From: Formivibrio sp. | GTDB lineage: Bacteria; Pseudomonadota; Gammaproteobacteria; Burkholderiales; Chitinibacteraceae | Reading direction: 5' to 3' | NCBI GenBank assembly: GCA_031291275.1 | Contig: JARLJJ010000107.1 | Span: forward strand, 1 to 64,000 | DNA: 64,000 bases | Shown: positions 1 through 64,000 of the stretch, one piece after another | Numbering within the stretch: the stretch's first letter is position 1 | Layout: the number at the start of each line of letters is the position of its first letter | Notes under the pieces: generated by a model | What the model was told of the DNA's origin: nothing | What the model saw: the letters and a program-made list of their open reading frames with translations, nothing else | Databases searched by the model: none | Made by a program: the position numbers and the translations under genes

Positions 1-73
1 ATACATAGTCATCAATGCTTGCGGGAAGGAGTGCGCTTTGGGTACGGCTCTGGCCTTCGATGAATCGCTTCAT
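1..73 (-). CDS. Transposase, N-terminal fragment running off the left edge
   Basis: Reading leftwards from an ATG at 73, the frame stays open to the window edge for 24 codons and begins MKRFIEGQSRTQ. This resembles the start of IS1182-type transposases, which commonly begin with a (K)RFI-G-x-R-Q pattern followed by an acidic SLDDY/SIDDY stretch; here SIDDY is present. No clear Shine-Dalgarno is seen before the ATG, which is usual for transposases. The rest of the protein, including the catalytic residues, lies outside the window, so the family call rests on a short match and whether the gene is intact cannot be judged. Confidence 0.55.
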   Translation of the reverse strand, partial: MKRFIEGQSRTQSALLPASIDDYV

Positions 74-140
74 GACAACCAACCATGCCTGGAGGATGCC
101 CATATTTTACCGGAAAGGCCGTTTTTACACAGTCTGGGCC
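1..140 (-). mobile_element. Left-edge insertion sequence end (IS1182-like, partial)
   Basis: The transposase start at 73 is preceded, in the direction of transcription, by a segment at about 119-140 that reads CAGACTGTGTAAAAACGG on the minus strand. Sequences of the ACTGTGTAAAAAC type are common as terminal inverted repeats of such elements. I place the element boundary near 140, upstream of the palindrome at 173-198. The other end is outside the window, so the exact terminus and target duplication cannot be confirmed. Confidence 0.45.
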
Positions 141-172
141 GAGAACAGCCTGATTCCCAAAAGACTTTATTA

Positions 173-198
173 CGAAGCCCCCGAATTCGGGGGCTTCG
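173..198 (-). terminator. Perfect palindrome, likely terminator of the MFS gene
   Basis: Positions 173-198 form a perfect 10-bp-arm hairpin centred on GAATTC. It lies about 35 bp beyond the stop of the MFS gene at 235. The U tract on the minus strand is weak (TAATAAAGTCTTTT), so termination efficiency is uncertain. Confidence 0.5.
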
Positions 199-234
199 TC
201 GCTGGCAAAAAACAAGTCGTCTCGTTTTAAGCCA

Positions 235-1434
235 TCACCGTTTATTGGAATGCAAATTGGGCAAAAACACTGTGATCACGCCCATCAGTGGCATCCAGGC
301 ACACAATCGATAAACATATTCAATTCCGTAAATATCTGCCACCTTGCCAAGAATCGCGGCGCCCACACCCGCCACGCCAAAGGCCAAACCAAAGAATAGC
401 CCTGAAATTGTGCCTACCTTGCCCGGTAGCAATTCTTGGGCAAAAACCAGAATTGCCGAAAACGCCGAAGCCAGGATCAAGCCAATAATAAAGGACAGTG
501 TCGTGGTCCAGAACAGATCGGCATAGGGCAAGGCGATCGTGAACGGCGCCACGCCCAGGATGGAAAACCAGATGACCCGCTTGCGTCCGATCGCATCGCC
601 AATAGGCCCGCCAAGCACGGTTCCCGCTGCGACTGCGAACAGGAAGATGAACAGGTGATACTGCGCAGACTGCACACCCAAACCGAAGTGGTGCATCAGG
701 TAAAAAATGTAATAGTTGGTCAGGCTGGAAAGATAAATGTACTTGGAAAAAATCAGCAAGATAAGAATGGTCAACGCCCAGGCCGTACGCGTCGGGGACA
801 ATCCAGTCGGTATCGCCTGTTGCTGCCTTTTACCGGCGCGGTGCTGGGCGCGGTACCAGCCACCGACTTTCCACAATACTGTCATGGCCAGCAATGCCGC
901 CAGTGAAAACCAGGCCAGACTGCGTTGCCCAAACGGCAACACCACCAGAGCCGCCAACAACGGTCCCACGGCAGTTCCCGCGTTACCGCCAACCTGAAAA
1001 ATGGATTGCGCCAGGCCATGCCGTCCACCGGAGGCCATGCGCGCCACGCGTGAGGATTCGGGATGAAAAATTGAAGAACCCATGCCAACCATGGCAGCCG
1101 CTATCAATAACAGCTCAAAGTTGCCTGCGGTCGAGAGAAGCAGCAAGCCCATCAGGGTTGCTCCCATGCCAAAAACCAGCGAATACGGTTGTGGCTTGCG
1201 ATCGGTATAAAACCCGACCATGGGTTGCAACAAGGATGCCGTGCATTGGTAGACTAGCGTCATCAGGCCAATCTGGGCAAAGCTGAGATGGTAATTACCC
1301 TTGAGAAGCGGATAGATCGCGATGATCAGCGACTGCATCATATCGTTGAGGAAATGAGAGAAGCTGATCGCTCCCAATACGCGAAAGCGTGTCTCACTGG
1401 CTGGATTCTGGGCTAAAACGGCTGGGGAACTCAT
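235..1434 (-). CDS. MFS transporter, fosmidomycin-resistance (Fsr) type
   Basis: This 399-residue inner-membrane protein has about twelve hydrophobic segments and the typical Fsr opening (FSHFLNDMMQSLIIAIYPLL, then an FAQIGL segment) and the G-FYTDRKPQPY loop between the second and third helices. The family is known for export of fosmidomycin and related compounds by proton antiport, but most chromosomal members have no tested substrate. A longer reading begins with a TTG at 1455; the ATG at 1434 fits the family better, although neither start has a strong Shine-Dalgarno. The gene stands alone, ending near a palindrome and starting 93 bp from the neighbouring HAD gene. The specific drug is inference only. 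Confidence 0.8.
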   Translation of the reverse strand: MSSPAVLAQNPASETRFRVLGAISFSHFLNDMMQSLIIAIYPLLKGNYHLSFAQIGLMTLVYQCTASLLQPMVGFYTDRKPQPYSLVFGMGATLMGLLLLSTAGNFELLLIAAAMVGMGSSIFHPESSRVARMASGGRHGLAQSIFQVGGNAGTAVGPLLAALVVLPFGQRSLAWFSLAALLAMTVLWKVGGWYRAQHRAGKRQQQAIPTGLSPTRTAWALTILILLIFSKYIYLSSLTNYYIFYLMHHFGLGVQSAQYHLFIFLFAVAAGTVLGGPIGDAIGRKRVIWFSILGVAPFTIALPYADLFWTTTLSFIIGLILASAFSAILVFAQELLPGKVGTISGLFFGLAFGVAGVGAAILGKVADIYGIEYVYRLCAWMPLMGVITVFLPNLHSNKR

Positions 1435-1548
1435 GGTATTAAGATGGCTTATCAACTAAAGCCACATACTATCAACCGCCAGCAAAACAGTCTGGTGAAA
1501 ATTTGGGTAGTACAGTTCACGTTACTGCGATCCCGAGTTGCTTCCGGA

Positions 1549-2325
1549 CTAATGCATCCGGCTCAACAGGACATCCACCACGGCGGAAAAATCATCCGCC
1601 ACCAAGGCCGGCTGCACATGCGGCAATTGATCGTCCCCTTTACGGAATTTCCCCGTGCGCACCAGGATGCCGGCGACGCCAGCCAATTGCGCCGCACCCA
1701 CATCATCAAGCACATCATCGCCAATCATGACCGCATCTTGCGCCAGCACCCCCATATCCAGCAGGGCCATTTCAAAAAAAGCGCGCGCCGGCTTGCCGAT
1801 AACCTGAGCAGTTACGCCAGCACTGTATTCCAGACCCACCACATAAGCGCCCATATCGAGCGACAAACCATCGGCTTCGCGGAAATACTTGTTGCGCGCC
1901 ATCACAACCAACGGCAAGCCCTGCATCAATAGACGAAATGCAGCATTCATCCGGGCATAGGTAAAATCATCGCCCGCATCACCGAGGACCACCACATTAG
2001 GGTCTGGGTCACTCTCCCCCATGTCTTCGATAATGGCAGGGTGAATCAGGTAATGCGGACGCAAGCCGCGCCGCTGCACATACTTCAGGGTTGCCAGTGC
2101 GGCAGTCAGCACCTCCTCGGGGCGCACATCCAGACCGACGCGCTGCATCAGTGCAAGGATCTGGCTGCGCGGCGAGCGGGTAGTATTGGTCAGGAAACGC
2201 AGCGGCAGTCCGGTGGCACGCAGCCGTGCCAGTGCTTCCACCGCACCCGGCACGGCGGCTTCGCCGACATGCAGCACCCCCGCCAGATCGATCAGGACAC
2301 CTTTGATAGGTTCAGGCAATCGCAT
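1549..2325 (-). CDS. HAD-superfamily phosphatase, LHPP/TIGR01458-like
   Basis: This 258-residue cytoplasmic hydrolase belongs to the HAD class with a C2 cap. Motif I is IDLAG with the nucleophile Asp13; the usual second Asp (DxD) is Ala, as in the LHPP branch where DISG or DLSG is common. Motif II is FLTNTT, and the C-terminal IGDDVLDDVGAA supplies the Mg-binding acids. LHPP relatives cleave phospholysine, phosphohistidine or pyrophosphate in vitro; the bacterial substrate is unknown. The start is the ATG at 2325, six bases after AAGGAG; a GTG one codon upstream is less well spaced. It is downstream of glmM on the same strand, with about 100 bp between them. Confidence 0.8.
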   Translation of the reverse strand: MRLPEPIKGVLIDLAGVLHVGEAAVPGAVEALARLRATGLPLRFLTNTTRSPRSQILALMQRVGLDVRPEEVLTAALATLKYVQRRGLRPHYLIHPAIIEDMGESDPDPNVVVLGDAGDDFTYARMNAAFRLLMQGLPLVVMARNKYFREADGLSLDMGAYVVGLEYSAGVTAQVIGKPARAFFEMALLDMGVLAQDAVMIGDDVLDDVGAAQLAGVAGILVRTGKFRKGDDQLPHVQPALVADDFSAVVDVLLSRMH

Positions 2326-2425
2326 CACCGTCTCCTTGTAGGATTCTTCTTTTCAGTATCCTGCAAAAATCGCGCCGGGCAAGGTCAATTCATCGGCGAT
2401 GCAATGCATCAAGACAACGGTTGTC

Positions 2426-3784
2426 TCAGGACTGCGCCTCGGCCTTGACCACTGCTGCGATGCGTTCAGCCCAGTATTCAGCCATGGCATGATCCACATG
2501 CTCGACCATCACACGCACCACTGGCTCGGTGCCGGATGGGCGCAGCAGCACGCGACCATCCGTGCCCATCGCGGTTTCGGCCTCCAGGACCGAACGCTGG
2601 ATCGCCTCGCTGCCTTTGCAGTCAAAGCCTCGAACAATGCGCACATTCTTGAGAACCTGGGTTGAAAGCTTCAATTCCTTGCAAAAATCGGCCAGCGTAC
2701 GTCCTGATTCCTGCACTGCGGTTAGAACTTGCAACGCGGAAATGATGCCGTCCCCGGTGGTATGGCAATCGAGACAGAGCAAATGTCCGGAACCTTCGCC
2801 ACCAATCTGCCAACCCTTTTCTTCAAGCATTTCCAGCACATAGCGGTCGCCGACCTTGGCACGACCAAAACCGATGCCATGCGCCTTCAGGGCGTTTTCC
2901 ACACCCAGGTTGGTCATCAGCGTACCAACCACGCCGCCGACCAGCGTGCCCCGGTCCTGGCGATGACGCGCCAGCACATAAAGCAGCATGTCGCCGTCAA
3001 TCAGCGAGCCATCATGGTCAATCATCATCAAGCGGTCCGCATCGCCATCAAGGGCGATGCCATAATCCGCGCCTTCGGCCAATACGGCACGGCGCAAGGC
3101 TTCGGTATGCGTGGCACCCACTTCATCATTGATGTTTAAACCATTGGGTTGCACACCGATCGACACCACTTCCGCGCCCAGTTCGTGGAACACGTGCGGG
3201 GCGATATGGTAGGCCGCACCATGGGCGCAATCGACCACCAACTTGAGCCCACGCAGATCGAACTCGTTCGGAAACGTGGATTTACAGAATTCGATATAGC
3301 GCCCGGCCGCGTCATCGACACGTTTGGCCTTGCCCAGTTCGCGCGAACCAACACAGCCCTGCGGTTCGTCGATAGCCGCTTCAATGGCCAGTTCGACCTC
3401 GTCTGGCAATTTTTTGCCCCGGGAGCTGAAAAATTTGATGCCGTTATCATGGTAGGGATTGTGCGAGGCAGAAATCACCACCCCGGCCGACAGACGCAGC
3501 GCACGGGTCAGGTAGGCCACGCCCGGCGTAGGTAGCGGACCGGTCAGGAAAACATCCACTCCTGCCGAGGTAAACCCGGCGATCAGCGCAGCCTCCAGCA
3601 TATAGCCCGAAATCCGCGTGTCTTTGCCAATCAGCACCCCGGCATGCTCGCCCTGCTTGCGCGCTTCTTTGGAGGCCAGTACACGGCCAGCGGCATAACC
3701 CAGCTTCATCGCGAAATCAGGCGTAATCGGATACTCGCCCACCAAACCACGCACCCCATCGGTGCCAAAATATTTGCGCGCCAT
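2426..3784 (-). CDS. glmM: Phosphoglucosamine mutase
   Basis: GlmM converts glucosamine-6-phosphate to glucosamine-1-phosphate on the way to UDP-GlcNAc for peptidoglycan and LPS. The 452-residue protein starts [13 protein letters not shown], has the phosphoserine loop SASHNP (Ser107), the Mg-binding DGDADR segment and the C-terminal phosphate-binding RPSGTEP. Length and motif order match the family. Three in-frame starts occur in a row (TTG 3790, ATG 3787, ATG 3784); the last is best spaced from GAAAGG and gives the canonical N-terminus. In many proteobacteria glmM follows ftsH-folP; here it is divergent from tsaD instead, so it probably has its own promoter in the 3785-3913 gap. Confidence 0.97.
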
Positions 3785-3913
3785 CATCAACCTTTCAGGT
3801 TCTGAAACGAATGGGCGATTCTACCGCAAAGCTTGGGGTCACCGGCTAACCGGATTGGCCCCCAGCCGTGCAAACCGTTACCATTGCCGCTTTTCCGCTT
3901 GGGTTGTATCGCC

Positions 3914-4927
3914 ATGCTGGTTTTAGGCATTGAATCTTCCTGCGATGAAACCGGGGTCGCCCTGTACGACACGACGGTCGGACTCCTTGCGCACCAATTG
4001 CATACGCAGATCGCCATGCACGCCGAATACGGCGGCGTGGTGCCGGAGCTCGCCTCACGCGACCATATCCGCCGTGTACTGCCGCTCACCCAGAGCTGCC
4101 TTGCCGATGCCGGAAGCACGCTGGATGACATCGATGCCATTGCCTATACCGCCGGGCCAGGACTCGCCGGTGCATTGCTGGTCGGCGCGAGCGTGGCCAA
4201 CGCACTGGCCTTTGCGCTGAACAAGCCGACCATCGCCGTGCATCACCTGGAAGGCCACCTGCTCTCGCCACTCCTAGCTGACCCCGCGCCGCCATTCCCG
4301 TTTGTCGCATTGCTGGTATCCGGCGGACATACGCAATTGATGGCGGTGCATGGCGTGGGGCGCTACGAACTCTTGGGAGAAACCGTAGATGATGCGGCGG
4401 GCGAAGCGTTCGACAAATCGGCCAAGATGCTCGGTCTGGGCTACCCAGGCGGGCCTGCCTTGTCGAAACTGGCCGACCAGGGCGATGCCACACGCTTCAA
4501 ACTGCCGCGTCCGATGTTACATTCGGGTGATCTGGAAATGAGTTTTTCCGGCCTGAAAACCGCCGTACTAAATCTGGTAAAAGCAGAGTCGCCGCTTGAT
4601 GAACAGACCACGGCCGACATCTGTGCCGCGTTTCAGGAGGCGATCGTCGAGGTGCTGCTGAAGAAGTCGCTTGCCGCGCTGAAACAGTCGGGACTGAAGC
4701 GGCTGGTCATTGCCGGTGGCGTCGGTGCCAACCGGCAACTGCGCTCAGCGCTCGACGACGCAGCGAAAAAACGCCGCTTCGAGGTGTTTTACCCACCGCT
4801 GTCGCTGTGCACCGACAACGGTGCGATGATTGCGCTCGCCGGTGCGCAACGGCTGGCTTTTTCACAGCAAGCCGGCAGTTTCAGCATCCAACCGCGCTGG
4901 GATCTGGCCAGCCTGCCGGCGGTTTAA
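3914..4927 (+). CDS. tsaD: tRNA N6-threonylcarbamoyladenosine transferase
   Basis: TsaD transfers the threonylcarbamoyl group to A37 of ANN-decoding tRNAs together with TsaB and TsaE. The 337-residue protein begins [14 protein letters not shown], has the metal-binding HLEGH (His111, His115), the ATP-binding VSGGHTQ, and the C-terminal CTDNGAMIA with the metal-ligand Asp. The frame can be extended upstream to 3833, but the family consensus begins exactly at the ATG at 3914. Its TAA stop at 4925-4927 abuts the stop codon of the convergent FAH-family gene with no base between them. The N-terminus and length are normal. Confidence 0.97.
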
Positions 4928-5578
4928 TCAAACCACCTGACGGGTATCCGTGATCAGGCTACCCAACTTCGCCGTTACGCTATCGCCGTGCAGCACCTGC
5001 CCTACGCCTTCCGGGGTGCCGGTGTAGATCAAATCCCCGGCCTGCAGGCCGAAGCGCTGCGACACGTAGACAATGATCTCGGCAATGCCGAAGACCAAGT
5101 GGCGAGTATTGCCCTGCTGGCGCACTTGGCCGTTGACTTCCAGCGACAGATCGATATCGGCAGGATCGGTGATCAGAGAGGCCGGGATGAATTCGCTCAA
5201 CACCGCCGAACCGCGGTAGCCCTTGGCCAGCGCCCATGGCCGGCCAGCCTTTTTCAGTTCCGCCTGGATATCGCGTGCCGTCATGTCCAGACCAATCGCA
5301 TAGCCGGCAATGTAGGACAGCGCATCCTCGCGCCGCACGTCCACCCCGTCCTTGCCGATCGCCACGACCACTTCCACTTCGTGATGCACGCTCTGCGACC
5401 AAGCAGGCAACGGAATCGGCTGCCCCGGCGGCACGATCGCTGTCGTCGGCTTCATGAAGAAGATCGGCGACTCCGCCACCTTCGCCCCCATTTCCACGGC
5501 ATGCGCCACATAATTGGTCGCCACGCAGTAGATATTGCTCACCGCCAATTCGTTTTGCCCTATCTGGATGGTTCGCAT
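4928..5578 (-). CDS. Fumarylacetoacetate hydrolase-family protein (FAHD1-like)
   Basis: This 216-residue protein has the FAH fold: the metal-binding HHEVEV segment (Glu67, Glu69), Asp98 in GLDMTARD, the RPWALAKG segment and the C-terminal DLIYTGTPEGVG. Family members are small metal-dependent hydrolases or decarboxylases acting on acylpyruvates or oxaloacetate; YcgM/FAHD1 relatives have both activities. The ATG at 5578 follows CGAGGA at good distance, so I prefer it to the in-frame ATGs further upstream. A terminator hairpin lies just upstream (5607-5627), so the gene is probably transcribed separately from the CobD-like gene. The exact substrate is not shown by the sequence. Confidence 0.87.
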   Translation of the reverse strand: MRTIQIGQNELAVSNIYCVATNYVAHAVEMGAKVAESPIFFMKPTTAIVPPGQPIPLPAWSQSVHHEVEVVVAIGKDGVDVRREDALSYIAGYAIGLDMTARDIQAELKKAGRPWALAKGYRGSAVLSEFIPASLITDPADIDLSLEVNGQVRQQGNTRHLVFGIAEIIVYVSQRFGLQAGDLIYTGTPEGVGQVLHGDSVTAKLGSLITDTRQVV

Positions 5579-5594
5579 AAAAAGTCCTCGCATG

Positions 5595-5627
5595 AACAAA
5601 AAATAACGGGCACCACAGCGGCGCCCG
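5595..5627 (-). terminator. Intrinsic terminator after the CobD-like gene
   Basis: On the minus strand, CGGGC at 5623-5627 pairs with GCCCG at 5607-5611, with some further pairing inside, and is followed by TTATTTTTTG. This is the layout expected of a rho-independent terminator about 70 bp past the stop of the CobD-like gene. Confidence 0.7.
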
Positions 5628-5696
5628 TCAGGATAACCAGATCAGCAGCCCATGAAGCACCGATCACGGCCTCGTAGCAAGATCGTGAATGGGTTT

Positions 5697-6617
5697 TCAG
5701 GCCAGCCACTGCGCAATCGACAGCAGCAGGATCACCGTCAACCACAGCAACACCGAACGCCACACCAGCCCGACGGCACTGGACAGATAATCGGCATTGG
5801 CAGTGTCGCCCAGTCCCATCTCCGGGCGAAAGCGTACCGTGTGATCCTGATGCACCGCATCACCCAGACGCACGCCCAAAGCACCCGCAGCGGAAGCCAG
5901 CAGAATACCGTAATCGTAATCCGCCCATTGCTTGGCCTGCACGCGCCAGCAATACACGGCATCCTCGAAATCGCCCATGATGGCAAAACCAGCCGCGGCA
6001 CAACGCACCGGCACATAATCCATCACGGCAAGAATATTGGTAGCGAATGCGCCGAAAGGCACATTGTTGCGCCACTTTTGTTGCAGCAAACATGCCGCCC
6101 GATACACTAAAGCCCCCGCCGGCCCCACCAACCAACCCAGCACCACGAACCAGAAGATGGTCCCGAACACATACCGGTAAGAGTCGATCACGCCCTGCTC
6201 AATCGTGAGCTTGGCAATTTCATCCGAAGTCAGTTCGGAGGTCGGCTGACCGGTCCAATCCGCAAGATCGGCTCGCGCGCTGTCGAGATCGTCGCCGCGC
6301 AAAGCTTTGGAAATCCCGGTAAATGCATGGCTGAACTGGCGAAAACCCATGGTGAGATACAGCAGCAGGACATTCCAGGCCAAGGCCAGAATCAGACTAT
6401 CCTGAGCCAAGAACAACCAGTGACCACCCGCACCAATCAGCACCAGCGGCAAAACCGTAATAAACCAAACCAGCACACCATTGCGATATTCACCGGCGTT
6501 AAGGTTGCGCTCCAGCCGGTTGGCAAAACGCACAAACGCCAGATAAAACGCGTTACGGCTGCTGATCGGCCGGAACTGTTCCAGCATCAACGCAAGAATC
6601 AGGGAAAGAATGCTCAT
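5697..6617 (-). CDS. CobD/CbiB-family membrane protein
   Basis: This 306-residue protein has four or five hydrophobic segments and resembles the CobD/CbiB family, in which the enzyme joins cobyric acid to aminopropanol (or its phosphate) to give cobinamide. The stretch TIEQGVIDSYRYVFGTIFW and the C-terminal GVRLGDAVHQD resemble conserved parts of that family, but there are no cobalamin genes nearby. Many betaproteobacteria have such a stand-alone, AmpE-like homologue of unproven function. I therefore call the family and not the reaction. The gene is divergent from sodB and ends before a clear terminator. Confidence 0.75.
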   Translation of the reverse strand: MSILSLILALMLEQFRPISSRNAFYLAFVRFANRLERNLNAGEYRNGVLVWFITVLPLVLIGAGGHWLFLAQDSLILALAWNVLLLYLTMGFRQFSHAFTGISKALRGDDLDSARADLADWTGQPTSELTSDEIAKLTIEQGVIDSYRYVFGTIFWFVVLGWLVGPAGALVYRAACLLQQKWRNNVPFGAFATNILAVMDYVPVRCAAAGFAIMGDFEDAVYCWRVQAKQWADYDYGILLASAAGALGVRLGDAVHQDHTVRFRPEMGLGDTANADYLSSAVGLVWRSVLLWLTVILLLSIAQWLA

Positions 6618-6700
6618 ATTTTTTCATCGAACCAGTTAGTACGGCGGTGCCGCATATCCCGCCCAAGATACCATACCCCGGCATTTCCGAAAAACGGCCC

Positions 6701-6728
6701 TTGAAAATGCGAAGAAGAAGCATAATCT
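6701..6728 (+). promoter_or_regulatory. Candidate sigma-70 promoter of sodB
   Basis: TTGAAA at 6701-6706 and TAATCT at 6723-6728 are separated by 16 bp, about 40 bp before the sodB start codon. This is a match by eye; no experimental start site is implied. Confidence 0.45.
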
Positions 6729-6768
6729 TGTAAAGCGGATCAACCCACACACAACATGGAGAATACAA

Positions 6769-7359
6769 ATGGAGCACAAGCTGCCCGAACTGCCGTATGC
6801 ACTGGATGCCCTGGCACCGCACATGTCCAAGGAAACCCTTGAATACCATTATGGCAAGCATCACCAAACTTACATCACCAACCTGAACAATTTGATCAAG
6901 GGCACCGAAAACGAATCCAAATCCCTTGAAGAAATTGTGAAATCCGCACCGGCGGGTGGCTTGTACAACAATGCGGCGCAAGTCTGGAACCATACTTTCT
7001 TCTGGTTCTCGTTCAAGCCGAATGCAGAAAGCGCCGTCCGCGCACCTGCCGGCAAGCTGCTTGATGCCATCACAGCCAAATGGGGCTCGTTCGACGATTT
7101 CAAGAAAGCCTTTGCCACTTCTGCCGCCGGCAACTTCGGTTCTGGCTGGACTTGGCTGGTCAAGAAAGCCGATGGCAGCCTCGACATCGTCAACATGGGT
7201 GCCGCTGGCACGCCGTTGACCACTGGCGACACTCCGATCCTGACCGTCGACGTTTGGGAACACGCCTACTACATCGACTACCGCAATAGCCGCCCGAACT
7301 ACCTGGAAGCTTTCTGGAAGCTGGTTGACTGGGATGTCGTAGCCAAGCGCCTCGGCTAA
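6769..7359 (+). CDS. sodB: Superoxide dismutase, Fe type
   Basis: SodB dismutates superoxide to hydrogen peroxide and oxygen in the cytoplasm. The 196-residue protein has metal ligands His27 (LEYHYGKHH), His75 (WNHTFFW) and the Asp and His of [11 protein letters not shown] near the C-terminus. [12 protein letters not shown] and the [11 protein letters not shown] context favour the iron over the manganese enzyme. No signal peptide is present. The start follows GGAGA at a good distance. The gene stands alone, with a promoter-like sequence upstream and a strong terminator at 7469-7498. Confidence 0.95.
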
Positions 7360-7468
7360 TATCCCGGCAGTGTGTTTCCAGGCAAGTTGCGTGCAGGAAT
7401 GAATAGACCTGTTGCAAACTACGGAAACTCACAATAATAAGGTTGAGATTGAACACGCACTTATGAGT

Positions 7469-7498
7469 GCCCCCGGCGTATACCGGGGGCCTTTATTT
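7469..7498 (+). terminator. Strong intrinsic terminator of sodB
   Basis: GCCCCCGG at 7469-7476 pairs perfectly with CCGGGGGC at 7483-7490 around a six-base loop, followed by CTTTATTTTTT. Confidence 0.9.
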
Positions 7499-7549
7499 TT
7501 TAATCCCGACCACATGCAAATCAGCAGTGTACTCACCGGCGGGGTTCGT

Positions 7550-8362
7550 TTACTCATACAGGAATGGGGCGAACACATCCCCCACTTTTCTTTGCCGAAA
7601 CAACTCCAGGTTTTTTTGCAGTATTTTCACGTTTTCTCCTGCAGAATCCAACGCCCCCAGATTGGCACTGATTTCATCCAGATAGGCAGCGCAAGGAGAA
7701 TGTCGACTCAAGGCAAAGTAGATATCGCCACTGGTTAGCGGCGGCGTAAGCGCCATGATATCCTTATCGAGCCCCGTCTGTGCCAGATAGGCTTCGCCAA
7801 GATATTTCCCGCTGACAAAATAATCGATCCGACCCAATGCCAGCTTGTGAAAATTTTGCACCAGCGTGTATCCCTCCTCAAACGTCAGCTCGCTGCGCAA
7901 ATATTCATCAAAACCGAAACCAAAAGTATCTCCGGCACTGATCGCCCCGGACATCCCTTTCAGGTCCGCCCACCCCTTATAGTTGATCGACAAATCCTTA
8001 CGCACGAAAGCGGTGATCGGATTCGGGAAAGCGGGACGGCTGGTAAAAATCAGCCCTTTTTCACGTTCTGGCGTAATACGCAGGCTAAGTAACAAGTCGA
8101 TCTTCCCTTGTTCGGCAAGCGCCATCGCACGTTTCAAGGGATAAACAACCTCGACCAGCGCAATCCCATGTGGAGCCACACGGCGCAGCAGATCCAGGCT
8201 GGCACCTTCAAGCTTGCCGCTCTTGTTGACCCAACTGTAAGGGGGGTAATTCGGATTGGTGGAATAGAGGATGCGATCACATGCCGACCAAGCAGGTCCC
8301 GACAGCCCCAAGACCAGGCAGATGGCCCTTATCCCGCAGCGTGAATGCTTGCCTGGCTTCAT
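7550..8362 (-). CDS. Periplasmic amino-acid-type solute-binding protein (SBP family 3)
   Basis: This 270-residue protein has a signal peptide (hydrophobic stretch about residues 11-25, cleavage near WSA-C) and the family-3 binding fold, with the ligand-pocket opening STNPNYPPYSWVN and the YPLKRAMALAEQGKIDLLLSL region. Such proteins usually bind polar amino acids for ABC uptake, or act as sensory domains. No permease or ATPase gene is adjacent, so it is an orphan; betaproteobacteria carry many such orphans of unknown ligand. It is convergent with sodB and divergent from umuD. Confidence 0.82.
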   Translation of the reverse strand: MKPGKHSRCGIRAICLVLGLSGPAWSACDRILYSTNPNYPPYSWVNKSGKLEGASLDLLRRVAPHGIALVEVVYPLKRAMALAEQGKIDLLLSLRITPEREKGLIFTSRPAFPNPITAFVRKDLSINYKGWADLKGMSGAISAGDTFGFGFDEYLRSELTFEEGYTLVQNFHKLALGRIDYFVSGKYLGEAYLAQTGLDKDIMALTPPLTSGDIYFALSRHSPCAAYLDEISANLGALDSAGENVKILQKNLELFRQRKVGDVFAPFLYE

Positions 8363-8486
8363 GCTTCATGGCCTTTGGGTAAAATTCACAAATTTGGCGT
8401 CAGCTCCAAGCATGGGTAACAACGCGGGAAAACTCAAGTTCCGCTCCCGTTTAAATAATGAGGAAAGGTCGTGACCTCGCACAAAA

Positions 8487-8517
8487 AGAACGATCGTTCT
8501 ATACTATCCCGATAGTA
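8487..8517. promoter_or_regulatory. Two tandem palindromes in the umuDC promoter region
   Basis: AGAACGATCGTTCT (8487-8500) is a perfect 14-bp palindrome containing GAAC-N4-GTTC, the core known from Gram-positive LexA boxes. One base later, TACTATC-CC-GATAGTA (8502-8517) is a perfect inverted repeat with 7-bp arms. They lie 22-52 bp before the umuD start. The canonical proteobacterial CTGT-N8-ACAG box is not seen here. A LexA-type operator is the natural reading, but this is inference from position and symmetry. Confidence 0.55.
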
Positions 8518-8538
8518 CCGATTTTTCAGGATATTGCC

Positions 8539-8988
8539 ATGCCGTGTTTTTTGCCGGGTCCAACGCCAGCCCAGCTTGATCCCCTCATCCATTTGATCCC
8601 GCTGATGGAAGTCCCGGTCCCTGCCGGCTTCCCCTCTCCTGCCGAAGATTGGGTTGAGGATCGGGTTGACCTCAATCAGCGCTTCGTGCGGCACCCGGAA
8701 GCCACTTTTTTCTTTCGTGTTAGTGGCGACAGCATGGTGAGCCCAAACCCGGAACGTACCATTCTGAATGGCGCCACACTGATCGTCGATCGCGCCCGTG
8801 AAGTAAAACACGATGACATCGTTGTCGCGATCATCGAGGGTGAATTCACCGTCAAGCGGCTTTACCGGCGCGGCGACAAACTGGCGCTGATTGCAGAAAA
8901 CACGTCCTATCCGCCGCTGGTGCTGGGCGAAGCGCAAGAGCTGAATGTCTGGGGCGTGGTAACCGCCTGGATAGTCCAACCGCGATGA
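8539..8988 (+). CDS. umuD: UmuD-type SOS mutagenesis protein (S24 autoprotease)
   Basis: UmuD is cleaved on RecA filaments and then joins UmuC to form DNA polymerase V. The 149-residue protein has the cleavage site Ala29-Gly30 ([12 protein letters not shown]), the catalytic Ser65 (SGDSM) and the general base Lys106 (FTVKRLY). The ATG at 8539 follows CAGGA and gives the usual length; the frame extends upstream to 8458 but that part has no family likeness. Its stop overlaps the umuC start (ATGA), as in translationally coupled umuDC operons. Tandem palindromes upstream suggest LexA-type control. Confidence 0.92.
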
Positions 8989-10106
8989 TTGCGCTGATTG
9001 ACGTCAATAACTTTTATGTTTCCTGCCAGCGGGTATTTGAACCCAAGCGGGAAAGCTCACCGATTGTCGTCCTGTCGAATAACGACGGCTGCGTTGTGTC
9101 GCGCAGCAATGAAGTGAAAGCGCTGGGATTGAAGATGGCGCAGCCGTGGCATCAGTTGCAGGAAGAGGCGCGCCGGCATGGCATCGTCGCCTATAGCAGC
9201 AATTACGCACTATATGCCGACATGAGCAACCGGGTGATGAGCATCCTGCGCCGCTTCAGCCCGGATCAGGAAATCTACAGCATTGACGAATGCTTTCTCG
9301 GCCTCGACGGCATACCGCGCGACCATACGGAGCTGGGACAAGAAATCCGCCAAACCGTACTGCAATGGACCGGCCTGCCGGTCTGCATCGGCATGGGGCC
9401 GACCAAAACCCTGGCCAAGTTCAGTAACCACCTGGCCAAGAAACACCCGGATTTCGCCGGCGTCTGCGAATGGGCCAAACTCGATGCGGTGACACAGCAA
9501 CGCTTGATGCAAGAAGAATCCGTCGCGGCCGTTTGGGGGATTGGCCGAAAACTCGCCCCCAAACTCAACCAGGAAGGCATTTTTACCGTGGCTGACATGG
9601 TTGCAGCCAATGCCGAAACGCTCCGCCAGCACCACGGCACGGTCCTGCAACGCACAGCACTGGAACTGCGTGGCATCCCCTGCATTGCGCTTGAAGACAG
9701 TGCCGCCGACAAGCAGCAGATTCTTTGCTCGCGCAGCTTTGGACGCCCTATCGATAACGAGCAGGAGTTGGCCGAAGCCATCAGCACCTATGTTGCCCGC
9801 GCTGCCGAAAAACTCCGCAAACAGCAATCTGCTGCCGGGGCACTGGCACTCTTTATCCGCACCAGCCCATTTCGGGAAAATGATCGGCAAGCGGACAATT
9901 GCATTCAAGGCCATCTCTTTCTGCCAAGCGCCGATCCGCAGAAACGAGCCACGCTCAATGACACGATGGATCGGATCAATCGCCAATGGGGCCGTGGCAC
10001 GGTTCATCTTGCCAGTGCAGGATTCGATCATGGCTGGAAGATGCGACAAAACAATATCTCCCCGTGCTGGACAACGCGTTGGGCGGATATTCCCGTCGCC
10101 CGTTAA
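8985..10106 (+). CDS. umuC: DNA polymerase V catalytic subunit UmuC, with a shortened little-finger domain
   Basis: This Y-family translesion polymerase has Asp6 (ALIDVNNF) and the pair Asp101-Glu102 (SIDECF), so the catalytic acids are intact. Palm, fingers and thumb to about residue 297 align well with UmuC from memory, including VWGIGRKL and ILCSRSFG. The protein is only 373 residues, against about 422 for E. coli UmuC. The loss is internal: SPFREND (residues 294-300) runs almost directly into QGHLF (308-312), skipping the roughly 50 residues that form most of the little finger. QGHLF probably corresponds to the beta-clamp motif (QLNLF or QGDLF elsewhere). The C-terminus ([11 protein letters not shown]) is normal. 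Activity is doubtful. Confidence 0.88.
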
Positions 10107-10283
10107 ATTCCGCATTGACTGCCAAGGCGTCAATTCCGGTGACAGTTCGACGCCCGACCTGAGGATGAGGTAGCCGTTTTGACTCCAATTCGCCAAATTG
10201 CCAACATTTTGCAATTGCCAAGGCGTGCATGTTGGGCTTATAGTCATTCACACGACAACTTGATCAAACACCGACTCGATTCC
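10107..10283. other. Gap between umuC and the aromatic leader peptide
   Basis: No gene is seen before the leader at 10284. The segment holds the candidate promoter at 10215-10244. An 11-base sequence, TGCCAAGGCGT, occurs twice (near 10118 and near 10217); its meaning is unknown and it may be chance. Confidence 0.4.
10215..10244 (+). promoter_or_regulatory. Candidate promoter for the DAHP synthase leader transcript
   Basis: TTGCCA at 10215-10220 and TATAGT at 10239-10244 are 18 bp apart. A start near 10251 would give a leader RNA of about 240 bases that includes the leader peptide and the attenuator. Confidence 0.5.
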
Positions 10284-10364
10284 ATGAACACCGTCCTGAC
10301 CAGCAAGTTTTACTTTTATTCTTTTTGGTATCTCAGGCCGCTGACGGATCGAGAGGATAGGTAA
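10284..10364 (+). CDS. Aromatic-amino-acid leader peptide of the DAHP synthase attenuator
   Basis: This 26-codon frame carries FYFYSFWY at residues 9-16: three Phe, three Tyr and one Trp codon within eight codons (10308-10331). It ends at TAA 10362-10364. The aromatic codons sit between two complementary RNA segments (10291-10299 and 10333-10347), and the second of these can also pair with the 5' arm of the downstream terminator. This is the arrangement of classical transcription attenuators such as trpL and pheL. No strong Shine-Dalgarno is seen before the ATG, which is the main weakness. The peptide is presumably made only for regulation. Confidence 0.8.
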   Translation: MNTVLTSKFYFYSFWYLRPLTDREDR

Positions 10365-10424
10365 CACACGCAAGCAACACCAAATTCCCCGAAAACCGTC
10401 AGCAAAGTCTGGCGGTTTTTTTAT
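10291..10424 (+). promoter_or_regulatory. Attenuator with mutually exclusive RNA hairpins
   Basis: Strand 1 (10291-10299) pairs with strand 2 as CCGT/ACGG (10344-10347) and CCTGA/TCAGG (10333-10337). Strand 2 also holds CTGACGG (10341-10347), perfectly complementary to CCGTCAG (10396-10402), which is the 5' arm of the terminator. The terminator hairpin is AACCGTCAG (10394-10402) with CTGGCGGTT (10409-10417), a six-base loop and seven T residues (10416-10422). Stalling at the aromatic codons would favour the 2:3 pairing and read-through into DAHP synthase. Confidence 0.8.
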
Positions 10425-10491
10425 ACCGCTCGACCAGACCGACGTACCGGGACAACAACCGATACGACAGAAGACTTACTGGAGAGCCACC

Positions 10492-11580
10492 ATGCCACCC
10501 CATAGCCGCATCCGCGAATCCAAAACGCTCACATCCCCGGCGCAGATCCTCAGCGAATTCCCCTGCAGCCCCAAGGTAAGCGACCTTGTCACTCAGACGC
10601 GGCGAGGGCTACACCGCATTCTGCAGGGTACGGATGACCGGCTGGCCGTCATCATCGGCCCCTGCTCAGTGCATGACCCCAAAGCGGCCATCGAATACGC
10701 ATTCCGCCTGGCGACTCTGCGCGAACGACTGGCCGGCGAACTCGAAATCGTGATGCGGGTCTACTTCGAAAAGCCGCGTACGACGGTTGGCTGGAAAGGC
10801 CTGATCAACGATCCACACATGAATGGCAGCTTTGATATCAACCATGGCCTGCGCACCGCGCGTGAACTGCTGCTGAACATCAATGCGCTGGGCTTGCCCA
10901 CCGGTACCGAATACCTCGACCTGATGACGCCGCACTACCTGACTGACCTGGTGTCGTGGGGTGCGATCGGAGCACGGACCACGGAATCGCAGGTTCACCG
11001 CGAAATGGCTTCGGGCTTGCCTTGCCCGATCGGTTTCAAGAATGGCACCGACGGCAATGTGAAAATCGCCATCGATGCCATCGGCGCCGCCTCGCACCCG
11101 CACCATTTTCTCTCGGTGGCTCCCGCAGGCCACAGTACAATCGTCTCGACATCTGGCAACGAGGATTGCCACATCATCCTGCGCGGGGGGAAAACACCGA
11201 ACTACGACGCAGCCAGCGTCAATGCGACCTGCGCAGAACTCACCCGCAACGGCCAACCCGCACGCTTGATGATTGACGCCAGTCACGCCAACAGCGCCAA
11301 GAAACATGAGAACCAGATACCCGTTTGCGCCGATATCGGCCGCCAGATTGCCGCTGGCGACGCACGCATTATTGGCGTCATGGTTGAATCAAATCTGGTG
11401 GCCGGCCGGCAAGATGCCAAACACGGCCATTCCCTGACCTATGGCCAAAGCATTACCGATGCCTGTATTGGTTGGAATGAAACCGAAAAACTGCTGGAAA
11501 ATCTGGCAACGGCCGTCGCACAACGGCGCGCCAAGCGGCTGGCAGAAGATGCGGTCGGTGAATCTGCCCTGGCTTGCTGA
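10492..11580 (+). CDS. aroG: 3-deoxy-7-phosphoheptulonate (DAHP) synthase, class I
   Basis: The enzyme condenses phosphoenolpyruvate with erythrose-4-phosphate, the first step of the shikimate pathway. The 362-residue protein has the AroF/G/H signature: IIGPCSVHDP, RVYFEKPRTTVGWKGLINDP, the GARTTESQVHRE region, GFKNGTDG, and the metal ligands in DASHANS and GVMVESNL. Length is normal for the class with an N-terminal regulatory extension. The start follows TGGAGAGCC. The upstream attenuator responds, by inference, to Phe/Tyr (and perhaps Trp) supply. I use aroG for the class; which amino acid inhibits this isoenzyme cannot be read from the sequence. Confidence 0.93.
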   Translation: MPPHSRIRESKTLTSPAQILSEFPCSPKVSDLVTQTRRGLHRILQGTDDRLAVIIGPCSVHDPKAAIEYAFRLATLRERLAGELEIVMRVYFEKPRTTVGWKGLINDPHMNGSFDINHGLRTARELLLNINALGLPTGTEYLDLMTPHYLTDLVSWGAIGARTTESQVHREMASGLPCPIGFKNGTDGNVKIAIDAIGAASHPHHFLSVAPAGHSTIVSTSGNEDCHIILRGGKTPNYDAASVNATCAELTRNGQPARLMIDASHANSAKKHENQIPVCADIGRQIAAGDARIIGVMVESNLVAGRQDAKHGHSLTYGQSITDACIGWNETEKLLENLATAVAQRRAKRLAEDAVGESALAC

Positions 11581-11605
11581 AATGGCCTTACCAAAAACCA
11601 GCGAC

Positions 11606-11634
11606 TGATCCGGCCAACAGCGTTGCCCGGATCA
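11606..11634. terminator. Weak hairpin between convergent aroG and hisC
   Basis: TGATCCGG (11606-11613) pairs with CCGGATCA (11627-11634) around a 13-base loop. No good U tract follows directly on either strand, so it may stabilise the 3' ends more than terminate transcription. Confidence 0.35.
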
Positions 11635-11650
11635 ATCGTCAACCCAACAT

Positions 11651-12709
11651 TCAACCCACAATTTCACGCAGTGCCGTCACCAAGGCCGCACACTCCTGCG
11701 GGGCGCCGATCGAGATGCGCAGGTACTGGTCGATGCGCGGCAGCTTGAAGTGGCGCACGATGATTGCCCGTTCGCGCAGTTTGGCGGCAAGCTGTACCGC
11801 ATCATGCTGCGGGTGGCGCGTGAAGATGAAGTTGGCTGCCGAGGGAATCGTTTCAAAACCGAGCGCCGCCATGTCTGCCGTAAGTTGCTCACGACTTGTG
11901 ATCACCGCCCGGCGGGTTTGCTCGAAATGCGCCACGTCCTCGAATGCTGCGGCCGCACCGGCTTGCGCTACGCGGTCGAGCGGATAGGAATTGAAACTGT
12001 TCTTCACCCGCACCAACGCCTCGATCAGCTCCGGCGAGCCCAGCGCCAGTCCGACCCGCAAACCGGCCAACGAGCGCGACTTGGACAAGGTCTGCACCAC
12101 CAGCAGATTCGGGTATTTCGCGATCAGCGGCACGGCGCTTTCACCGCCAAAATCGATATAGGCCTCATCGACGATGACAGGTTGATCCGGGTGCTGTTGC
12201 AGCAGCGTTTCGACGGCTTGCAACGGTAATAGATGGCCGGTCGGTGCATTCGGATTGGGGAAAATAATCGCGCCACAGTCCCGGTTGTAATCTTCGATGC
12301 GAATCGAAAAATCAGCGGCCAGCGGCACCGTTTGGTAATCGATGCCAAACAGTGCGCAATACACCGGGTAGAAGCTGTAGGTAATGTCCGGAAACAGCAA
12401 AGGCTGGTCGTGCTTAAGCAGCGCGGCAAAAGCCAGCCCCAGCACTTCATCCGAACCATTGCCGACAAACACCGCTTTTTCCGGAATACCGTAATACTTG
12501 GCCACAGCGGCCTGAACCGGGCTGCTTTCCGTGTTGGGATACAGACGCAGGGCATCGCCCACCGCCGCCTGCATCGCAGCCACGGCCTTGGGCGAGGGAC
12601 CGTAGGGATTTTCGTTGGTATTCAACTTGATCAGATTGTCGATCTTGGGTTGCTCGCCCGGCACATAAGGGGTGAGATCGCGGACAACGGGGCTCCAAAA
12701 ACGGCTCAT
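11651..12709 (-). CDS. hisC: Histidinol-phosphate aminotransferase
   Basis: HisC is a PLP enzyme that makes L-histidinol phosphate from imidazole-acetol phosphate; some members also act on aromatic keto acids. The 352-residue protein has the fold-type I features: [13 protein letters not shown] near the N-terminus, [15 protein letters not shown], and the PLP lysine Lys210 in [13 protein letters not shown]. The ATG at 12709 gives the family's [15 protein letters not shown] start; the longer reading to 12808 has no likeness. It is separate from other his genes and convergent with the DAHP synthase gene. A role in aromatic amino-acid transamination is possible but is only inferred from the neighbour. 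Confidence 0.92.
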
Positions 12710-12917
12710 AACGGGAATCCAGGCACGGGGAAAACCGTATCTTACCAAATGCCTGCAAAATCCCGGCACCGTACAAGTTGCCACTTCGCCACGCCCGCAC
12801 GGAAACACCCAATTTTTCGGTCAAGCCAAAAAAAAATCAGTAGACTGACGCGATAGCTGTTGCGTTTTAGCACGCACAGCCAAAAAAAATCTAACAAGTC
12901 GTATCGAGGAGAACCGA

Positions 12918-14543
12918 ATGAAAGGGATGACGATTGCTCGCCAGATCATGCTGATGATCGGCATATCCATCATCGCATTATTGATGGTTGGCATTACCGG
13001 ACTGCTTGTTTCAAACACTCAAACCAAGGGTATCCACACGATTGACGAAGAGAGCCTCACCAGCATTCAAACCCTGGGCGCGGCACGCCAGGCGTTCATG
13101 TCGGTACGGGTCAAGGTTTATGCCCATGTCCTCAACGTCGACGAGATGGAAAAGCTGGAAATCGAAAACTCGCTGGCATCCGATGCCAAACAGGTAGAAC
13201 AGCTACTCAAGGAGTACGAGAAACACCTGCTCAATGATGAAGACAAAAAACTGCTGGAAACGGACAACAGTACGCTGAATGCCTACCTCGACCTGATCAA
13301 CAAAGAGGTACTGCCCAAATCGCGCAACAAAGAAACCGAGGCCGCGCGCGACACGTTGCTGTCCCAAGGCTCTGCGTTGGGCGGACAGGCGCTGAACAGC
13401 CTGGATGCCCACATGGCGTACCACAAAAAGAAGGCCGATGAGACCGTAGCCAGGGCGTTGGCCGGTGCTGCCCAGGGGAAAATCATCACGCTCGCGGCAA
13501 TTCTGATGGGCTCAATTGCCCTTGGCGCGCTCGGTCTGTATCTGCTGCGCAATATCAGCCGCTCGCTCAACCAGATTCGTACCATGGTCAGCCGGGTTGA
13601 AAGTGATCTGGATTTCACCTTGCGCGTAACCGTGACCAAGCAAGATGAAATCGGTGTGACGACTTCCGCACTCAACCGCTTGCTGGACAAGCTGCAGGGC
13701 AACCTGCAATCGATCTCCAGCGGGGCAAAATCCGTTGCCGCTGCTGCCACCCAGATGGCGGCCACCTCAAGCCAGGTGGCAACCGCATCCCAGCAGCAAA
13801 GCGAAGCCGCTTCCGGCATGGCCGCGACCGTGGAAGAAATGACGGTCAGCATCAACCATGTGAGTGACCGGGCGCAGGAGGCCAACCGCATCTCCAGCCA
13901 ATCCGGCCAGCTGGCGGCCTCGGGCGAGAAGATCATCGGACAGACCGCCAGCGATATTCACGATATCGCGGCCACCGTGCATCAGGCTGCAGAACAGATT
14001 CACGGACTGGAACAGCACGGTCAACAGATATCCAACGTGGTTGCTGTGATCAAGGAAGTCGCAGACCAGACCAACTTGCTGGCATTGAATGCCGCGATTG
14101 AAGCCGCCCGTGCGGGAGAACAAGGCCGGGGGTTTGCCGTTGTGGCCGATGAGGTGCGCAAACTGGCAGAACGTACCGCCGCCTCCACGCAGGAAATCGC
14201 CGCCACGATCAATACCATGCGCGCCAGCGCCAGCAATGCAGTGGCCAGCATGCAGGAAGTGGTCAGCAAGGTGGCGCTCGGCGTGGAACGGGCGCAGCAA
14301 GCCAATGAATCGATCAAGCAGATTGGCCAGGGCAGCCGCGATGCCGTCGACATGGTGGATGAAATCGCCACCGCCATCAGTGAACAGGGCTCGGCCACCA
14401 ACAATATCGCCGTGCAGGTGGAGCGTATCGCGCAGATGTCGGAAGAAAGTAACGCCGCAGCAGAGGAAAGCGCACGCTCGGCCCATGACCTGGATCGGCT
14501 GGCCTCGGACATGCAGCGCATTGTCAGTGCTTATCGGCTTTGA
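12918..14543 (+). CDS. Methyl-accepting chemotaxis protein with periplasmic helical domain
   Basis: This 541-residue chemoreceptor has TM1 at about 10-31, a periplasmic domain at about 32-187 of four-helix-bundle type, TM2 at about 188-210, a HAMP domain to about 263 and a cytoplasmic signalling domain. The hairpin tip, with [20 protein letters not shown] and [18 protein letters not shown], is intact and would bind CheA/CheW. There is no C-terminal CheR-binding pentapeptide. The ligand is unknown. The start follows GAGGAGAACC. It is not linked to other che genes and is followed by a terminator. Confidence 0.93.
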
Positions 14544-14561
14544 TCGCAGCCAGAACGCAAA

Positions 14562-14592
14562 AACGCCGGCTCTTGCGAACCGGCGTTTTTTG
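14562..14592. terminator. Bidirectional terminator between the chemoreceptor gene and tRNA-Leu
   Basis: AACGCCGG (14562-14569) pairs with CCGGCGTT (14580-14587), flanked by an A run before and a T run after, so it can serve the plus-strand receptor gene and the minus-strand tRNA. Confidence 0.85.
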
Positions 14593-14593
14593 T

Positions 14594-14679
14594 TGGTGCC
14601 GACAGTGAGACTCGAACTCACACAGCCTATGGCCACTACCCCCTCAAGATAGCGTGTCTACCAATTTCACCATGTCGGC
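14594..14679 (-). tRNA. tRNA-Leu, anticodon GAG
   Basis: On the minus strand the 86 bases begin GCCGACATGGTG and end TGTCGGCACCA. The 7-bp acceptor stem GCCGACA/TGTCGGC is perfect and CCA is encoded. The anticodon loop is TTGAGGG between CTATC and GGTAG, giving anticodon GAG for CUC/CUU codons. The T arm holds GTTCGAGTC, and the long variable arm is typical of leucine tRNAs. It shares a bidirectional terminator with the chemoreceptor gene. Confidence 0.95.
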
Positions 14680-14801
14680 CTAAAATCTTCGGGCTGGGCC
14701 CGTACGCGGCGGGGTTTCAGGCACCCGACCACAAGAGGCCGAGATACTAATGGGAACACAGCCGCTTGTCTAGCCCCTGACAACAAACATCACGAGCACT
14801 T

Positions 14802-15791
14802 TTATGCGGGAACCCGAGACAAAGGAACAATCGCCTCATTCCCCGCGTACAAGCGCCCCTGCCAAGTATCCCGCTCCAGCAGCAACGCCTCCATGCGTGG
14901 CAACAATTCGTGCAGACGCATATTCCATTCCGGAGCGAGCTTGTGCGAAGGCGGCACTTCACTCCCAACGCGCTGGATCGAAATCGTCGGCGACAGCCGC
15001 TCCAGAAAATCCACCAGCAAGGTGAAATAATCCTCGGCGCTCATCAGCTGGATGCTGGCGGCATCGCGGCGCCATTCATTGGCCAATTGCGTGCCCTTGA
15101 TAATCTGCAACTGGTGGAACTTGAGCGAAGTCAGCGGCAAGGCCGAAAGCTTGGCCGCGCCAGCCAGCATGCTTGCCCTGCTTTCCCCGGGCAAATCGAA
15201 CATGATGTGCGCAGCCACATCCAGTCCGCGTGCAGCAGCACGACGCACAGCGTCTTCCGCTTCGGCAAAATCATGTCCGCGGTTAACGCGCGCCAGCGTG
15301 GCATCGTCACAGGATTCGATGCCCAGTTCGAGCTCGACGATTTTGGTTCGGGACAACTCGGCAAGGTAATCGAGTACATCGTCCGGTACGCAATCCGGCC
15401 GGGTGCCAATCACCAGACCATCGATCTTCGGATGCACCAGCGCCGCCTCGTAGACGGCGCGCAACTGATCTACGCCGGCGTAGGTATTGCTGTAGGCCTG
15501 GAAGTAGGCGACGAAATGTTTGGTATTCGGATAACGCCGGCTAAAAAAATCGAGGCCAGTTTCAATCTGCTTGGTGATTTCCCGCTCTTCGCGCAGATAC
15601 GACGGGGTAAACCCCGCGTTATTGCAGAACGTGCAGCCACCGACGCCTTTGCTGCCATCGCGGTTCGGGCAGGTAAACCCGGCATCGACCGAGACTTTCT
15701 GCACCCGGCCACCGTGCTTTTCCCGTTGCAACTCGTTCCATGACAGAAAACGCCGCGCACCGAACTGTGGCGGAATCGTTAATGCTTGCAT
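14802..15791 (-). CDS. Radical SAM protein, TIGR01212/YhcC family
   Basis: This 329-residue iron-sulfur protein has the family's unusual cluster motif in CPNRDGSKGVGGCTFC: Cys41, Cys53 and Cys56 (C-x11-C-x2-C). Later stretches LVIGTRPDCVPDDVLDYL and HIMFDLPGES also fit. The function of YhcC-type enzymes is not established, although their fold is like that of the tRNA-modifying and porphyrin-related Elp3/HemN group. The ATG at 15791 matches the family start. The frame stays open to 16601, but that extension is only the antisense of the ComEA-like gene. No neighbour hints at the substrate. Confidence 0.88.
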   Translation of the reverse strand: MQALTIPPQFGARRFLSWNELQREKHGGRVQKVSVDAGFTCPNRDGSKGVGGCTFCNNAGFTPSYLREEREITKQIETGLDFFSRRYPNTKHFVAYFQAYSNTYAGVDQLRAVYEAALVHPKIDGLVIGTRPDCVPDDVLDYLAELSRTKIVELELGIESCDDATLARVNRGHDFAEAEDAVRRAAARGLDVAAHIMFDLPGESRASMLAGAAKLSALPLTSLKFHQLQIIKGTQLANEWRRDAASIQLMSAEDYFTLLVDFLERLSPTISIQRVGSEVPPSHKLAPEWNMRLHELLPRMEALLLERDTWQGRLYAGNEAIVPLSRVPA

Positions 15792-15914
15792 GCTTATGGT
15801 TCTCCAGTCTTTTCGGGGCTGGCGGCAAAACCCGCTCATCCCTTTTTTGTAGTTGCCCATGATAAACGGGCCTAATCTGAATGTCTCGGCACTCGCCGAC
15901 AGAAGGAGCCGATC

Positions 15915-16412
<498 letters not shown>

Positions 16413-16584
16413 TCGCACCAAAGCAAGTCTGAAGGCTGCTGAACCAAGCATTCCAGTCCGGCAGCTTTTGTTTTCCGGGGTCTTCTCACCCATCCACACA
16501 GCAATTCGTCGCGGCATCGGATAAGAGGCGCACATCTTTGGTATCATTACGCCTTTGTTTTCTTTGCCCTTCCGGATCGCCCTC

Positions 16585-19500
16585 ATGTCAGACGTGCTCA
16601 AACTTCGCGGCGGTGCCGCGCTTTCTTCCTTCCGGCTTGAAAAAATTGAAGCGGCACTGGCCGCCCAAGGCTTCCCCGTCCGTCTTTATGCCGAGTTCTG
16701 GCATCTCGCCGAAACGAGCGCAGCGCTCACCGCGACAGAAAGCGACACCCTTGCCCGCATCCTGAACTATGGCGATCCCGCAGTCCCGGCACGTGCCACA
16801 GGAACCCAGCTCATCGTCCTGCCACGCGCCGGCTCGATCTCACCCTGGTCCTCTAAAGCCACCGATATCGCCCTGCACTGCGGACTGAAATCGATACAGC
16901 GTATCGAGCGCGGATTGGTCATTTACGCCGTGGATGCCAGCGGACAGCCTCTTTCGGATATCGCATTACAAGCGCTGAAACCGCTGATTCATGATCGCAT
17001 GACCGAACAAGTAGCCGATTCAATTGAAGCTGCAGCAGCCTTGTTCCAGCATTTCGAACCCAAGCCGCTGAAATCAGTCGATATCCTTGCCGGTGGCAAG
17101 GCAGCACTGGAAACCGCCAACAGCCAGTACGGGCTGGCGCTGTCCGATGACGAAATCGATTACCTGGTCGCAAGCTACCAGAAACTCGGCCGCAACCCGA
17201 CCGATGTCGAACTGACCATGTTCGCGCAGGCCAACTCCGAGCACTGTCGCCACAAGATTTTCAATGCTGATTTCGTTATCGATGGCGAAAAGCAGCCGCA
17301 AAGCCTGTTCGGCATGATCCGTGAAACACACAAGGCGCATCCCGAAGGTACCGTGGTCGCCTATTCCGACAACTCGTCGGTGATCGAGGGCGCCCCGATC
17401 GAACGCTTTTTCCCACAAGCAGGTTCGGCAGAATACGCATTCGATGCGCAAACCGCGCACATCCTGATGAAAGTGGAAACCCACAACCACCCGACCGCCA
17501 TTTCGCCGTTTCCGGGAGCAGCCACCGGCTCGGGCGGCGAGATCCGCGACGAAGGCGCCACCGGGCGCGGCTCCAAGCCCAAGGCAGGTCTCGCCGGTTT
17601 TACCGTGTCCAATCTCAACCTTCCCGGTGCGGTCCAACCCTGGGAAGAACCGGCCTACGGCAAGCCCGAGCGCATTGCCTCGGCATTGCAGATCATGATC
17701 GAAGGCCCGATCGGCGCGGCGGCGTTCAACAACGAATTCGGCCGCCCGAACATCTGCGGCTACTTCCGTACCTTCGAGGAAGACTGCAACGGCGAGCGCC
17801 GTGGCTACCACAAGCCGATCATGATTGCCGGCGGCCTCGGCAATATCGATGCGATCCACGTTGACAAGCACCAGATTCCCGACGGCTCGCTCCTGATCCA
17901 GTTGGGCGGTCCGGGATTCCTGATCGGCATGGGCGGCGGCGCAGCTTCGTCGATGACCACAGGGGCCAATACCGCCGATCTGGATTTCGATTCCGTACAG
18001 CGCGGCAACCCGGAAATCCAGCGCCGTGCGCAGGAAGTGATCGACCGTTGCTGGCAACTGGGTGAAGAAAACCCGATCCTGTCGATCCACGACGTCGGCG
18101 CCGGCGGCATCTCCAACGCCTTCCCGGAACTCGTCGATGGCTCGGACCGCGGCGCGGTGTTCGAGTTGCGCAAGGTGCATATCGAAGAACACGGCATGTC
18201 GCCCAAGGAAATCTGGTCGAACGAATCGCAGGAACGCTATGTACTGGCGATTCCGCCGCAAGAACTGATGCGCTTTGAAGCGATCTGCGAGCGCGAGCGT
18301 TGCCCGTTCGCTGTAGTCGGTCGCGCCACCACCGAAAAACAACTGATCGTCGCCGACTCGCATTTTGGCAACCGCCCGGTCGACATGCCGATGGACGTGC
18401 TGCTCGGCAAGCCGCCAAAGATGACCCGCGATGTGACCCGAGTCACCCCGCAACTGCCGGTATTTGACTCCTCACTGATCAACCTCAAGGAAGCCACCTA
18501 CCGCGTCCTGCGGCTTCCCGCCGTGGCCGACAAGAGCTTTCTGATCACCATCGGCGACCGCACCGTCGGCGGCATGACCGCGCGCGACCAGATGATTGGC
18601 CCGTGGCAAGTCCCGGTGGCTGACGTCGCGGTCACCACCATGGGTTACAACACCGTTCTGGGCGAAGCCATGGCCATGGGCGAACGCACGCCGCTCGCCC
18701 TGATTTCGGCGCCGGCATCCGGACGCATGGCCGTGGGTGAGGTATTGACCAACATCGCCGCCGCATCGATCAAGGAACTGAGCGATATCAAGCTTTCCGC
18801 CAACTGGATGGCCCCTGCCGGCCATCCGGGCGAAGAGGCCAACCTGTATGACACGGTGAGCGCCGTCGCGCTCGACCTGTGCCGCGACCTGGGCATTTCT
18901 ATTCCGGTCGGCAAGGATTCATTGTCGATGAAGACCGTCTGGGACGAAGCCGGCCAGAAGAAAGCCGTCACCGCCCCCCTGTCACTGATCATTTCCGCTT
19001 TTGCGCCGGTGAGCGATGTTCGCAAGACACTGACGCCGCAGCTCGTCACCGACACCGAAAGCGATCTGTTGCTGATTGATCTGGGCAACGGTCGCTGCCG
19101 CCTCGGCGGATCCGCCTTGGCCCAGGTCTACAAGCAGATCGGCAATACCGCGCCCGACCTCATCAGCGCCGAACGCTTGCAAGCCTTCTTTTCCACAGTG
19201 CAAAAATTGAATGGCGAAGGCCGTATTCTGGCTTATCACGACCGCTCAGATGGCGGCCTGATCGCCACGATCACGGAAATGATGTTCGCCAGCCACGTCG
19301 GTATCACGCTGGAAATTGACGAGCTTTGTATTGATCGCCGTCGCCGCCAGCGTGGCGAGAACGAAATCACGCCAGACGATGTGACCCGCGCCGAAAATGG
19401 CCGGGTGATGGGCGTCCTGTTCAACGAGGAGCTCGGCGCTGTATTGCAAGTCAAGCGCAGCGATACCGCAACCGTGATTGCCGCGTTCATGAACGCCGGT

Positions 19501-20535
19501 TTGTCTGCTGAACTTCAGGTGATCGGCTCGATCAACAACGAAGACCGGCTGAAGATCAAGAAACGTAACTGCCTGCTGCTCGACGAAACCCGTATCTCGC
19601 TGCAACAAGCCTGGTCGGAAACCAGCTGGCGCATTCAACGCCTGCGTGACAACCCCGCCTGTGCCGATGCGGAATATGCCCGTATCGCCACCAAGAACGA
19701 CAAGGGCTTGTTTGCCAAACTGGCCTTCGATCCTTCCGACAATATTGCCGCCCCATTTATTGCCAGTGGCAAGCGCCCGAAAATGGCGATTTTGCGTGAG
19801 CAAGGCGTCAACGGCCAGGTCGAAATGGCTGCCGCATTTGATCGCGCGGGCTTCACGGCTGTCGATGTTCACATGAGCGACATTATTGAAGGGCGCATCT
19901 CGCTGGCCGATTTCAAGGGATTTGCGGCTTGCGGTGGATTCAGCTATGGCGATGTACTGGGTGCGGGTGAAGGCTGGGCCAAGTCGATCCTGTTCAATCC
20001 ACGCGCCCGTGCCGAGTTCGAAGCCTTCTTCCAGCGCAGCGATTCGTTCGGCCTGGGTGTATGCAACGGTTGCCAGATGATGGCCAACCTCTCGGGCATT
20101 ATTCCCGGCGCACAGGCTTGGCCGAAGTTCACCCGCAACCAGTCCGAACAGTTCGAAGCACGCTTTGTGATGGCCGAACTGCCACAATCGCCGTCGCTTT
20201 TCTTCGGCGGGATGGCTGGCAGCCAGTTTCCGGTCGTGGTGTCGCACGGCGAAGGCTTCGCCAATTTCAGCCAGCAAGGCGATATCAACCAGGCCATCGT
20301 CGCGATGCGCTATGTCGACAACAGCGGCAAGGTGACCGAAGCCTACCCGTTCAACCCGAACGGCAGCCCGCAAGGCATTGCCGGTGTCACCACGCAAGAT
20401 GGACGCTTCAGCATCATGATGCCGCACCCAGAACGCGTGTTCCGCACGGTGCAGAATGCCTGGCATCCGCAAGGCTGGGGCGAGGACAGTCCATGGCTGC
20501 GCATGTTCCGCAATGCGCGAGCCTGGCTGGGTTAA
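16585..20535 (+). CDS. purL: Phosphoribosylformylglycinamidine synthase, single-chain form
   Basis: PurL makes formylglycinamidine ribonucleotide from FGAR, glutamine and ATP in purine synthesis. The 1316-residue length is that of the large proteobacterial enzyme, with an N-terminal PurS-like part, two AIRS-like halves and a C-terminal glutaminase. Visible motifs include [38 protein letters not shown], the glutaminase Cys in GVCNGCQMM and the His-Glu of [10 protein letters not shown]. The ATG at 16585 gives the [10 protein letters not shown] start; a longer reading from 16555 is less likely. It is monocistronic, followed by a repeat-like intergenic region and the terminator before purB. Confidence 0.97.
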
Positions 20536-22207
<1,672 letters not shown>

Positions 22208-22211
22208 TGGA

Positions 22212-22234
22212 AACGGGCACTGCGCGTGCCCGTT
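22212..22234 (+). terminator. Hairpin between purB and the YdgA-like gene
   Basis: AACGGGCAC (22212-22220) pairs perfectly with GTGCCCGTT (22226-22234). Only three T residues end the hairpin, so it may attenuate or protect the transcript without stopping it fully. Confidence 0.5.
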
Positions 22235-22261
22235 TGTCCCTGGCAAGAAAAGGAATTAACG

Positions 22262-23728
22262 GTGAAGCAGAAGATTGTACTGGGTAGCGTAATCGCTTTG
22301 ACCGGTGCTTGTGCACTTTGGGTCGGTGGCGCTTACTATGCAGGCAAAAGTGCGGAATCCACGCTAGATAAACAATATAAGTGGCTAGCCGAACAGCCGT
22401 ACTTTGTTATCAAGGCACGCACCTATCAACGCGGCTGGTTTAGTTCGACTGAAACCGCCACCGTCGCGATCAATCCATCAATGTATCGTTTCCTGCTGGA
22501 GAAGGAAGGCACGCCGCTGCCCGTCTTTGAAGTCACCTATACCAACCACGTGCTGCACGGCCCTTTCCCGCTGATTGGCCAGTACAGCCTGCGCCCAGCC
22601 AAGGCAGTCGTTCAGACCGAATTCCAATTTTCCCCGGAAACTCAAAAACTGTTATCGCGTTTCTTTGGCGCCCAGAAACCCATCGAAGTGGAAAACCGCA
22701 TCGGCTTTAACGATGACGGCATCATCCAACTCAAGGTACCTGGATTCGATTATGAAGAAACACTTTCCGGCATCAAGTCCAAATGGGAAGGGCTGAATGC
22801 CACCATTGACTATGGCGGCGATTTCAACCGCGTTCATCTGGTTGCGCATGCCCCCGGCATGACTGGTGCAGCCAAAGGCAAGGGCAACTTCAGCTTCAAC
22901 GGGTTCGATTTCAGCGTGGATCACGTCCGCGGCAAATCAGGCCTGATGCTGGGCAATACCCATGCGAATCTGGGCCATTTCACGCTGGATATCGAGGATG
23001 ACTCCCCACTCAAGGTTGCACTGGAAAATCTGAGTTACACCGGTGAACTAAGCGAAGTAAATAACTTCATTAACGGCGAAGCCACCATCAACCTGGCAAA
23101 ACTGGTTCTCAACGACAAAGCCTACGGCCCGGCCGAATTGCAAGCTGAAGCCACGCATCTGCATGGCCCGACTTTGGCCAAGCTGGATGCTGAATTCACC
23201 AAACTGCAAAAACGCACGTTGACGCGCGAAGAGTTGACCAATGAAATCGTCAAATTGGCCAAAGCGCAAGGAATGCCGCTGCTGACCAATGACCCGCACT
23301 TTGGTATTCGCAAACTGGAAGTGAAGCTACCGGAAGGCACCCTCAAATTCTCCGTCGGCCTGGGATTGAAAGGCTTCAAGGAAAAGGATCTCGACAATCC
23401 GGTTGAGTTTGTCAGCAAACTGTCTGCCAAGGCGGACTTCACCGTTCCGCGCAAGGTCGTAGAAACGCTGGTGATGTGGCAAGCCCGGAACATGTTTGGC
23501 GGCCCGGATTCCGGCGTCAGCAACGCTGATCTGGACTATTTGGCCGGACAGTTTGTCGAAGGGCAAATCAACCGTCTGACCGATCAAAAACTGATTCGCG
23601 TCGATGGCGATCTGCTCTCGGCAGCCGCCACATTGGAAGGTGGAGAGTTCACACTCAATAACATCTTGGTCCCCCTGCCTTGGCAGGAAGACAAATTCAA
23701 GAAGAAGGTCCAGTCGCCAGCCAAATAA
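22262..23728 (+). CDS. YdgA-family protein (DUF945)
   Basis: This 488-residue envelope protein has one N-terminal membrane segment (IVLGSVIALTGACALWVGGAYYAG) and a long beta-rich periplasmic part, as in E. coli YdgA and its relatives. The motif RGWFSSTETA shortly after the anchor is typical of DUF945. The function is unknown. I chose the GTG start at 22262 because it follows AGGA by seven bases and gives a clean membrane anchor; an ATG at 22226 lies within the upstream hairpin. It may be partly co-transcribed with purB. A very strong terminator follows. Confidence 0.82.
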   Translation: MKQKIVLGSVIALTGACALWVGGAYYAGKSAESTLDKQYKWLAEQPYFVIKARTYQRGWFSSTETATVAINPSMYRFLLEKEGTPLPVFEVTYTNHVLHGPFPLIGQYSLRPAKAVVQTEFQFSPETQKLLSRFFGAQKPIEVENRIGFNDDGIIQLKVPGFDYEETLSGIKSKWEGLNATIDYGGDFNRVHLVAHAPGMTGAAKGKGNFSFNGFDFSVDHVRGKSGLMLGNTHANLGHFTLDIEDDSPLKVALENLSYTGELSEVNNFINGEATINLAKLVLNDKAYGPAELQAEATHLHGPTLAKLDAEFTKLQKRTLTREELTNEIVKLAKAQGMPLLTNDPHFGIRKLEVKLPEGTLKFSVGLGLKGFKEKDLDNPVEFVSKLSAKADFTVPRKVVETLVMWQARNMFGGPDSGVSNADLDYLAGQFVEGQINRLTDQKLIRVDGDLLSAAATLEGGEFTLNNILVPLPWQEDKFKKKVQSPAK

Positions 23729-24186
23729 ACAACGCCCCGGAAACCTATACCGTGTAAAAACGCTACTATTTCCGAGTAACTAAGTGATAGCAATGCGTTT
23801 GAAATAGTAATATTACTAAACGGCCACATATGAAAATATGTGGCCGTTTTCTATTCAATAGAACTAGAACGTCAGGAATATCATCAGGAAAAGTCGGGCA
23901 AATAATATTACCTGATGAGAGTGGCGATAAAGATCCAATCAAGGCACACCATTCCTTCGCGCGTTAATGATAATGCATATCAATATAACTTAGTGTTTGT
24001 TCATAAGATGAAGTAAGGTCGATATAACCGCCAGCCCAATATGGCCTGACAATCTGAGATCCATGGCTCGCTCACTAACTGTCATGCCGTCCTACGAGCC
24101 TCCATGCTGGCAAGTCAGGGGCAGCTTGCATCGCAGGCAGCAGTCGGCCATTGCAGTGCCTAGTAATAATTGACTGCTATCTAGAA
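23729..24186. other. 458-bp gap without a recognisable gene
   Basis: It holds the terminator at 23818-23854. Beyond that the sequence is AT-richer than the flanks and I see no coding frame with a start signal. Some dyads occur near 24138-24177 (GCAGTC and GACTGC with a long loop), which might end the leftward biosynthetic operon, but this is weak. Confidence 0.6.
23818..23854 (+). terminator. Strong intrinsic terminator of the YdgA-like gene
   Basis: A perfect 14-bp stem (23818-23831 with 23836-23849) closed by a GAAA tetraloop is followed by TCTATT. The A-rich left side could also let it work on the minus strand. Confidence 0.92.
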
Positions 24187-24828
24187 TTATGCGGACGCGA
24201 TTTCTGCAATTTGTCGCCTTTCGAACCCATAATGAATGCCTGCTGCTACCAACAGCCCGGAGAACGCATCAAGCAAGTGATGCTGGTGTACCAGCACGGT
24301 GGAGGCCATGATCAGCAGCAGCCAGGCGATCCAGAGCATTTTCCAGCGCAGGCGGGACATAACGCTGACATAGGTGAACACTGTCAGCGCGCTGTAGACC
24401 ACATGCAGCGAGGGTACGAGATTGTGCGGCTGATCGGCGAAGAACAGCCCGGAAAACAGTGTCCGGTACAGAGGATCGGCCGGGATAGTGCGCTGGAATC
24501 CCAGATGGGTGGGAATAACAAGAAACACTACGCTGGCCAGCAAAGTACCCACCAACATGCGTTTGCCCAAGGCTTTCAGCTGCGCTTCGTCCAGGAAAAA
24601 CGGTGGCCAGATAAACAGCAGGTTGACTGAAAAATAAGCCCAAACCAACTGCGGCACAAAGGGTATGTCGAGTTCGGCAGGCAGATACAGGCCAACCGTA
24701 TCACTACGCCAGGAGGTAATCCAGTTGCATAGCGGATAGGTCAGAACAAAGGCCAGATTATTCAGGCAAAACCACAGGGCATAGGTCTTCCACAGGGTTT
24801 TGCGTACGACTGCGGGGGTTTGATTCAT
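24187..24828 (-). CDS. PAP2-superfamily membrane phosphatase (last gene of the biosynthetic operon)
   Basis: This 213-residue integral membrane protein has five or six hydrophobic segments and the PAP2-type conserved parts NLVPSLHVVYSAL and VHQHHLLDAFSG, which carry the histidines and aspartate of the lipid-phosphatase/phosphotransferase site. The first PAP2 motif (KxxxxxxRP) is not obvious, as in the Aur1/Ipt1-like branch. It could remove a phosphate or transfer a head group from or to a lipid-like product. Its start overlaps the stop of the condensation-FkbH-ACP gene (ATGA), so it is translationally coupled to that operon. Confidence 0.78.
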   Translation of the reverse strand: MNQTPAVVRKTLWKTYALWFCLNNLAFVLTYPLCNWITSWRSDTVGLYLPAELDIPFVPQLVWAYFSVNLLFIWPPFFLDEAQLKALGKRMLVGTLLASVVFLVIPTHLGFQRTIPADPLYRTLFSGLFFADQPHNLVPSLHVVYSALTVFTYVSVMSRLRWKMLWIAWLLLIMASTVLVHQHHLLDAFSGLLVAAGIHYGFERRQIAEIASA

Positions 24829-27800
24829 GCGTGGCCTCCTGTCGTACCGACGGGTTGATCCAGTCTGGTGAAGTGGCTCGATTCGGCACGCTGTCTGTGC
24901 AGGTGTCGTACTAGGCTGCGCAAGGTTGGCTCCCTAGCAAATTCGTCCAGATCGGCAAACAGTTGCCCGGAGGGCAGATCAGGGACGAAACGTTGCGCGG
25001 CGGCAGACAGCAGCAACACCATTTGCAGCGAGCTTAAGCCCAGATCGGACAAGGATTGATCCAGCGGCACCGTATCCACGGCATGCTCCAGCAGGTCGAT
25101 CACCATCTTGGCCAGCACAGCTTCCATGCTGTCTGGCAAGGCATTTTTCGGGGATGGGGTTACCGTGCCACTGGCCTGCATAATCTGCGGCACATCCGTC
25201 CATGCTTCGGCAATCTGCTGGATCAAGGCGCTGCGATAGAGGCGCTGTGGATCGCTCGCCACTGGCGCTGATTCAGGCGCAACACTGGAAGAGCAGACAA
25301 CTGGCGCTGCCGGTTGCAGTTGCACGGCGCGTTCCACTGTCAGGGTAAAGCGTTGCAAGCCTGCGGGATCGGTTTGCTTGGCGGTCAGCGGGTCGGTTTG
25401 CTCGGTAGCCACCGTGGTCAGAAAATCCAGCATCGGCTGGTTTTTTGCCGTTTTCCGGAAAGGCAGCACGATCTGCCGGCAACCTGTGTCGCGGGCGATT
25501 TCCCCCAGCACAGCCATTACCCGGTGTTCCACCCCGCGCCCCAGCACCCGGCAACTCAGCAGAAAAGTATCCACCCGGAGCACCTCGGCCTGTAGCCGGT
25601 ACATCAGCACCCCGGTCAGACCGTAAGCCCCGAAACGGTCATCGACTTCAACCGTCAGGCAATGCTGGGTCTGGGCCAGCGCCTGAATCTGCGCAGCTTG
25701 GCACGGCTGTGGCCGCAGATTGAACTGGTTGGTACGCCGGGTCAGTTCGGCCACCCGCTCCAGCGCGGCAGGCAACATCGGGGCAATCGCAACCTGTAGC
25801 TGCAATGAAGCCAGAAAAGCGGCAAAGTCGCCCACTTGGCTGCGCAGCGTTTCGCGCTGCTGGTTTTGCCGGTACTGCGCGCTGCGCTGTTGCGCCGCTT
25901 CCGTGGTTACCGGGCGATCAAACGCCCATACATGCTGCAAAAACAGTGGAATGTGCGCGATTTCTGCAGGAAGCTGCAACACCAGCACTTGTGGGCAATG
26001 CGCTTGAACCTCGGCACATTCCACCGGGTTGTCATCAATAAAAATAAAGCTGTCCAAGCTTAACTGCAGCTCGCGCGCCAGCGATTGCAGATTAGCAGAT
26101 TTGGCCTGCCAATTGATCCGCGATGCAATGAAATGCGCCGGGTTCAGGAGCATCCCAGAATGATGTTCAAAGACGGCCTCGACATCTTCCGGGCTGTTTT
26201 TGCTGCACAGGCACAACAGCATACCGGCGGCATGCTGCGCCAGCATGAATTCCTGCAAGGCCTGGAATGGTGGCGTCAAGGCAACGCCAGTCGGGCCGGC
26301 TTCTGCGCATACGCCCTGCCACAGGGTGTTATCGCAATCGAGCACGATCACCTTGCTCGGCGGGGAGCGCAAAGCGATGGCCTGGCGCGCCAGCAAGGTC
26401 GCCAGCGCGGCATACATCGCTTGCGTATAGGGAACATGCCCCAACTGGTCGGCATAAGCATCTTCGGCCTGCACCACCGGATACAGCGTGGGCAAGGCAT
26501 CGGGCGCTATCAGGCAGATCCCCAGCATCGAGCCCAGCCCGGCCAGTAACGCTTGCAGGGTGGCTTCCAGCGCGGCTTGGCTGGCTGGCGACCGTTGCAT
26601 TGAACTGGCAGCCGGGGCGATCCATACCAGCAGAGGCACTGCGCTTTGCTTGCTGGCGCTGCTCAACGCCGCCAGAAAATCGTCGGCAAGGCGCGGCAAT
26701 AGCTCGACGTGATCTGCGTTTGGGGCATCGCGCAGCCAGTCTTCCACCCGCAGCAACAACACGTTAACCCCTTGCGTGTTGCGCCAGAACAGGCTGTCAG
26801 GCGCAACCAGGGTTTGGAACACCTGGTTGTAGGGGGCAAATTCAATCGCCGTGGGCAGATTGAATTGCTGCATCCAGAAAGCCAGCACCCGCGCCAAAGG
26901 TTCGGCCACAAAGCTGGAGGCGATCATGATCTGCTGATGCGGGGCAGTGGGAAGGGATCGCGGTGGAGCGAGCGATACCGTTAAGGGGGGCTGCGCTGCC
27001 AGCCCGGCACACAATCGGTCGAGCAACGCGCCCAAGCGCCCTTCCCCACCGGTAGCCATCGGGCAGGATGCCGCTATTTCCAGCCCGTGATCGTGTTGAA
27101 TGGTCAGCAGTGACAAAGCCGATCCGGGCACATTGAAAGGCAGCAAGGCCACAGCAGCCGGCGTGCAATCCTGGGTACGAAACTCATCCAGACTAACCGG
27201 CCCGACATTCGAGCTCATGCCAGCAAACAGATAGCGATTCTGGCGTACCTGCCAGGCATGCAACCAGGCAGTCAGCCGGCCCAGCAAACGTTGTGGCACA
27301 TACGGCAGGCAGGCATCGCTTCGTGCAATGGCACGTTCATCGTGCCGCCCGAGCGCGGCCAGAATATCGCGGTAGCTATCGCGCCAAGTTGTGCCGAGCG
27401 GGAATTCTAGCCACAGAGGATTGCTGAAATTGGCGGTGGAGCGCAAAGATGGATCAGGCTGGCGCAGGTCTACCGGCACCATGATCCGGCACACGGAAGA
27501 CGAAACAGTAGCCGGGATCATGCCGGCGAGCGCCGTGCAGATTCTGGCCCCCGCCGATGTTACGCTGCCGAGAACAAACCGGGTTTCCCAGACAAAGCCA
27601 TCTACCTTCGGGGTGGCTGACCCTAAGGGCGAGGATTGATCCAGGCGCAGCGAGGCTCTGCGGCGCGGGTGCTGCAAACCGCTCAGATACGGGTAATCGG
27701 AAACCGCGCTGGCTGTACCCAATACCGGCTCGCCACGCAAGGCACGCAGGGTTTCCTGGGCAAAAAACAGCAAGCCACCGGCATCCATCAAGGCATGTGC

Positions 27801-28169
27801 GCAGCGGAAAATCAGCCCGCAGCCAGGCCAGTACAGCACTTCCAGCGGCGGCACCGCATGGCATGGCAGACTGGCATGCAAAGCAGGATACACCAGCGAA
27901 AACACCTCAGTTCCCGGCAGCGTGCGCACACCAGGCGCTTGCCCGCTATCGAGCCACCAACCGTCCTGCGCGATCAGCCGCGCACCTGGATTGGCTGCGG
28001 CTGCCGTGTCCAGTGCGCTTTCCAGTAGGGCCAACGGCGGCAAAACCGACAAGGCGATTCGCAGTTGAATCACAAACGGCGGGAAATGCGGCGCTGCTGA
28101 TAGATACAGCCATTCATACGGCGTGATTTTTCGATAGCGGCGGGTTGCGCCGGGTATACGCGGCTTCAT
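24825..28169 (-). CDS. Condensation-like acyltransferase / FkbH glyceryl-ACP synthase / ACP fusion protein
   Basis: The 1114 residues show three parts. Residues 1-400 look like the condensation/wax-ester acyltransferase superfamily: HALMDAGG (His125, Asp129) stands for HHxxxDG, and FSNPLWLEFPLG and SSNVGPV fit later motifs. Residues 415-945 are an FkbH-type HAD-IIIC domain with an SGNH-like front part (SLFWRNTQGVNVLLLRVEDW), motif I LDCDNTLWQGV (Asp611, Asp613), CSKNSPEDV, FIDDNPVECAE, and the LTRRTNQFNLR to LSCRVLGRGVE tail. Known FkbH enzymes load a glyceryl unit from 1,3-bisphosphoglycerate onto an ACP. Residues 1010-1090 are that ACP, with Ser1047 in LGLSSLQM. The start and stop both overlap their neighbours (ATGA). 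The product is unknown. Confidence 0.85.
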   Translation of the reverse strand: MKPRIPGATRRYRKITPYEWLYLSAAPHFPPFVIQLRIALSVLPPLALLESALDTAAAANPGARLIAQDGWWLDSGQAPGVRTLPGTEVFSLVYPALHASLPCHAVPPLEVLYWPGCGLIFRCAHALMDAGGLLFFAQETLRALRGEPVLGTASAVSDYPYLSGLQHPRRRASLRLDQSSPLGSATPKVDGFVWETRFVLGSVTSAGARICTALAGMIPATVSSSVCRIMVPVDLRQPDPSLRSTANFSNPLWLEFPLGTTWRDSYRDILAALGRHDERAIARSDACLPYVPQRLLGRLTAWLHAWQVRQNRYLFAGMSSNVGPVSLDEFRTQDCTPAAVALLPFNVPGSALSLLTIQHDHGLEIAASCPMATGGEGRLGALLDRLCAGLAAQPPLTVSLAPPRSLPTAPHQQIMIASSFVAEPLARVLAFWMQQFNLPTAIEFAPYNQVFQTLVAPDSLFWRNTQGVNVLLLRVEDWLRDAPNADHVELLPRLADDFLAALSSASKQSAVPLLVWIAPAASSMQRSPASQAALEATLQALLAGLGSMLGICLIAPDALPTLYPVVQAEDAYADQLGHVPYTQAMYAALATLLARQAIALRSPPSKVIVLDCDNTLWQGVCAEAGPTGVALTPPFQALQEFMLAQHAAGMLLCLCSKNSPEDVEAVFEHHSGMLLNPAHFIASRINWQAKSANLQSLARELQLSLDSFIFIDDNPVECAEVQAHCPQVLVLQLPAEIAHIPLFLQHVWAFDRPVTTEAAQQRSAQYRQNQQRETLRSQVGDFAAFLASLQLQVAIAPMLPAALERVAELTRRTNQFNLRPQPCQAAQIQALAQTQHCLTVEVDDRFGAYGLTGVLMYRLQAEVLRVDTFLLSCRVLGRGVEHRVMAVLGEIARDTGCRQIVLPFRKTAKNQPMLDFLTTVATEQTDPLTAKQTDPAGLQRFTLTVERAVQLQPAAPVVCSSSVAPESAPVASDPQRLYRSALIQQIAEAWTDVPQIMQASGTVTPSPKNALPDSMEAVLAKMVIDLLEHAVDTVPLDQSLSDLGLSSLQMVLLLSAAAQRFVPDLPSGQLFADLDEFAREPTLRSLVRHLHRQRAESSHFTRLDQPVGTTGGHA

Positions 28170-29506
28170 GCTTGCAGCGCCGGCTGCGGGCAGCGGGCGA
28201 GGCAAACAATGCGGCGGCGCTTGGTTTCCCAACCCGGGCTGGCAAACGGCACCGAGCGGCATTCGGGCAGCTGCAACCCGTGCCTGCGGGCCAGCGCGCC
28301 AAGTGAGTGCTGTACCGCATCGAAGGTTGCCAGGGACTGATCGGCGACGGCTATTTCCAGCACATCGCCCTGCTGGGCAATCCGGTAATCAACGGGAATG
28401 GCATCGCGCAACAACGCATGGCGTACGATATCCGGGAACAAGGGCATCGGCGTATCGCTGCCCTGTTGGCGGAACCACAGCACATCGTCCGCCCGCCCTT
28501 CGATGCTTTCCAGTGCCTGACCATGCCGCCCACAGGTACAAGGCGCGCTACGCACCCGCAGTACATCGTTCAGCCGCTGGCGGACAATCAGCTGGGTTTT
28601 GCGGGTGAAGTCAGTGACGATGGGGGTGAAACGGGTATGCGCTTCATCCAGCCATTCCGGTTCAACGTGCACGTATTCCTCGTTCAGGTGCAGCACGCCC
28701 TGCTCGCAGGTGTAGCCCAGAAAGCCCTCGGTACACTGGTAAAGCTGGTGCACCGGCTGCTTGAATGCCTGCGCAATGCGCAGGGCATCATCCGGCTCCA
28801 GCACTTCGGCCACCGAAATAACCCGCACCGGCTTAATCTGCAAACGGCCTGCGGCAACCTGATCGGCGATCCAGGCCAGCACCCGCGCCGGGGCCACCAG
28901 TACGTCCGGGGATTGTTGCTGCAAGCTTTGCAGATGCGGCTCTACCCCGGCAAACAGATCGTAAAAACGAAAATCAATCCGGCGCGATTTAAGCGTTTGA
29001 TACAGATTACTGTTGGCGCGCAGGAAAAACGCCACGCGGATTTTCGGGCCGAAAGGCCGCAGCAGGCGGCACAACAAGCCGCCCGACAAGGTGCGCGCCA
29101 GCATGATCCCCGCCCACATCGCCCGTTCCTGGTCTGCAACCAGAAATACCCCTTGCGGCCCTTGCGTGCCACTGGAAAGCCCCACGCTATAGCGGCCAAT
29201 TCTCGGGGAAAAATCGCGGGATTGTTCCGCCGCCAGCGCCACCTGGCTGGCTTGATCCAGACTGATGCCCGCGGTATTCATGCCCTGAAAATGCTGCAGC
29301 ATGCCGGCTTTGTCCATCACCGGCAGCGCCGACAGCGGCTGGCCTGCAAACGGACGGTAAAAAGCCGCCTTGGGCAAGGTTTGCGCCAAAAAACGTTCAA
29401 TCTGCTTGGCCTGCCAGTCCAGCAAGGCCTGGCGCGATGAAAAACGCAGCGCCAAGCGGGTACGCAACAAATACCGGGCCACCGTCAACACATCAAATAG
29501 ATTCAT
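28166..29506 (-). CDS. PaaK/F390-synthetase-like adenylate-forming enzyme
   Basis: This 446-residue protein resembles coenzyme F390 synthetase and phenylacetate-CoA ligase. It has the nucleotide loop GLSSGTQGPQGVF (about 109-121), a YQCTEGFLGYTC stretch that fits the adenylate-binding region, and VTDFTRKTQLIVRQRLNDVLR as the hinge. Such enzymes activate a carboxylate as its adenylate and pass it to CoA or an ACP. In this operon it could prime the acyl chain or activate a hydroxy acid; that is inference. Its 3' end overlaps the condensation-FkbH-ACP gene by four bases, and its start overlaps the end of the hydrolase gene by 14. Confidence 0.82.
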   Translation of the reverse strand: MNLFDVLTVARYLLRTRLALRFSSRQALLDWQAKQIERFLAQTLPKAAFYRPFAGQPLSALPVMDKAGMLQHFQGMNTAGISLDQASQVALAAEQSRDFSPRIGRYSVGLSSGTQGPQGVFLVADQERAMWAGIMLARTLSGGLLCRLLRPFGPKIRVAFFLRANSNLYQTLKSRRIDFRFYDLFAGVEPHLQSLQQQSPDVLVAPARVLAWIADQVAAGRLQIKPVRVISVAEVLEPDDALRIAQAFKQPVHQLYQCTEGFLGYTCEQGVLHLNEEYVHVEPEWLDEAHTRFTPIVTDFTRKTQLIVRQRLNDVLRVRSAPCTCGRHGQALESIEGRADDVLWFRQQGSDTPMPLFPDIVRHALLRDAIPVDYRIAQQGDVLEIAVADQSLATFDAVQHSLGALARRHGLQLPECRSVPFASPGWETKRRRIVCLARCPQPALQA

Positions 29507-30341
29507 TCAGCCAGGCTCTCGCAGTCACTTCACAATGGGATGGCACTACCAGCACTGCCGGATTCTGCTCGGCCAGTTGCTGCAATTGCCCGAAGGTGGC
29601 AAGGTAGGCGCGCTTGTCGTCAAACAGGCGCTGGGCCAGCCAGCTTGGCGGGCGGTGTTGCTGCAAAGCCTTGATCGACCAGCAGGCATCGGCCACCAGA
29701 AACACGATCTGCCCATCTTGCCGGCGCAGCAGCAAGCCCAGGTGATGATGGGTATGCCCCGGCAACGGAACCGCCAGCAGGCTGCCATCGCCCAGCAGAT
29801 CAAAGCCATAACGGAAAGGTTGCAGTTCCGGCGGCAAGGTTAGCAAGCGCATGCCTTCAATAAAGCGCGCATGGGTGGAAAAACTGGCCGGCAATAACTG
29901 CGGCAAATACGCATGAAACAGCCCCTGAATGCGCGAAAGCTGGCTGAGCTGCGCATATTCGGCCTGCATGGCGATGATTTCCGCTTTGGGATAATCGCGC
30001 AAGCCGGCAATATGATCGGCATGGAAATGCGACAGGATAATCCCGTCGATATCGCCGGGCCGCAGGCCAAGCTGGGCCAGTTGCGCGGTGAGCTGTTGTT
30101 CCGACGGCAAGCTGACCGGGGTGACCCAGCGATACAGTCTTTCCGGGAAGGGCTGGGTAGCGGCCTGAAAATGGTCGCTGTAGCCGGTATCGAATAGCCA
30201 GTTACCTAGGGTGGGATGCTGGATCAAGCCACACAAGGCCGGAAAGGTCACTGCTCCCCACTGCCCGCCGCGCATGGCCACGCATTCGGGATGGCGGCAA
30301 GCGCCAACCTGCAATAAACGAAACGGCAACGGGGCTAGCAT
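29493..30341 (-). CDS. Metallo-beta-lactamase-fold hydrolase
   Basis: This 282-residue protein has the dinuclear metal motif HFHADH (His105, His107, Asp109, His110), later PGHTHHHL and VADACWS, and a final VPSHCE. These resemble the lactonase and thioesterase branches of the fold; AHL lactonases have the same motif and similar length. No signal peptide is evident. In its operon it might release the product from the carrier protein, open or close a lactone, or protect the cell from its own product. It overlaps both neighbours by a few bases, so it is translated with them. Confidence 0.85.
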   Translation of the reverse strand: MLAPLPFRLLQVGACRHPECVAMRGGQWGAVTFPALCGLIQHPTLGNWLFDTGYSDHFQAATQPFPERLYRWVTPVSLPSEQQLTAQLAQLGLRPGDIDGIILSHFHADHIAGLRDYPKAEIIAMQAEYAQLSQLSRIQGLFHAYLPQLLPASFSTHARFIEGMRLLTLPPELQPFRYGFDLLGDGSLLAVPLPGHTHHHLGLLLRRQDGQIVFLVADACWSIKALQQHRPPSWLAQRLFDDKRAYLATFGQLQQLAEQNPAVLVVPSHCEVTARAWLNESI

Positions 30342-31339
30342 GATGCCAATTCTTGATGGTTGGCAAACCAGTCAGCGGTTCGCATGATGCCCTCGGCCAC
30401 GCTCACGCCGGGGGTATAGCCCAGATGCTGCTGCGCTTGCGACAAATCCAGGGTTTGTGAAAACGCAATCGCCCCCACGGTATAGCGAGTCAGCGGCGGC
30501 TCCCACCCTGGCGCAAGGCGGGCTGCGATTTCCAGCAGGTGCGCGAGGGATACCCCCACCCGGAATGGCACCCGGACAGGCCGGTAAGGCAAGGCAAACG
30601 CCGTGGCCAGTTGTTCAAACAAACGACCGGCAGCCAGCGGCTGCCCGTTGCTGATATTGAAGGTACGCACCTCGGGCTGGCGCATCGCCAGCGCCAGACA
30701 GATCGCATCGACCACGTTATCGACATAGGTCAGATCCAGCAGCGCCCGCCCCTGATTGAACAAGGGAATCCGCCCGTTTTGCATCACCCGCAGCAAACGC
30801 GGCAGCAAGGTCTGATCCCACGGGCCAAAGATGCCGCGCGGACGCAAGATAATGGCATCGACCGGCGAATCGGCTACCCGTTGTTCTGCCACCAGCTTGG
30901 TTCTGGCGTATTCGTTCACTGGTGGCGGCAACGGCGCATCTTCGCAGATCGCCAGCCGGTCGCGGAATTCAAAATACAAACTCGGGGTGGACACATGCAC
31001 CAGCCGTGGCGTTTGCTGCGCCGTGCATACGGCCAGCACTTCCTCGGTGGAAACCACATTGGCCCGATAAAATGCCTGCTTATCCCCCCAAGGTGCAGAA
31101 AGTGCGGCGCAATGCACCAAGGCATCGGCCTGCCCGGCAGCCCGGTTCAGCACCGCCGCCGCATCCGCTACCCCATGCTCCAGCGAGACAAAGCTGACAT
31201 CCCCATTGGACAGCGCCAAGACTTGCCGGGCGGCTGCAGCATTGCGGCCAGTGAAACACACCGTATGCCCAAGCACAGCCAAGCGCCACACCACATGCCG
31301 CCCCAAAAAACCTGTCCCGCCGGTGATCAGTATTTTCAT
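30335..31339 (-). CDS. NAD(P)-dependent epimerase/reductase, OleD-like
   Basis: This 334-residue extended short-chain dehydrogenase has the Rossmann loop GGTGFLG (7-13), Ser117-Thr118 and the catalytic Tyr144-x3-Lys148 (YARTK). LRPRGIFGPWD and NISNGQPL are typical of the 3-beta-HSD/OleD branch, which reduces 2-alkyl-3-oxoacids or related beta-keto groups. In this operon it would most simply reduce the beta-keto product of the ketoacyl synthase encoded directly upstream; the gap to that gene is one base. The acceptor is not shown by the sequence. Confidence 0.85.
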   Translation of the reverse strand: MKILITGGTGFLGRHVVWRLAVLGHTVCFTGRNAAAARQVLALSNGDVSFVSLEHGVADAAAVLNRAAGQADALVHCAALSAPWGDKQAFYRANVVSTEEVLAVCTAQQTPRLVHVSTPSLYFEFRDRLAICEDAPLPPPVNEYARTKLVAEQRVADSPVDAIILRPRGIFGPWDQTLLPRLLRVMQNGRIPLFNQGRALLDLTYVDNVVDAICLALAMRQPEVRTFNISNGQPLAAGRLFEQLATAFALPYRPVRVPFRVGVSLAHLLEIAARLAPGWEPPLTRYTVGAIAFSQTLDLSQAQQHLGYTPGVSVAEGIMRTADWFANHQELASC

Positions 31340-31340
31340 A

Positions 31341-32336
31341 TCAGTATGTCAGCACCATGCCACCAATGGTCACCCCAGCCCCGGTGCCGATCAGCAAGGC
31401 ATCGTCGCCGCGCTGCAACTGCCCGCTGCTGATCGCATGATGCAGCGCCGTCGGCAAGGATGCCCCGACCTGATTGCCGAAGCGGGCAAAAATATCCACC
31501 AACTTGCTGGCCGGAATCTCCAGCCGCTTAGCCATATGGCTGAGCGCCAGCCGGCTGGCCTGATGCGGAATCACCGTGGAAATATGTGCCAGCGTGACCC
31601 CGGCCTGTTGCAGCAGATCGGCAGTAAACGTCGGCAATTCGCCGGATACCAGCTTGAATACTGCTTTGCCATCCATTGAAAACTTGGCCAGCGGTGCAAA
31701 CGGGGTATTGATCCGCTCGGGGTGAAAGCGGGTACCACCACCGGGGATTTCGCAATACCGCACGCCCTTGGATAGCGTATGTGAACGCGACGCCTTGATC
31801 AGCGATACTTCACCCGGCAAGGATTTGCGGATCACCACCGCCGCCGCGCCATCGCCAAAATTGCCGCACTCGCGCAACTCCTTCCAGTTTAGGCCGAAGG
31901 TGGCAATATCTGCCGACACCAGCATCACATTCTGGTAGCGGCCGTTTTCCACCAAATGGCTCATCACATCCAGCCCGGTCAGGAAAGACATGCAACTGGC
32001 CCCCACATCGAACGTGGTAGTACGTTGCCGGTTCAACCCCAACTCCGCATGAATCAACGCTGCATTATAGGGAAGCGCCTGATCCATCGTCGCCCCGGTG
32101 GAAACCAGACAATCGATATTTTCCCAGTCCAAGCCGCTGCTAGCCAGCGCCTTTCGGCAAGCATCCGCCGCCAGTGACGCCGCGGTTTCATGGATAGACA
32201 CATGTCGTTGTTGCACACCAGAAATACCGGAAATCGTTCCGACCTTCAGCCCGAGGCGAGCATCCATTTCATCGCTGGTCATGATTGTATCCGGCTGCGA
32301 CATGCCGGAACCAATGATACGAATACGGGGTTGCAT
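31341..32336 (-). CDS. Ketoacyl-ACP synthase III-type condensing enzyme
   Basis: This 331-residue thiolase-fold protein has the complete FabH-type triad: Cys115 (GASCMSF), His258 (IPHQASR) and Asn288 (FGNQVGAS). It is distinct from the housekeeping FabH at 45.9-46.9 kb, which has a different active-site context and lies in the fab operon. Paralogous KAS III enzymes in biosynthetic clusters condense two acyl chains (OleA type) or an acyl chain with glyceryl-ACP (tetronate type). The FkbH-ACP gene in the same operon makes the second option attractive, but only as inference. The ATG is directly adjacent to the ArsR stop. Confidence 0.88.
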   Translation of the reverse strand: MQPRIRIIGSGMSQPDTIMTSDEMDARLGLKVGTISGISGVQQRHVSIHETAASLAADACRKALASSGLDWENIDCLVSTGATMDQALPYNAALIHAELGLNRQRTTTFDVGASCMSFLTGLDVMSHLVENGRYQNVMLVSADIATFGLNWKELRECGNFGDGAAAVVIRKSLPGEVSLIKASRSHTLSKGVRYCEIPGGGTRFHPERINTPFAPLAKFSMDGKAVFKLVSGELPTFTADLLQQAGVTLAHISTVIPHQASRLALSHMAKRLEIPASKLVDIFARFGNQVGASLPTALHHAISSGQLQRGDDALLIGTGAGVTIGGMVLTY

Positions 32337-32648
32337 TCAGCTTTCCTCTTCAATGTATTTACGCGTGCGCTCCAGCATCTCGAGCAGGATGTGCTTGTTC
32401 AGTGACAAGAACACCTCACGCCCCTGCTTTCTGGACAGCAGCAAACCAGCATCCAGAAGCACGTTGATATGATGGGTCACCGACGTACGCCCTAGCGGCA
32501 ACACATCGACGATTTGCTTGATCGTCAACTCCTCGTTCGGCTCGAAAAGCAGCAGGATTTTCTGACGCCAGTCATCCCCCAAGGCCTTGTAGACCTCGGA
32601 AACGTTCAGCCAGTGTGCCGGCAAGGCATGGATGTATTCGGTTTTCAT
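32337..32648 (-). CDS. ArsR-family transcription regulator of the biosynthetic operon
   Basis: This 103-residue protein has a winged helix-turn-helix at about 30-85 (LTIKQIVDVLPLGRTSVTHHINVLLDAGLL). No Cys pair of the arsenic/metal-sensing kind is seen in the recognition helix, so it probably senses something other than a metal or responds to no ligand. It is the first gene of the seven-gene operon and its stop abuts the ketoacyl synthase start. An 8-bp direct repeat overlaps its promoter, so self-regulation is likely. The start at 32648 has only a poor Shine-Dalgarno. Confidence 0.85.
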   Translation of the reverse strand: MKTEYIHALPAHWLNVSEVYKALGDDWRQKILLLFEPNEELTIKQIVDVLPLGRTSVTHHINVLLDAGLLLSRKQGREVFLSLNKHILLEMLERTRKYIEEES

Positions 32649-32683
32649 GTCTATATATTTAGTTATTTAGTTATTTTTGTCAA
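32649..32683 (-). promoter_or_regulatory. Promoter of the biosynthetic operon with an 8-bp direct repeat
   Basis: On the minus strand a perfect TTGACA box lies at 32683-32678. TAACTAAA occurs twice in tandem at 32673-32658, just downstream, within the spacer and -10 region. The -10 box is ambiguous in the AT-rich stretch up to the start codon. A repressor on the repeat would block the promoter, which is a plausible operator for the ArsR protein. Confidence 0.55.
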
Positions 32684-32774
32684 CTTTTCTTGAGCTTGAT
32701 GTAACTTAATTGTTGCCGCTAGCCGAGACCTTGCATACCCCCGCATACCACGTTGCCGCCCGCCAGGGGCGTTG

Positions 32775-33317
32775 TCATTTCCAGTTATATCGCGCTCGAC
32801 ACAACGCCAGATCTGCCGCGGAGGGCGTATCCACCCCTCGCCGTACAAACTCTTTCTCGTTCATCAGGCTGTCCAAGTCCGTGGAATGATCAAACAGACC
32901 CAGCGCATGCCCCACCTCATGCGCAACGACTCGACGCAATGTTGCAGGATCGTGGATCAATGCACGATTGAGACGGATATCGGCATCAAGCAATATTCGG
33001 CGCAGATATTGCGGCAAGGTCAACGCCAGCAAGCCAGGAATCTCTTTCTGCCACCCCATGACATTAACGCCATCCAGCTGGTCAAAGGGCTTATGACTGA
33101 ACCCGCCAAATACCACCGCCACTCCGCACGGAGCCCAAACTTGCGCAGCGTGCGCCAAGGCATCGATCACATCTGTATCACTAATACTTTCCGGTTGGCC
33201 TTCCGGGTTGTACGCCAAGACATAGCGTTTGTTTTGCCAGACGGCAAACTCTTCGGCGCCGGAAGCGACAACGGGTAACAAAGCAGTCAGCGCAAGGAGG
33301 AATACGATGGGTTTCAT
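32775..33317 (-). CDS. Secreted matrixin-like zinc metalloprotease
   Basis: This 180-residue protein has a signal peptide (residues 1-20, AxA-like VASGA) and HEVGHALGLFDHS (133-145): His133 and His137 bind zinc and Glu134 is the base. The third ligand position is Asp143, as in snapalysin-type HExxHxxGxxD enzymes, with His144 directly after it; usual matrixins have His at that place. A Met-turn candidate (SLMN, Met152) follows. Substrates are unknown; it may be a cell-surface or extracellular protease. The start at 33317 follows CAAGGAGGAATACG-like spacing on the minus strand only loosely. It stands between the operon promoter and the ilvD terminator. Confidence 0.8.
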   Translation of the reverse strand: MKPIVFLLALTALLPVVASGAEEFAVWQNKRYVLAYNPEGQPESISDTDVIDALAHAAQVWAPCGVAVVFGGFSHKPFDQLDGVNVMGWQKEIPGLLALTLPQYLRRILLDADIRLNRALIHDPATLRRVVAHEVGHALGLFDHSTDLDSLMNEKEFVRRGVDTPSAADLALCRARYNWK

Positions 33318-33374
33318 AAACGGCAGTTTAACCGAACAATCCGGTCGGGCCGTCCCTCCTTTCCTCCTGACAAC

Positions 33375-33401
33375 AAAAAAGCGCCAGAATGGCGCTTTTT
33401 T
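33375..33401 (-). terminator. Intrinsic terminator of ilvD
   Basis: A 12-bp stem (33375-33386 with 33390-33401) and a three-base loop, with A and T runs on the two sides, lies directly after the ilvD stop on the minus strand. The symmetric runs allow it to work in both directions. Confidence 0.9.
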
Positions 33402-33420
33402 GCCGGTCGGCAACAGCAGA

Positions 33421-35280
33421 TCAGCCCTTGCGTTCGACCTGGCTCACATCGCGCACCGCGCCAGTATCCGCACTGGTAGTCAATGCGGCGTAGGCACGCA
33501 GCGCTGAACTGACGTAGCGATCACGACTGACAGGCTTCCAGGCATCCTTGCCACGAGCCTCCATGGCAACCCGGCGCGCAGCCAAGACATCATCGCTCAC
33601 CTTGAGATTGATCGTGCGGTTGGGAATATCGATCTCGATGGTATCGCCTTCTTCCACCAGACCGATCGCGCCACCCTCGGCAGCTTCCGGGCTGGCGTGG
33701 CCGATACTCAAGCCCGACGTACCACCAGAGAAGCGGCCATCGGTCAACAAGGCGCAGACCTTGCCCATATCCTTGGACTTGAGATAGCTGGTTGGGTAGA
33801 GCATTTCCTGCATGCCGGGACCACCTTTCGGGCCTTCGTACAGGATCACGACCACATCGCCGGCCACAATCTGGTCGCCCAGAATACCTTCGACGGCCGC
33901 TTCCTGGCTTTCGAATACGCGGGCACGACCGGTAAACTTGAGGATGGAATCATCCACCCCGGCCGTTTTGACAATGCAGCCACGTTCGGCAATATTGCCA
34001 AACAACACCGCCAAACCACCATCCTGAGAGTAGGCGTGGGCTTTATTACGAATACAACCTTCTTCACGATCCAGATCCAGCGTCGGGTAACGCATCGATT
34101 GGCTGAAGGCAATCGTGGTCGCCACGCCGCCAGGGGCTGCGCGGTAAAGGAAATGCGACTGACTGTCCGGGCCGTTGCTGGCCACATCCCAGAGCTTGAA
34201 GGCTTCGCCCAATGTCGCCGCATGCACTGTGTGCGTGTCATGGTTGATCAACCCGGCACGATCCAGTTCGGCGAGAATGCTGATCACGCCACCGGCGCGA
34301 TGCACGTCTTCCATATGGTATTTCTGCGTAGCCGGCGCCACCTTGCACAGGCAAGGCACATGGCGCGAAATACGGTCGATGTCGGCCAGCTTGAAATCGA
34401 CGCCGGCTTCTTGCGCGGCAGCCAACAGGTGCAATACGGTATTGGTCGAACCGCCCATCGCGACATCCAGACTCATGGCATTTTCAAATGCAGCCTTGCT
34501 GGCAATGCTGCGCGGCAGCACCGTTTCATCGCCCTGCTCGTAATAACGCTTGGCCAGTTCAACGATCTGACGCCCTGCCTGCAGGAAAAGCTGTTTGCGG
34601 TCGGCATGAGTGGCCACCAGCGAACCATTGCCCGGCAGGGAAAGGCCCAGCGCTTCGGTCAGGCAATTCATCGAATTGGCGGTAAACATGCCCGAGCACG
34701 AACCGCAGGTCGGACAGGCCGAACGTTCCATGCTTTCGACTTCCGCATCAGTAACATTCGGGTTGGCCGCTTCGATCATCGCATCGATCAGATCCACCTT
34801 GCGCTCGCCGCCACGCCAATCCACCTTGCCGGCTTCCATCGGACCACCGGAAACGAAGATCACCGGAATATTCAGCCGCAAGGCAGCCATCAGCATACCC
34901 GGGGTAATTTTGTCGCAATTGGAAATACACACAATGGCATCGGCACAATGCGCATTCACCATGTATTCCACCGAGTCGGCAATCAGGTCACGGCTCGGCA
35001 AGCTGTAGAGCATGCCGCCATGCCCCATGGCAATACCGTCATCGATGGCGATGGTATTGAATTCCTTGGCAATCCCGCCGGCTCTTTCAATTTCGCGTGC
35101 CACCAGCTGGCCCATGTTGTGCAGGTGTACGTGCCCCGGAACAAACTGGGTGAACGAGTTGGCGATGGCAATAATCGGCTTGCCGAAATCTTCTTCCTTC
35201 ACACCGGTGGCGCGCCAGAGCGAACGGGCACCGGCCATGTTTCGGCCATGGGTAGAGGTCTTGGAGCGATAGGCTGGCAT
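33421..35280 (-). CDS. ilvD: Dihydroxy-acid dehydratase
   Basis: IlvD is an iron-sulfur enzyme that dehydrates dihydroxy acids to the 2-keto acids of valine, leucine and isoleucine synthesis. The 619-residue protein begins [20 protein letters not shown] and has the cluster cysteines in [11 protein letters not shown] and [33 protein letters not shown] near the C-terminus is also conserved. The ATG at 35280 follows AAGGAAATAGC. The gene stands alone, divergent from lgt, and ends at a strong terminator. Other ilv genes are not in the window. Confidence 0.96.
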
Positions 35281-35369
35281 GCTATTTCCTTGATTCAAAA
35301 GTGGCCGGAAATATCCGGGTAGGCGCTTGCTGTATAATCAGCCTCTATTTTAACTAAACCCATCGCCCC

Positions 35370-36221
35370 ATGCTAACCCATCCTCAATTCAATCCCGTCG
35401 CATTCCAGATCGGCTCTTTTGGCGTCCATTGGTATGGCCTGATGTACTTACTTGGTTTTGTCGGTTTTCTGTCACTGGGACGTCTGCGCATCAAACAGGG
35501 GCTCTATCCAGGCTGGAAAGCGGAAGAACTGGATGATTTGCTGTTCTATGGCGTGCTCGGGGTGATCTTGGGCGGGCGCTTCGGTTATGTGTTTTTTTAC
35601 AAACCGGACTATTACCTTGACCACTTGCTGGATATCTTCAAGGTTTGGCAAGGCGGCATGGCATTTCATGGCGGCTTTCTGGGAGTGCTGATTGCAGCAT
35701 TGCTCTTTGGCCGAAAAACCGGACGGCGTTTTTTCCAGATTACCGATTTTGTCGCGCCTCTGGTTCCCATCGGCCTGGGATTGGGCCGGTTGGGCAACTT
35801 CATCAACGGTGAGCTGTGGGGCCGGGTCACCACTCCCGGTGCATTCTGGGGGATGATTTTCCCGCAAGCACATAATGCCGATGTCTTGCTGGCAGAAAAC
35901 AACCCTGAACTGGCCACGATACTCAACCAATATGGCGGACTGCCCCGGCACATGTCGCAGCTCTACCAGTTTGCACTTGAGGGCGTGCTGTTGTTCATCA
36001 TCCTCTGGCTCTACTCAAGCAAACCACGCAAAACCGGTCAGGTATCTGCGGTTTTCCTCCTGGGCTACGGCTGCTTCCGCTTCCTCGCCGAATTTGCTCG
36101 CGAGCCGGATGATTTCCTGGGGCTGCTGGCAATGAATTTCAGCATGGGCCAGTGGCTGTCACTGCCGATGATCCTGCTTGGCCTGCATCTGTTGTGGTGG
36201 TCTTCCCGCCGGGAAAAATAA
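35370..36221 (+). CDS. lgt: Prolipoprotein diacylglyceryl transferase
   Basis: Lgt is an inner-membrane enzyme that adds diacylglycerol from phosphatidylglycerol to the lipobox Cys of prolipoproteins. The 283-residue protein has about seven membrane segments and the conserved parts [21 protein letters not shown] (with the essential His) and [14 protein letters not shown], which is the Lgt signature. Length is normal. The last base of its stop codon is the first base of the next gene's ATG (TAATG), so the two genes are translationally linked. The promoter must lie in the short gap to ilvD. Confidence 0.97.
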
Positions 36222-36700
36222 TGGAAATCGCCGGCTGGATATTGGCTGGATTACTGATACTGGGCGGACTGGCAGGCACCCTCCTGCCTATTCTCCCGGC
36301 CACACCCATGATCTTTGCCGGCATGTTGCTGGCGGGCTGGATCGATCAATTTCAGCATGTCGGCTGGATCACCTTCATCATTCTGAGCACCCTGGTTATT
36401 GCCTCGATGAGCCTGGATTTCATTGCCGGCTCGCTCGGCGCCAAGAAAGCCGGTGCCAGCCCGGAAGCCATCTGGGGGGCATTGATCGGCTCGGTGCTTG
36501 GCATCCTCGGCGGGCTGCCCGGTTTACTGCTCGGGCCATTTTTGGGTGCCGCTGCCGGGGAGCTCTGGGCCCGTCAGGATGCACTCCAAGCGGGCAAGGT
36601 CGGGATTGCGGCCATGCTGGGCTTCATCCTCGGCGCCGTAGCCAAAGTAGCGGCAGCCCTGGCCATGCTCGGCGTTTTTACCTTGGCATGGTTCTGGTAA
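36221..36700 (+). CDS. DUF456 small membrane protein
   Basis: This 159-residue protein is almost wholly hydrophobic, with four or five membrane segments separated by short Gly-Pro-rich loops (LPILPATPMIFAGMLLAGW; GGLPGLLLGPFLGAAAGE). This pattern is DUF456, a family of unknown function widespread in bacteria. It begins within the lgt stop codon. ppx, on the other strand, ends 15 bp after its stop, leaving no room for a separate terminator. The link to lgt may be no more than convenience. Confidence 0.8.
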   Translation: MEIAGWILAGLLILGGLAGTLLPILPATPMIFAGMLLAGWIDQFQHVGWITFIILSTLVIASMSLDFIAGSLGAKKAGASPEAIWGALIGSVLGILGGLPGLLLGPFLGAAAGELWARQDALQAGKVGIAAMLGFILGAVAKVAAALAMLGVFTLAWFW

Positions 36701-36715
36701 TCACACTCGACCACT

Positions 36716-38218
36716 TTATGCGACTGGGGAGGGCTTGACCGCCAAGGTCACACCAATAACCTGCCAAAGGCCGATCTCCTCGGCCAGCACATGCGACGTC
36801 AACGGGTGGGTTTCTTGCCAACCCTCTTCCAACTCAAGCTTATAAACAACCCCGTTACGCGAAAATGTCCGAATCGGAGGCAAGTCATCCTGCCGAGCAC
36901 GACAGAACAGCACGCCCAAGCGCAAGCAGGCCAGTGCGCCGCGCTCTTCCCGACTGAACTCGTCCAGAACTGATTTACTCAGGCGTCCCCGGTGAGCAAA
37001 GACAAGGCGCGACATCAGCTCCTGCTCGCGTCGTGAGAAGCCCGGGATATCGGCATGTTGCAAAATATAGGCGGAATGACGACGATAACTAACATGCGAG
37101 ATGGAAAGCCCAACTTCGTGCAACTGGGCCGCCATCACCAGATGGCGGGCCAGCTCCATGCGTTCCGGTGCATCGCCTGGCTCCATCAAATCGAACAGTT
37201 GACCGGTAATTTGCGCCACCCGCGTTGCCTGCGCCAGATCGACATGATAACGACGCTGGAATTGAGTCACCGAATGCTCACGGACATCTTTCTGGGTTTG
37301 ACGCTCGAGCAGATCATGCAGAACCCCTTCGCGCAGCGCACCATCGGCCACGCTCATCTGCTCAATGCCGAACATGTCAAAAATCGCTGCCATGATGGCA
37401 AAACCACCCGGCAGTACCGGCCGCCGGTCAGCACGTAAACCGTTGAGATTCACTTTATCCACATGCTTTGCGGAAAGCAGTATCTGTCGCAATCCGTTCA
37501 AGCCATGGGCAGTAATACCGGTACTGGATAGATCATTAAGTTCCAGCATATCGCACAGGGAACGTGCCGTACCGGAGCATCCAATCGCCCTCTCCCAAAA
37601 ACCGGCACGGTAATCTTTCACCATCGGCTGCAAGCGCTCTCGCGCAGCCACTTCTGCAGCAGCCATGCGCTCCGGCGTAATCTTGCCATCGGCAAAAAAA
37701 CGCTGACTCCAGGTTACACAGCCTAATTGTTTGCTCTCGGCCCGTTGCGGCTTCAAACGATTGCCGATAATAAATTCCGTGGAGCCTCCGCCGATATCCA
37801 CAACCAACCTAGTTTCCCGTGTTGTTGGCAGGCTGTGCGCAGCCCCTACAAAAATCAGCCGCGCTTCTTCCTGGCCGCCAATAATTTCAATGGGAAAGCC
37901 CAATGCAGCTTCCGCCTTGGGCAGGAATTCCAGGGCATTGCTCGCGACACGGAAGGTGTGGGTGGCCACGGCACGCACTGCTGCGGGGGGCAACCCTTGC
38001 AATCGCTCAGCAAAGCGAGCCAGTGCCTCCAAGGCATTCTCCTGCGCACGTTGACTCAGGAACTTATCGTCATTAAGCCCAGCACCCAAACGCACAGTTT
38101 CTTTGATTGAATCCAGCGGCAACAGTCCTGCAGGGGTCACCCGCGCAATTTGCAGGCGAAAACTGTTAGAGCCCAAATCAACGGCAGCAACTACGGGGAA
38201 ATCGGTCATGGTGCTCAT
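36716..38218 (-). CDS. ppx: Exopolyphosphatase (Ppx/GppA family)
   Basis: Ppx removes terminal phosphates from inorganic polyphosphate; GppA-type members also hydrolyse pppGpp. The 500-residue protein has the actin-like ATPase fold motifs DLGSNSFRLQIA and DIGGGSTEFIIGN, and a C-terminal HD-like helical domain with the HxxE/HD-type stretch AAQLHEVGLSISHV. The start is ATG 38218 (MSTMTDF); an alternative Met is three codons later. It lies next to phoU on the same strand with a terminator between, so it is separately transcribed. Which substrate dominates is not shown by the sequence. Confidence 0.9.
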   Translation of the reverse strand: MSTMTDFPVVAAVDLGSNSFRLQIARVTPAGLLPLDSIKETVRLGAGLNDDKFLSQRAQENALEALARFAERLQGLPPAAVRAVATHTFRVASNALEFLPKAEAALGFPIEIIGGQEEARLIFVGAAHSLPTTRETRLVVDIGGGSTEFIIGNRLKPQRAESKQLGCVTWSQRFFADGKITPERMAAAEVAARERLQPMVKDYRAGFWERAIGCSGTARSLCDMLELNDLSSTGITAHGLNGLRQILLSAKHVDKVNLNGLRADRRPVLPGGFAIMAAIFDMFGIEQMSVADGALREGVLHDLLERQTQKDVREHSVTQFQRRYHVDLAQATRVAQITGQLFDLMEPGDAPERMELARHLVMAAQLHEVGLSISHVSYRRHSAYILQHADIPGFSRREQELMSRLVFAHRGRLSKSVLDEFSREERGALACLRLGVLFCRARQDDLPPIRTFSRNGVVYKLELEEGWQETHPLTSHVLAEEIGLWQVIGVTLAVKPSPVA

Positions 38219-38392
38219 CAGGCTACAAAATTGGGTCCAACGATAACGCGCTTTTTTCTTGCTGACCAGCGGCAATATGGAAAAAATTGAGCCCCGTGCG
38301 ACCTCGCCACAAAAGGTAAACACAGAGAAATCGGGAAGAAAGCAAGCACCGCTGCAGAACGCGGTACTCAGAAAAACTGGCCCTGCATAGAC

Positions 38393-38418
38393 AAAAGGGC
38401 AGCCATCGCTGCCCTTTT
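38393..38418 (-). terminator. Intrinsic terminator of phoU
   Basis: AAAAGGGCAGC (38393-38403) pairs with GCTGCCCTTTT (38408-38418) around a four-base loop, just past the phoU stop on the minus strand. It may be read in both directions. Confidence 0.88.
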
Positions 38419-38434
38419 GACAAATTCAACCCAA

Positions 38435-39145
38435 TCAGGAACGCGGTTTGTTGGCGACCTGCTCCGCCACTTCCGCATTTTGATGACGCACATCTTCACC
38501 CTTCACCAGGTAGATGGTGTGCTCGGCAATATTCACTGCGTAATCCGCAATACGTTCAATCGCCTTGGCAATCCACAGGGTATCGATCGTCAGTGAAATT
38601 GTGCGTGGATCTTCCATCATGATGGTGATCAATTGCCGCTGCAGCGCACGGTACTCAGCATCGATCTTCGAATCTTCGCGAATCACGATTGCAGCCTTGG
38701 GCGCATCCATCCGAGCAAAAGCATCCAGCGAGGCGGCGAGCATTTCGAGGGCTTGATCGGCGATATGGTTCAATTCGGAAAACCGCGGCACCTGCATCCG
38801 GCCCGACTGAAAGATCGTCCGAGCGCGCTGGCAGATACGCTCGGCCTTATCACCCACCCGTTCCAGATCCTCAACCGACTTGTACACGGTCATCACCATG
38901 CGCAGATCGGAAGCCGTTGGCTGGCGCCGGGCAATCATATGAATGCACATATCGTCGAGCTGGACATGCAAGGCATTGACCTCGGTTTCGCGCGCGATCA
39001 CCTGCTCGATAATCTCGGCATCCCCGGTCGCCAGCGCCTGCATTGCCTTGCGCACCTGCTCTTCAACCATACCTGCCATCCCCAAAACCTGGGAACGAAT
39101 GGCTTCAAGTTCAATATCAAACTGCGTGCTGATATGTTCCGACAT
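38435..39145 (-). CDS. phoU: Phosphate signalling protein PhoU
   Basis: PhoU is a cytoplasmic helical protein that joins the Pst phosphate transporter to the PhoR/PhoB system and dampens phosphate uptake. The 236-residue protein has two repeats of the PhoU helical bundle, with the metal-binding E/D-rich pattern EVNALHVQLDDMC in the first and EDSKIDAEYRALQRQL in the second. The ATG at 39145 follows GGAGGTCTGTC and gives MSEHISTQFD, as in relatives. Here no pst genes are adjacent; it stands between rpiA and ppx. The terminator just after it separates it from ppx. Confidence 0.94.
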   Translation of the reverse strand: MSEHISTQFDIELEAIRSQVLGMAGMVEEQVRKAMQALATGDAEIIEQVIARETEVNALHVQLDDMCIHMIARRQPTASDLRMVMTVYKSVEDLERVGDKAERICQRARTIFQSGRMQVPRFSELNHIADQALEMLAASLDAFARMDAPKAAIVIREDSKIDAEYRALQRQLITIMMEDPRTISLTIDTLWIAKAIERIADYAVNIAEHTIYLVKGEDVRHQNAEVAEQVANKPRS

Positions 39146-39205
39146 GACAGACCTCCAATACTGATGATGCACTTTAACAGCCAAATGTTAAGAAATTGTT
39201 TCAGC

Positions 39206-39862
39206 TCAGCGCATTTCCTTGACGCCCGCCGCAGTCCCCAGCAAAAGGACATCTGCCCGACGACGAGCGAACAGTCCATTGGTCACCACACCGACCATCT
39301 GGTTGATCTCTCCTTCCAGCTTGCTGGCTTCAGCAATCGACAGGCCATACACATCCAGGATCAGATTGCCGTTGTCGGTCACAAAGCCTTCGCGCAAGGC
39401 GGGATGCCCACCTAGCAGTACCAAGTTACGTGCAACCAGACTACGGGCCATCGGGATCACTTCAACGGGCAAGGGAAACTTACCCAAAACCGTAACAAGC
39501 TTGGTTTCATCGGCCACGCAGATGAATTGCTCGGCTACTTCCGAGACAATTTTCTCGCGCGTCAGTGCACCGCCACCACCCTTGATCATCTGCAGGTAGT
39601 GATTAATCTCATCCGCGCCATCGATATAGACCGGAATACGGTCAACCGCATTGAGATCATAAACCGGGATACCTAATTTCTTCAGCCGTTCCGCACTGGC
39701 CTCAGAAGAAGCCACCGCCCCCTGAATGCGTGCCTGGATCTGTGGCAGCGCATCGATAAAATAATTGGCCGTAGAACCCGTGCCTACGCCCACGATACAA
39801 TTATCGGGAACAAAAGCAAGAGCAGCTTCTGCCGCAGCTTTTTTCATCTCGTTTTGATTCAT
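39206..39862 (-). CDS. rpiA: Ribose-5-phosphate isomerase A
   Basis: RpiA interconverts ribose-5-phosphate and ribulose-5-phosphate in the pentose phosphate pathway. The 218-residue protein has [19 protein letters not shown] and [12 protein letters not shown], which together make the active site (Asp and Lys/Glu of the catalytic loop), and a C-terminal [16 protein letters not shown]. The length is normal. Together with pabB, pabC and the small gene at 39885 it forms a run of closely spaced minus-strand genes. The 60-bp gap to phoU may hold an internal promoter. Confidence 0.96.
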
Positions 39863-39884
39863 GTTAAATCTCCTGACGTGTTAT

Positions 39885-40172
39885 TCAACGCTTGACCGGG
39901 ACACTTGCACCCAGTGCGCTCTCCGTACCGGGTACGGAGCAATACTTCACCGCTGAAGCATCAACCTGCTGCAGCTTGAATTTCATCTTGGCCACATCAC
40001 CCTGATAATTGACCGGGCTGGTCAAACGCTTGCGAATCAATTTGGCCTCCAGCTGCAAGTGCTGGCAGCGTGCCGCCTCCAGCGCAGCCAACCTGGCCGG
40101 ATCTGCTTGGTAATACTGCTCTGCAGACGCCATCCCTGCCACCAGAAAAACCACCATAAACACTAGACGCAC
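39885..40172 (-). CDS. Small exported protein of unknown function
   Basis: This 95-residue protein has a signal peptide (LVFMVVFLVAGMASA, cleavage near ASA-E) and a mature part that is mainly helical and polar with two cysteines (AARCQHLQ and VKYCSV), likely to form a disulfide. I do not recognise a family. The GTG start at 40172 is six bases after GGAGGA and overlaps the pabC stop by ten bases; an ATG five codons later would also give a signal peptide. The overlap with pabC suggests translational coupling, but the function of the pair need not be related. Confidence 0.65.
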   Translation of the reverse strand: MRLVFMVVFLVAGMASAEQYYQADPARLAALEAARCQHLQLEAKLIRKRLTSPVNYQGDVAKMKFKLQQVDASAVKYCSVPGTESALGASVPVKR

Positions 40173-40996
40173 TGCCACTCCTCCCGCTCCATTTGCACAA
40201 CTTCCCGCGTCAACGGATGTAATTTTTCTACCTGCCAAAAATGCCCATCAAGGCTCACCACCGGCATCAATCCAAGCAAACTGTTGCTAATCCAAACTCG
40301 ATCTGCCGCCCACAGCGTTTCCAACGCCAAAGCCTGCTCGGCCACCGGCAAATGCAGACGCCGCGCGGCATCCAGCGCCACCTCGCGCATCACACCTGTG
40401 ACGCCTCCCGTATCAAGCCGTGGCGTAACCAGTTTACCGTCGCTCAACGCCAGAACATTGCTCATCACGCCTTCCAGCACATTACCATCGCGGTCCAGCA
40501 ATAGTCCTTCCAAAATTGCCGGGTCACTCCATTCGCGCCGCGCCATGACATTTTCCAAACGGTTCAGGTGTTTCACCCCGGCCAGGGCTGGCTGCCAAGA
40601 GGCGCGCATCCGGCAAAGCCGTACTGTCACACCTTGCTCATAGCCCTGCGCCGGGTAGGCATGCCTGGGGGCGATCTGCACAATGCGGTTGGGCACGATA
40701 TCAGCCACAGCCGCGTAGCCACGCACCGATTCGCCGCGCGTCACGATGATCTTGAACACAGCATCGGGCCAGCCGGTTTGCGCAAGCAGCTGCCGGATCT
40801 CGTCCAGCAGCTGGGTTTCCGCAGGTGCCGCAATGCCAAGTACAGCGCAATCGGCACACAGCTTGCGGTAATGCCGCGCCCAGAAAGCCAAATGGCCCGC
40901 CCGACATTTGACCGTGCGAAACACCCCGTCGCCGAACTGGATCGAGCGGTCTGCCAAAGCCAGCGCCTGCGCCGGATTGCCGTTGACCAGCCTCAT
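40163..40996 (-). CDS. pabC: Aminodeoxychorismate lyase
   Basis: PabC is a fold-type IV PLP enzyme that cleaves 4-amino-4-deoxychorismate to p-aminobenzoate and pyruvate for folate synthesis. The 277-residue protein has the PLP Lys142 (GVKHLNRLENV), the early GDGVFRT loop, and EGVMSNVLAL further on. Its ATG overlaps the stop of pabB (ATGA), so the two proteins are made together. The frame remains open upstream to 41254, but that part lies inside pabB and is not coding in this frame. Branched-chain and D-amino-acid aminotransferases share the fold; the pabB coupling settles the call. Confidence 0.93.
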   Translation of the reverse strand: MRLVNGNPAQALALADRSIQFGDGVFRTVKCRAGHLAFWARHYRKLCADCAVLGIAAPAETQLLDEIRQLLAQTGWPDAVFKIIVTRGESVRGYAAVADIVPNRIVQIAPRHAYPAQGYEQGVTVRLCRMRASWQPALAGVKHLNRLENVMARREWSDPAILEGLLLDRDGNVLEGVMSNVLALSDGKLVTPRLDTGGVTGVMREVALDAARRLHLPVAEQALALETLWAADRVWISNSLLGLMPVVSLDGHFWQVEKLHPLTREVVQMEREEWQCV

Positions 40997-42285
40997 CCGT
41001 CGACACCCAGCGCACGCAACAGGCCGCGGGCCTTGTGGCGGGTTTCCATCAATTCGCGTTCCGGATCGGAATCGGCAACGATCCCGGCGCCGGCACGGAA
41101 ATACAACTGCTTGCCGCTTTGCATGAAGGTCCGGATCAGAATATTGAGATCGAGTGAACCATCGCGGTTGATATAGCCCAGGCTGCCGGTATAAGCGAGG
41201 CGCGGCCGGTCTTCCAGTTCGCGGATGATCTGCATGCAACGCACCTTGGGACAACCGGTGATCGTACCGCCCGGAAACAGCGCACGCAGGATATCGGCCG
41301 CATTCAAACCGGGACGCAAACGCGCCCGCACATTCGATTCGATATGATGAACAAACGCATACGTCGCCACCGCCATCAATTCATTGACCTCCACCGATCC
41401 TGGCACGGCAATGCGGCCCAGATCGTTACGCTCCAGATCGACCAGCATGATGTGTTCGGCGCGCTCTTTCGCCGTTTCCAGCAAACGCGCCTTCAGCTCA
41501 GCATCCTCGACCGGATCAGAGGAACGTCGATGCGTGCCGGCTATCGGCCGGGTATCGATTATGTCGCCGCGCACCTGCGCCAGCCGTTCGGGTGAAGAGC
41601 TGATGATCTGATGCGCCCCCAGATCCAGCACTGCAGAAAATGGCGCCGGATTGGCCTCGCGCAAGCGGGCATACACATCCGCAGCGCTCCCTGCCGCCAG
41701 CTCGATATCCCAGCCGCGCGACAGATTGACCTGAAACACATCACCGTCATAGATATAGCGCTTGCACCTTGTCACGCCATCCAGAAACGCCTGCGGATCA
41801 TCCTCGCTAATACTCGCGACCTTGACCGGTGCCGATTCCCAGCGCACTTCGGCCAGCGCCGCCTGCAAGACAGCCAATTCCTCGGCCGATTCCGCCACCA
41901 GTATCGCCACGCCGCTGCCGCGTTCGACCAGCACGGCGGCAGGACAGCGAATCAGTGCGGCAGCAGGAAATGATTCGTCATTGCGCGCGAGGACCGTTGG
42001 CTCAAACACTTCGAGCAACTCATAGCCTGCGTACACCAGCCACCCGCCACTAAATGGCAGATTCGTCGCAACGGACGGGCCGCGCGGCAAGGCTGCCAAA
42101 TCGCGCACAAAGTCTGCTGCGGCATGCTGCGGATAAATCCTTGTTTGCTGCGGCAAAGCAAAAAGCACATCCCAGCCTTCCGGCCCGCAAGACTGCAGCA
42201 GCGCGGGAAACAGGTCGCGCCGAGCGGCGTGCAGTGCCAACAGGTCCGGCACGGTGGAGAGCAGTTGGGTATGGAGCGCTGACAT
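40993..42285 (-). CDS. pabB: Aminodeoxychorismate synthase component I (PabB type), with PIAGT motif
   Basis: PabB aminates chorismate to aminodeoxychorismate with ammonia from PabA. The 430-residue protein has the chorismate-binding fold, with DGDVFQVNLSRGW, SSSPERLAQVRG, the LVDLERNDLGRI segment and FPGGTITGCPKVRCMQII. At residues 247-251 it has PIAGT, the anthranilate-synthase pattern, whereas E. coli-type PabB has PIKGT with a nucleophilic Lys. Other PabB proteins are known to have PIAGT, so this is a subfamily feature and not proof of TrpE function. The overlap with pabC supports the folate role. The ATG at 42285 is preferred over an upstream one. Confidence 0.88.
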   Translation of the reverse strand: MSALHTQLLSTVPDLLALHAARRDLFPALLQSCGPEGWDVLFALPQQTRIYPQHAAADFVRDLAALPRGPSVATNLPFSGGWLVYAGYELLEVFEPTVLARNDESFPAAALIRCPAAVLVERGSGVAILVAESAEELAVLQAALAEVRWESAPVKVASISEDDPQAFLDGVTRCKRYIYDGDVFQVNLSRGWDIELAAGSAADVYARLREANPAPFSAVLDLGAHQIISSSPERLAQVRGDIIDTRPIAGTHRRSSDPVEDAELKARLLETAKERAEHIMLVDLERNDLGRIAVPGSVEVNELMAVATYAFVHHIESNVRARLRPGLNAADILRALFPGGTITGCPKVRCMQIIRELEDRPRLAYTGSLGYINRDGSLDLNILIRTFMQSGKQLYFRAGAGIVADSDPERELMETRHKARGLLRALGVDG

Positions 42286-42343
42286 GGGCGCGATTGTAGC
42301 CGCAGCCCGGATGAAGCCAAAGGTGAAAAGGCGACAAATCATG

Positions 42344-42371
42344 AAAAAAGGCTGCCGAAGCAGCCTTTTTT
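42344..42371 (-). terminator. Intrinsic terminator of the fab operon
   Basis: AAAAAAGGCTGC (42344-42355) pairs with GCAGCCTTTTTT (42360-42371) with a CGAA loop, directly after the fabF stop on the minus strand. It is symmetric enough to also act on the plus strand. Confidence 0.9.
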
Positions 42372-42388
42372 ACATCATCACAACCCGA

Positions 42389-43633
42389 TCAAACGAAACG
42401 CTTGAACACCAGCGTACCGTTGGTACCGCCAAAACCGAACGAATTGGAAATCGCAATATCGATCTTCATTTCGCGTGCTGTATTGGCGACATAATCCAGA
42501 TCGCAGCCACCTTCGATATCTTGCTCGAAGATATTGATGGTCGGCGGGGAAATCTGGTTTTTCAAGGCCAGAATCGAGTAGATCGCTTCTACGCCGCCAG
42601 CGCCACCCAGCAAGTGGCCGGTCATCGATTTGGTGGAATTGACGACCAGTTTTTTGGCGTGATCGCCAAAGACCAGTTTGAGCGCATTGGTTTCATTGGC
42701 ATCGCCCACCGGCGTCGAGGTGCCGTGCGCGTTGACATAATCGACCTGGTCAAGGTTGATACGGGCATCACGCAGCGCATTGGTCACACCGCGCGCCGGG
42801 CCTTCAGCGGTCGGCGAGGTAATGTGGTACGCATCGGAGCTCATGCCAAAACCGATCAACTCTGCATAGATCTTCGCGCCACGCTTGACCGCATGCTCGT
42901 ATTCTTCCAGCACCAGGACACCGGCACCTTCACCAATCACGAAGCCATCGCGGCCCTTATCCCACGGACGGGAAGCCGTAGCCGGATCGTCATTGCGGGT
43001 AGACAGCGCCTTCATGGCGGCAAAACCACCGACGCCCAGACGCGAAATCGCGCCTTCGGCACCGCCGGCCACCATGACATCGGCATCGCCGTACTGAATT
43101 ACGCGGGCGGCATCGCCAATGCAATGCGCGCCGGTCGTGCAGGCAGAAACAATCCCGTAACTCGGACCTTGATAGCCCTTGAGGATCGTGACATGACCGG
43201 CGATCAGGTTGATCAGCGAGCCAGGAATGAAGAACGGGCCGATCTTGCGCACACCGCCGTTGATCAGGTCAACACCGGTGTTTTCGATCAGCGGCAAGCC
43301 GCCGATGCCTGAACCAATATTCACCCCCACGCGGGTCTTGTCGAGATCCGGAACATCATCCAGCCCGGAATCAGCCACCGCCTGCAGCGCGGCAGCTACG
43401 CCGAAATGGATGAACAGATCCATCCGGCGCGCTTCCTTGGCCGAAATGTACTGGGTGATATCAAAATCCCTGACCTCGCCGGCGATCTGGCAAGCCAGAT
43501 CAGAGGCATCGATGCGGGTAATACGGCCAATGCCGGAGCGGCCTGCCAATAGATTCGCCCAGCCGGTGGCAACATCATTGCCCACGGGGGAAATATGACC
43601 AAGACCAGTAACGACGACTCTGCGTTTGGACAC
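42389..43633 (-). CDS. fabF: Beta-ketoacyl-ACP synthase II
   Basis: FabF extends acyl-ACPs with malonyl-ACP in fatty acid elongation. The 414-residue protein has the condensing-enzyme triad Cys165 (VSACTTGAH), His303 (NAHGTSTP) and His340 ([12 protein letters not shown]). The GFGGTNG loop at the end is also conserved. It is the last gene of the yceD-rpmF-plsX-fabHDG-acpP-fabF series. A hairpin in the gap to acpP may lower its expression relative to the abundant carrier protein, and a terminator follows it. Confidence 0.97.
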
Positions 43634-43668
43634 GTTGTTCTCCAGAAACTTCAGCAGAAATAATCAAA

Positions 43669-43711
43669 AGACCTCTGACCGGCGTCTGTTCCCAGTGCCA
43701 GGCAGAGGTCT
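43669..43711 (-). terminator. Hairpin between acpP and fabF (possible partial terminator)
   Basis: AGACCTCTG (43669-43677) pairs with CAGAGGTCT (43703-43711) across a 25-base loop, followed on the minus strand by TTTTGATTATTT. Partial termination here would make acpP mRNA more abundant than fabF mRNA, but this is inference. Confidence 0.55.
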
Positions 43712-43728
43712 AACAACCCTGCTGCGAA

Positions 43729-43965
43729 TTACTTCAGGTTAGCGCTGACGTAGTCAATCGCTTGCTGAACGGTAGTGATCTTTTCGGCATCTTCGTCCGG
43801 AATTTCGCACTCGAATTCTTCTTCGAGGGCCATTACGAGCTCAACGGTGTCAAGAGAGTCTGCGCCGAGATCGTTCACGAAGGAAGATTCAGTTTTGACG
43901 TCAGTTTCAGGCACGCCAAGCTGTTCGGCTACGATCTTCTTCACGCGTTGTTCGAGATTTTCCAT
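43729..43965 (-). CDS. acpP: Acyl carrier protein
   Basis: AcpP carries growing acyl chains on a 4'-phosphopantetheine attached to Ser37 ([19 protein letters not shown]). The 78-residue acidic protein has the normal length and four-helix pattern. The ATG at 43965 gives [17 protein letters not shown]; the frame extends upstream but without likeness. It lies between fabG and fabF, as in most proteobacteria. The 149-bp gap to fabG may hold a promoter of its own. It is also a possible acyl donor for the biosynthetic operon at 24-33 kb. Confidence 0.98.
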
Positions 43966-44114
43966 GGGATTAGTCCAAGCCTTTCTAAATTCAGAAAAAG
44001 TGCGAGCGCATTCTACCAAAAAAACAGCCCAAGCCAACAGGCCAAGGTGAATTCAGATCAAATACGCACCAGATTGACAAGACACGCAGTTAATTTTTCT
44101 GCGCGCATTGCCGG

Positions 44115-44858
44115 TTAATTCATAAACATGCCGCCATTTACATGCAGCGTACAACCAGTAATGTAACCTGCTTTATCCGATGCAAGGAAGCCAACTGCAT
44201 CAGCAATGTCCTGCGGGACACCAAGACGGCCGAGTGCAATGTTCTCGACCAGCTTGTTTTTTTGCTCTTCTGGCAAATTTTTGGTCATATCGGTATCAAT
44301 GAAGCCAGGCGCCACAGCATTAACTGTAACGCCCCGACTGCCGATTTCCTTGGCCAGTGATTTGGTAAAGCCGAACATTGCCGCCTTGGCGGCCGAGTAG
44401 TTGGTTTGTCCAGCATTGCCGGTAGCGCCAACTACCGAAGCGATATTGATGATACGCCCCCAACGAGCCTTCATCATGCCACGCATCACGGCTTTGGAAA
44501 GTTTGTACACTGGACGCAGATTGGTAGCAAAAACTGCATCCCACTCTTCGTCCTTCATGCGCATCAGGAGATTATCGCGTGTAATGCCCGCATTATTGAC
44601 CAAGATGGCAATATCACCAAATTCCTTGGTAATGGAATCCACAATATGGTCAATCGCTCCATCTTCCGTCACCTGCAGGCGTAGGCCGCGTCCAGGAAAG
44701 CCTGCGTCACGCAAATACTCACCAATAGCTTCAGCCCCACTCTCTGTCGTTGCCGTACCGACCACGGTCGCGCCCATGCGAGCAAGCTCCAGAGCAATCG
44801 ATTGACCAATACCACGAGAAGCGCCAGTAACCAGCGCAACTTTGCCGTGCAAATTCAT
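44115..44858 (-). CDS. fabG: 3-oxoacyl-ACP reductase
   Basis: FabG is the NADPH-dependent reductase of fatty acid elongation. The 247-residue short-chain dehydrogenase has TGASRGIGQ (coenzyme loop), NNAGITRDNL, the Ser of NIASVVG and the catalytic YSAAK. Length and the C-terminal VNGGMFMN are typical. It stands between fabD and acpP in the fab operon, with 55 bp to fabD. No oddity is seen. Confidence 0.97.
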   Translation of the reverse strand: MNLHGKVALVTGASRGIGQSIALELARMGATVVGTATTESGAEAIGEYLRDAGFPGRGLRLQVTEDGAIDHIVDSITKEFGDIAILVNNAGITRDNLLMRMKDEEWDAVFATNLRPVYKLSKAVMRGMMKARWGRIINIASVVGATGNAGQTNYSAAKAAMFGFTKSLAKEIGSRGVTVNAVAPGFIDTDMTKNLPEEQKNKLVENIALGRLGVPQDIADAVGFLASDKAGYITGCTLHVNGGMFMN

Positions 44859-44913
44859 ATCTACTCCCTACTTGGGCGGGCTCGACGGAACGGCCAGAAC
44901 CCAACAGTCTGAT

Positions 44914-45843
44914 TTAAAGCGCCGCCTTCAGTGCATCAAACGCAGCCAGATCGGTCAGCGCGAAATGCTGGGCTTCTGCCGCAATACGTTTGTTCAAACC
45001 CACCAATACCTTGCCCGGTCCGCACTCGGCCATCACGGTTACGCCGTCAAGCGCCATCTTCTGCGCGGTTTCCACCCAACGTACCGGCTGGTAAAGCTGG
45101 CGCACCAGCGCATCCTTGATCTTGGCCGGATCGGTATATGCAGCCACATCAGCATTATGCAGCACCGGAAATTCCGGTGCGCCAACCGTGATATCCGCCA
45201 GGGCTGCAGCCAATTTTTCTGCTGCCGGCTTCATCAAGGCACAGTGCGAAGGTACCGATACCGGCAGTGGCAAGGCGCGCTTGGCGCCTTTTTCCTTGCA
45301 AATAACCATGGCACGCTCGACCGCAGCCTTGCTGCCGGCAATCACCACTTGTCCTTGCGAGTTAAAGTTCACCGCGGCGACCACATCGCCCTGTGCTGCT
45401 TCGGCGCAGGCAGCCACGATCACTGCATCATCCAGCCCCAAAATCGCCGCCATGGCCCCTTGCCCTTCTGGTACGGCCGATTGCATGGCCTCAGCACGCA
45501 GACGCACCAGTTTTACCGCATCGGCAAATGTGATCGAGCCCGCCGCAGCCAACGCAGTATATTCGCCAAGGGAATGACCTGCAGCGACAACCGGCACAGC
45601 ACCACCCGCAGCACGCCACGCGCGGAACACGGCCACACCGGCCACCAGCATCAAGGGCTGGGTATTGACCGTGGCATTGATCACGGCCGCATCAGCGCCT
45701 TCCTGACACATGGCCCATAGATCCTGCCCAAGGACAGTACCGGCTTCTTCAAAGGTCTGACGCACTGAAGCATCGTCGGCAAAACCTTTCATCATGCCCA
45801 GCGACTGGGAACCCTGACCCGGGAATACCAAAGCAAACGTCAT
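44914..45843 (-). CDS. fabD: Malonyl-CoA:ACP transacylase
   Basis: FabD moves malonyl groups from CoA to ACP. The 309-residue protein starts MTFALVFPGQGSQSLGM and has the nucleophilic Ser91 in GHSLGEYTALA. VSVPSHCALM holds the catalytic His, and ECGPGKVL lies near the C-terminus. The ATG at 45843 is chosen because it gives the family start; the upstream extension to 45915 is not conserved. It follows fabH by about 100 bp in the operon. Confidence 0.96.
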   Translation of the reverse strand: MTFALVFPGQGSQSLGMMKGFADDASVRQTFEEAGTVLGQDLWAMCQEGADAAVINATVNTQPLMLVAGVAVFRAWRAAGGAVPVVAAGHSLGEYTALAAAGSITFADAVKLVRLRAEAMQSAVPEGQGAMAAILGLDDAVIVAACAEAAQGDVVAAVNFNSQGQVVIAGSKAAVERAMVICKEKGAKRALPLPVSVPSHCALMKPAAEKLAAALADITVGAPEFPVLHNADVAAYTDPAKIKDALVRQLYQPVRWVETAQKMALDGVTVMAECGPGKVLVGLNKRIAAEAQHFALTDLAAFDALKAAL

Positions 45844-45939
45844 CGTTTTATTCCTTCTTGAATCAAATCTCGCCACCGAGATGCAAAAAGCAATCCGACA
45901 AGGCGCACTTGTCACTCGGTCATTTTCGAAGCTGGTTTT

Positions 45940-46902
45940 TTAGTACTGGACTACCGTGGCACCCCAGGTAAAACCGCCGCCAATCCCTTCCAGCATCAGT
46001 GTCTGACCACGCTGAATACGCCCGGATCGAATGCCTTCATCCAACGCCAACGGTATCGAAGCCGCTGAAGTATTGCCATGCTGAGCGACCGTCACAATGA
46101 CTTTGTCCATTGGCAAATGCAGGTGCTTCGCCGTTGATTCAATAATGCGGATATTGGCTTGGTGGGGAACCAACCAGTCAAGCTGGGATTTATCCAGTCC
46201 TGCCATTTCCAGCGTTTCCAGGGCCACATCAGAGAGCGCACGCACAGCAAACTTGAAAACGGCACCGCCATCCATATAGATCCAGGGATCGCCGTCAATG
46301 ACACCATTCTTGATCCGGCCCGGCACATTCAGGATATCTTTATAACGGCCATCCGCGTGCAGCTTGCTCGCCAGGATGCCGGGCTCTTCGGATGCTTTGA
46401 GCACCACTGCGCCAGCACCGTCGCCAAACAACACACAAGTCGTGCGATCTTCCCAGTTAAGGATATGCGAAAGCGTTTCGGCACCGACCACCACGACACA
46501 CTTTGCCGTTCCGGATCGAATAAATTGCTCCGCAATAGTCAGTGCATAGATAAAGCCCGCACAGACGGCCTGAATATCAAAGGCCGGAAAACCATGCACG
46601 CCCAGCTTGTTCTGCAAAATCGTCGCCGTCGAAGGAAAAGTGTGATCCGGCGTTGTCGTCGCCACGATCAAGAGATCAATTTCGTCCTTGGCAATACCAG
46701 CAGAATCAATAGCCGCCTCAACCGCCTTGAGCGCGAGATCAGACGACAATTCGCCCTCTGCTGCAAAATGTCGTGCGCGGATACCCGTACGGGAAGCAAT
46801 CCACTCATCACTGGTTTCTACTTTCTGAGCGAGATCATCATTGGTGATCCGCTGGGCCGGCAAATAAGAACCAGTACCGGCAATGCGTGCATAAACTGTC
46901 AC
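45940..46902 (-). CDS. fabH: Beta-ketoacyl-ACP synthase III
   Basis: FabH starts fatty acid synthesis by condensing acetyl-CoA with malonyl-ACP. The 320-residue protein has the triad Cys114 (QAVCAGF), a His in VPHQANIRI and an Asn in [19 protein letters not shown] near the C-terminus is typical. It is directly downstream of plsX (18 bp) in the fab operon. It is clearly different from the KAS III paralogue at 31.3-32.3 kb, which has SCMS and NQVGAS at the same places. Confidence 0.96.
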
Positions 46903-46920
46903 AGAGTCCTCCTAATGAGG

Positions 46921-47973
46921 TCAATCAATATTGCTGTCAGCTGCCGCCGCGCGGTCGCTTTCAAAAGCGGCCATCTGGCTCTGCACTTTTTCGGTAATTC
47001 GCTGAATCACACCGGCACGCGCCTCTTCTTCGGCTTGGCGCAACGCCCACCAGAATCCGGTCTCATCGGCGCCACCATGGCTTTTAACCACAATGCCACG
47101 CAAACCCAGCAGCGTCGCGCCGTTATAGCGACGCGGGTCCATACGCTTCTTGAAACGGGCCAATACCGGCCAAGCAAACAACGCAAGCACCTTGCACCAC
47201 CATGCGCGCTTGAATTCCTCACGCAGGAATTCGACCAGCATTTTGGCGAGGCCTTCCGAAGCCTTCAAGGCAACATTACCAGTAAAGCCATCGCAGGCAA
47301 CCACATCCACCGTGCCTTTGTAGATGTCGTTCCCTTCTACATTTCCGAAGAAATTAAGACTGCTCCCCTTGAGCAACTCAGCAGCACCTTTAACAACTTC
47401 ATTACCCTTGATGTCTTCAGAGCCAATATTGAGCAGCCCAACAGTAGGGTTTTCTTTGTGCTGCAGTGCGCCCACGAGTGCTGCGCCCATCACAGCAAAC
47501 TGGAACAGTTGTTGTGGCGAGCAATCCACATTGGCACCCAGATCAAGCACACAAGTTTCACCACGCTGGGTTGGCAGCATCTTGGCAATTGCCGGGCGCT
47601 CAATACCAATGATCGTTTTCAGGACAAATCTTGCCGTCGCCATCAACGCACCGGTATTGCCGGCGGACACACAGGCATGCGCCTCTCCCGACTTGACCAG
47701 ATTGATCGCCACCCGCAATGACGAATCTTTCTTGTTCTTGAGCGCCGATTGAGGCGATTCATCCATCAAAACCACTTCACTGGCAGCGTGAATACGCAAA
47801 CGCGTACTGATCGTTGCATTATGTGCACGCAGCTCAGCTTCGATCACGTCTGGCAAACCAACCAAAACCACGCTTACCGCCGGGTGATCATCAAGAAAAC
47901 GTAGCGCAGCCGGTACCGTGACATGTGCACCGTGATCGCCACCCATCGCATCAATTGCAACCGTAATTTCCAT
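46921..47973 (-). CDS. plsX: Phosphate acyltransferase PlsX
   Basis: PlsX converts acyl-ACP to acyl-phosphate for phospholipid synthesis with PlsY. The 350-residue protein starts [15 protein letters not shown] and has the NTGALMA and LDLGANVDC segments and a C-terminal GGADETGF. The ATG at 47973 gives the conserved start; the upstream reading is not supported. It lies between rpmF and fabH, an order common to many bacteria. A perfect hairpin without a clear U tract stands between rpmF and plsX. Confidence 0.96.
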
Positions 47974-48036
47974 AAACGCCTGTCTTTGCAGATATATCAA
48001 GCCGCATATCAGCCATGCGCAGAGCTACAATAGCGA

Positions 48037-48069
48037 ACGGCGCAAGCAGGTCAATCCTGCTTGCGCCGT
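48037..48069 (-). terminator. Perfect 14-bp hairpin between rpmF and plsX
   Basis: 48037-48050 pairs perfectly with 48056-48069 around a five-base loop. No T run follows on the minus strand, so it may be an RNA-processing or stabilising structure for the abundant rpmF message. On the plus strand it has only a distant TTTT. Confidence 0.5.
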
Positions 48070-48107
48070 GTAACTAACCTTTTGGTCAGCAAGGCATTTC
48101 AGGCAGA

Positions 48108-48287
48108 TTACTCGCCCTTGGCCTTGATCACGCGACGGCCACGATAGAAGCCGTTCGGGGAAATGTGGTGACGCAGATGCGCCTCACCCGTAGTCGCTTC
48201 AACGGCCAGAGCCGGCGCAGCCAGAAAATCGTGTGCACGACGCATACCGCGCTTGGACGGGGACTTTTTATTCTGTTGAACAGCCAT
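48108..48287 (-). CDS. rpmF: 50S ribosomal protein L32
   Basis: The 59-residue basic protein begins [20 protein letters not shown] and contains [20 protein letters not shown], which are L32 signatures. The zinc-type cysteine pairs of other bacteria are missing, as in E. coli. The start at 48287 follows AAGGAG by seven bases. It stands between yceD and plsX, the usual order. It is too short for common length cut-offs but the match is unmistakable. Confidence 0.97.
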
Positions 48288-48316
48288 GTTGTAACTCCTT
48301 GAAAACCAGTTATTTG

Positions 48317-48823
48317 TTAGTTCGAGTCTACCGCTTTCCCGGTTTTCAATTGCGCCAGGACAGCAAACGGATTCGGTTTCGCATCGCCAGAGAACTTTGC
48401 ACGGTCTCCGGTCGGATCACATATTGCGTGTCGGGGCGCATAGGGCAAAGCCAGCAGCACCTCATCCTCGACAAGCATTTCAACATCAAGCTCGGGCTCG
48501 AACAGAATTCCTTCCAGGTCTTCGTCCTGCGCCACCGCCTCATCCAGCTTCATTTCATCCTGAAACTGTGTCAACACAGTATCGGCCTTGACCCGAAACG
48601 GCATTGGTTTCAAGCAGCGCTGACAAACAAGTTCCAGATCCGCACTCACCTGCAAAAACAGGTAAGGGCGCTCTATCTTGTCAACATCACCGACAAGCTG
48701 CCATCTCACCTCACCATCAACAGAGGCAAGCTGATCATGCAAACGCGGCAAGGACTTGAGCGGAATCACACCGCCGAGCTCACCGCCTTCGCGGGAGAAT
48801 TCCACGCTGTGAATAACCGTCAT
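48317..48823 (-). CDS. yceD: YceD/DUF177 protein (23S rRNA accumulation protein)
   Basis: This 168-residue protein has the DUF177 Cys pair [10 protein letters not shown] (Cys67, Cys70) and an acidic middle part ([27 protein letters not shown]). It is known in E. coli and plants to promote 23S rRNA accumulation. The ATG at 48823 gives [14 protein letters not shown]; the longer frame is not supported. It is the first gene of the rpmF-plsX-fab series, divergent from maf. Confidence 0.9.
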
Positions 48824-48915
48824 AACCTGCTGGCTCGAACCAGAAACCGCGCATGATATAATCTGCGACCCTATTCTGTCAAAGCCTATTAACGGCCACC
48901 CTTCCAGAAAAAGCC

Positions 48916-49509
48916 ATGCAAAAACAAGCCTCTCCCCACCTGCTGCTTGCCTCATCCTCCATTTACCGCAAAGAACTGCTTGCCAGACTCAGGATACCGT
49001 TCGAAACCGCCAGTCCGAATATCGACGAAACACCACAAGTGAATGAATCAGCAGCGCAGACCAGCCTGCGTCTGGCTGAAGCCAAAGCCCGTGCGTTGGC
49101 CGAGTTTTATCCAACCTATCTAATTATTGGCTCGGACCAAGTTGCGTTACTGGATGGCATCCAGCTTGGCAAACCAGGCAACCATGAATGTGCCGTTATG
49201 CAACTCCGCCAGATGCGCGGCCGGACCATTGAGTTTCATACTGCGCTGAGTTTGCTCAATGCGCAAACCGGGCACACTCAAACCACCGTTGATATTACCA
49301 GCGTAACCATGCGCAACTATTCGGACGCCGAGATCGAAACCTATCTTTTGCGCGAGAAGCCCTACGACTGCGCGGGCAGCGCCAAAACAGAAGGTTTGGG
49401 CATTGCACTGATTGCAGCCATCGAAAACCGCGACCCGACCGCGATTATCGGACTGCCAATGATCGAACTGGTCACCATGCTAAAAAACGAAGGGGTGGCA
49501 TTGCTATGA
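48916..49509 (+). CDS. maf: Maf-family nucleotide pyrophosphatase
   Basis: Maf proteins cleave the pyrophosphate from modified or canonical nucleoside triphosphates; the YceF branch prefers m7GTP. The 197-residue protein has LASSSIYRKELL, the IIGSDQVALLDG segment with the catalytic Asp, KPGNHECA and AGSAKTEGLG. The YceF branch is suggested by the rpmF/yceD context, though sequence alone does not decide. Its stop overlaps the next gene's start (ATGA). The divergent yceD is 92 bp away, with a TATAAT at 48857-48862 that could serve maf. Confidence 0.92.
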   Translation: MQKQASPHLLLASSSIYRKELLARLRIPFETASPNIDETPQVNESAAQTSLRLAEAKARALAEFYPTYLIIGSDQVALLDGIQLGKPGNHECAVMQLRQMRGRTIEFHTALSLLNAQTGHTQTTVDITSVTMRNYSDAEIETYLLREKPYDCAGSAKTEGLGIALIAAIENRDPTAIIGLPMIELVTMLKNEGVALL

Positions 49510-50219
49510 ATACAGGAACGCTCTATCTGATCCCGACGCCGCTCGGTGGCGACCGTCTGGAAGCCATCCTGCCAGCAGATACCTTAGTACTTGCCCGGCG
49601 ACTGACCTATTTCATTGTCGAAGCACCCAAAACTGCCCGCGCGCATCTTAAGCTGTTCGGCACCGCTCACGAATTGCGCTCACTGTCGATGCAGGAGCTT
49701 AACGAGCACACCAAAAGTGACGATCTCGAAGGATTGCTTGCACCCTTGTTCGCTGGAAACGATGTTGGCCTGATGTCTGAAGCTGGCTGCCCTGGCGTGG
49801 CCGACCCAGGCGCCAATCTGGTCCGCCTGGCGCACGCCCGGGGCATTCGCGTCGCTCCGCTGGTCGGCCCGTCATCGATCCTGCTTGCACTGATGGCCTC
49901 AGGCGCCAGCGGCCAGCAGTTCCGCTTCAACGGCTATCTGCCCGCACAAGATCCAGCACGCAGCGAAGCCATTCGCCGCCTTGAAGCTGATTCGCACAAA
50001 CTGAAGCAGGCCGAAATTTTCATTGAAACACCCTATCGCAACCCTGCGCTGTTCGCGACGCTGCTCGCATCCGCACGGCCCTCAACTCTACTGACACTAG
50101 CCTGTGACATAACCCTGCCCAGCGAATTCATCCGCAGCCAAACTATTGCGCAATGGAAGAAAACAGCTCCGCCCGATATCAACAAACGTCCAACTGTCTT
50201 CGTGCTATTTGCCAGTTGA
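49506..50219 (+). CDS. RsmI-like tetrapyrrole-methylase-fold SAM methyltransferase
   Basis: This 237-residue protein is like RsmI, which 2'-O-methylates C1402 of 16S rRNA, but it is about 50 residues shorter and has GLMSEAGCPGVADPG where RsmI has the SDAGTP-type loop. It begins LYLIPTPLGGD and contains VGPSSILLALMASG and IFIETPYRN. Such short paralogues commonly follow maf in betaproteobacteria; their substrate is not known. Coupling to maf is by a four-base overlap. I therefore do not assign rsmI. Confidence 0.85.
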   Translation: MNTGTLYLIPTPLGGDRLEAILPADTLVLARRLTYFIVEAPKTARAHLKLFGTAHELRSLSMQELNEHTKSDDLEGLLAPLFAGNDVGLMSEAGCPGVADPGANLVRLAHARGIRVAPLVGPSSILLALMASGASGQQFRFNGYLPAQDPARSEAIRRLEADSHKLKQAEIFIETPYRNPALFATLLASARPSTLLTLACDITLPSEFIRSQTIAQWKKTAPPDINKRPTVFVLFAS

Positions 50220-50265
50220 AATAGCCGCAGATACCATGCGGGTATTTCCATCGGGGACTGGCGCC

Positions 50266-50841
50266 ATGTCATTGCTTATATTCTTGGGCTTGATTGCTGT
50301 AGCAATGCTGTACTTGATCACGATTTACAACAACCTGGTCCAACTGAAGCATAACGTAACCAAGTCTTGGTCCAATATCGATGTGCTGCTGAAGCAGCGT
50401 CATGACGAGCTCCCCAAGCTAGTGGAAACCTGCAAACAGTACATGCAGTTTGAGCAGGCAACGCTGGAAAAAGTGATGCAAGCCCGTGCTGGCGTAGCCA
50501 GTGCCCGCGAGACTAAGAACATTGGCGCGCTGGGTGCTGCCGAAACCGCCTTGCGAGCAGGAATCGGCGCACTCGTTGCGACAGTAGAAGCCTATCCTGA
50601 ACTCAAAGCTAACGAAAATTTCCAATTTCTCATTGCCCGCATCACCGAACTGGAAAATTCCATCGCCGACCGGCGCGAGTTTTATAACGAAACCGTCAAC
50701 CTCAACAATGTCCGCATTGAGCAATTTCCCGATGTAGTCATTGCCCGCTTCTTTAGCTTTGATGCCGTCCAGCTGCTGCAATTCACCGCCAATGATCGCA
50801 GAGATCCCGATCTGTCATCTCTATTTGCATCCAAATCGTGA
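50266..50841 (+). CDS. lemA: LemA-family protein
   Basis: This 191-residue protein has one N-terminal membrane segment (LLIFLGLIAVAMLYLITIY) and then the LemA helical domain: YNNLVQLKHNVTKSWSNIDVLLKQRHDELPKL and REFYNETVNLNNVRIEQFPDVVIARFF. The function is unknown, although LemA proteins are often linked to membrane stress. The ATG at 50266 is preferred; another at 50236 lies ten codons upstream. It overlaps the GIDE-domain gene (GTGA), a common pairing in proteobacteria. Confidence 0.88.
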   Translation: MSLLIFLGLIAVAMLYLITIYNNLVQLKHNVTKSWSNIDVLLKQRHDELPKLVETCKQYMQFEQATLEKVMQARAGVASARETKNIGALGAAETALRAGIGALVATVEAYPELKANENFQFLIARITELENSIADRREFYNETVNLNNVRIEQFPDVVIARFFSFDAVQLLQFTANDRRDPDLSSLFASKS

Positions 50842-51758
50842 TTCGGCCGCACTCGCTGCAACAAGCCCAAGGCGTACTGGTATCCACCCCCATGCCAGCA
50901 CTGGTTCTGCCTTTTGTTGCCTGGCAAGTTGGCACACTGAAAAGCTGGTCGCTTTGTTTGGGCATTTTATGTGTCATCAGCACCATTGGCTGGTTTACCA
51001 ATGAGCGCCGCCGCCGTGCCATTGCCAATACCCCCACAGCCAAAATCAGCTCCGCACCGCAAGGCTATGTAGAACTGATCGGACGGGCACGCCTTGCCGG
51101 AGATCCGGTCATGAGTCCAATCAGCGGCCTGCCTTGCTCTTGGTATCGCTGCCTCACTGAACGCGCCAATCAAGACAACCGGGGCAGTTATGAATATGTC
51201 AGCACGGATGAGAGCGACCAATTTATCTTGCTCGCCGATGGTAGCGGTGAAGTGCTAATTGATCCAGATGAGGCACAGATCGAAGTCGCCAATCGATCCA
51301 TCCACACGCAGGGTGACTATCGCTACACAGAATGGCTAATTCTGCCAGGGCAGCCCCTTTTCGCACTTGGTGAATTTGCTTCAGTCCGCGGGGACGAGAA
51401 TCTCGATTTCCGTCAGGATGTTTCGCTGCGCCTGACACAGATGAAAAAAGACAAATCCGAACTGCTACGACGCTTTGACAAAAACCACGACGGCGAAGTC
51501 GATCTCACCGAATGGGAAGCAGCACGCAGTGCGGCCGAAACTGAAGTCACCAACGAATATCGAGCCGAATACTCTACCAGCGCCACCAATATCTTGCGCC
51601 GCCCCGCTGACAAAAGCCTCTTTCTGGTAACCACGCGCGACTTGGACCGTCAATTGCTACGCTATCGTTTGTGGCGCTGGTTTCATCTGATCGTTCTTGT
51701 TTGCTCCTTACAGACTCTCTGGTTATTGCAGCATCACCCATTATGGCTAGGCCATTGA
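50838..51758 (+). CDS. GIDE-domain membrane protein with an EF-hand
   Basis: This 306-residue protein has two N-terminal hydrophobic stretches (about 19-52), a soluble middle part with the GIDE pattern (YVELIGRARLAGDPVMSPISGLPCSWYRCL) and a final membrane segment near residues 280-300. GIDE is the domain of mitochondrial MUL1/MAPL, but here the C-terminal RING finger is missing. At 214-225 a canonical EF-hand loop (DKNHDGEVDLTE) is inserted in the region before the last membrane segment, which is consistent with calcium binding. The start is GTG, sharing bases with the lemA stop. The role is unknown. Confidence 0.82.
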   Translation: MIRPHSLQQAQGVLVSTPMPALVLPFVAWQVGTLKSWSLCLGILCVISTIGWFTNERRRRAIANTPTAKISSAPQGYVELIGRARLAGDPVMSPISGLPCSWYRCLTERANQDNRGSYEYVSTDESDQFILLADGSGEVLIDPDEAQIEVANRSIHTQGDYRYTEWLILPGQPLFALGEFASVRGDENLDFRQDVSLRLTQMKKDKSELLRRFDKNHDGEVDLTEWEAARSAAETEVTNEYRAEYSTSATNILRRPADKSLFLVTTRDLDRQLLRYRLWRWFHLIVLVCSLQTLWLLQHHPLWLGH

Positions 51759-51919
51759 TCCAGCTTTAGAATATCTCATCACAAGATCCCACGACATTCA
51801 GCCATCTGACAGCACCCCAAGCACAATCCATCATTCTGCTAATTGAGCATTACACAACAATCACATTGTTGTTTATCAAAAACTTACGCGAATCACACCC
51901 TGCAAAACGTAACAATTCT

Positions 51920-51966
51920 TTGCGCACTACAAAAAAAAACTCATATAATCCGCTGGTCGGACCAGC
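51920..51966 (+). promoter_or_regulatory. Promoter with FadR/GntR-type operator for the aldose epimerase
   Basis: TTGCGC (51920-51925) and TATAAT (51944-51949) are 18 bp apart. Two bases after the -10 box is GCTGGTCGGACCAGC (51952-51966), a perfect inverted repeat around one base. It matches the TGGTC-N-GACCA core known for FadR-subfamily GntR regulators. Position over the start site suggests repression. No GntR gene is in the window. Confidence 0.6.
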
Positions 51967-52023
51967 AGTCCAGTTTTATGCGATCCGAACAACCCAAAAT
52001 CAAAACATTTGCAGGAGAGAAGT

Positions 52024-53265
52024 ATGAGGAAGGCAATCAAGGTTATGGGCTTGGCAGCGACCAGCGCATTGATGTTCGCACCGCACCTGGCATTTAGTGC
52101 CGCCAAGGCTGCAACAATGGCCCAACCGGCTTATGTAGAACTTCGCGCCGCAGACTTCCAAAAAGAAGTGGATGGCAAGAAAGTGGACCTCTACACGATC
52201 AAGAACAAAAATGGCATGGTCGTCAAAATCACCAACTACGGCGCACGAGTCGAACAGGTTCTGGTTCCTGATCGCAAGGGCAAACTGGGTGACGTTGCTC
52301 AAGGCTACGAAACTATCGATCAGGTCATGGGTGGTCAAGGCTCCATGGGTGCATTCATTGGTCGCTATGCTAACCGTATTGCCAATGGGGCTTTCACGCT
52401 CGATGGAACGGAATACAAGCTCGCCATCAACGATCTTTCCACACCACCTGCTCCGCCACGCCAAAACACCCTGCATGGGGGCAAGAAAGGTTCCCGTTTT
52501 GTTGTCTTTGATGCCAAGCAGCTTTCCGATAGCGCCGTACAGATGAGTATTCTGTTCAAGGATGGCGAAGAAGGCTTCCCTGGCGATTTGCCGGTACGCG
52601 TTGTCTACGCAGTGAACGACAAGAATGAACTGTCGATCACTTACGATGCAGTAGCTGCCAACAAGAAAACCGTCGCCAACTTTACCGGTCACACATTCTG
52701 GAATCTGTCTGGAGATCTGGGCTCCTTGATCGAAGATCATGTTCTCACGATCAATTCCAACAAGGTTCTTGATGTCTCGCCCGCACTGGTACCCAACGGC
52801 CAGATCCGCGATGTTGCCGATACCCCCCTGGATTTCCGCAAACCCAAAGCCATCGGCAAAGACATCAAAGCCGACTACGATTTGCTCAAGGCTGGTGGCG
52901 GTTATGACAACCACTTCATCGTGAACCAGAAAACACCGGGCGAAATGACATTTGATGCGCGCGTGATGGATCCGAAGTCCGGTCGCGTTATGGAAATCTG
53001 GTCCACCGAGCCCGGCATCCAGCTTTATTCCGGCAATTTCCTGGAAGGCAAGATTCCACGCGACATGGGTAAAGGTTCTACTGTTTATCCATTCCGCAGT
53101 GCATTTGCCATGGAACCGTCGCATTACCCGGATTCCGTCAACCACCCGGAATTCCCGACCACCGTCATCAACCCGGGCGAATGGTACAGCGGCAAAATCG
53201 TCTACAAGTTCTCGGTGGACAAGGGCATGAAAAAAGCTGTGGCAAAAACCGTGGCCAAAAAGTAA
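52024..53265 (+). CDS. Secreted aldose 1-epimerase (mutarotase)
   Basis: The enzyme interconverts alpha and beta anomers of hexoses. The 413-residue protein has a signal peptide (residues 1-30, ending near AFSAAKA) and the mutarotase fold: TNYGARVEQVLVPDRKG, GRYANRI, HGGKKG, the catalytic His of NFTGHTFWNLSG, GYDNHF, and the catalytic Glu in FAMEPSHYPDS. A basic Lys/Ala tail ends the protein. The periplasmic location suggests sugar conversion before uptake. The ATG at 52024 follows AGGAGAGAAGT. It stands alone with its own promoter and operator and a bidirectional terminator; no gal genes are near. Confidence 0.9.
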   Translation: MRKAIKVMGLAATSALMFAPHLAFSAAKAATMAQPAYVELRAADFQKEVDGKKVDLYTIKNKNGMVVKITNYGARVEQVLVPDRKGKLGDVAQGYETIDQVMGGQGSMGAFIGRYANRIANGAFTLDGTEYKLAINDLSTPPAPPRQNTLHGGKKGSRFVVFDAKQLSDSAVQMSILFKDGEEGFPGDLPVRVVYAVNDKNELSITYDAVAANKKTVANFTGHTFWNLSGDLGSLIEDHVLTINSNKVLDVSPALVPNGQIRDVADTPLDFRKPKAIGKDIKADYDLLKAGGGYDNHFIVNQKTPGEMTFDARVMDPKSGRVMEIWSTEPGIQLYSGNFLEGKIPRDMGKGSTVYPFRSAFAMEPSHYPDSVNHPEFPTTVINPGEWYSGKIVYKFSVDKGMKKAVAKTVAKK

Positions 53266-53285
53266 CGCAGAAAAACACGTTGCAA

Positions 53286-53316
53286 AAAAAGGGAAGCACG
53301 CTGTGCTTCCCTTTTT
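53286..53316. terminator. Bidirectional terminator between the epimerase gene and argJ
   Basis: A perfect 14-bp stem (53286-53299 with 53303-53316) has an A run on the left and a T run on the right, so it can end both convergent transcripts. Confidence 0.92.
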
Positions 53317-53330
53317 CTTCGCAGATTAGT

Positions 53331-54560
53331 TTAGCTACGATAATCCGCATTAATTTTCACATAGTCATAGGAAAAATCGCAGGTCCAGACCGTGGCGTTT
53401 TCCACACCGCGATTAAGCTTTACCGTGATAGTAATTTCCGGCTTGTTCATCACGCGCTGACCGTCTTCTTCCTTGTAACTGGCGACCCGGCCACCATCCT
53501 TGGCCACAAGTACGTCATCCAGCCAGACCTCCAGCGTATTCACATCAAGATTCTCCACATTTGAATAGCCAATAGCACAGAGAATACGACCGAGATTGGG
53601 ATCAGAAGCAAAGAACGCCGTTTTGATCAACGGGGAGCGTCCGATCGCATAACCGACGGCCTTACACTCCTCGCGAGTATTACCACCTTCCACATTGATG
53701 GTCATGAACTTGGTGGCGCCTTCTCCATCACGAATAATTGCCTGCGCCAGCGTTTGTGAAATAGCAGTAATGGCATCGCGCAGGACCAGATAGTCGACAC
53801 TATCTTGCTCGGTAATTTCAGCATTTCCTGCCTTGCCGGTTGCGATCAAGATAAATGAATCGTTGGTCGAAGTATCGCCGTCAACGGTAATCGAGTTGAA
53901 CGAGCGGTCTGCTGCATATTTCACCAATTCTTGTAGTAATGGCTGACTGATCGCAGCGTCGCAGGCAACATAACCAAGCATGGTGGCCATATTCGGGTGA
54001 ATCATGCCCGCGCCCTTGGAGATACCCGTGATCGAAACCGTTTTTCCATCGATCGGCACCTGCTTCGATGCTGCCTTCGGTGCAGTATCGGTGGTCATGA
54101 TCGCGTTAGCCGCCTCGACCCAGTGGGCAGGAGCCAGATCGGCAATCGCTTCGGGCAAGGCGGCAATAATCTTGTCAGCGGGCAACGGCTCCAAAATTAC
54201 ACCCGTGGAGAATGGCAGCACCTGTTCTGGAGCAATAGCCATTTTTTCGGCCAAAGCAGTACAGATGCTACGAGCGCGCTTTTCGCCATCCAGGCCCGTG
54301 CCGGCATTGGCGTTACCGGTGTTAACCACCAGCGCGCGGATTGGCCTGGTGCCGGCAAGAAATTCGCGACACAGTCGAACCGGTGCGGCGCAGAAACGGT
54401 TCTGGGTGAACACCCCTGCCGCGCGACTTCCTTCTGCCAATTGCATCACCAATACATCCTTGCGACCGGGCGTTTTGACACCAGCGGAACCGATACCAAG
54501 CATCACACCTGGAATAGGATAAAGTTGTGCGGGGTTGAGCGGGGGCAGATTAACAGGCAT
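53331..54560 (-). CDS. argJ: Bifunctional ornithine acetyltransferase / N-acetylglutamate synthase
   Basis: ArgJ recycles the acetyl group in arginine synthesis and, in the bifunctional type, also makes N-acetylglutamate. The 409-residue precursor is cleaved before Thr193 in [11 protein letters not shown] to give the alpha and beta chains. [12 protein letters not shown] before it and [18 protein letters not shown] and SDPNLGRIL after it fit the family. The start at 54560 follows AAAGG. It is monocistronic. Whether both activities are present is not shown by the sequence alone. Confidence 0.95.
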
Positions 54561-54644
54561 GGCAAAGACCTTTGACGGGCGACGTTCACAATAAGGCTGT
54601 GATTTTAACCCGAATAGTTTTGCTTAGGGGTGCAAGCAGTTGCC

Positions 54645-54672
54645 GCAAAAAAGCCGGCACCAGGCCGGCTTT
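54645..54672 (-). terminator. Intrinsic terminator of the second chemoreceptor gene
   Basis: AAAGCCGGC (54650-54658) pairs with GCCGGCTTT (54664-54672), followed on the minus strand by a run of T. Confidence 0.88.
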
Positions 54673-54687
54673 AAACTCGAACGTTCC

Positions 54688-56316
54688 TCAGAGCTTGAAT
54701 CTTGCTGCAGTTTGATGCAGATCCTTTGCCAAATCATCCAACTGCCGAACTTGATCATGGGCAGAATGAACAGCGGCATCCGACTCTTCCACCATCTGGG
54801 CGATACGTTCAATGTTCCCGGCAATGCTGTTACTTGCCTGGCTTTGTTCATGTGCTGCACCGGCCACCTCACGTGTCTTTTCCAACGTAGCGCGTGCGCC
54901 ACTGTTGATCTCCCGAAGGGCACCGGCAGCTTTCTCAGTCAGCTCGACACCGAGCGCCACCTGTCCACGCACACTGTCCATTTGTGCAGCAGCCAGATCC
55001 GTATCGTTCTGAATTCCCCGAATAGTGTGGGTAATTTCTTGCGTTGCCCCCGCCGTGCGCTCCGCCAGTTTGCGTACTTCGTCGGCGACTACGGCAAAAC
55101 CACGCCCTTGCTCTCCTGCACGCGCGGCTTCAATCGCAGCATTCAGTGCCAACAGATTCGTCTGGTCGGCAATTTCCTTGATCACCCGGCTCATGCCATC
55201 GATCTCGCGCGACCGATCCACCAAGCTGCGAATCAAATCAGCAGCACCTGTCACTCCCGTGGCAATCTGGCGAATTTCATCGGCAGCATCTCCTGCAAGC
55301 TGCTCACCGTGAGTTGCCAAATCAACGGCTGTGCGCGAGTTTGCCTCGGTATCGCGCGCACTTTCAGAAATATGGTTAATACTGACCGTCATTTGCTCAA
55401 TGGCCGCAGCCGTTGAGGAAGTGGCTTCCGCAGTCATGCGCGCGCCTTGGCTGACCTGATCCATTTCCTCCGTCAACTCACTGGCTGAACTTGCCAACAA
55501 CCTGGAAGCCTTGCCAAACCGTTCAACCATTGCACGCAAACCGTCCTGCATGGTACGCATCGAACCCAACAGGCTTTCGGCCCGTCCTCCGTCAATCTGG
55601 CGCGAAAGATCACCACCAGCGACACCCGTGGCAATTTGCGCAGCATATTGTGGCTCGCCACCCAGCTCTTCCAGAATTGATTTGGCAATCCGTGATGCCG
55701 TAAAAACAATCGCGATCAGCAGCGTGGCGATAATACCCAGGCCCTGCCAGAGTTGCACATAAAATGCTCGATTGACGTCATCGACATAGACCCCTGTGCC
55801 GACTGCCCATTGCCATGGAGCAAAACCAGTCACATAACTTATCTTGGGTACTGGCGTGTCCGATCCGGGGCGTGGATATAGGTATGCAATGTCTGCTCCC
55901 CCTTTCTTTCCAGCATCCACGATGCTATCCCACAGCAGATTGCCTAGAGGGTCCTTCTTGCCAAGCATGACTTGCCCTTCCAATTCCGGCTTAACGGGAA
56001 CAAGGATAGCTTTGCCGTCAAAATCGTAGATAAAAAAGTAGTCGTTGGCACCGTACCGCATCGTGCGAATAGCTTCTTTTGCCTGAGTCTGCGCTTCGTT
56101 CTGACTCAGCTTTCCGCTTTGCTGTAGCTGATAGAAATGGTCGATCAAGCCCTGAATGGATTCAGTCAAGTTCTTGACCCGCATCTTGTGCAACTCAAGT
56201 TGCGCCGAACGCTGTGAATACAGTTGCTCGCCGCCCAAAATCAGCATTCCGAACAAGGCAAGTGCAATAACCAGCAACAAGCGTGCCTTCAAGGTCATCG
56301 TGGAAAATTTGAACAT
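54688..56316 (-). CDS. Methyl-accepting chemotaxis protein with single-Cache sensor
   Basis: This 542-residue chemoreceptor has TM1 at about 10-28, a periplasmic sCache_2-type domain at about 30-185 ([27 protein letters not shown] and [16 protein letters not shown] are typical), TM2 at about 188-209, HAMP and a signalling domain. The hairpin tip, [20 protein letters not shown] with [18 protein letters not shown], is intact. sCache_2 receptors often respond to small carboxylates, but the ligand here is unknown. No CheR-binding pentapeptide is seen at the C-terminus. Its start is near another ATG at residue 7. Confidence 0.93.
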
Positions 56317-56410
56317 ATCGGACTTTGCAGACTTGAAGTATCTAAGACTTCATCATAGCTCATGGATTTCTTACCGAGCCGCAACGTTCCACATCTGTCT
56401 TCTTGGGTAA

Positions 56411-57442
56411 TTACTGCATCAAATCCAGCAAACGTCGCACCGGCGCAGGCAGGCCCAAAGTTTGCGCATCGATCAAACTGAACCAGTCAGTTTGAGTATC
56501 GGCCACGCTGATTGCATGCTGAACCCATCCAGTCAAGGGCATGATAGTCAGGCGAAAATGGGTGAAAACGTGGATAAAATCTGCTGCTGCCGGTTCGAAC
56601 TCAATATCAATACCGAAACGTTGACGGCATATTGCCGCAGCGGAAAGCGTATCTGTTGTTTCGGGAAGGCTCCATAGCCCTCCCCATATGCCCGCAGGGG
56701 GACGGCGCTCCAGCAGGATTTGATCTTCATACCGGATCATCAACAATACGACATGGCGCTCCGGCAAGGTCTTCCTTGACTTGGATGTTGGCAATACGGC
56801 TTGTTGATCTGTCGCCAGCGCTACACAGTCGGTTGCCAGCGGACAATTCCCACAACTGGGCTTGCTGCGCGTACAGATCAAGCTACCCAAATCCATCAAG
56901 CCCTGGGTATAAGTCTCGACATTGCCTGGCGGCAATAATGATTCAGCCAGTTGCCACAACCGGTTTTCCACCACCAGCTCACCAGGCCAACCGGGTATGC
57001 CGGCCCAGCGCGTCAGCACCCGTTTCACATTGCCATCCAGAATCGCCGCCCTTGCTCCAAATGAAAAAGTGGCAATAGCAGCGGCAGTAGAACGGCCCAC
57101 GCCAGGCAATTCGATGAGTTCCACCGGACTTGACGGGAATGCGCCTGAAAAACGGGACATGATGAGCTGCGCGGCACGATGCAGATTGCGTGCACGACTG
57201 TAGTAACCCAGCCCACTCCAGGCGGCAAGCACGTCATCCTGCGATGCGGCCGCCAGACTAGCCACATCAGGGAAACGTTCGATAAAGCGAAAAAAATAAG
57301 GGATAACTGTTACGACCTGGGTTTGCTGAAGCATGACCTCAGACAACCAGACGAAATAGGGATTGGTCACTTGCCAAGGCAAATCATGCCGGCCATGCCG
57401 ACGCTGCCAAACGATCAGGCGCTCGGCAAACGAAACCGTCAC
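56411..57442 (-). CDS. mutY: Adenine DNA glycosylase
   Basis: MutY removes adenine mispaired with 8-oxoguanine. The 343-residue protein has the catalytic Glu35 (LSEVMLQQTQV), the HhH motif LPGVGRSTAAAI, the catalytic Asp136 (ILDGNVKRVL), the [4Fe-4S] ligands Cys190, Cys197, Cys200 and Cys206 (C-x6-C-x2-C-x5-C), and a C-terminal NUDIX-like part. All active-site residues are present. Its ATG overlaps the asmA-family gene's stop (ATGA), so the two are co-translated. Confidence 0.96.
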   Translation of the reverse strand: MTVSFAERLIVWQRRHGRHDLPWQVTNPYFVWLSEVMLQQTQVVTVIPYFFRFIERFPDVASLAAASQDDVLAAWSGLGYYSRARNLHRAAQLIMSRFSGAFPSSPVELIELPGVGRSTAAAIATFSFGARAAILDGNVKRVLTRWAGIPGWPGELVVENRLWQLAESLLPPGNVETYTQGLMDLGSLICTRSKPSCGNCPLATDCVALATDQQAVLPTSKSRKTLPERHVVLLMIRYEDQILLERRPPAGIWGGLWSLPETTDTLSAAAICRQRFGIDIEFEPAAADFIHVFTHFRLTIMPLTGWVQHAISVADTQTDWFSLIDAQTLGLPAPVRRLLDLMQ

Positions 57443-59691
57443 TTTTTCTTCCGCACAGGTCGTGCAACCGATTTTGAGGCTGGTTTAACCGGATGTTTTT
57501 TGGTCGAAACCGGTTTGGCTTCTGCCGCCTTTTTCCGCGCCAGAAGTTGCTCCTTGAGCGAAGCATAATCCACCTTGTACTCAGGGGAAGCGAGCAAACC
57601 GGAAAACTGAATGGGCAGAGTTAGGCCGACCAGATCGGATAGTTCCGGCACCTTAGGATTGGCGCTAGCTTTGACCAGGTAATCCAAGGTGCCAGAACCT
57701 AGATCAACCACACCACTGCCTACCAGCTTGAGCACGCCAGCAGACATATTCAAATCACTGTTGCTGGCCACGCCATGCTTGAGTGACAGGGAAGCATTTA
57801 ACTCGCTGAAGTGCGTACGGGCATTCAGATTGGCGGGTTGCGCTGTAGCTTGCCCACCCATTTGCTTGAGCTGATTTGCAGCTGCGCGCAATACTGCCTC
57901 GACATCGATCCCGCGAATAGCGCCTTTTCGTAGTTGAACGCGCACATTACCGCCAGCGGTACGACGCAAATCTGACAATTTCTTGCCCACTGCAGCCACA
58001 TCCAGATCAAGGAAACCGCGCCCTTCGAAACGACTGGTTGCCAGCACGTCCGCCAACAAAGGATTGATATTCATGTCGGAAAGTTTCTGCTGCAAATGGA
58101 AAACCGGCACATGACGACTGGCGTCGACTTCGGCTCGCCCGGTCAACTGTCCTTCGTAGATCGTGGCAGAAAGAGGGTCCAATACCATCTTGCGTTTGGT
58201 CGCTGCCAATTTAAAAGCCAGATTATTGATATGCAGCTTTTGTAGTATCAGCTCTCCGATCCTGACCGAACCTTCCGCTTCCAACCGGTTGAGCCACCAT
58301 AAATCAAAAGGCTCTTCCTGATCCATCACTTTGGCATTGGCAGCCACGGCAGGCAAATAAGGAGAAAGGTCGAGTTTGGCGAGATCAAGATCGACCTTGT
58401 AATGCGGCGAGACAAAATCATCCAAATGCAACCTGGTATTAATCGGAGCATGATCGAGGGTCCCGCGACTGGCGAGATCCAACGCTTCCTGGCGCAAGTC
58501 CAGTAGTCCCTCACCCTGCAAATCGAAGGGGATCGCACCACGTGGAAGACTGCGGTTGCCATAACTGCCTGTTAGCCGATAGCCAGGCAAAACGAATTGC
58601 ACCCCACGACGAAGCTCCAGCGGGCTGGCAAAAGCCAATGTCAGATTTTGGTACGGACTCCCCACTTTCACGTCAATTCGCGCCGAATCGGCACGCAATA
58701 AGGATTGCTGCGCCCCAGCCAAAGCGGGTACTTCGATCTTTGCAGAAACATTGCCATTCGGACTTTCCATGGCAGCATTCAGCTTGAGTCGATTAAGTGC
58801 CAAATAAGTCCCATGAAGGCCGATTTCAGGCAAATCAAGATCGAGTTTCCACTTTTGCTCAGCGCGCACGATTTCGCCGTTGAGCTTGAGTTCTCCCCCG
58901 GTCAACCTTAACGGTTGCCAGCCATAGATAAGATTGCCAGTCGCTGTCAAATTGCCTTGGCTAATACGCAATTCCGGTGCGCTATCCCCCAATTGAGCCA
59001 AGTTTAGCTTGAGATCCGCCACCAGCAGTCGGCGCTCCTGCTCGTTGTAGCGCATGGCCGCATCGACTTTAAGCTGGCCTTGCCAGTAGGCTGGCTGCCC
59101 TTGTTTGCCGACGAGCAAGCCACCCGCAACTGTCAATTTCCCATTTTTTGGATCAGCAAGATTCCTTAGATGAAGATCCAATTGTGAAAGCGTGACCGTA
59201 TTGCCAAGAAATTCGTCTGACAATCCCAACTCGGCCGATTTGAAATGCAATTCTTCCAGATCAAAATGCAGTCCTTGATCTTCCTTGCTCTGGGTCAGCA
59301 AATCCTCGAAGTTCAAGGAACCATCTTCGTGGCGCAAAACAGTGATCTTGGGTTTGTCGAATTCAAGCTCACGCACCACAACCTCCCCGCGTGAAATCAG
59401 GGGCCAAACTGCGAGACCCACGCGAGCTTTATTGAAATGCGCAAAAACGGCAGGGCTGGCTGGCTCGGTCAGGGAAGCCTCACCCAATAACAAGGCAGGA
59501 CGAGGCAGCAGCACAAAACGTACGCTTCCCTGAATATTCAGCGAACGCTGGGTATCGCGGGCGACACGCGCTGCCAACTCTGTCCGCAGCAGGTCCAGCG
59601 GAACAAAATAGGGCACCACCCCCGCCAACATGACCAGGACAATGCAGAGTAGCAATACGATTCGAAAGGGACGATTGTGGCGCCAGTCCAT
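57439..59691 (-). CDS. AsmA-family envelope protein
   Basis: This 750-residue protein has one N-terminal membrane segment (FRIVLLLCIVLVMLAGVVPYFV) and a long beta-rich periplasmic body with the AsmA repeats: SLNIQGSVRFVLLPRPALLLG near the N-terminus, and a C-terminal AsmA_2 part (FEGRGFLDLDVAAVGKKLSDLRRTAGG and LVGSGVVDLGSGTLDYLVKA). Relatives such as AsmA, TamB and YhdP are thought to bridge the envelope for lipid transport. The extreme C-terminus is a Lys/Pro-rich tail. It is coupled to mutY, a pairing common in betaproteobacteria, though no joint function is known. Confidence 0.87.
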   Translation of the reverse strand: MDWRHNRPFRIVLLLCIVLVMLAGVVPYFVPLDLLRTELAARVARDTQRSLNIQGSVRFVLLPRPALLLGEASLTEPASPAVFAHFNKARVGLAVWPLISRGEVVVRELEFDKPKITVLRHEDGSLNFEDLLTQSKEDQGLHFDLEELHFKSAELGLSDEFLGNTVTLSQLDLHLRNLADPKNGKLTVAGGLLVGKQGQPAYWQGQLKVDAAMRYNEQERRLLVADLKLNLAQLGDSAPELRISQGNLTATGNLIYGWQPLRLTGGELKLNGEIVRAEQKWKLDLDLPEIGLHGTYLALNRLKLNAAMESPNGNVSAKIEVPALAGAQQSLLRADSARIDVKVGSPYQNLTLAFASPLELRRGVQFVLPGYRLTGSYGNRSLPRGAIPFDLQGEGLLDLRQEALDLASRGTLDHAPINTRLHLDDFVSPHYKVDLDLAKLDLSPYLPAVAANAKVMDQEEPFDLWWLNRLEAEGSVRIGELILQKLHINNLAFKLAATKRKMVLDPLSATIYEGQLTGRAEVDASRHVPVFHLQQKLSDMNINPLLADVLATSRFEGRGFLDLDVAAVGKKLSDLRRTAGGNVRVQLRKGAIRGIDVEAVLRAAANQLKQMGGQATAQPANLNARTHFSELNASLSLKHGVASNSDLNMSAGVLKLVGSGVVDLGSGTLDYLVKASANPKVPELSDLVGLTLPIQFSGLLASPEYKVDYASLKEQLLARKKAAEAKPVSTKKHPVKPASKSVARPVRKKK

Positions 59692-59840
59692 ACTTACCGT
59701 CAGGCTAAATTTTGAATCAAAGGATTATGCGCAGGTTGACCGGAAAATCAAAGTGTTCCTTTCCCTTGCCAATTGCTGAAAACTTTGCCTGTCTGGGAAA
59801 GCAGTCCACGATGCAAGGAAATTCCAATTCCCCCACAGCT

Positions 59841-60695
59841 TTAATCCAATCGTCCCGCCCGGTCGCGTGCAAACTGCCAGGCCACCCGCCCGCTGCGCGC
59901 GCCACGCGTGCGTGACCATAGGAGTGCTTCATGACGGATTTGATCATCCCAGCGACTAAAACCAAGATTGGCGAGCCATATTTGCGCAGCAGCCAGATAG
60001 GCATCCTGATCCATTGCATAGAACGTCAGCCACAAACCAAAACGTTCAGATAGCGCCAGTTTTTCTTCTACAGAATCGGAAAAATGAACCTCTTCACCAA
60101 CGTGTTGAGTGGCCGCATTCTCGCTGAAGTATTCCGGCACCAGATGGCGACGGTTGGATGTTGCATAGATCAGAACATTTGAGGAACTGGCTGAAATAGA
60201 ACCATCGAGCACCGTTTTCAGCGCTTGATAGCCATGATCCCCTTCTTCAAAAGAAAGATCATCACAGAAAAGAATGAACCGCTCCGGCCGGTTATAAAGC
60301 ATCTCGATAATATCGGGCAGATCGACCAAATGGGCTTTTTCCACTTCGAGCAAACGCAATCCTTTTGCAAAAAATTCCTGCCAGACCGCCTTGATCAGTG
60401 ATGATTTACCCGTACCGCGCGCCCCTGTCAGCAAGACATTATTGGCAGTACGTCCCTCAACAAATTGCCGGGTATTTTCGTATAGCTGGGCTTTTTGTTG
60501 ATCGACTGCCGCCAGATCTTTGAGTCCGATCTGGTGTGGATGCGCGACAGCCTGCAGGTAGCCGTGTCCATGCGTGTTACGCCAGCGAAACGCCTGCGCA
60601 GTCCAGTCAACCTTGGGCGGCACATCCGGCAACCAGTGATTAAGACGGATCAGCAACTCGTCAAAGCGCGCGATAAACAAGTCATTGTTATTCAT
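59841..60695 (-). CDS. DUF815-type AAA ATPase
   Basis: This 284-residue cytoplasmic protein has Walker A LTGARGTGKSSL (about 89-100) and Walker B ILFCDDLSFEEGD, with a sensor-like YATSNRRHLVPE. This arrangement is typical of DUF815, an AAA+ family of unknown function with DnaA/DnaC-like features. The ATG at 60695 gives MNNNDLFIARFDELL; the longer frame to 60812 is not supported. It lies 149 bp downstream of nothing on its strand and 149 bp upstream of the asmA-family gene, so it may form an operon with asmA and mutY. Confidence 0.85.
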   Translation of the reverse strand: MNNNDLFIARFDELLIRLNHWLPDVPPKVDWTAQAFRWRNTHGHGYLQAVAHPHQIGLKDLAAVDQQKAQLYENTRQFVEGRTANNVLLTGARGTGKSSLIKAVWQEFFAKGLRLLEVEKAHLVDLPDIIEMLYNRPERFILFCDDLSFEEGDHGYQALKTVLDGSISASSSNVLIYATSNRRHLVPEYFSENAATQHVGEEVHFSDSVEEKLALSERFGLWLTFYAMDQDAYLAAAQIWLANLGFSRWDDQIRHEALLWSRTRGARSGRVAWQFARDRAGRLD

Positions 60696-60922
60696 AACAT
60701 CCTGATTAATTATCAATTTTATCGCTTTGACAAACACCAGAGCGATGACTAGAGTGATTTTGTGCGGCTTAAAATGTATATCAGCGCAAAGCCGCAGTGC
60801 AAAAAAACCCAAAGACTAGACTTCCACAGATGCAGTATTGAAAGCAAAGTTTGGGGTTATTTCCTGCATCGCGAGAGCAAAATACGGCTGCATAACTGAA
60901 CCCTTCAACGAAGAGAGGACCT

Positions 60923-61081
60923 ATGGCGATCGACTTCATGGAAGGCTTGGCGAGTACGGTGAACGATGTGTTCAACCCCCTATTCGATCTTGCCAGGCGG
61001 CTTGCCGCTGCGGTATCCAGTATATTCCAACGACTTCCTGAACACAGTACGGGGCAAGAACATAAAGAACCGTTCCGTTAG
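60923..61081 (+). CDS. Small 52-residue protein of unknown function
   Basis: The frame has an ATG six bases or so after AGAGAGGA, ends at TAG 61079-61081 and is followed 22 bp later by a strong terminator. The product begins MAIDFMEGLASTVNDVF and is probably one amphipathic helix (FNPLFDLARRLAAAVSSIF) with a polar, charged tail. No signal peptide is seen and I do not recognise a family. The gene is flanked by the ATPase gene (divergent) and nifQ (convergent). The signals around it make a real gene more likely than chance. Confidence 0.6.
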   Translation: MAIDFMEGLASTVNDVFNPLFDLARRLAAAVSSIFQRLPEHSTGQEHKEPFR

Positions 61082-61103
61082 CGCCACAGCCAAGTCAATG
61101 AAC

Positions 61104-61132
61104 AAAAAGCCCGCACGCATGCGGGCTTTTTT
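61104..61132 (+). terminator. Strong intrinsic terminator after the 52-codon gene
   Basis: A 12-bp stem (61104-61115 with 61120-61131) with a CGCA loop ends in six T residues; the A run on the left would also allow use by the minus-strand nifQ transcript, which stops at 61203. Confidence 0.9.
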
Positions 61133-61202
61133 CATTCGGGCAAACACCCGGCCACCTAGGATTCAAGTCTGGTAAATCAATCACATAGGGCCTATCTGCC
61201 AG

Positions 61203-61796
61203 TCACGATTCGGACCCAAAACATTCGCCAAAATCTTTGCACGCATCGCAAGACGGTGATCGGCAGACATAAATGCCCTCTTCTTCGCACAGTTGCTTAT
61301 AGAGGAATTTTTTCCATTTCATGTCCCGGCTATTCAGAGCAGCAAGAGACGGGAAATTACGACTGAATAATTCGGAAAGCTCATTCCGGTTATTCAAGCC
61401 AAGATCCTGCCAGAGGTGGTCTTTGCCAGTACAGGCAGTGGCGACCATCACGGCAAGATCATATTCGCTGTCATCTAGGCCTGCGCGATAACGCAACAAC
61501 AGATTCAACAAATCTTGGTGTTCAGGCAGGTCTTCCACAGGTTTCCAGCTTTCGGGCAATGCGAAAGTCAGTCCGGAAAAATGGCGCTCGGTCATGACTT
61601 TCAAACGCGCTTCACCTAGGCCAAAATCAGGCGGAAGTACACTGCGGCCCAATGACTGGCTGGTAACGATCGTCGCCAGCAGATGACTGTTGGCGTAATC
61701 ACCGGCATGGACCATCAGTTCGGAATAGCGCAATAATTTATACACTTGGCGCCAAGCAGCGAGTGATTCCTTATTGAGGGCAATCGGCAAGTTCAT
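61203..61796 (-). CDS. nifQ: Nitrogen fixation protein NifQ
   Basis: NifQ is an iron-sulfur protein that delivers molybdenum to the FeMo-cofactor assembly. The 197-residue protein ends with the family's Cys cluster C-x4-C-x2-C-x5-C (Cys178, Cys183, Cys186, Cys192) in CRSPSCDACKDFGEC. The middle part (LLLRYRAGLDDSEYDLAVMVATAC and MKWKKFLYKQLC) also fits. The ATG at 61796 follows AAGGGGG. It is 36 bp after the ferredoxin gene and so is the third gene of the nifB operon. The terminator at 61104-61132 may serve it too. Confidence 0.92.
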   Translation of the reverse strand: MNLPIALNKESLAAWRQVYKLLRYSELMVHAGDYANSHLLATIVTSQSLGRSVLPPDFGLGEARLKVMTERHFSGLTFALPESWKPVEDLPEHQDLLNLLLRYRAGLDDSEYDLAVMVATACTGKDHLWQDLGLNNRNELSELFSRNFPSLAALNSRDMKWKKFLYKQLCEEEGIYVCRSPSCDACKDFGECFGSES

Positions 61797-61832
61797 GGTA
61801 TTTCCCCCTTCATCCTGAGGTCACGGAAACAA

Positions 61833-62075
61833 TCAAGCAGCCTTCACCGGTGTCAGCGAACCAATGGGGTTAACTGGCTCGCCCCACTCGTTCTCGATCG
61901 CGCCTTCCGCCGGGCAAATGCTGCTGCACTGTGGATCGGCAAAATCACCCGCGCATTCGGTACAGTGCTGCGGATCGATCATGAACATGCCTTCCACATG
62001 GGCAATGGCCTGATTCGGGCAAACCGTCAGACAAGCCCAACAAGAGATGCAACGATCAGTAATTGCATAAGCCAT
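61833..62075 (-). CDS. 2[4Fe-4S] ferredoxin of the nifB operon (FdxN type)
   Basis: This 80-residue protein has two cluster motifs: Cys9, Cys12, Cys15, Cys19 (CISCWACLTVCP) and Cys38, Cys41, Cys50, Cys54 (CTECAGDFADPQCSSICP). The eight-residue spacer in the second motif is typical of nif-linked ferredoxins of the FdxN type. These are known to donate electrons for NifB or nitrogenase. The ATG at 62075 is two bases after the nifB stop, so translation is coupled. The C-terminal tail is not conserved. Confidence 0.92.
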   Translation of the reverse strand: MAYAITDRCISCWACLTVCPNQAIAHVEGMFMIDPQHCTECAGDFADPQCSSICPAEGAIENEWGEPVNPIGSLTPVKAA

Positions 62076-62077
62076 GG

Positions 62078-63466
62078 CTACGCCCGATTTTCCAGAAGTG
62101 CTGCCATTTGGGCATGCAGTTTTTGTGCCACCGCCAGCACAGCCGGTTCGATAGCGGCAAAAGCATGCTCCACCACAGGCTGAATGCCAGCCTGCTCCAG
62201 TACCTGCCAGGGCGCATAACCGATGCGCACCGCCAACACGGCTGCACAATCGGACAGTCCTTGCACCAACTTGGGAAGCGCTGCATCATCATCGCCACAA
62301 TCGCTTGGGCCCTGGCAGTACACCGCGGTACGGCGCAGACCGACAAGTTTCACACTTTGGCCATCGCTCTCGTACACGCGGAACGCTTCGGCGTGACCGA
62401 AATGCAGGTCGATACGTGCCCCATCCCCCGTAGCGACAGCGATTTTCCATTTAGCCCCCGCGCCTGACTTTAATGCTGCCTGCACCGCGGCATGGCGCGC
62501 CGCAATAGCCTGCGCATCCAGCACCCGACCCGCCAGTGCCTCGCGACCGAATTCGGCACCGCGATCTTCCCCGAGCATGCCCACCGCATCGGCACGACAT
62601 TGATGACAATGGCCCATTTGCGGCAAGTGTTCACCACAGCGCGCACGCATGGCTTCAAGTTCGGCTTCATCGGGACCACGCTGACCAGCGAGCCCAAAAT
62701 GCGTACCGTGGCTGGCATCCGAAATCAGCGGCATCACGTTATGGATCGCCACACCGAATTCCGCCGCCTTACGACTGATCTTCGGCAACTCCTCGTCATT
62801 AAGACCGGGAATGTAAACCGAGTTGATCTTGACCAGCATGCCACGCGAGGTCAGCGCTTCGACTGCACGCCACTGCTCGCGAATCAGAATTTGTGCTGCT
62901 TCCAGTCCTTTCCAGCGTTTGTGTTCCCAGAATATCCACGGGTAGATCCGTGCGCCAATTTCCGGGTCCAATGTATTGATGGTCACCGTGACATGTTCAA
63001 TACCCAAGGCAACCACTTCATCGGCATGCGGGGCAACGTTCAACCCATTACTGGACAAGCACAAGCGCAACCCCGGCAACGCTTTTTTGACAGCCATCAG
63101 CGTAGCGGCACTGCGTGGCCAATTAGCGAACGCATCCCCAGGACCGGCAATCCCCACCACAGACAATTGCGGAATCACATCGGCCACAGCCAACACCTTA
63201 TAGGCGGCTTCTTCCGGGCTTAGTACTTCAGATACCACGCCAGGGCGCGATTCGTTGCTGCAATCGTATTTGCGGTTGCAGTAGTTGCACTGGATATTGC
63301 AGGCGGGGGCAACCGGCAGATGGATGCGCGCGAATTTGTGGTGCGCATCCTTCGAGTAACAAGGATGGTCCGCCACACGCGGGTCATGGCACTCTTGGCT
63401 GCTGGTACCGGCACTGCCGCTGCCACAGGAAGTCGGTGCAGAAAATGAAAGAATTTGCGCAGTCAC
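62078..63466 (-). CDS. nifB: Nitrogenase cofactor biosynthesis protein NifB
   Basis: NifB is a radical SAM enzyme that makes NifB-co, the Fe-S-carbide precursor of FeMo-co. The 462-residue protein has the radical SAM cluster at Cys56, Cys60 and Cys63 (CNIQCNYC), with NRKYDCSNESRPGV after it. GIAGPGDAFANW and the final NifX-like domain (VATGDGARIDLHFGHAEAFRVYE) fit the full-length type. A sigma-54 promoter and a NifA activator site lie upstream, and nifA itself is encoded just beyond. It is followed by the ferredoxin and nifQ genes. Confidence 0.97.
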   Translation of the reverse strand: MTAQILSFSAPTSCGSGSAGTSSQECHDPRVADHPCYSKDAHHKFARIHLPVAPACNIQCNYCNRKYDCSNESRPGVVSEVLSPEEAAYKVLAVADVIPQLSVVGIAGPGDAFANWPRSAATLMAVKKALPGLRLCLSSNGLNVAPHADEVVALGIEHVTVTINTLDPEIGARIYPWIFWEHKRWKGLEAAQILIREQWRAVEALTSRGMLVKINSVYIPGLNDEELPKISRKAAEFGVAIHNVMPLISDASHGTHFGLAGQRGPDEAELEAMRARCGEHLPQMGHCHQCRADAVGMLGEDRGAEFGREALAGRVLDAQAIAARHAAVQAALKSGAGAKWKIAVATGDGARIDLHFGHAEAFRVYESDGQSVKLVGLRRTAVYCQGPSDCGDDDAALPKLVQGLSDCAAVLAVRIGYAPWQVLEQAGIQPVVEHAFAAIEPAVLAVAQKLHAQMAALLENRA

Positions 63467-63500
63467 GATGGAGCTCCCATTGTCGTTTCACCCTGACAGT

Positions 63501-63516
63501 TGCAAGCCGTGTGCCA
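63501..63516 (-). promoter_or_regulatory. Sigma-54 (-24/-12) promoter of nifB
   Basis: On the minus strand, TGGCACACGGCTTGCA matches the TGGCAC-N5-TTGCA consensus exactly. It lies 35-50 bp before the nifB start, so transcription should begin near 63490. Confidence 0.92.
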
Positions 63517-63524
63517 GCATACCC

Positions 63525-63554
63525 ACAAAAAAAATCCCGCTGAATCAGCGGGAT
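63525..63554 (-). terminator. Terminator of nifA
   Basis: ATCCCGCTG (63534-63542) pairs with CAGCGGGAT (63546-63554); on the minus strand it is followed by a run of T (63533-63525). It lies 150 bp after the nifA stop and directly before the nifB promoter. Confidence 0.85.
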
Positions 63555-63607
63555 AAGAGGAGGAGTACCCATCAAAAAAAGCAGAATTACAACAAGTCTG
63601 GCCGGTT

Positions 63608-63623
63608 TGTCGCGGTTATGACA
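63608..63623. promoter_or_regulatory. NifA upstream activator site for nifB
   Basis: TGT-N10-ACA, the NifA-binding consensus, is present at 63608-63623. It is about 92-107 bp upstream of the nifB -24/-12 promoter, the distance expected for looping. Confidence 0.8.
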
Positions 63624-63703
63624 GACCTATCGAATCCTTGAAAGTGGTTCCCAACAAGTAACAAATGATCGTCAGCCGTCGAGTCCGGATCACGGCTACC
63701 CAG

Positions 63704-64000
63704 TTATAAATGACGCATCGGAATGTCCAGCGTCTGCACCCGATAAGCAATCTGGCGCGGCGTCATGTTCAGCAGACGCGCTGCCTTGGCTTGCACCCAA
63801 CCCGCCTGCTCCAACGCCGCAAGCACCCGATCGCGCTCAGACAGATTAGGATCATCCAGATCAATGGCCGCCGGACGCAGCGCCGCGGGCGTATCGCTCA
63901 ACCCACACAGTTGCAGCAACTCTCGATCGATCTGGCCGGACTCGCTCATCACCGCCGCACGCTCAAGACAGTTTTGCAGTTCACGGACATTGCCCGGCCA
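63704..64000 (-). CDS. nifA: Nif-specific regulatory protein NifA, C-terminal fragment
   Basis: The frame enters from the right edge. It covers the last 98 residues: the end of the AAA+ domain (WPGNVRELQNCLERAAVM), a short linker, and a Fis-type helix-turn-helix (ALEQAGWVQAKAARLLNMTPRQIAYRVQ), which is typical of NifA. The known role is to activate sigma-54 promoters of nif genes by binding TGT-N10-ACA, one of which lies in front of nifB. The sensor GAF domain and the rest of the ATPase are outside the window, so full integrity cannot be assessed. A terminator follows. Confidence 0.93.
   Translation of the reverse strand, partial: WPGNVRELQNCLERAAVMSESGQIDRELLQLCGLSDTPAALRPAAIDLDDPNLSERDRVLAALEQAGWVQAKAARLLNMTPRQIAYRVQTLDIPMRHL

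Follow-up and report, generated by a model that had tools for sequence, protein, structure and literature searches.

A seven-gene operon of Formivibrio sp. seems to resemble the lipstatin pathway, with a glyceryl-loading domain replacing the amino-acid-loading domain; this reading is drawn from the sequence of a 64,000-nucleotide stretch of DNA (contig JARLJJ010000107.1, positions 1 to 64,000), called the window here. Lipstatin is the source of the drug orlistat, and operons of its type rely on a KAS III heterodimer together with a ligase of the OleC type. It is tentatively proposed that the window's operon builds a two-chain lipid by lipstatin logic and attaches a glyceryl unit to it instead of an amino acid. 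The product is predicted, and the suggestion of an earlier note on this DNA that it would be lipid-like is plausible.

The operon consists of seven minus-strand genes (24187-32648) with intact catalytic motifs, as judged from the ORF list and family searches; all features described below lie on the minus strand. The gene order is ArsR, KAS III, SDR, MBL hydrolase, adenylating enzyme, N-domain/FkbH/ACP protein and PAP2. Adjacent ORFs share 4 to 14 bp of sequence or are spaced by 0-1 bp, in agreement with the single operon of overlapping or abutting genes claimed earlier. Scans of the operon yielded 2 promoter sites (4.2 expected in shuffles) and 13 terminator sites (11.4 expected in shuffles), and an Rfam search gave one match (E 0.49), which was taken as chance. 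No description of the seven-gene set was found in the literature, as the earlier note had supposed for a cluster of exactly these genes; the search covered few subscription papers, and the result is weak evidence of absence.

The first gene (32337..32648) encodes an ArsR/SmtB-fold regulator (PF12840/PF01022) that shares 51% identity with its counterpart in the equivalent place in a Paraburkholderia relative (locus L028). The window's protein contains no cysteine, which makes thiolate-based metal sensing unlikely; it probably represses its own operon. An A/T-rich element (32649..32683; TTGACA, then AACTAAATAACTAA...) lies directly before the ArsR start codon and is a putative promoter or ArsR operator. 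A similar stretch, compared by eye, precedes the ArsR gene of L028. A sigma-70 scan did not list the element, which makes it weak evidence, and a search for an inverted repeat upstream of ArsR found none.

The second gene (31341..32336) encodes a KAS III that was placed in the MxnB/CorB (chain-joining) group using PF08541, PDB matches and trees. Its Cys-His-Asn triad (C115/H258/N288) is intact, as had been noted, and Cys, His and Asn are conserved in 20/20 aligned KAS IIIs of the four-gene cassette described below, the window's included. The other motifs cited are present as well (SDR YxxxK, MBL HxHxDH, FkbH DCDNT, ACP GLSSL, ligase SSGT and KRRRI). The best PDB matches were 4v2p (212 bits), which we take to be MxnB, and CorB (4yuc, 205 bits); the best FabH in the PDB scored 150 bits, and the entries presumed to be OleA about 84 bits. 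In trees, the cassette KAS IIIs and MxnB/CorB were split from FabH, OleA, LstA-like proteins and the KAS III of a Streptomyces cluster, L085 (UFBoot 96; FastTree 0.979), with weak branching inside the group. Identity of the window's KAS III to LstA-like proteins was 22-28%. MxnB and CorB join two polyketide chains (PMC12304814).

In the proposed pathway, this KAS III would fuse two acyl chains in a Claisen reaction (step 1). It is unlikely, in our estimate, that the enzyme is instead an ordinary FabH-like extender using malonyl-ACP, with the SDR giving a 3-hydroxy acid and the product being a single-chain 3-hydroxyacyl glycerate. FabH-type NCBIfam models do score the protein at 190-212 bits and an LstB-like partner subunit is absent, but MxnB/CorB are clearly closer than FabH in the PDB matches, the trees agree, and the best-scoring models for the SDR carry the name 2-alkyl-3-oxoalkanoate reductase.

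Under the two-chain reading, the 3-oxo group left by the fusion would be reduced to a 3-hydroxyl (step 2) by the OleD-like SDR (30335..31339; YxxxK), which by its family is predicted to act on a 2-alkyl-3-oxo acid or the corresponding thioester. OleD models matched it best, all below their cut-offs; the top NCBIfam model, OleD NF042422, gave 197 bits, far below the cut-off of 580. SDRs from two lst-like operons scored 213 and 231 bits against the OleD model, also below this equivalog cut-off. The two OleD models ranked as the top two for 6/6 scanned cassette or lipstatin-type SDRs, and two of two other extended SDRs failed to reach them at 1e-10.

Step 3 would be catalysed by an MBL-fold, lactonase-like hydrolase (29493..30341; PF00753, HxHxDH), a predicted thioesterase or lactonase that may free the acid from its thioester or act on a lactone. 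Its best NCBIfam models were AHL lactonase and 4-pyridoxolactonase, both below their cut-offs; the nearest PDB chain was a 4-pyridoxolactonase, and the 22 matches included several AHL lactonases. The next gene (28166..29506) encodes an F390 synthetase-related (PaaK-like) adenylate-forming enzyme (SSGT, KRRRI) that scored 426 bits against TIGR02304 (cut-off 251.9) and had a phenylacetate-CoA ligase as its sole PDB match. This enzyme would adenylate the acid, leading to an acyl-CoA or to lactone closure (step 4), the role played elsewhere by OleC/LstC. Since it is PaaK-like and not OleC-like, lactone closure is a guess. An OleC-type ligase (NF045786) gave no match at E 1e-40 in the window's genome. 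The last gene (24187..24828) encodes a PAP2_3-family membrane phosphatase or phosphotransferase (PF14378; PSLH ... HHLLD) that may take a phosphate off the product or one of its precursors, or exchange it (step 6, the least certain).

Between these two genes lies a fusion protein of 1114 aa (24825..28169), assigned by family matches as an LstE-type N-domain, FkbH with an N-terminal extension, and ACP. Its likely start is the ATG at 28169, which overlaps the stop codon of the gene before it; a longer ORF from 28262 was rejected on this ground. The FkbH region (25395..26930, approximate limits) contains the N-terminal extension, a HAD-IIIC phosphatase (DCDNT) and an acyltransferase part. Residues 606-925 scored 290 bits against TIGR01686 (cut-off 146.65), and residues 415-934 are 47% identical to an Aquisphaera FkbH-type protein. 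A complete FkbH enzyme, as described earlier, is thus present by score and motif, and its loading activity is predicted. FkbH proteins also work in methoxymalonyl pathways (PMC7489565); family searches found no dehydrogenase or methyltransferase gene of that route in the operon. The predicted substrate is 1,3-bisphosphoglycerate, from which FkbH would load a glyceryl unit (step 5a) on the fused acyl carrier protein domain (24900..25115, approximate limits; PF00550, GLSSL).

The N-domain (aa 1 to about 392; 26994..28169) carries HxxxDxxG at H125/D129/G132, which are invariant in all 12 aligned N-domains. The earlier note had called this a condensation domain. The domain matched no Pfam family at all, even at E 10, and Pfam Condensation (PF00668) gave no match at E 10 in the window or in any of the 12; what stood was the HxxxDxxG motif and homology to the N-domains of lipstatin-type synthetases, on which the identity of the domain therefore rests. 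It is 46-47% identical to the N-domain of Noviherbaspirillum humi and 30-33% to those of ten Streptomyces/Rhodococcus synthetases. No significant match was found to the EntF condensation domain, a profile search of the PDB gave no match, and an AlphaFold model (two sequences) had a mean pLDDT of 33. All 23 plasmid-record matches were from Streptomyces or Rhodococcus, and the 19 that were annotated were all named synthetase or adenylation protein. A search of 378 genomes of the phylum returned the domain from the window's own genome, with weak matches (27-31%) in two more, so that its proteobacterial support rests on N. humi.

Ten N-domain neighbourhoods, a non-random choice, were inspected, and six were lipstatin-type operons (L064, L071, L074-L077). 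These contain a KAS III, a second hypothetical or KAS-like gene, a fatty acid CoA ligase or AMP-binding protein, an epimerase-type SDR, the synthetase and a formyltransferase; the ligase of L064 scored 537 bits against the OleC model, below the cut-off of 900. The remaining four were of other types, and in three of these TauD and PKS genes lie next to the N-domain gene; the N-domain is therefore not tied to the lipstatin pathway. In the window, FkbH occupies the place of the amino-acid A domain of the one-module synthetases. By analogy, a lipstatin-type synthetase would be the better model for the fusion protein than the tetronate system. The N-domain would then transfer the glyceryl unit as an ester to the lipid hydroxyl (step 5b). 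Such a transfer would also account for the lack of a thioesterase domain over the Pfam cut-off in the fusion protein, where one match (E 0.077) fell below it.

The N-domain may also work in reverse, a reading that we consider doubtful: the F390-related enzyme would make an acyl-CoA, the N-domain would acylate glyceryl-S-ACP at a hydroxyl, and an O-acyl glycerate would be released by the MBL hydrolase. Two of the 12 N-domains weakly match the wax ester synthase/DGAT (WS/DGAT) catalytic domain (best E 3.6e-4), which acylates alcohols, and the ATP-grasp and GNAT tails of four related loci (L016, L028, L031, L092) likewise point to an acyl transfer whose acceptor varies. Against this, the equivalent lipstatin synthetase probably donates its amino acid to the lipid hydroxyl.

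The KAS III, OleD-like SDR, MBL hydrolase and TIGR02304 ligase form a cassette of Proteobacteria and Bacillota. Of 25 other inspected loci that have a related ligase, 23 contained all four genes, and the gene order was the same in most loci. An E. coli version matched 672/5426 complete genomes (~12%, about 1/8), the carriers including isolates of urinary infection and of asymptomatic bacteriuria. No published description of the cassette was found, with limited cover of subscription papers. The tail downstream varies, being PAP2 with a fatty acid hydroxylase/desaturase, ATP-grasp mostly with GNAT, or none that was recognised; the window's PAP2 shares 26.5-34% identity with its counterparts in four other cassettes. 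A BLAST search with the fusion protein gave no match to FkbH in the DNA compared at any of the 25 loci, so the KAS III of the cassette has no need of glyceryl-ACP.

This bears on a tetronate-type pathway, in which the KAS III would condense glyceryl-ACP with a 3-oxoacyl thioester to give a tetronate-like ring. FkbH, ACP and a FabH-like enzyme make up the conserved tetronate set (PMC4979870). The comparator that speaks to the contrary, the KAS III beside FkbH and ACP in L085 (24% identity), is weak: its tetronate-like class is deduced from the genes present, and its histidine column failed to align. The pathway is still judged quite improbable: besides the absence of FkbH from the related loci, the KAS III groups with MxnB/CorB, the operon has no Agg4/Agg5-like acyltransferase or dehydratase, and the SDR would remove the ketone required for the ring. 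The earlier idea that the KAS III joins a glyceryl unit to an acyl chain is accordingly disfavoured by its grouping and by the 0/25 count.

A congener without the operon has the flanking genes 189 bp apart, which suggests that the operon is an insert, apparently acquired by horizontal transfer. Six genes flanking the operon are kept in order in a congener with 82-95% identity, and assembly contamination was rejected on this basis. The recurrence of the core in 23/25 loci, together with the one congener lacking the insert, argues that the gene set is not due to chance. The core and tail of the operon are of mixed origin: the core groups with L016 and L028 in a tree (support 100), both of which have ATP-grasp and GNAT tails, and the tail is nearest to that of N. 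humi (N-domain 47%, PAP2 54%).

With less confidence than the two-chain proposal itself, it is possible that the cassette is a widespread chain-fusion pathway parallel to Ole and lst, in which an exchangeable tail sets the end group. The tail of the window and N. humi would then be a lipstatin-type ester synthetase, loaded by FkbH or an A domain, so that one type of fused lipid, which may carry a lactone warhead, would be esterified with either a glyceryl or an amino-acyl group. If true, this would tie a cassette of Proteobacteria and Bacillota, including E. coli, to a testable two-acyl-chain fusion chemistry. It would also be a natural exchange of the loading domain in a lipid-ester synthetase, of use in the engineering of lipase inhibitors of the lipstatin type.

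Among known systems, OleABCD shares with the operon an order of logic (chain fusion, reduction by an OleD-like SDR, acid activation). Membership was rejected: the window's KAS III falls outside the OleA branch, its ligase is F390-related, and no OleC is found in the genome at 1e-40. Among the seven genes there is no OleB-like gene or alpha/beta hydrolase. The tetronate glycerate-utilisation operon has FkbH, ACP and a FabH-like enzyme in common with the window. The window's operon is not placed in that family, as its seven genes include no Agg4-like acyltransferase or Agg5-like dehydratase; in addition, its SDR is predicted to be ketone-reducing and its KAS III groups with MxnB/CorB. MxnB/CorB of the myxopyronin and corallopyronin pathways belong to the same KAS III group (36-38% identity, ASC(L/M)SF motif), but the window's operon lacks a PKS and a reductase follows instead.

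The comparison with the lipstatin (lst) operon of Streptomyces toxytricini was based on the lst-like operons named above. Common to both are a KAS III, an OleD-like SDR, an acid-activating ligase and a one-module synthetase beginning with the same N-domain family; the mark of LstD in these operons, OleD as top model, was also found in the window, though under the cut-off. The window differs in its single KAS III (no LstB) of another group than LstA-like proteins, in the TIGR02304 enzyme in place of an OleC-type ligase (LstC), in the absence of a formyltransferase (LstF) among the seven genes, and in its extra MBL hydrolase and PAP2. Its fusion protein has the N-domain and carrier domain of LstE, with FkbH in place of the absent A domain. 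Lacking the LstA/LstB pair, OleC-type ligase, A domain and LstF, the operon was rejected as a member of the lst family. All four genes of the TIGR02304 cassette are shared, with other tails elsewhere and N-domain/FkbH/ACP plus PAP2 in the window. The operon of Noviherbaspirillum humi U15 (L017) has the core, the N-domain synthetase and PAP2 in common with it; there, an extra fatty acid desaturase is present, ArsR gives no match at 1e-4, and the core is followed by N-domain/A/PCP, with an A domain where the window has FkbH.

ORF calling placed seven ORFs on the minus strand at 24187-32648, with neighbours overlapping or abutting. Family names proposed for these genes in the earlier note (ArsR, KAS III, OleD-like SDR, MBL hydrolase, adenylating enzyme, FkbH-ACP fusion and PAP2) agreed with Pfam and NCBIfam matches. 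The exception was its 'condensation' label on the N-terminal part of the fusion protein, which gave zero Pfam matches even at E 10; this LstE-type N-domain has no Pfam model. Catalytic motifs were all found in the sequences of the KAS III, SDR, MBL, ligase, FkbH and ACP, and we take them to have their usual catalytic roles. An ATG at 28169, overlapping the stop codon of the ligase gene, is the probable start of the fusion protein. The operon end suggested earlier, 32683, is the first base of a TTGACA within an A/T-rich element ahead of ArsR. This element was not among the sites given by a promoter scan; a similar one was seen by eye ahead of the ArsR of a Paraburkholderia relative.

The complete cassette of KAS III, SDR, MBL and F390-related ligase was found by BLAST in 23 of 25 loci (10/10 from genome contigs, 9/9 further loci and 4/6 more) from alpha-, beta- and gammaproteobacteria and Bacillota. 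In one locus (L058) the order was SDR, MBL, ligase, KAS III. Both incomplete cassettes were on large Pseudomonas megaplasmids. One (L032:11905-13203) held the F390-related ligase alone; the other (L089:738-8212) held MBL and ligase, as well as a separate 245-aa SDR located ~4.6 kb upstream, and lacked a KAS III in the 15 kb covered. The plasmid search matched 55 records, of which 11 were read. Two E. coli records were read (L029:9149-16030 and L062:4001-10882); the version of the cassette there is flanked by narI on one side and tRNA-Tyr/purU on the other and comprises seven genes: KAS III, SDR, MBL, F390-related, PAP2, sterol desaturase family and acyl-CoA desaturase. A search of 5426 complete genomes with the DNA of this version gave matches in 672, and in 671 the match covered 80% or more of its length; a literature search turned up no description of it. 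In Ketogulonicigenium and Paracoccus (L030:7500-9106 and L090:2523-4182), a divergent TetR regulator and a sulfotransferase gene stand ahead of the cassette, perhaps another tailoring variant.

The congener locus L082 carries purL, purB, a DUF945 gene and ilvD in the same order as the window, with proteins 87-95% identical. DUF945 gene and ilvD are 189 bp apart there and 9.7 kb apart in the window, where the gap contains the operon and a matrixin-like gene; the operon looks like an acquired insert. The second congener (L083) gave matches to lgt and ilvD only and was uninformative on the insertion site. The matrixin-like (Peptidase_M10) gene, at 32775-33413 on the minus strand, adjoins ilvD within the same gap and had no match within L082. 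Of 61 relatives searched with TIGR02304, one passed the cut-off of the model, namely the genome that contains the window; 19 gave some match at E 0.001. At E 1e-40 the window ligase matched 2/369 genomes of the class and 4/399 of the order, own genome counted in both.

The best PDB matches of the window KAS III were 4v2p (212 bits; listed as KETOSYNTHASE, and taken by us to be MxnB) and CorB (205 bits), followed by FabH at 150; entries that we take to be OleA scored about 84 bits. BLAST identity was 38% for both MxnB and the KAS III of the E. coli cassette, 22-28% for LstA-like proteins, and 24% for the KAS III of L085, a Streptomyces cluster that is a poor tetronate stand-in, its class being assigned from adjoining KAS III, FkbH and ACP genes and its histidine column being unaligned. 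Trees split the cassette KAS IIIs and MxnB/CorB from FabH, OleA, LstA-like proteins and L085 (FastTree 0.979; IQ-TREE UFBoot 96), with weak deep branches (53-87) within the former group. The catalytic Cys, His and Asn were kept in all 20 aligned cassette sequences, the window's among them. MxnB/CorB fuse two polyketide chains (PMC12304814), LstA/LstB condense two acyl-CoAs (PMC12141560), and beta-lactones are reached via OleA, OleD and OleC (PMC7064751). The two OleD models ranked first and second for 6/6 SDRs (window, N. humi, E. coli cassette, L057 and the lst-like L064 and L075), all scoring below the OleD cut-off, the window at 197 bits; neither of two other extended SDRs matched OleD at 1e-10.

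N-domain matches occurred in 23 plasmid records, every one Streptomyces or Rhodococcus. Ten of these 23 neighbourhoods, chosen non-randomly, were read; six were lipstatin-type and four (L063, L070, L072, L073) held A/PCP synthetases, three of these with TauD dioxygenase and large PKS genes as neighbours. Profiles identified in L064 two KAS III-like genes (the second slightly under Pfam cut-offs), an OleC-like ligase, an OleD-like SDR, an A + PCP synthetase and a formyltransferase. The lipstatin-type operons of two Rhodococcus plasmids (L064:6989-17809 and L071:3995-14800) include an MMPL transporter and lie near a chloramphenicol efflux gene. H125, D129 and G132 were invariant in 12/12 N-domain sequences, two of which weakly matched the wax ester synthase/DGAT domain. 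A search of 378 genomes from the phylum found the N-domain in the window's genome and, weakly, in two others. Of 399 genomes from the order, 17 gave a match to the full-length fusion protein at 1e-30; the window's own aside, each match listed starts at residue 381 or beyond and therefore concerns FkbH. The window FkbH part has an N-terminal extension, its alignment to a 47% identical relative running from residue 415; such an extension is described in PMC12304814. A further genome from the order (L038) likewise has FkbH and a carrier domain placed after a condensation-type domain, there of the ordinary kind (HHIVADGW, as read by eye), and the arrangement is therefore not new as such.

The genes after the cassette differ between loci. 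PAP2 and a fatty acid hydroxylase, in some cases with a desaturase, follow it in Janthinobacterium, Aquitalea, B. stagnalis and E. coli; the hydroxylase was confirmed by profile in L018 and L029 and otherwise taken from annotation or by eye, and the tails of L025 and some Janthinobacterium loci were read in part. Five loci have an ATP-grasp tail: L016 and those of Paraburkholderia (L028), Paenibacillus (L031), Pontibacillus (L091) and Rhizobium (L092). GNAT is present in four of them and Rieske in two. No tail was recognised in several other cassette loci. The Noviherbaspirillum humi tail (L017) consists of N-domain/A/PCP, desaturase and PAP2. Code residues of its A domain, read by eye, were D-L-T-K-V-G-E-V-G, near the Asn/Asp codes. 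When the full-length fusion protein was compared by BLAST with all ORFs of 70 aa or more in the 25 loci, L017 alone matched, through its N-domain and carrier parts; an FkbH match was found in none. A concatenated core tree placed the window with L016 and L028 (support 1.000; 100 in a second tree), both with ATP-grasp and GNAT tails, and N. humi in another, PAP2-tailed clade (100 in the second tree). The window N-domain (47%) and PAP2 (54%) are nevertheless nearest to N. humi. The N. humi PAP2 shares just 23-31% identity with four others from its own core clade. With core and tail affinities in conflict at these two loci, synthetase and PAP2 seem to have moved together between cores, as a unit.

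A lipstatin-like route, given somewhat less than an even chance as the overall explanation of the operon, would run from the fusion of two chains through reduction and activation to an ester with a glyceryl unit, as the enzyme families suggest; in the lipstatin pathway LstE is the synthetase and LstF the formyltransferase. Lactone closure by the F390-related enzyme and the parts played by MBL and PAP2 would be its weakest steps. The literature searched gave no description of the seven-gene set or of the cassette. Membership in the lst, Ole or tetronate families was rejected on defining features. The operon would instead work like a mixture of lst and Ole, to which the glycerate loading of the tetronate family is joined.
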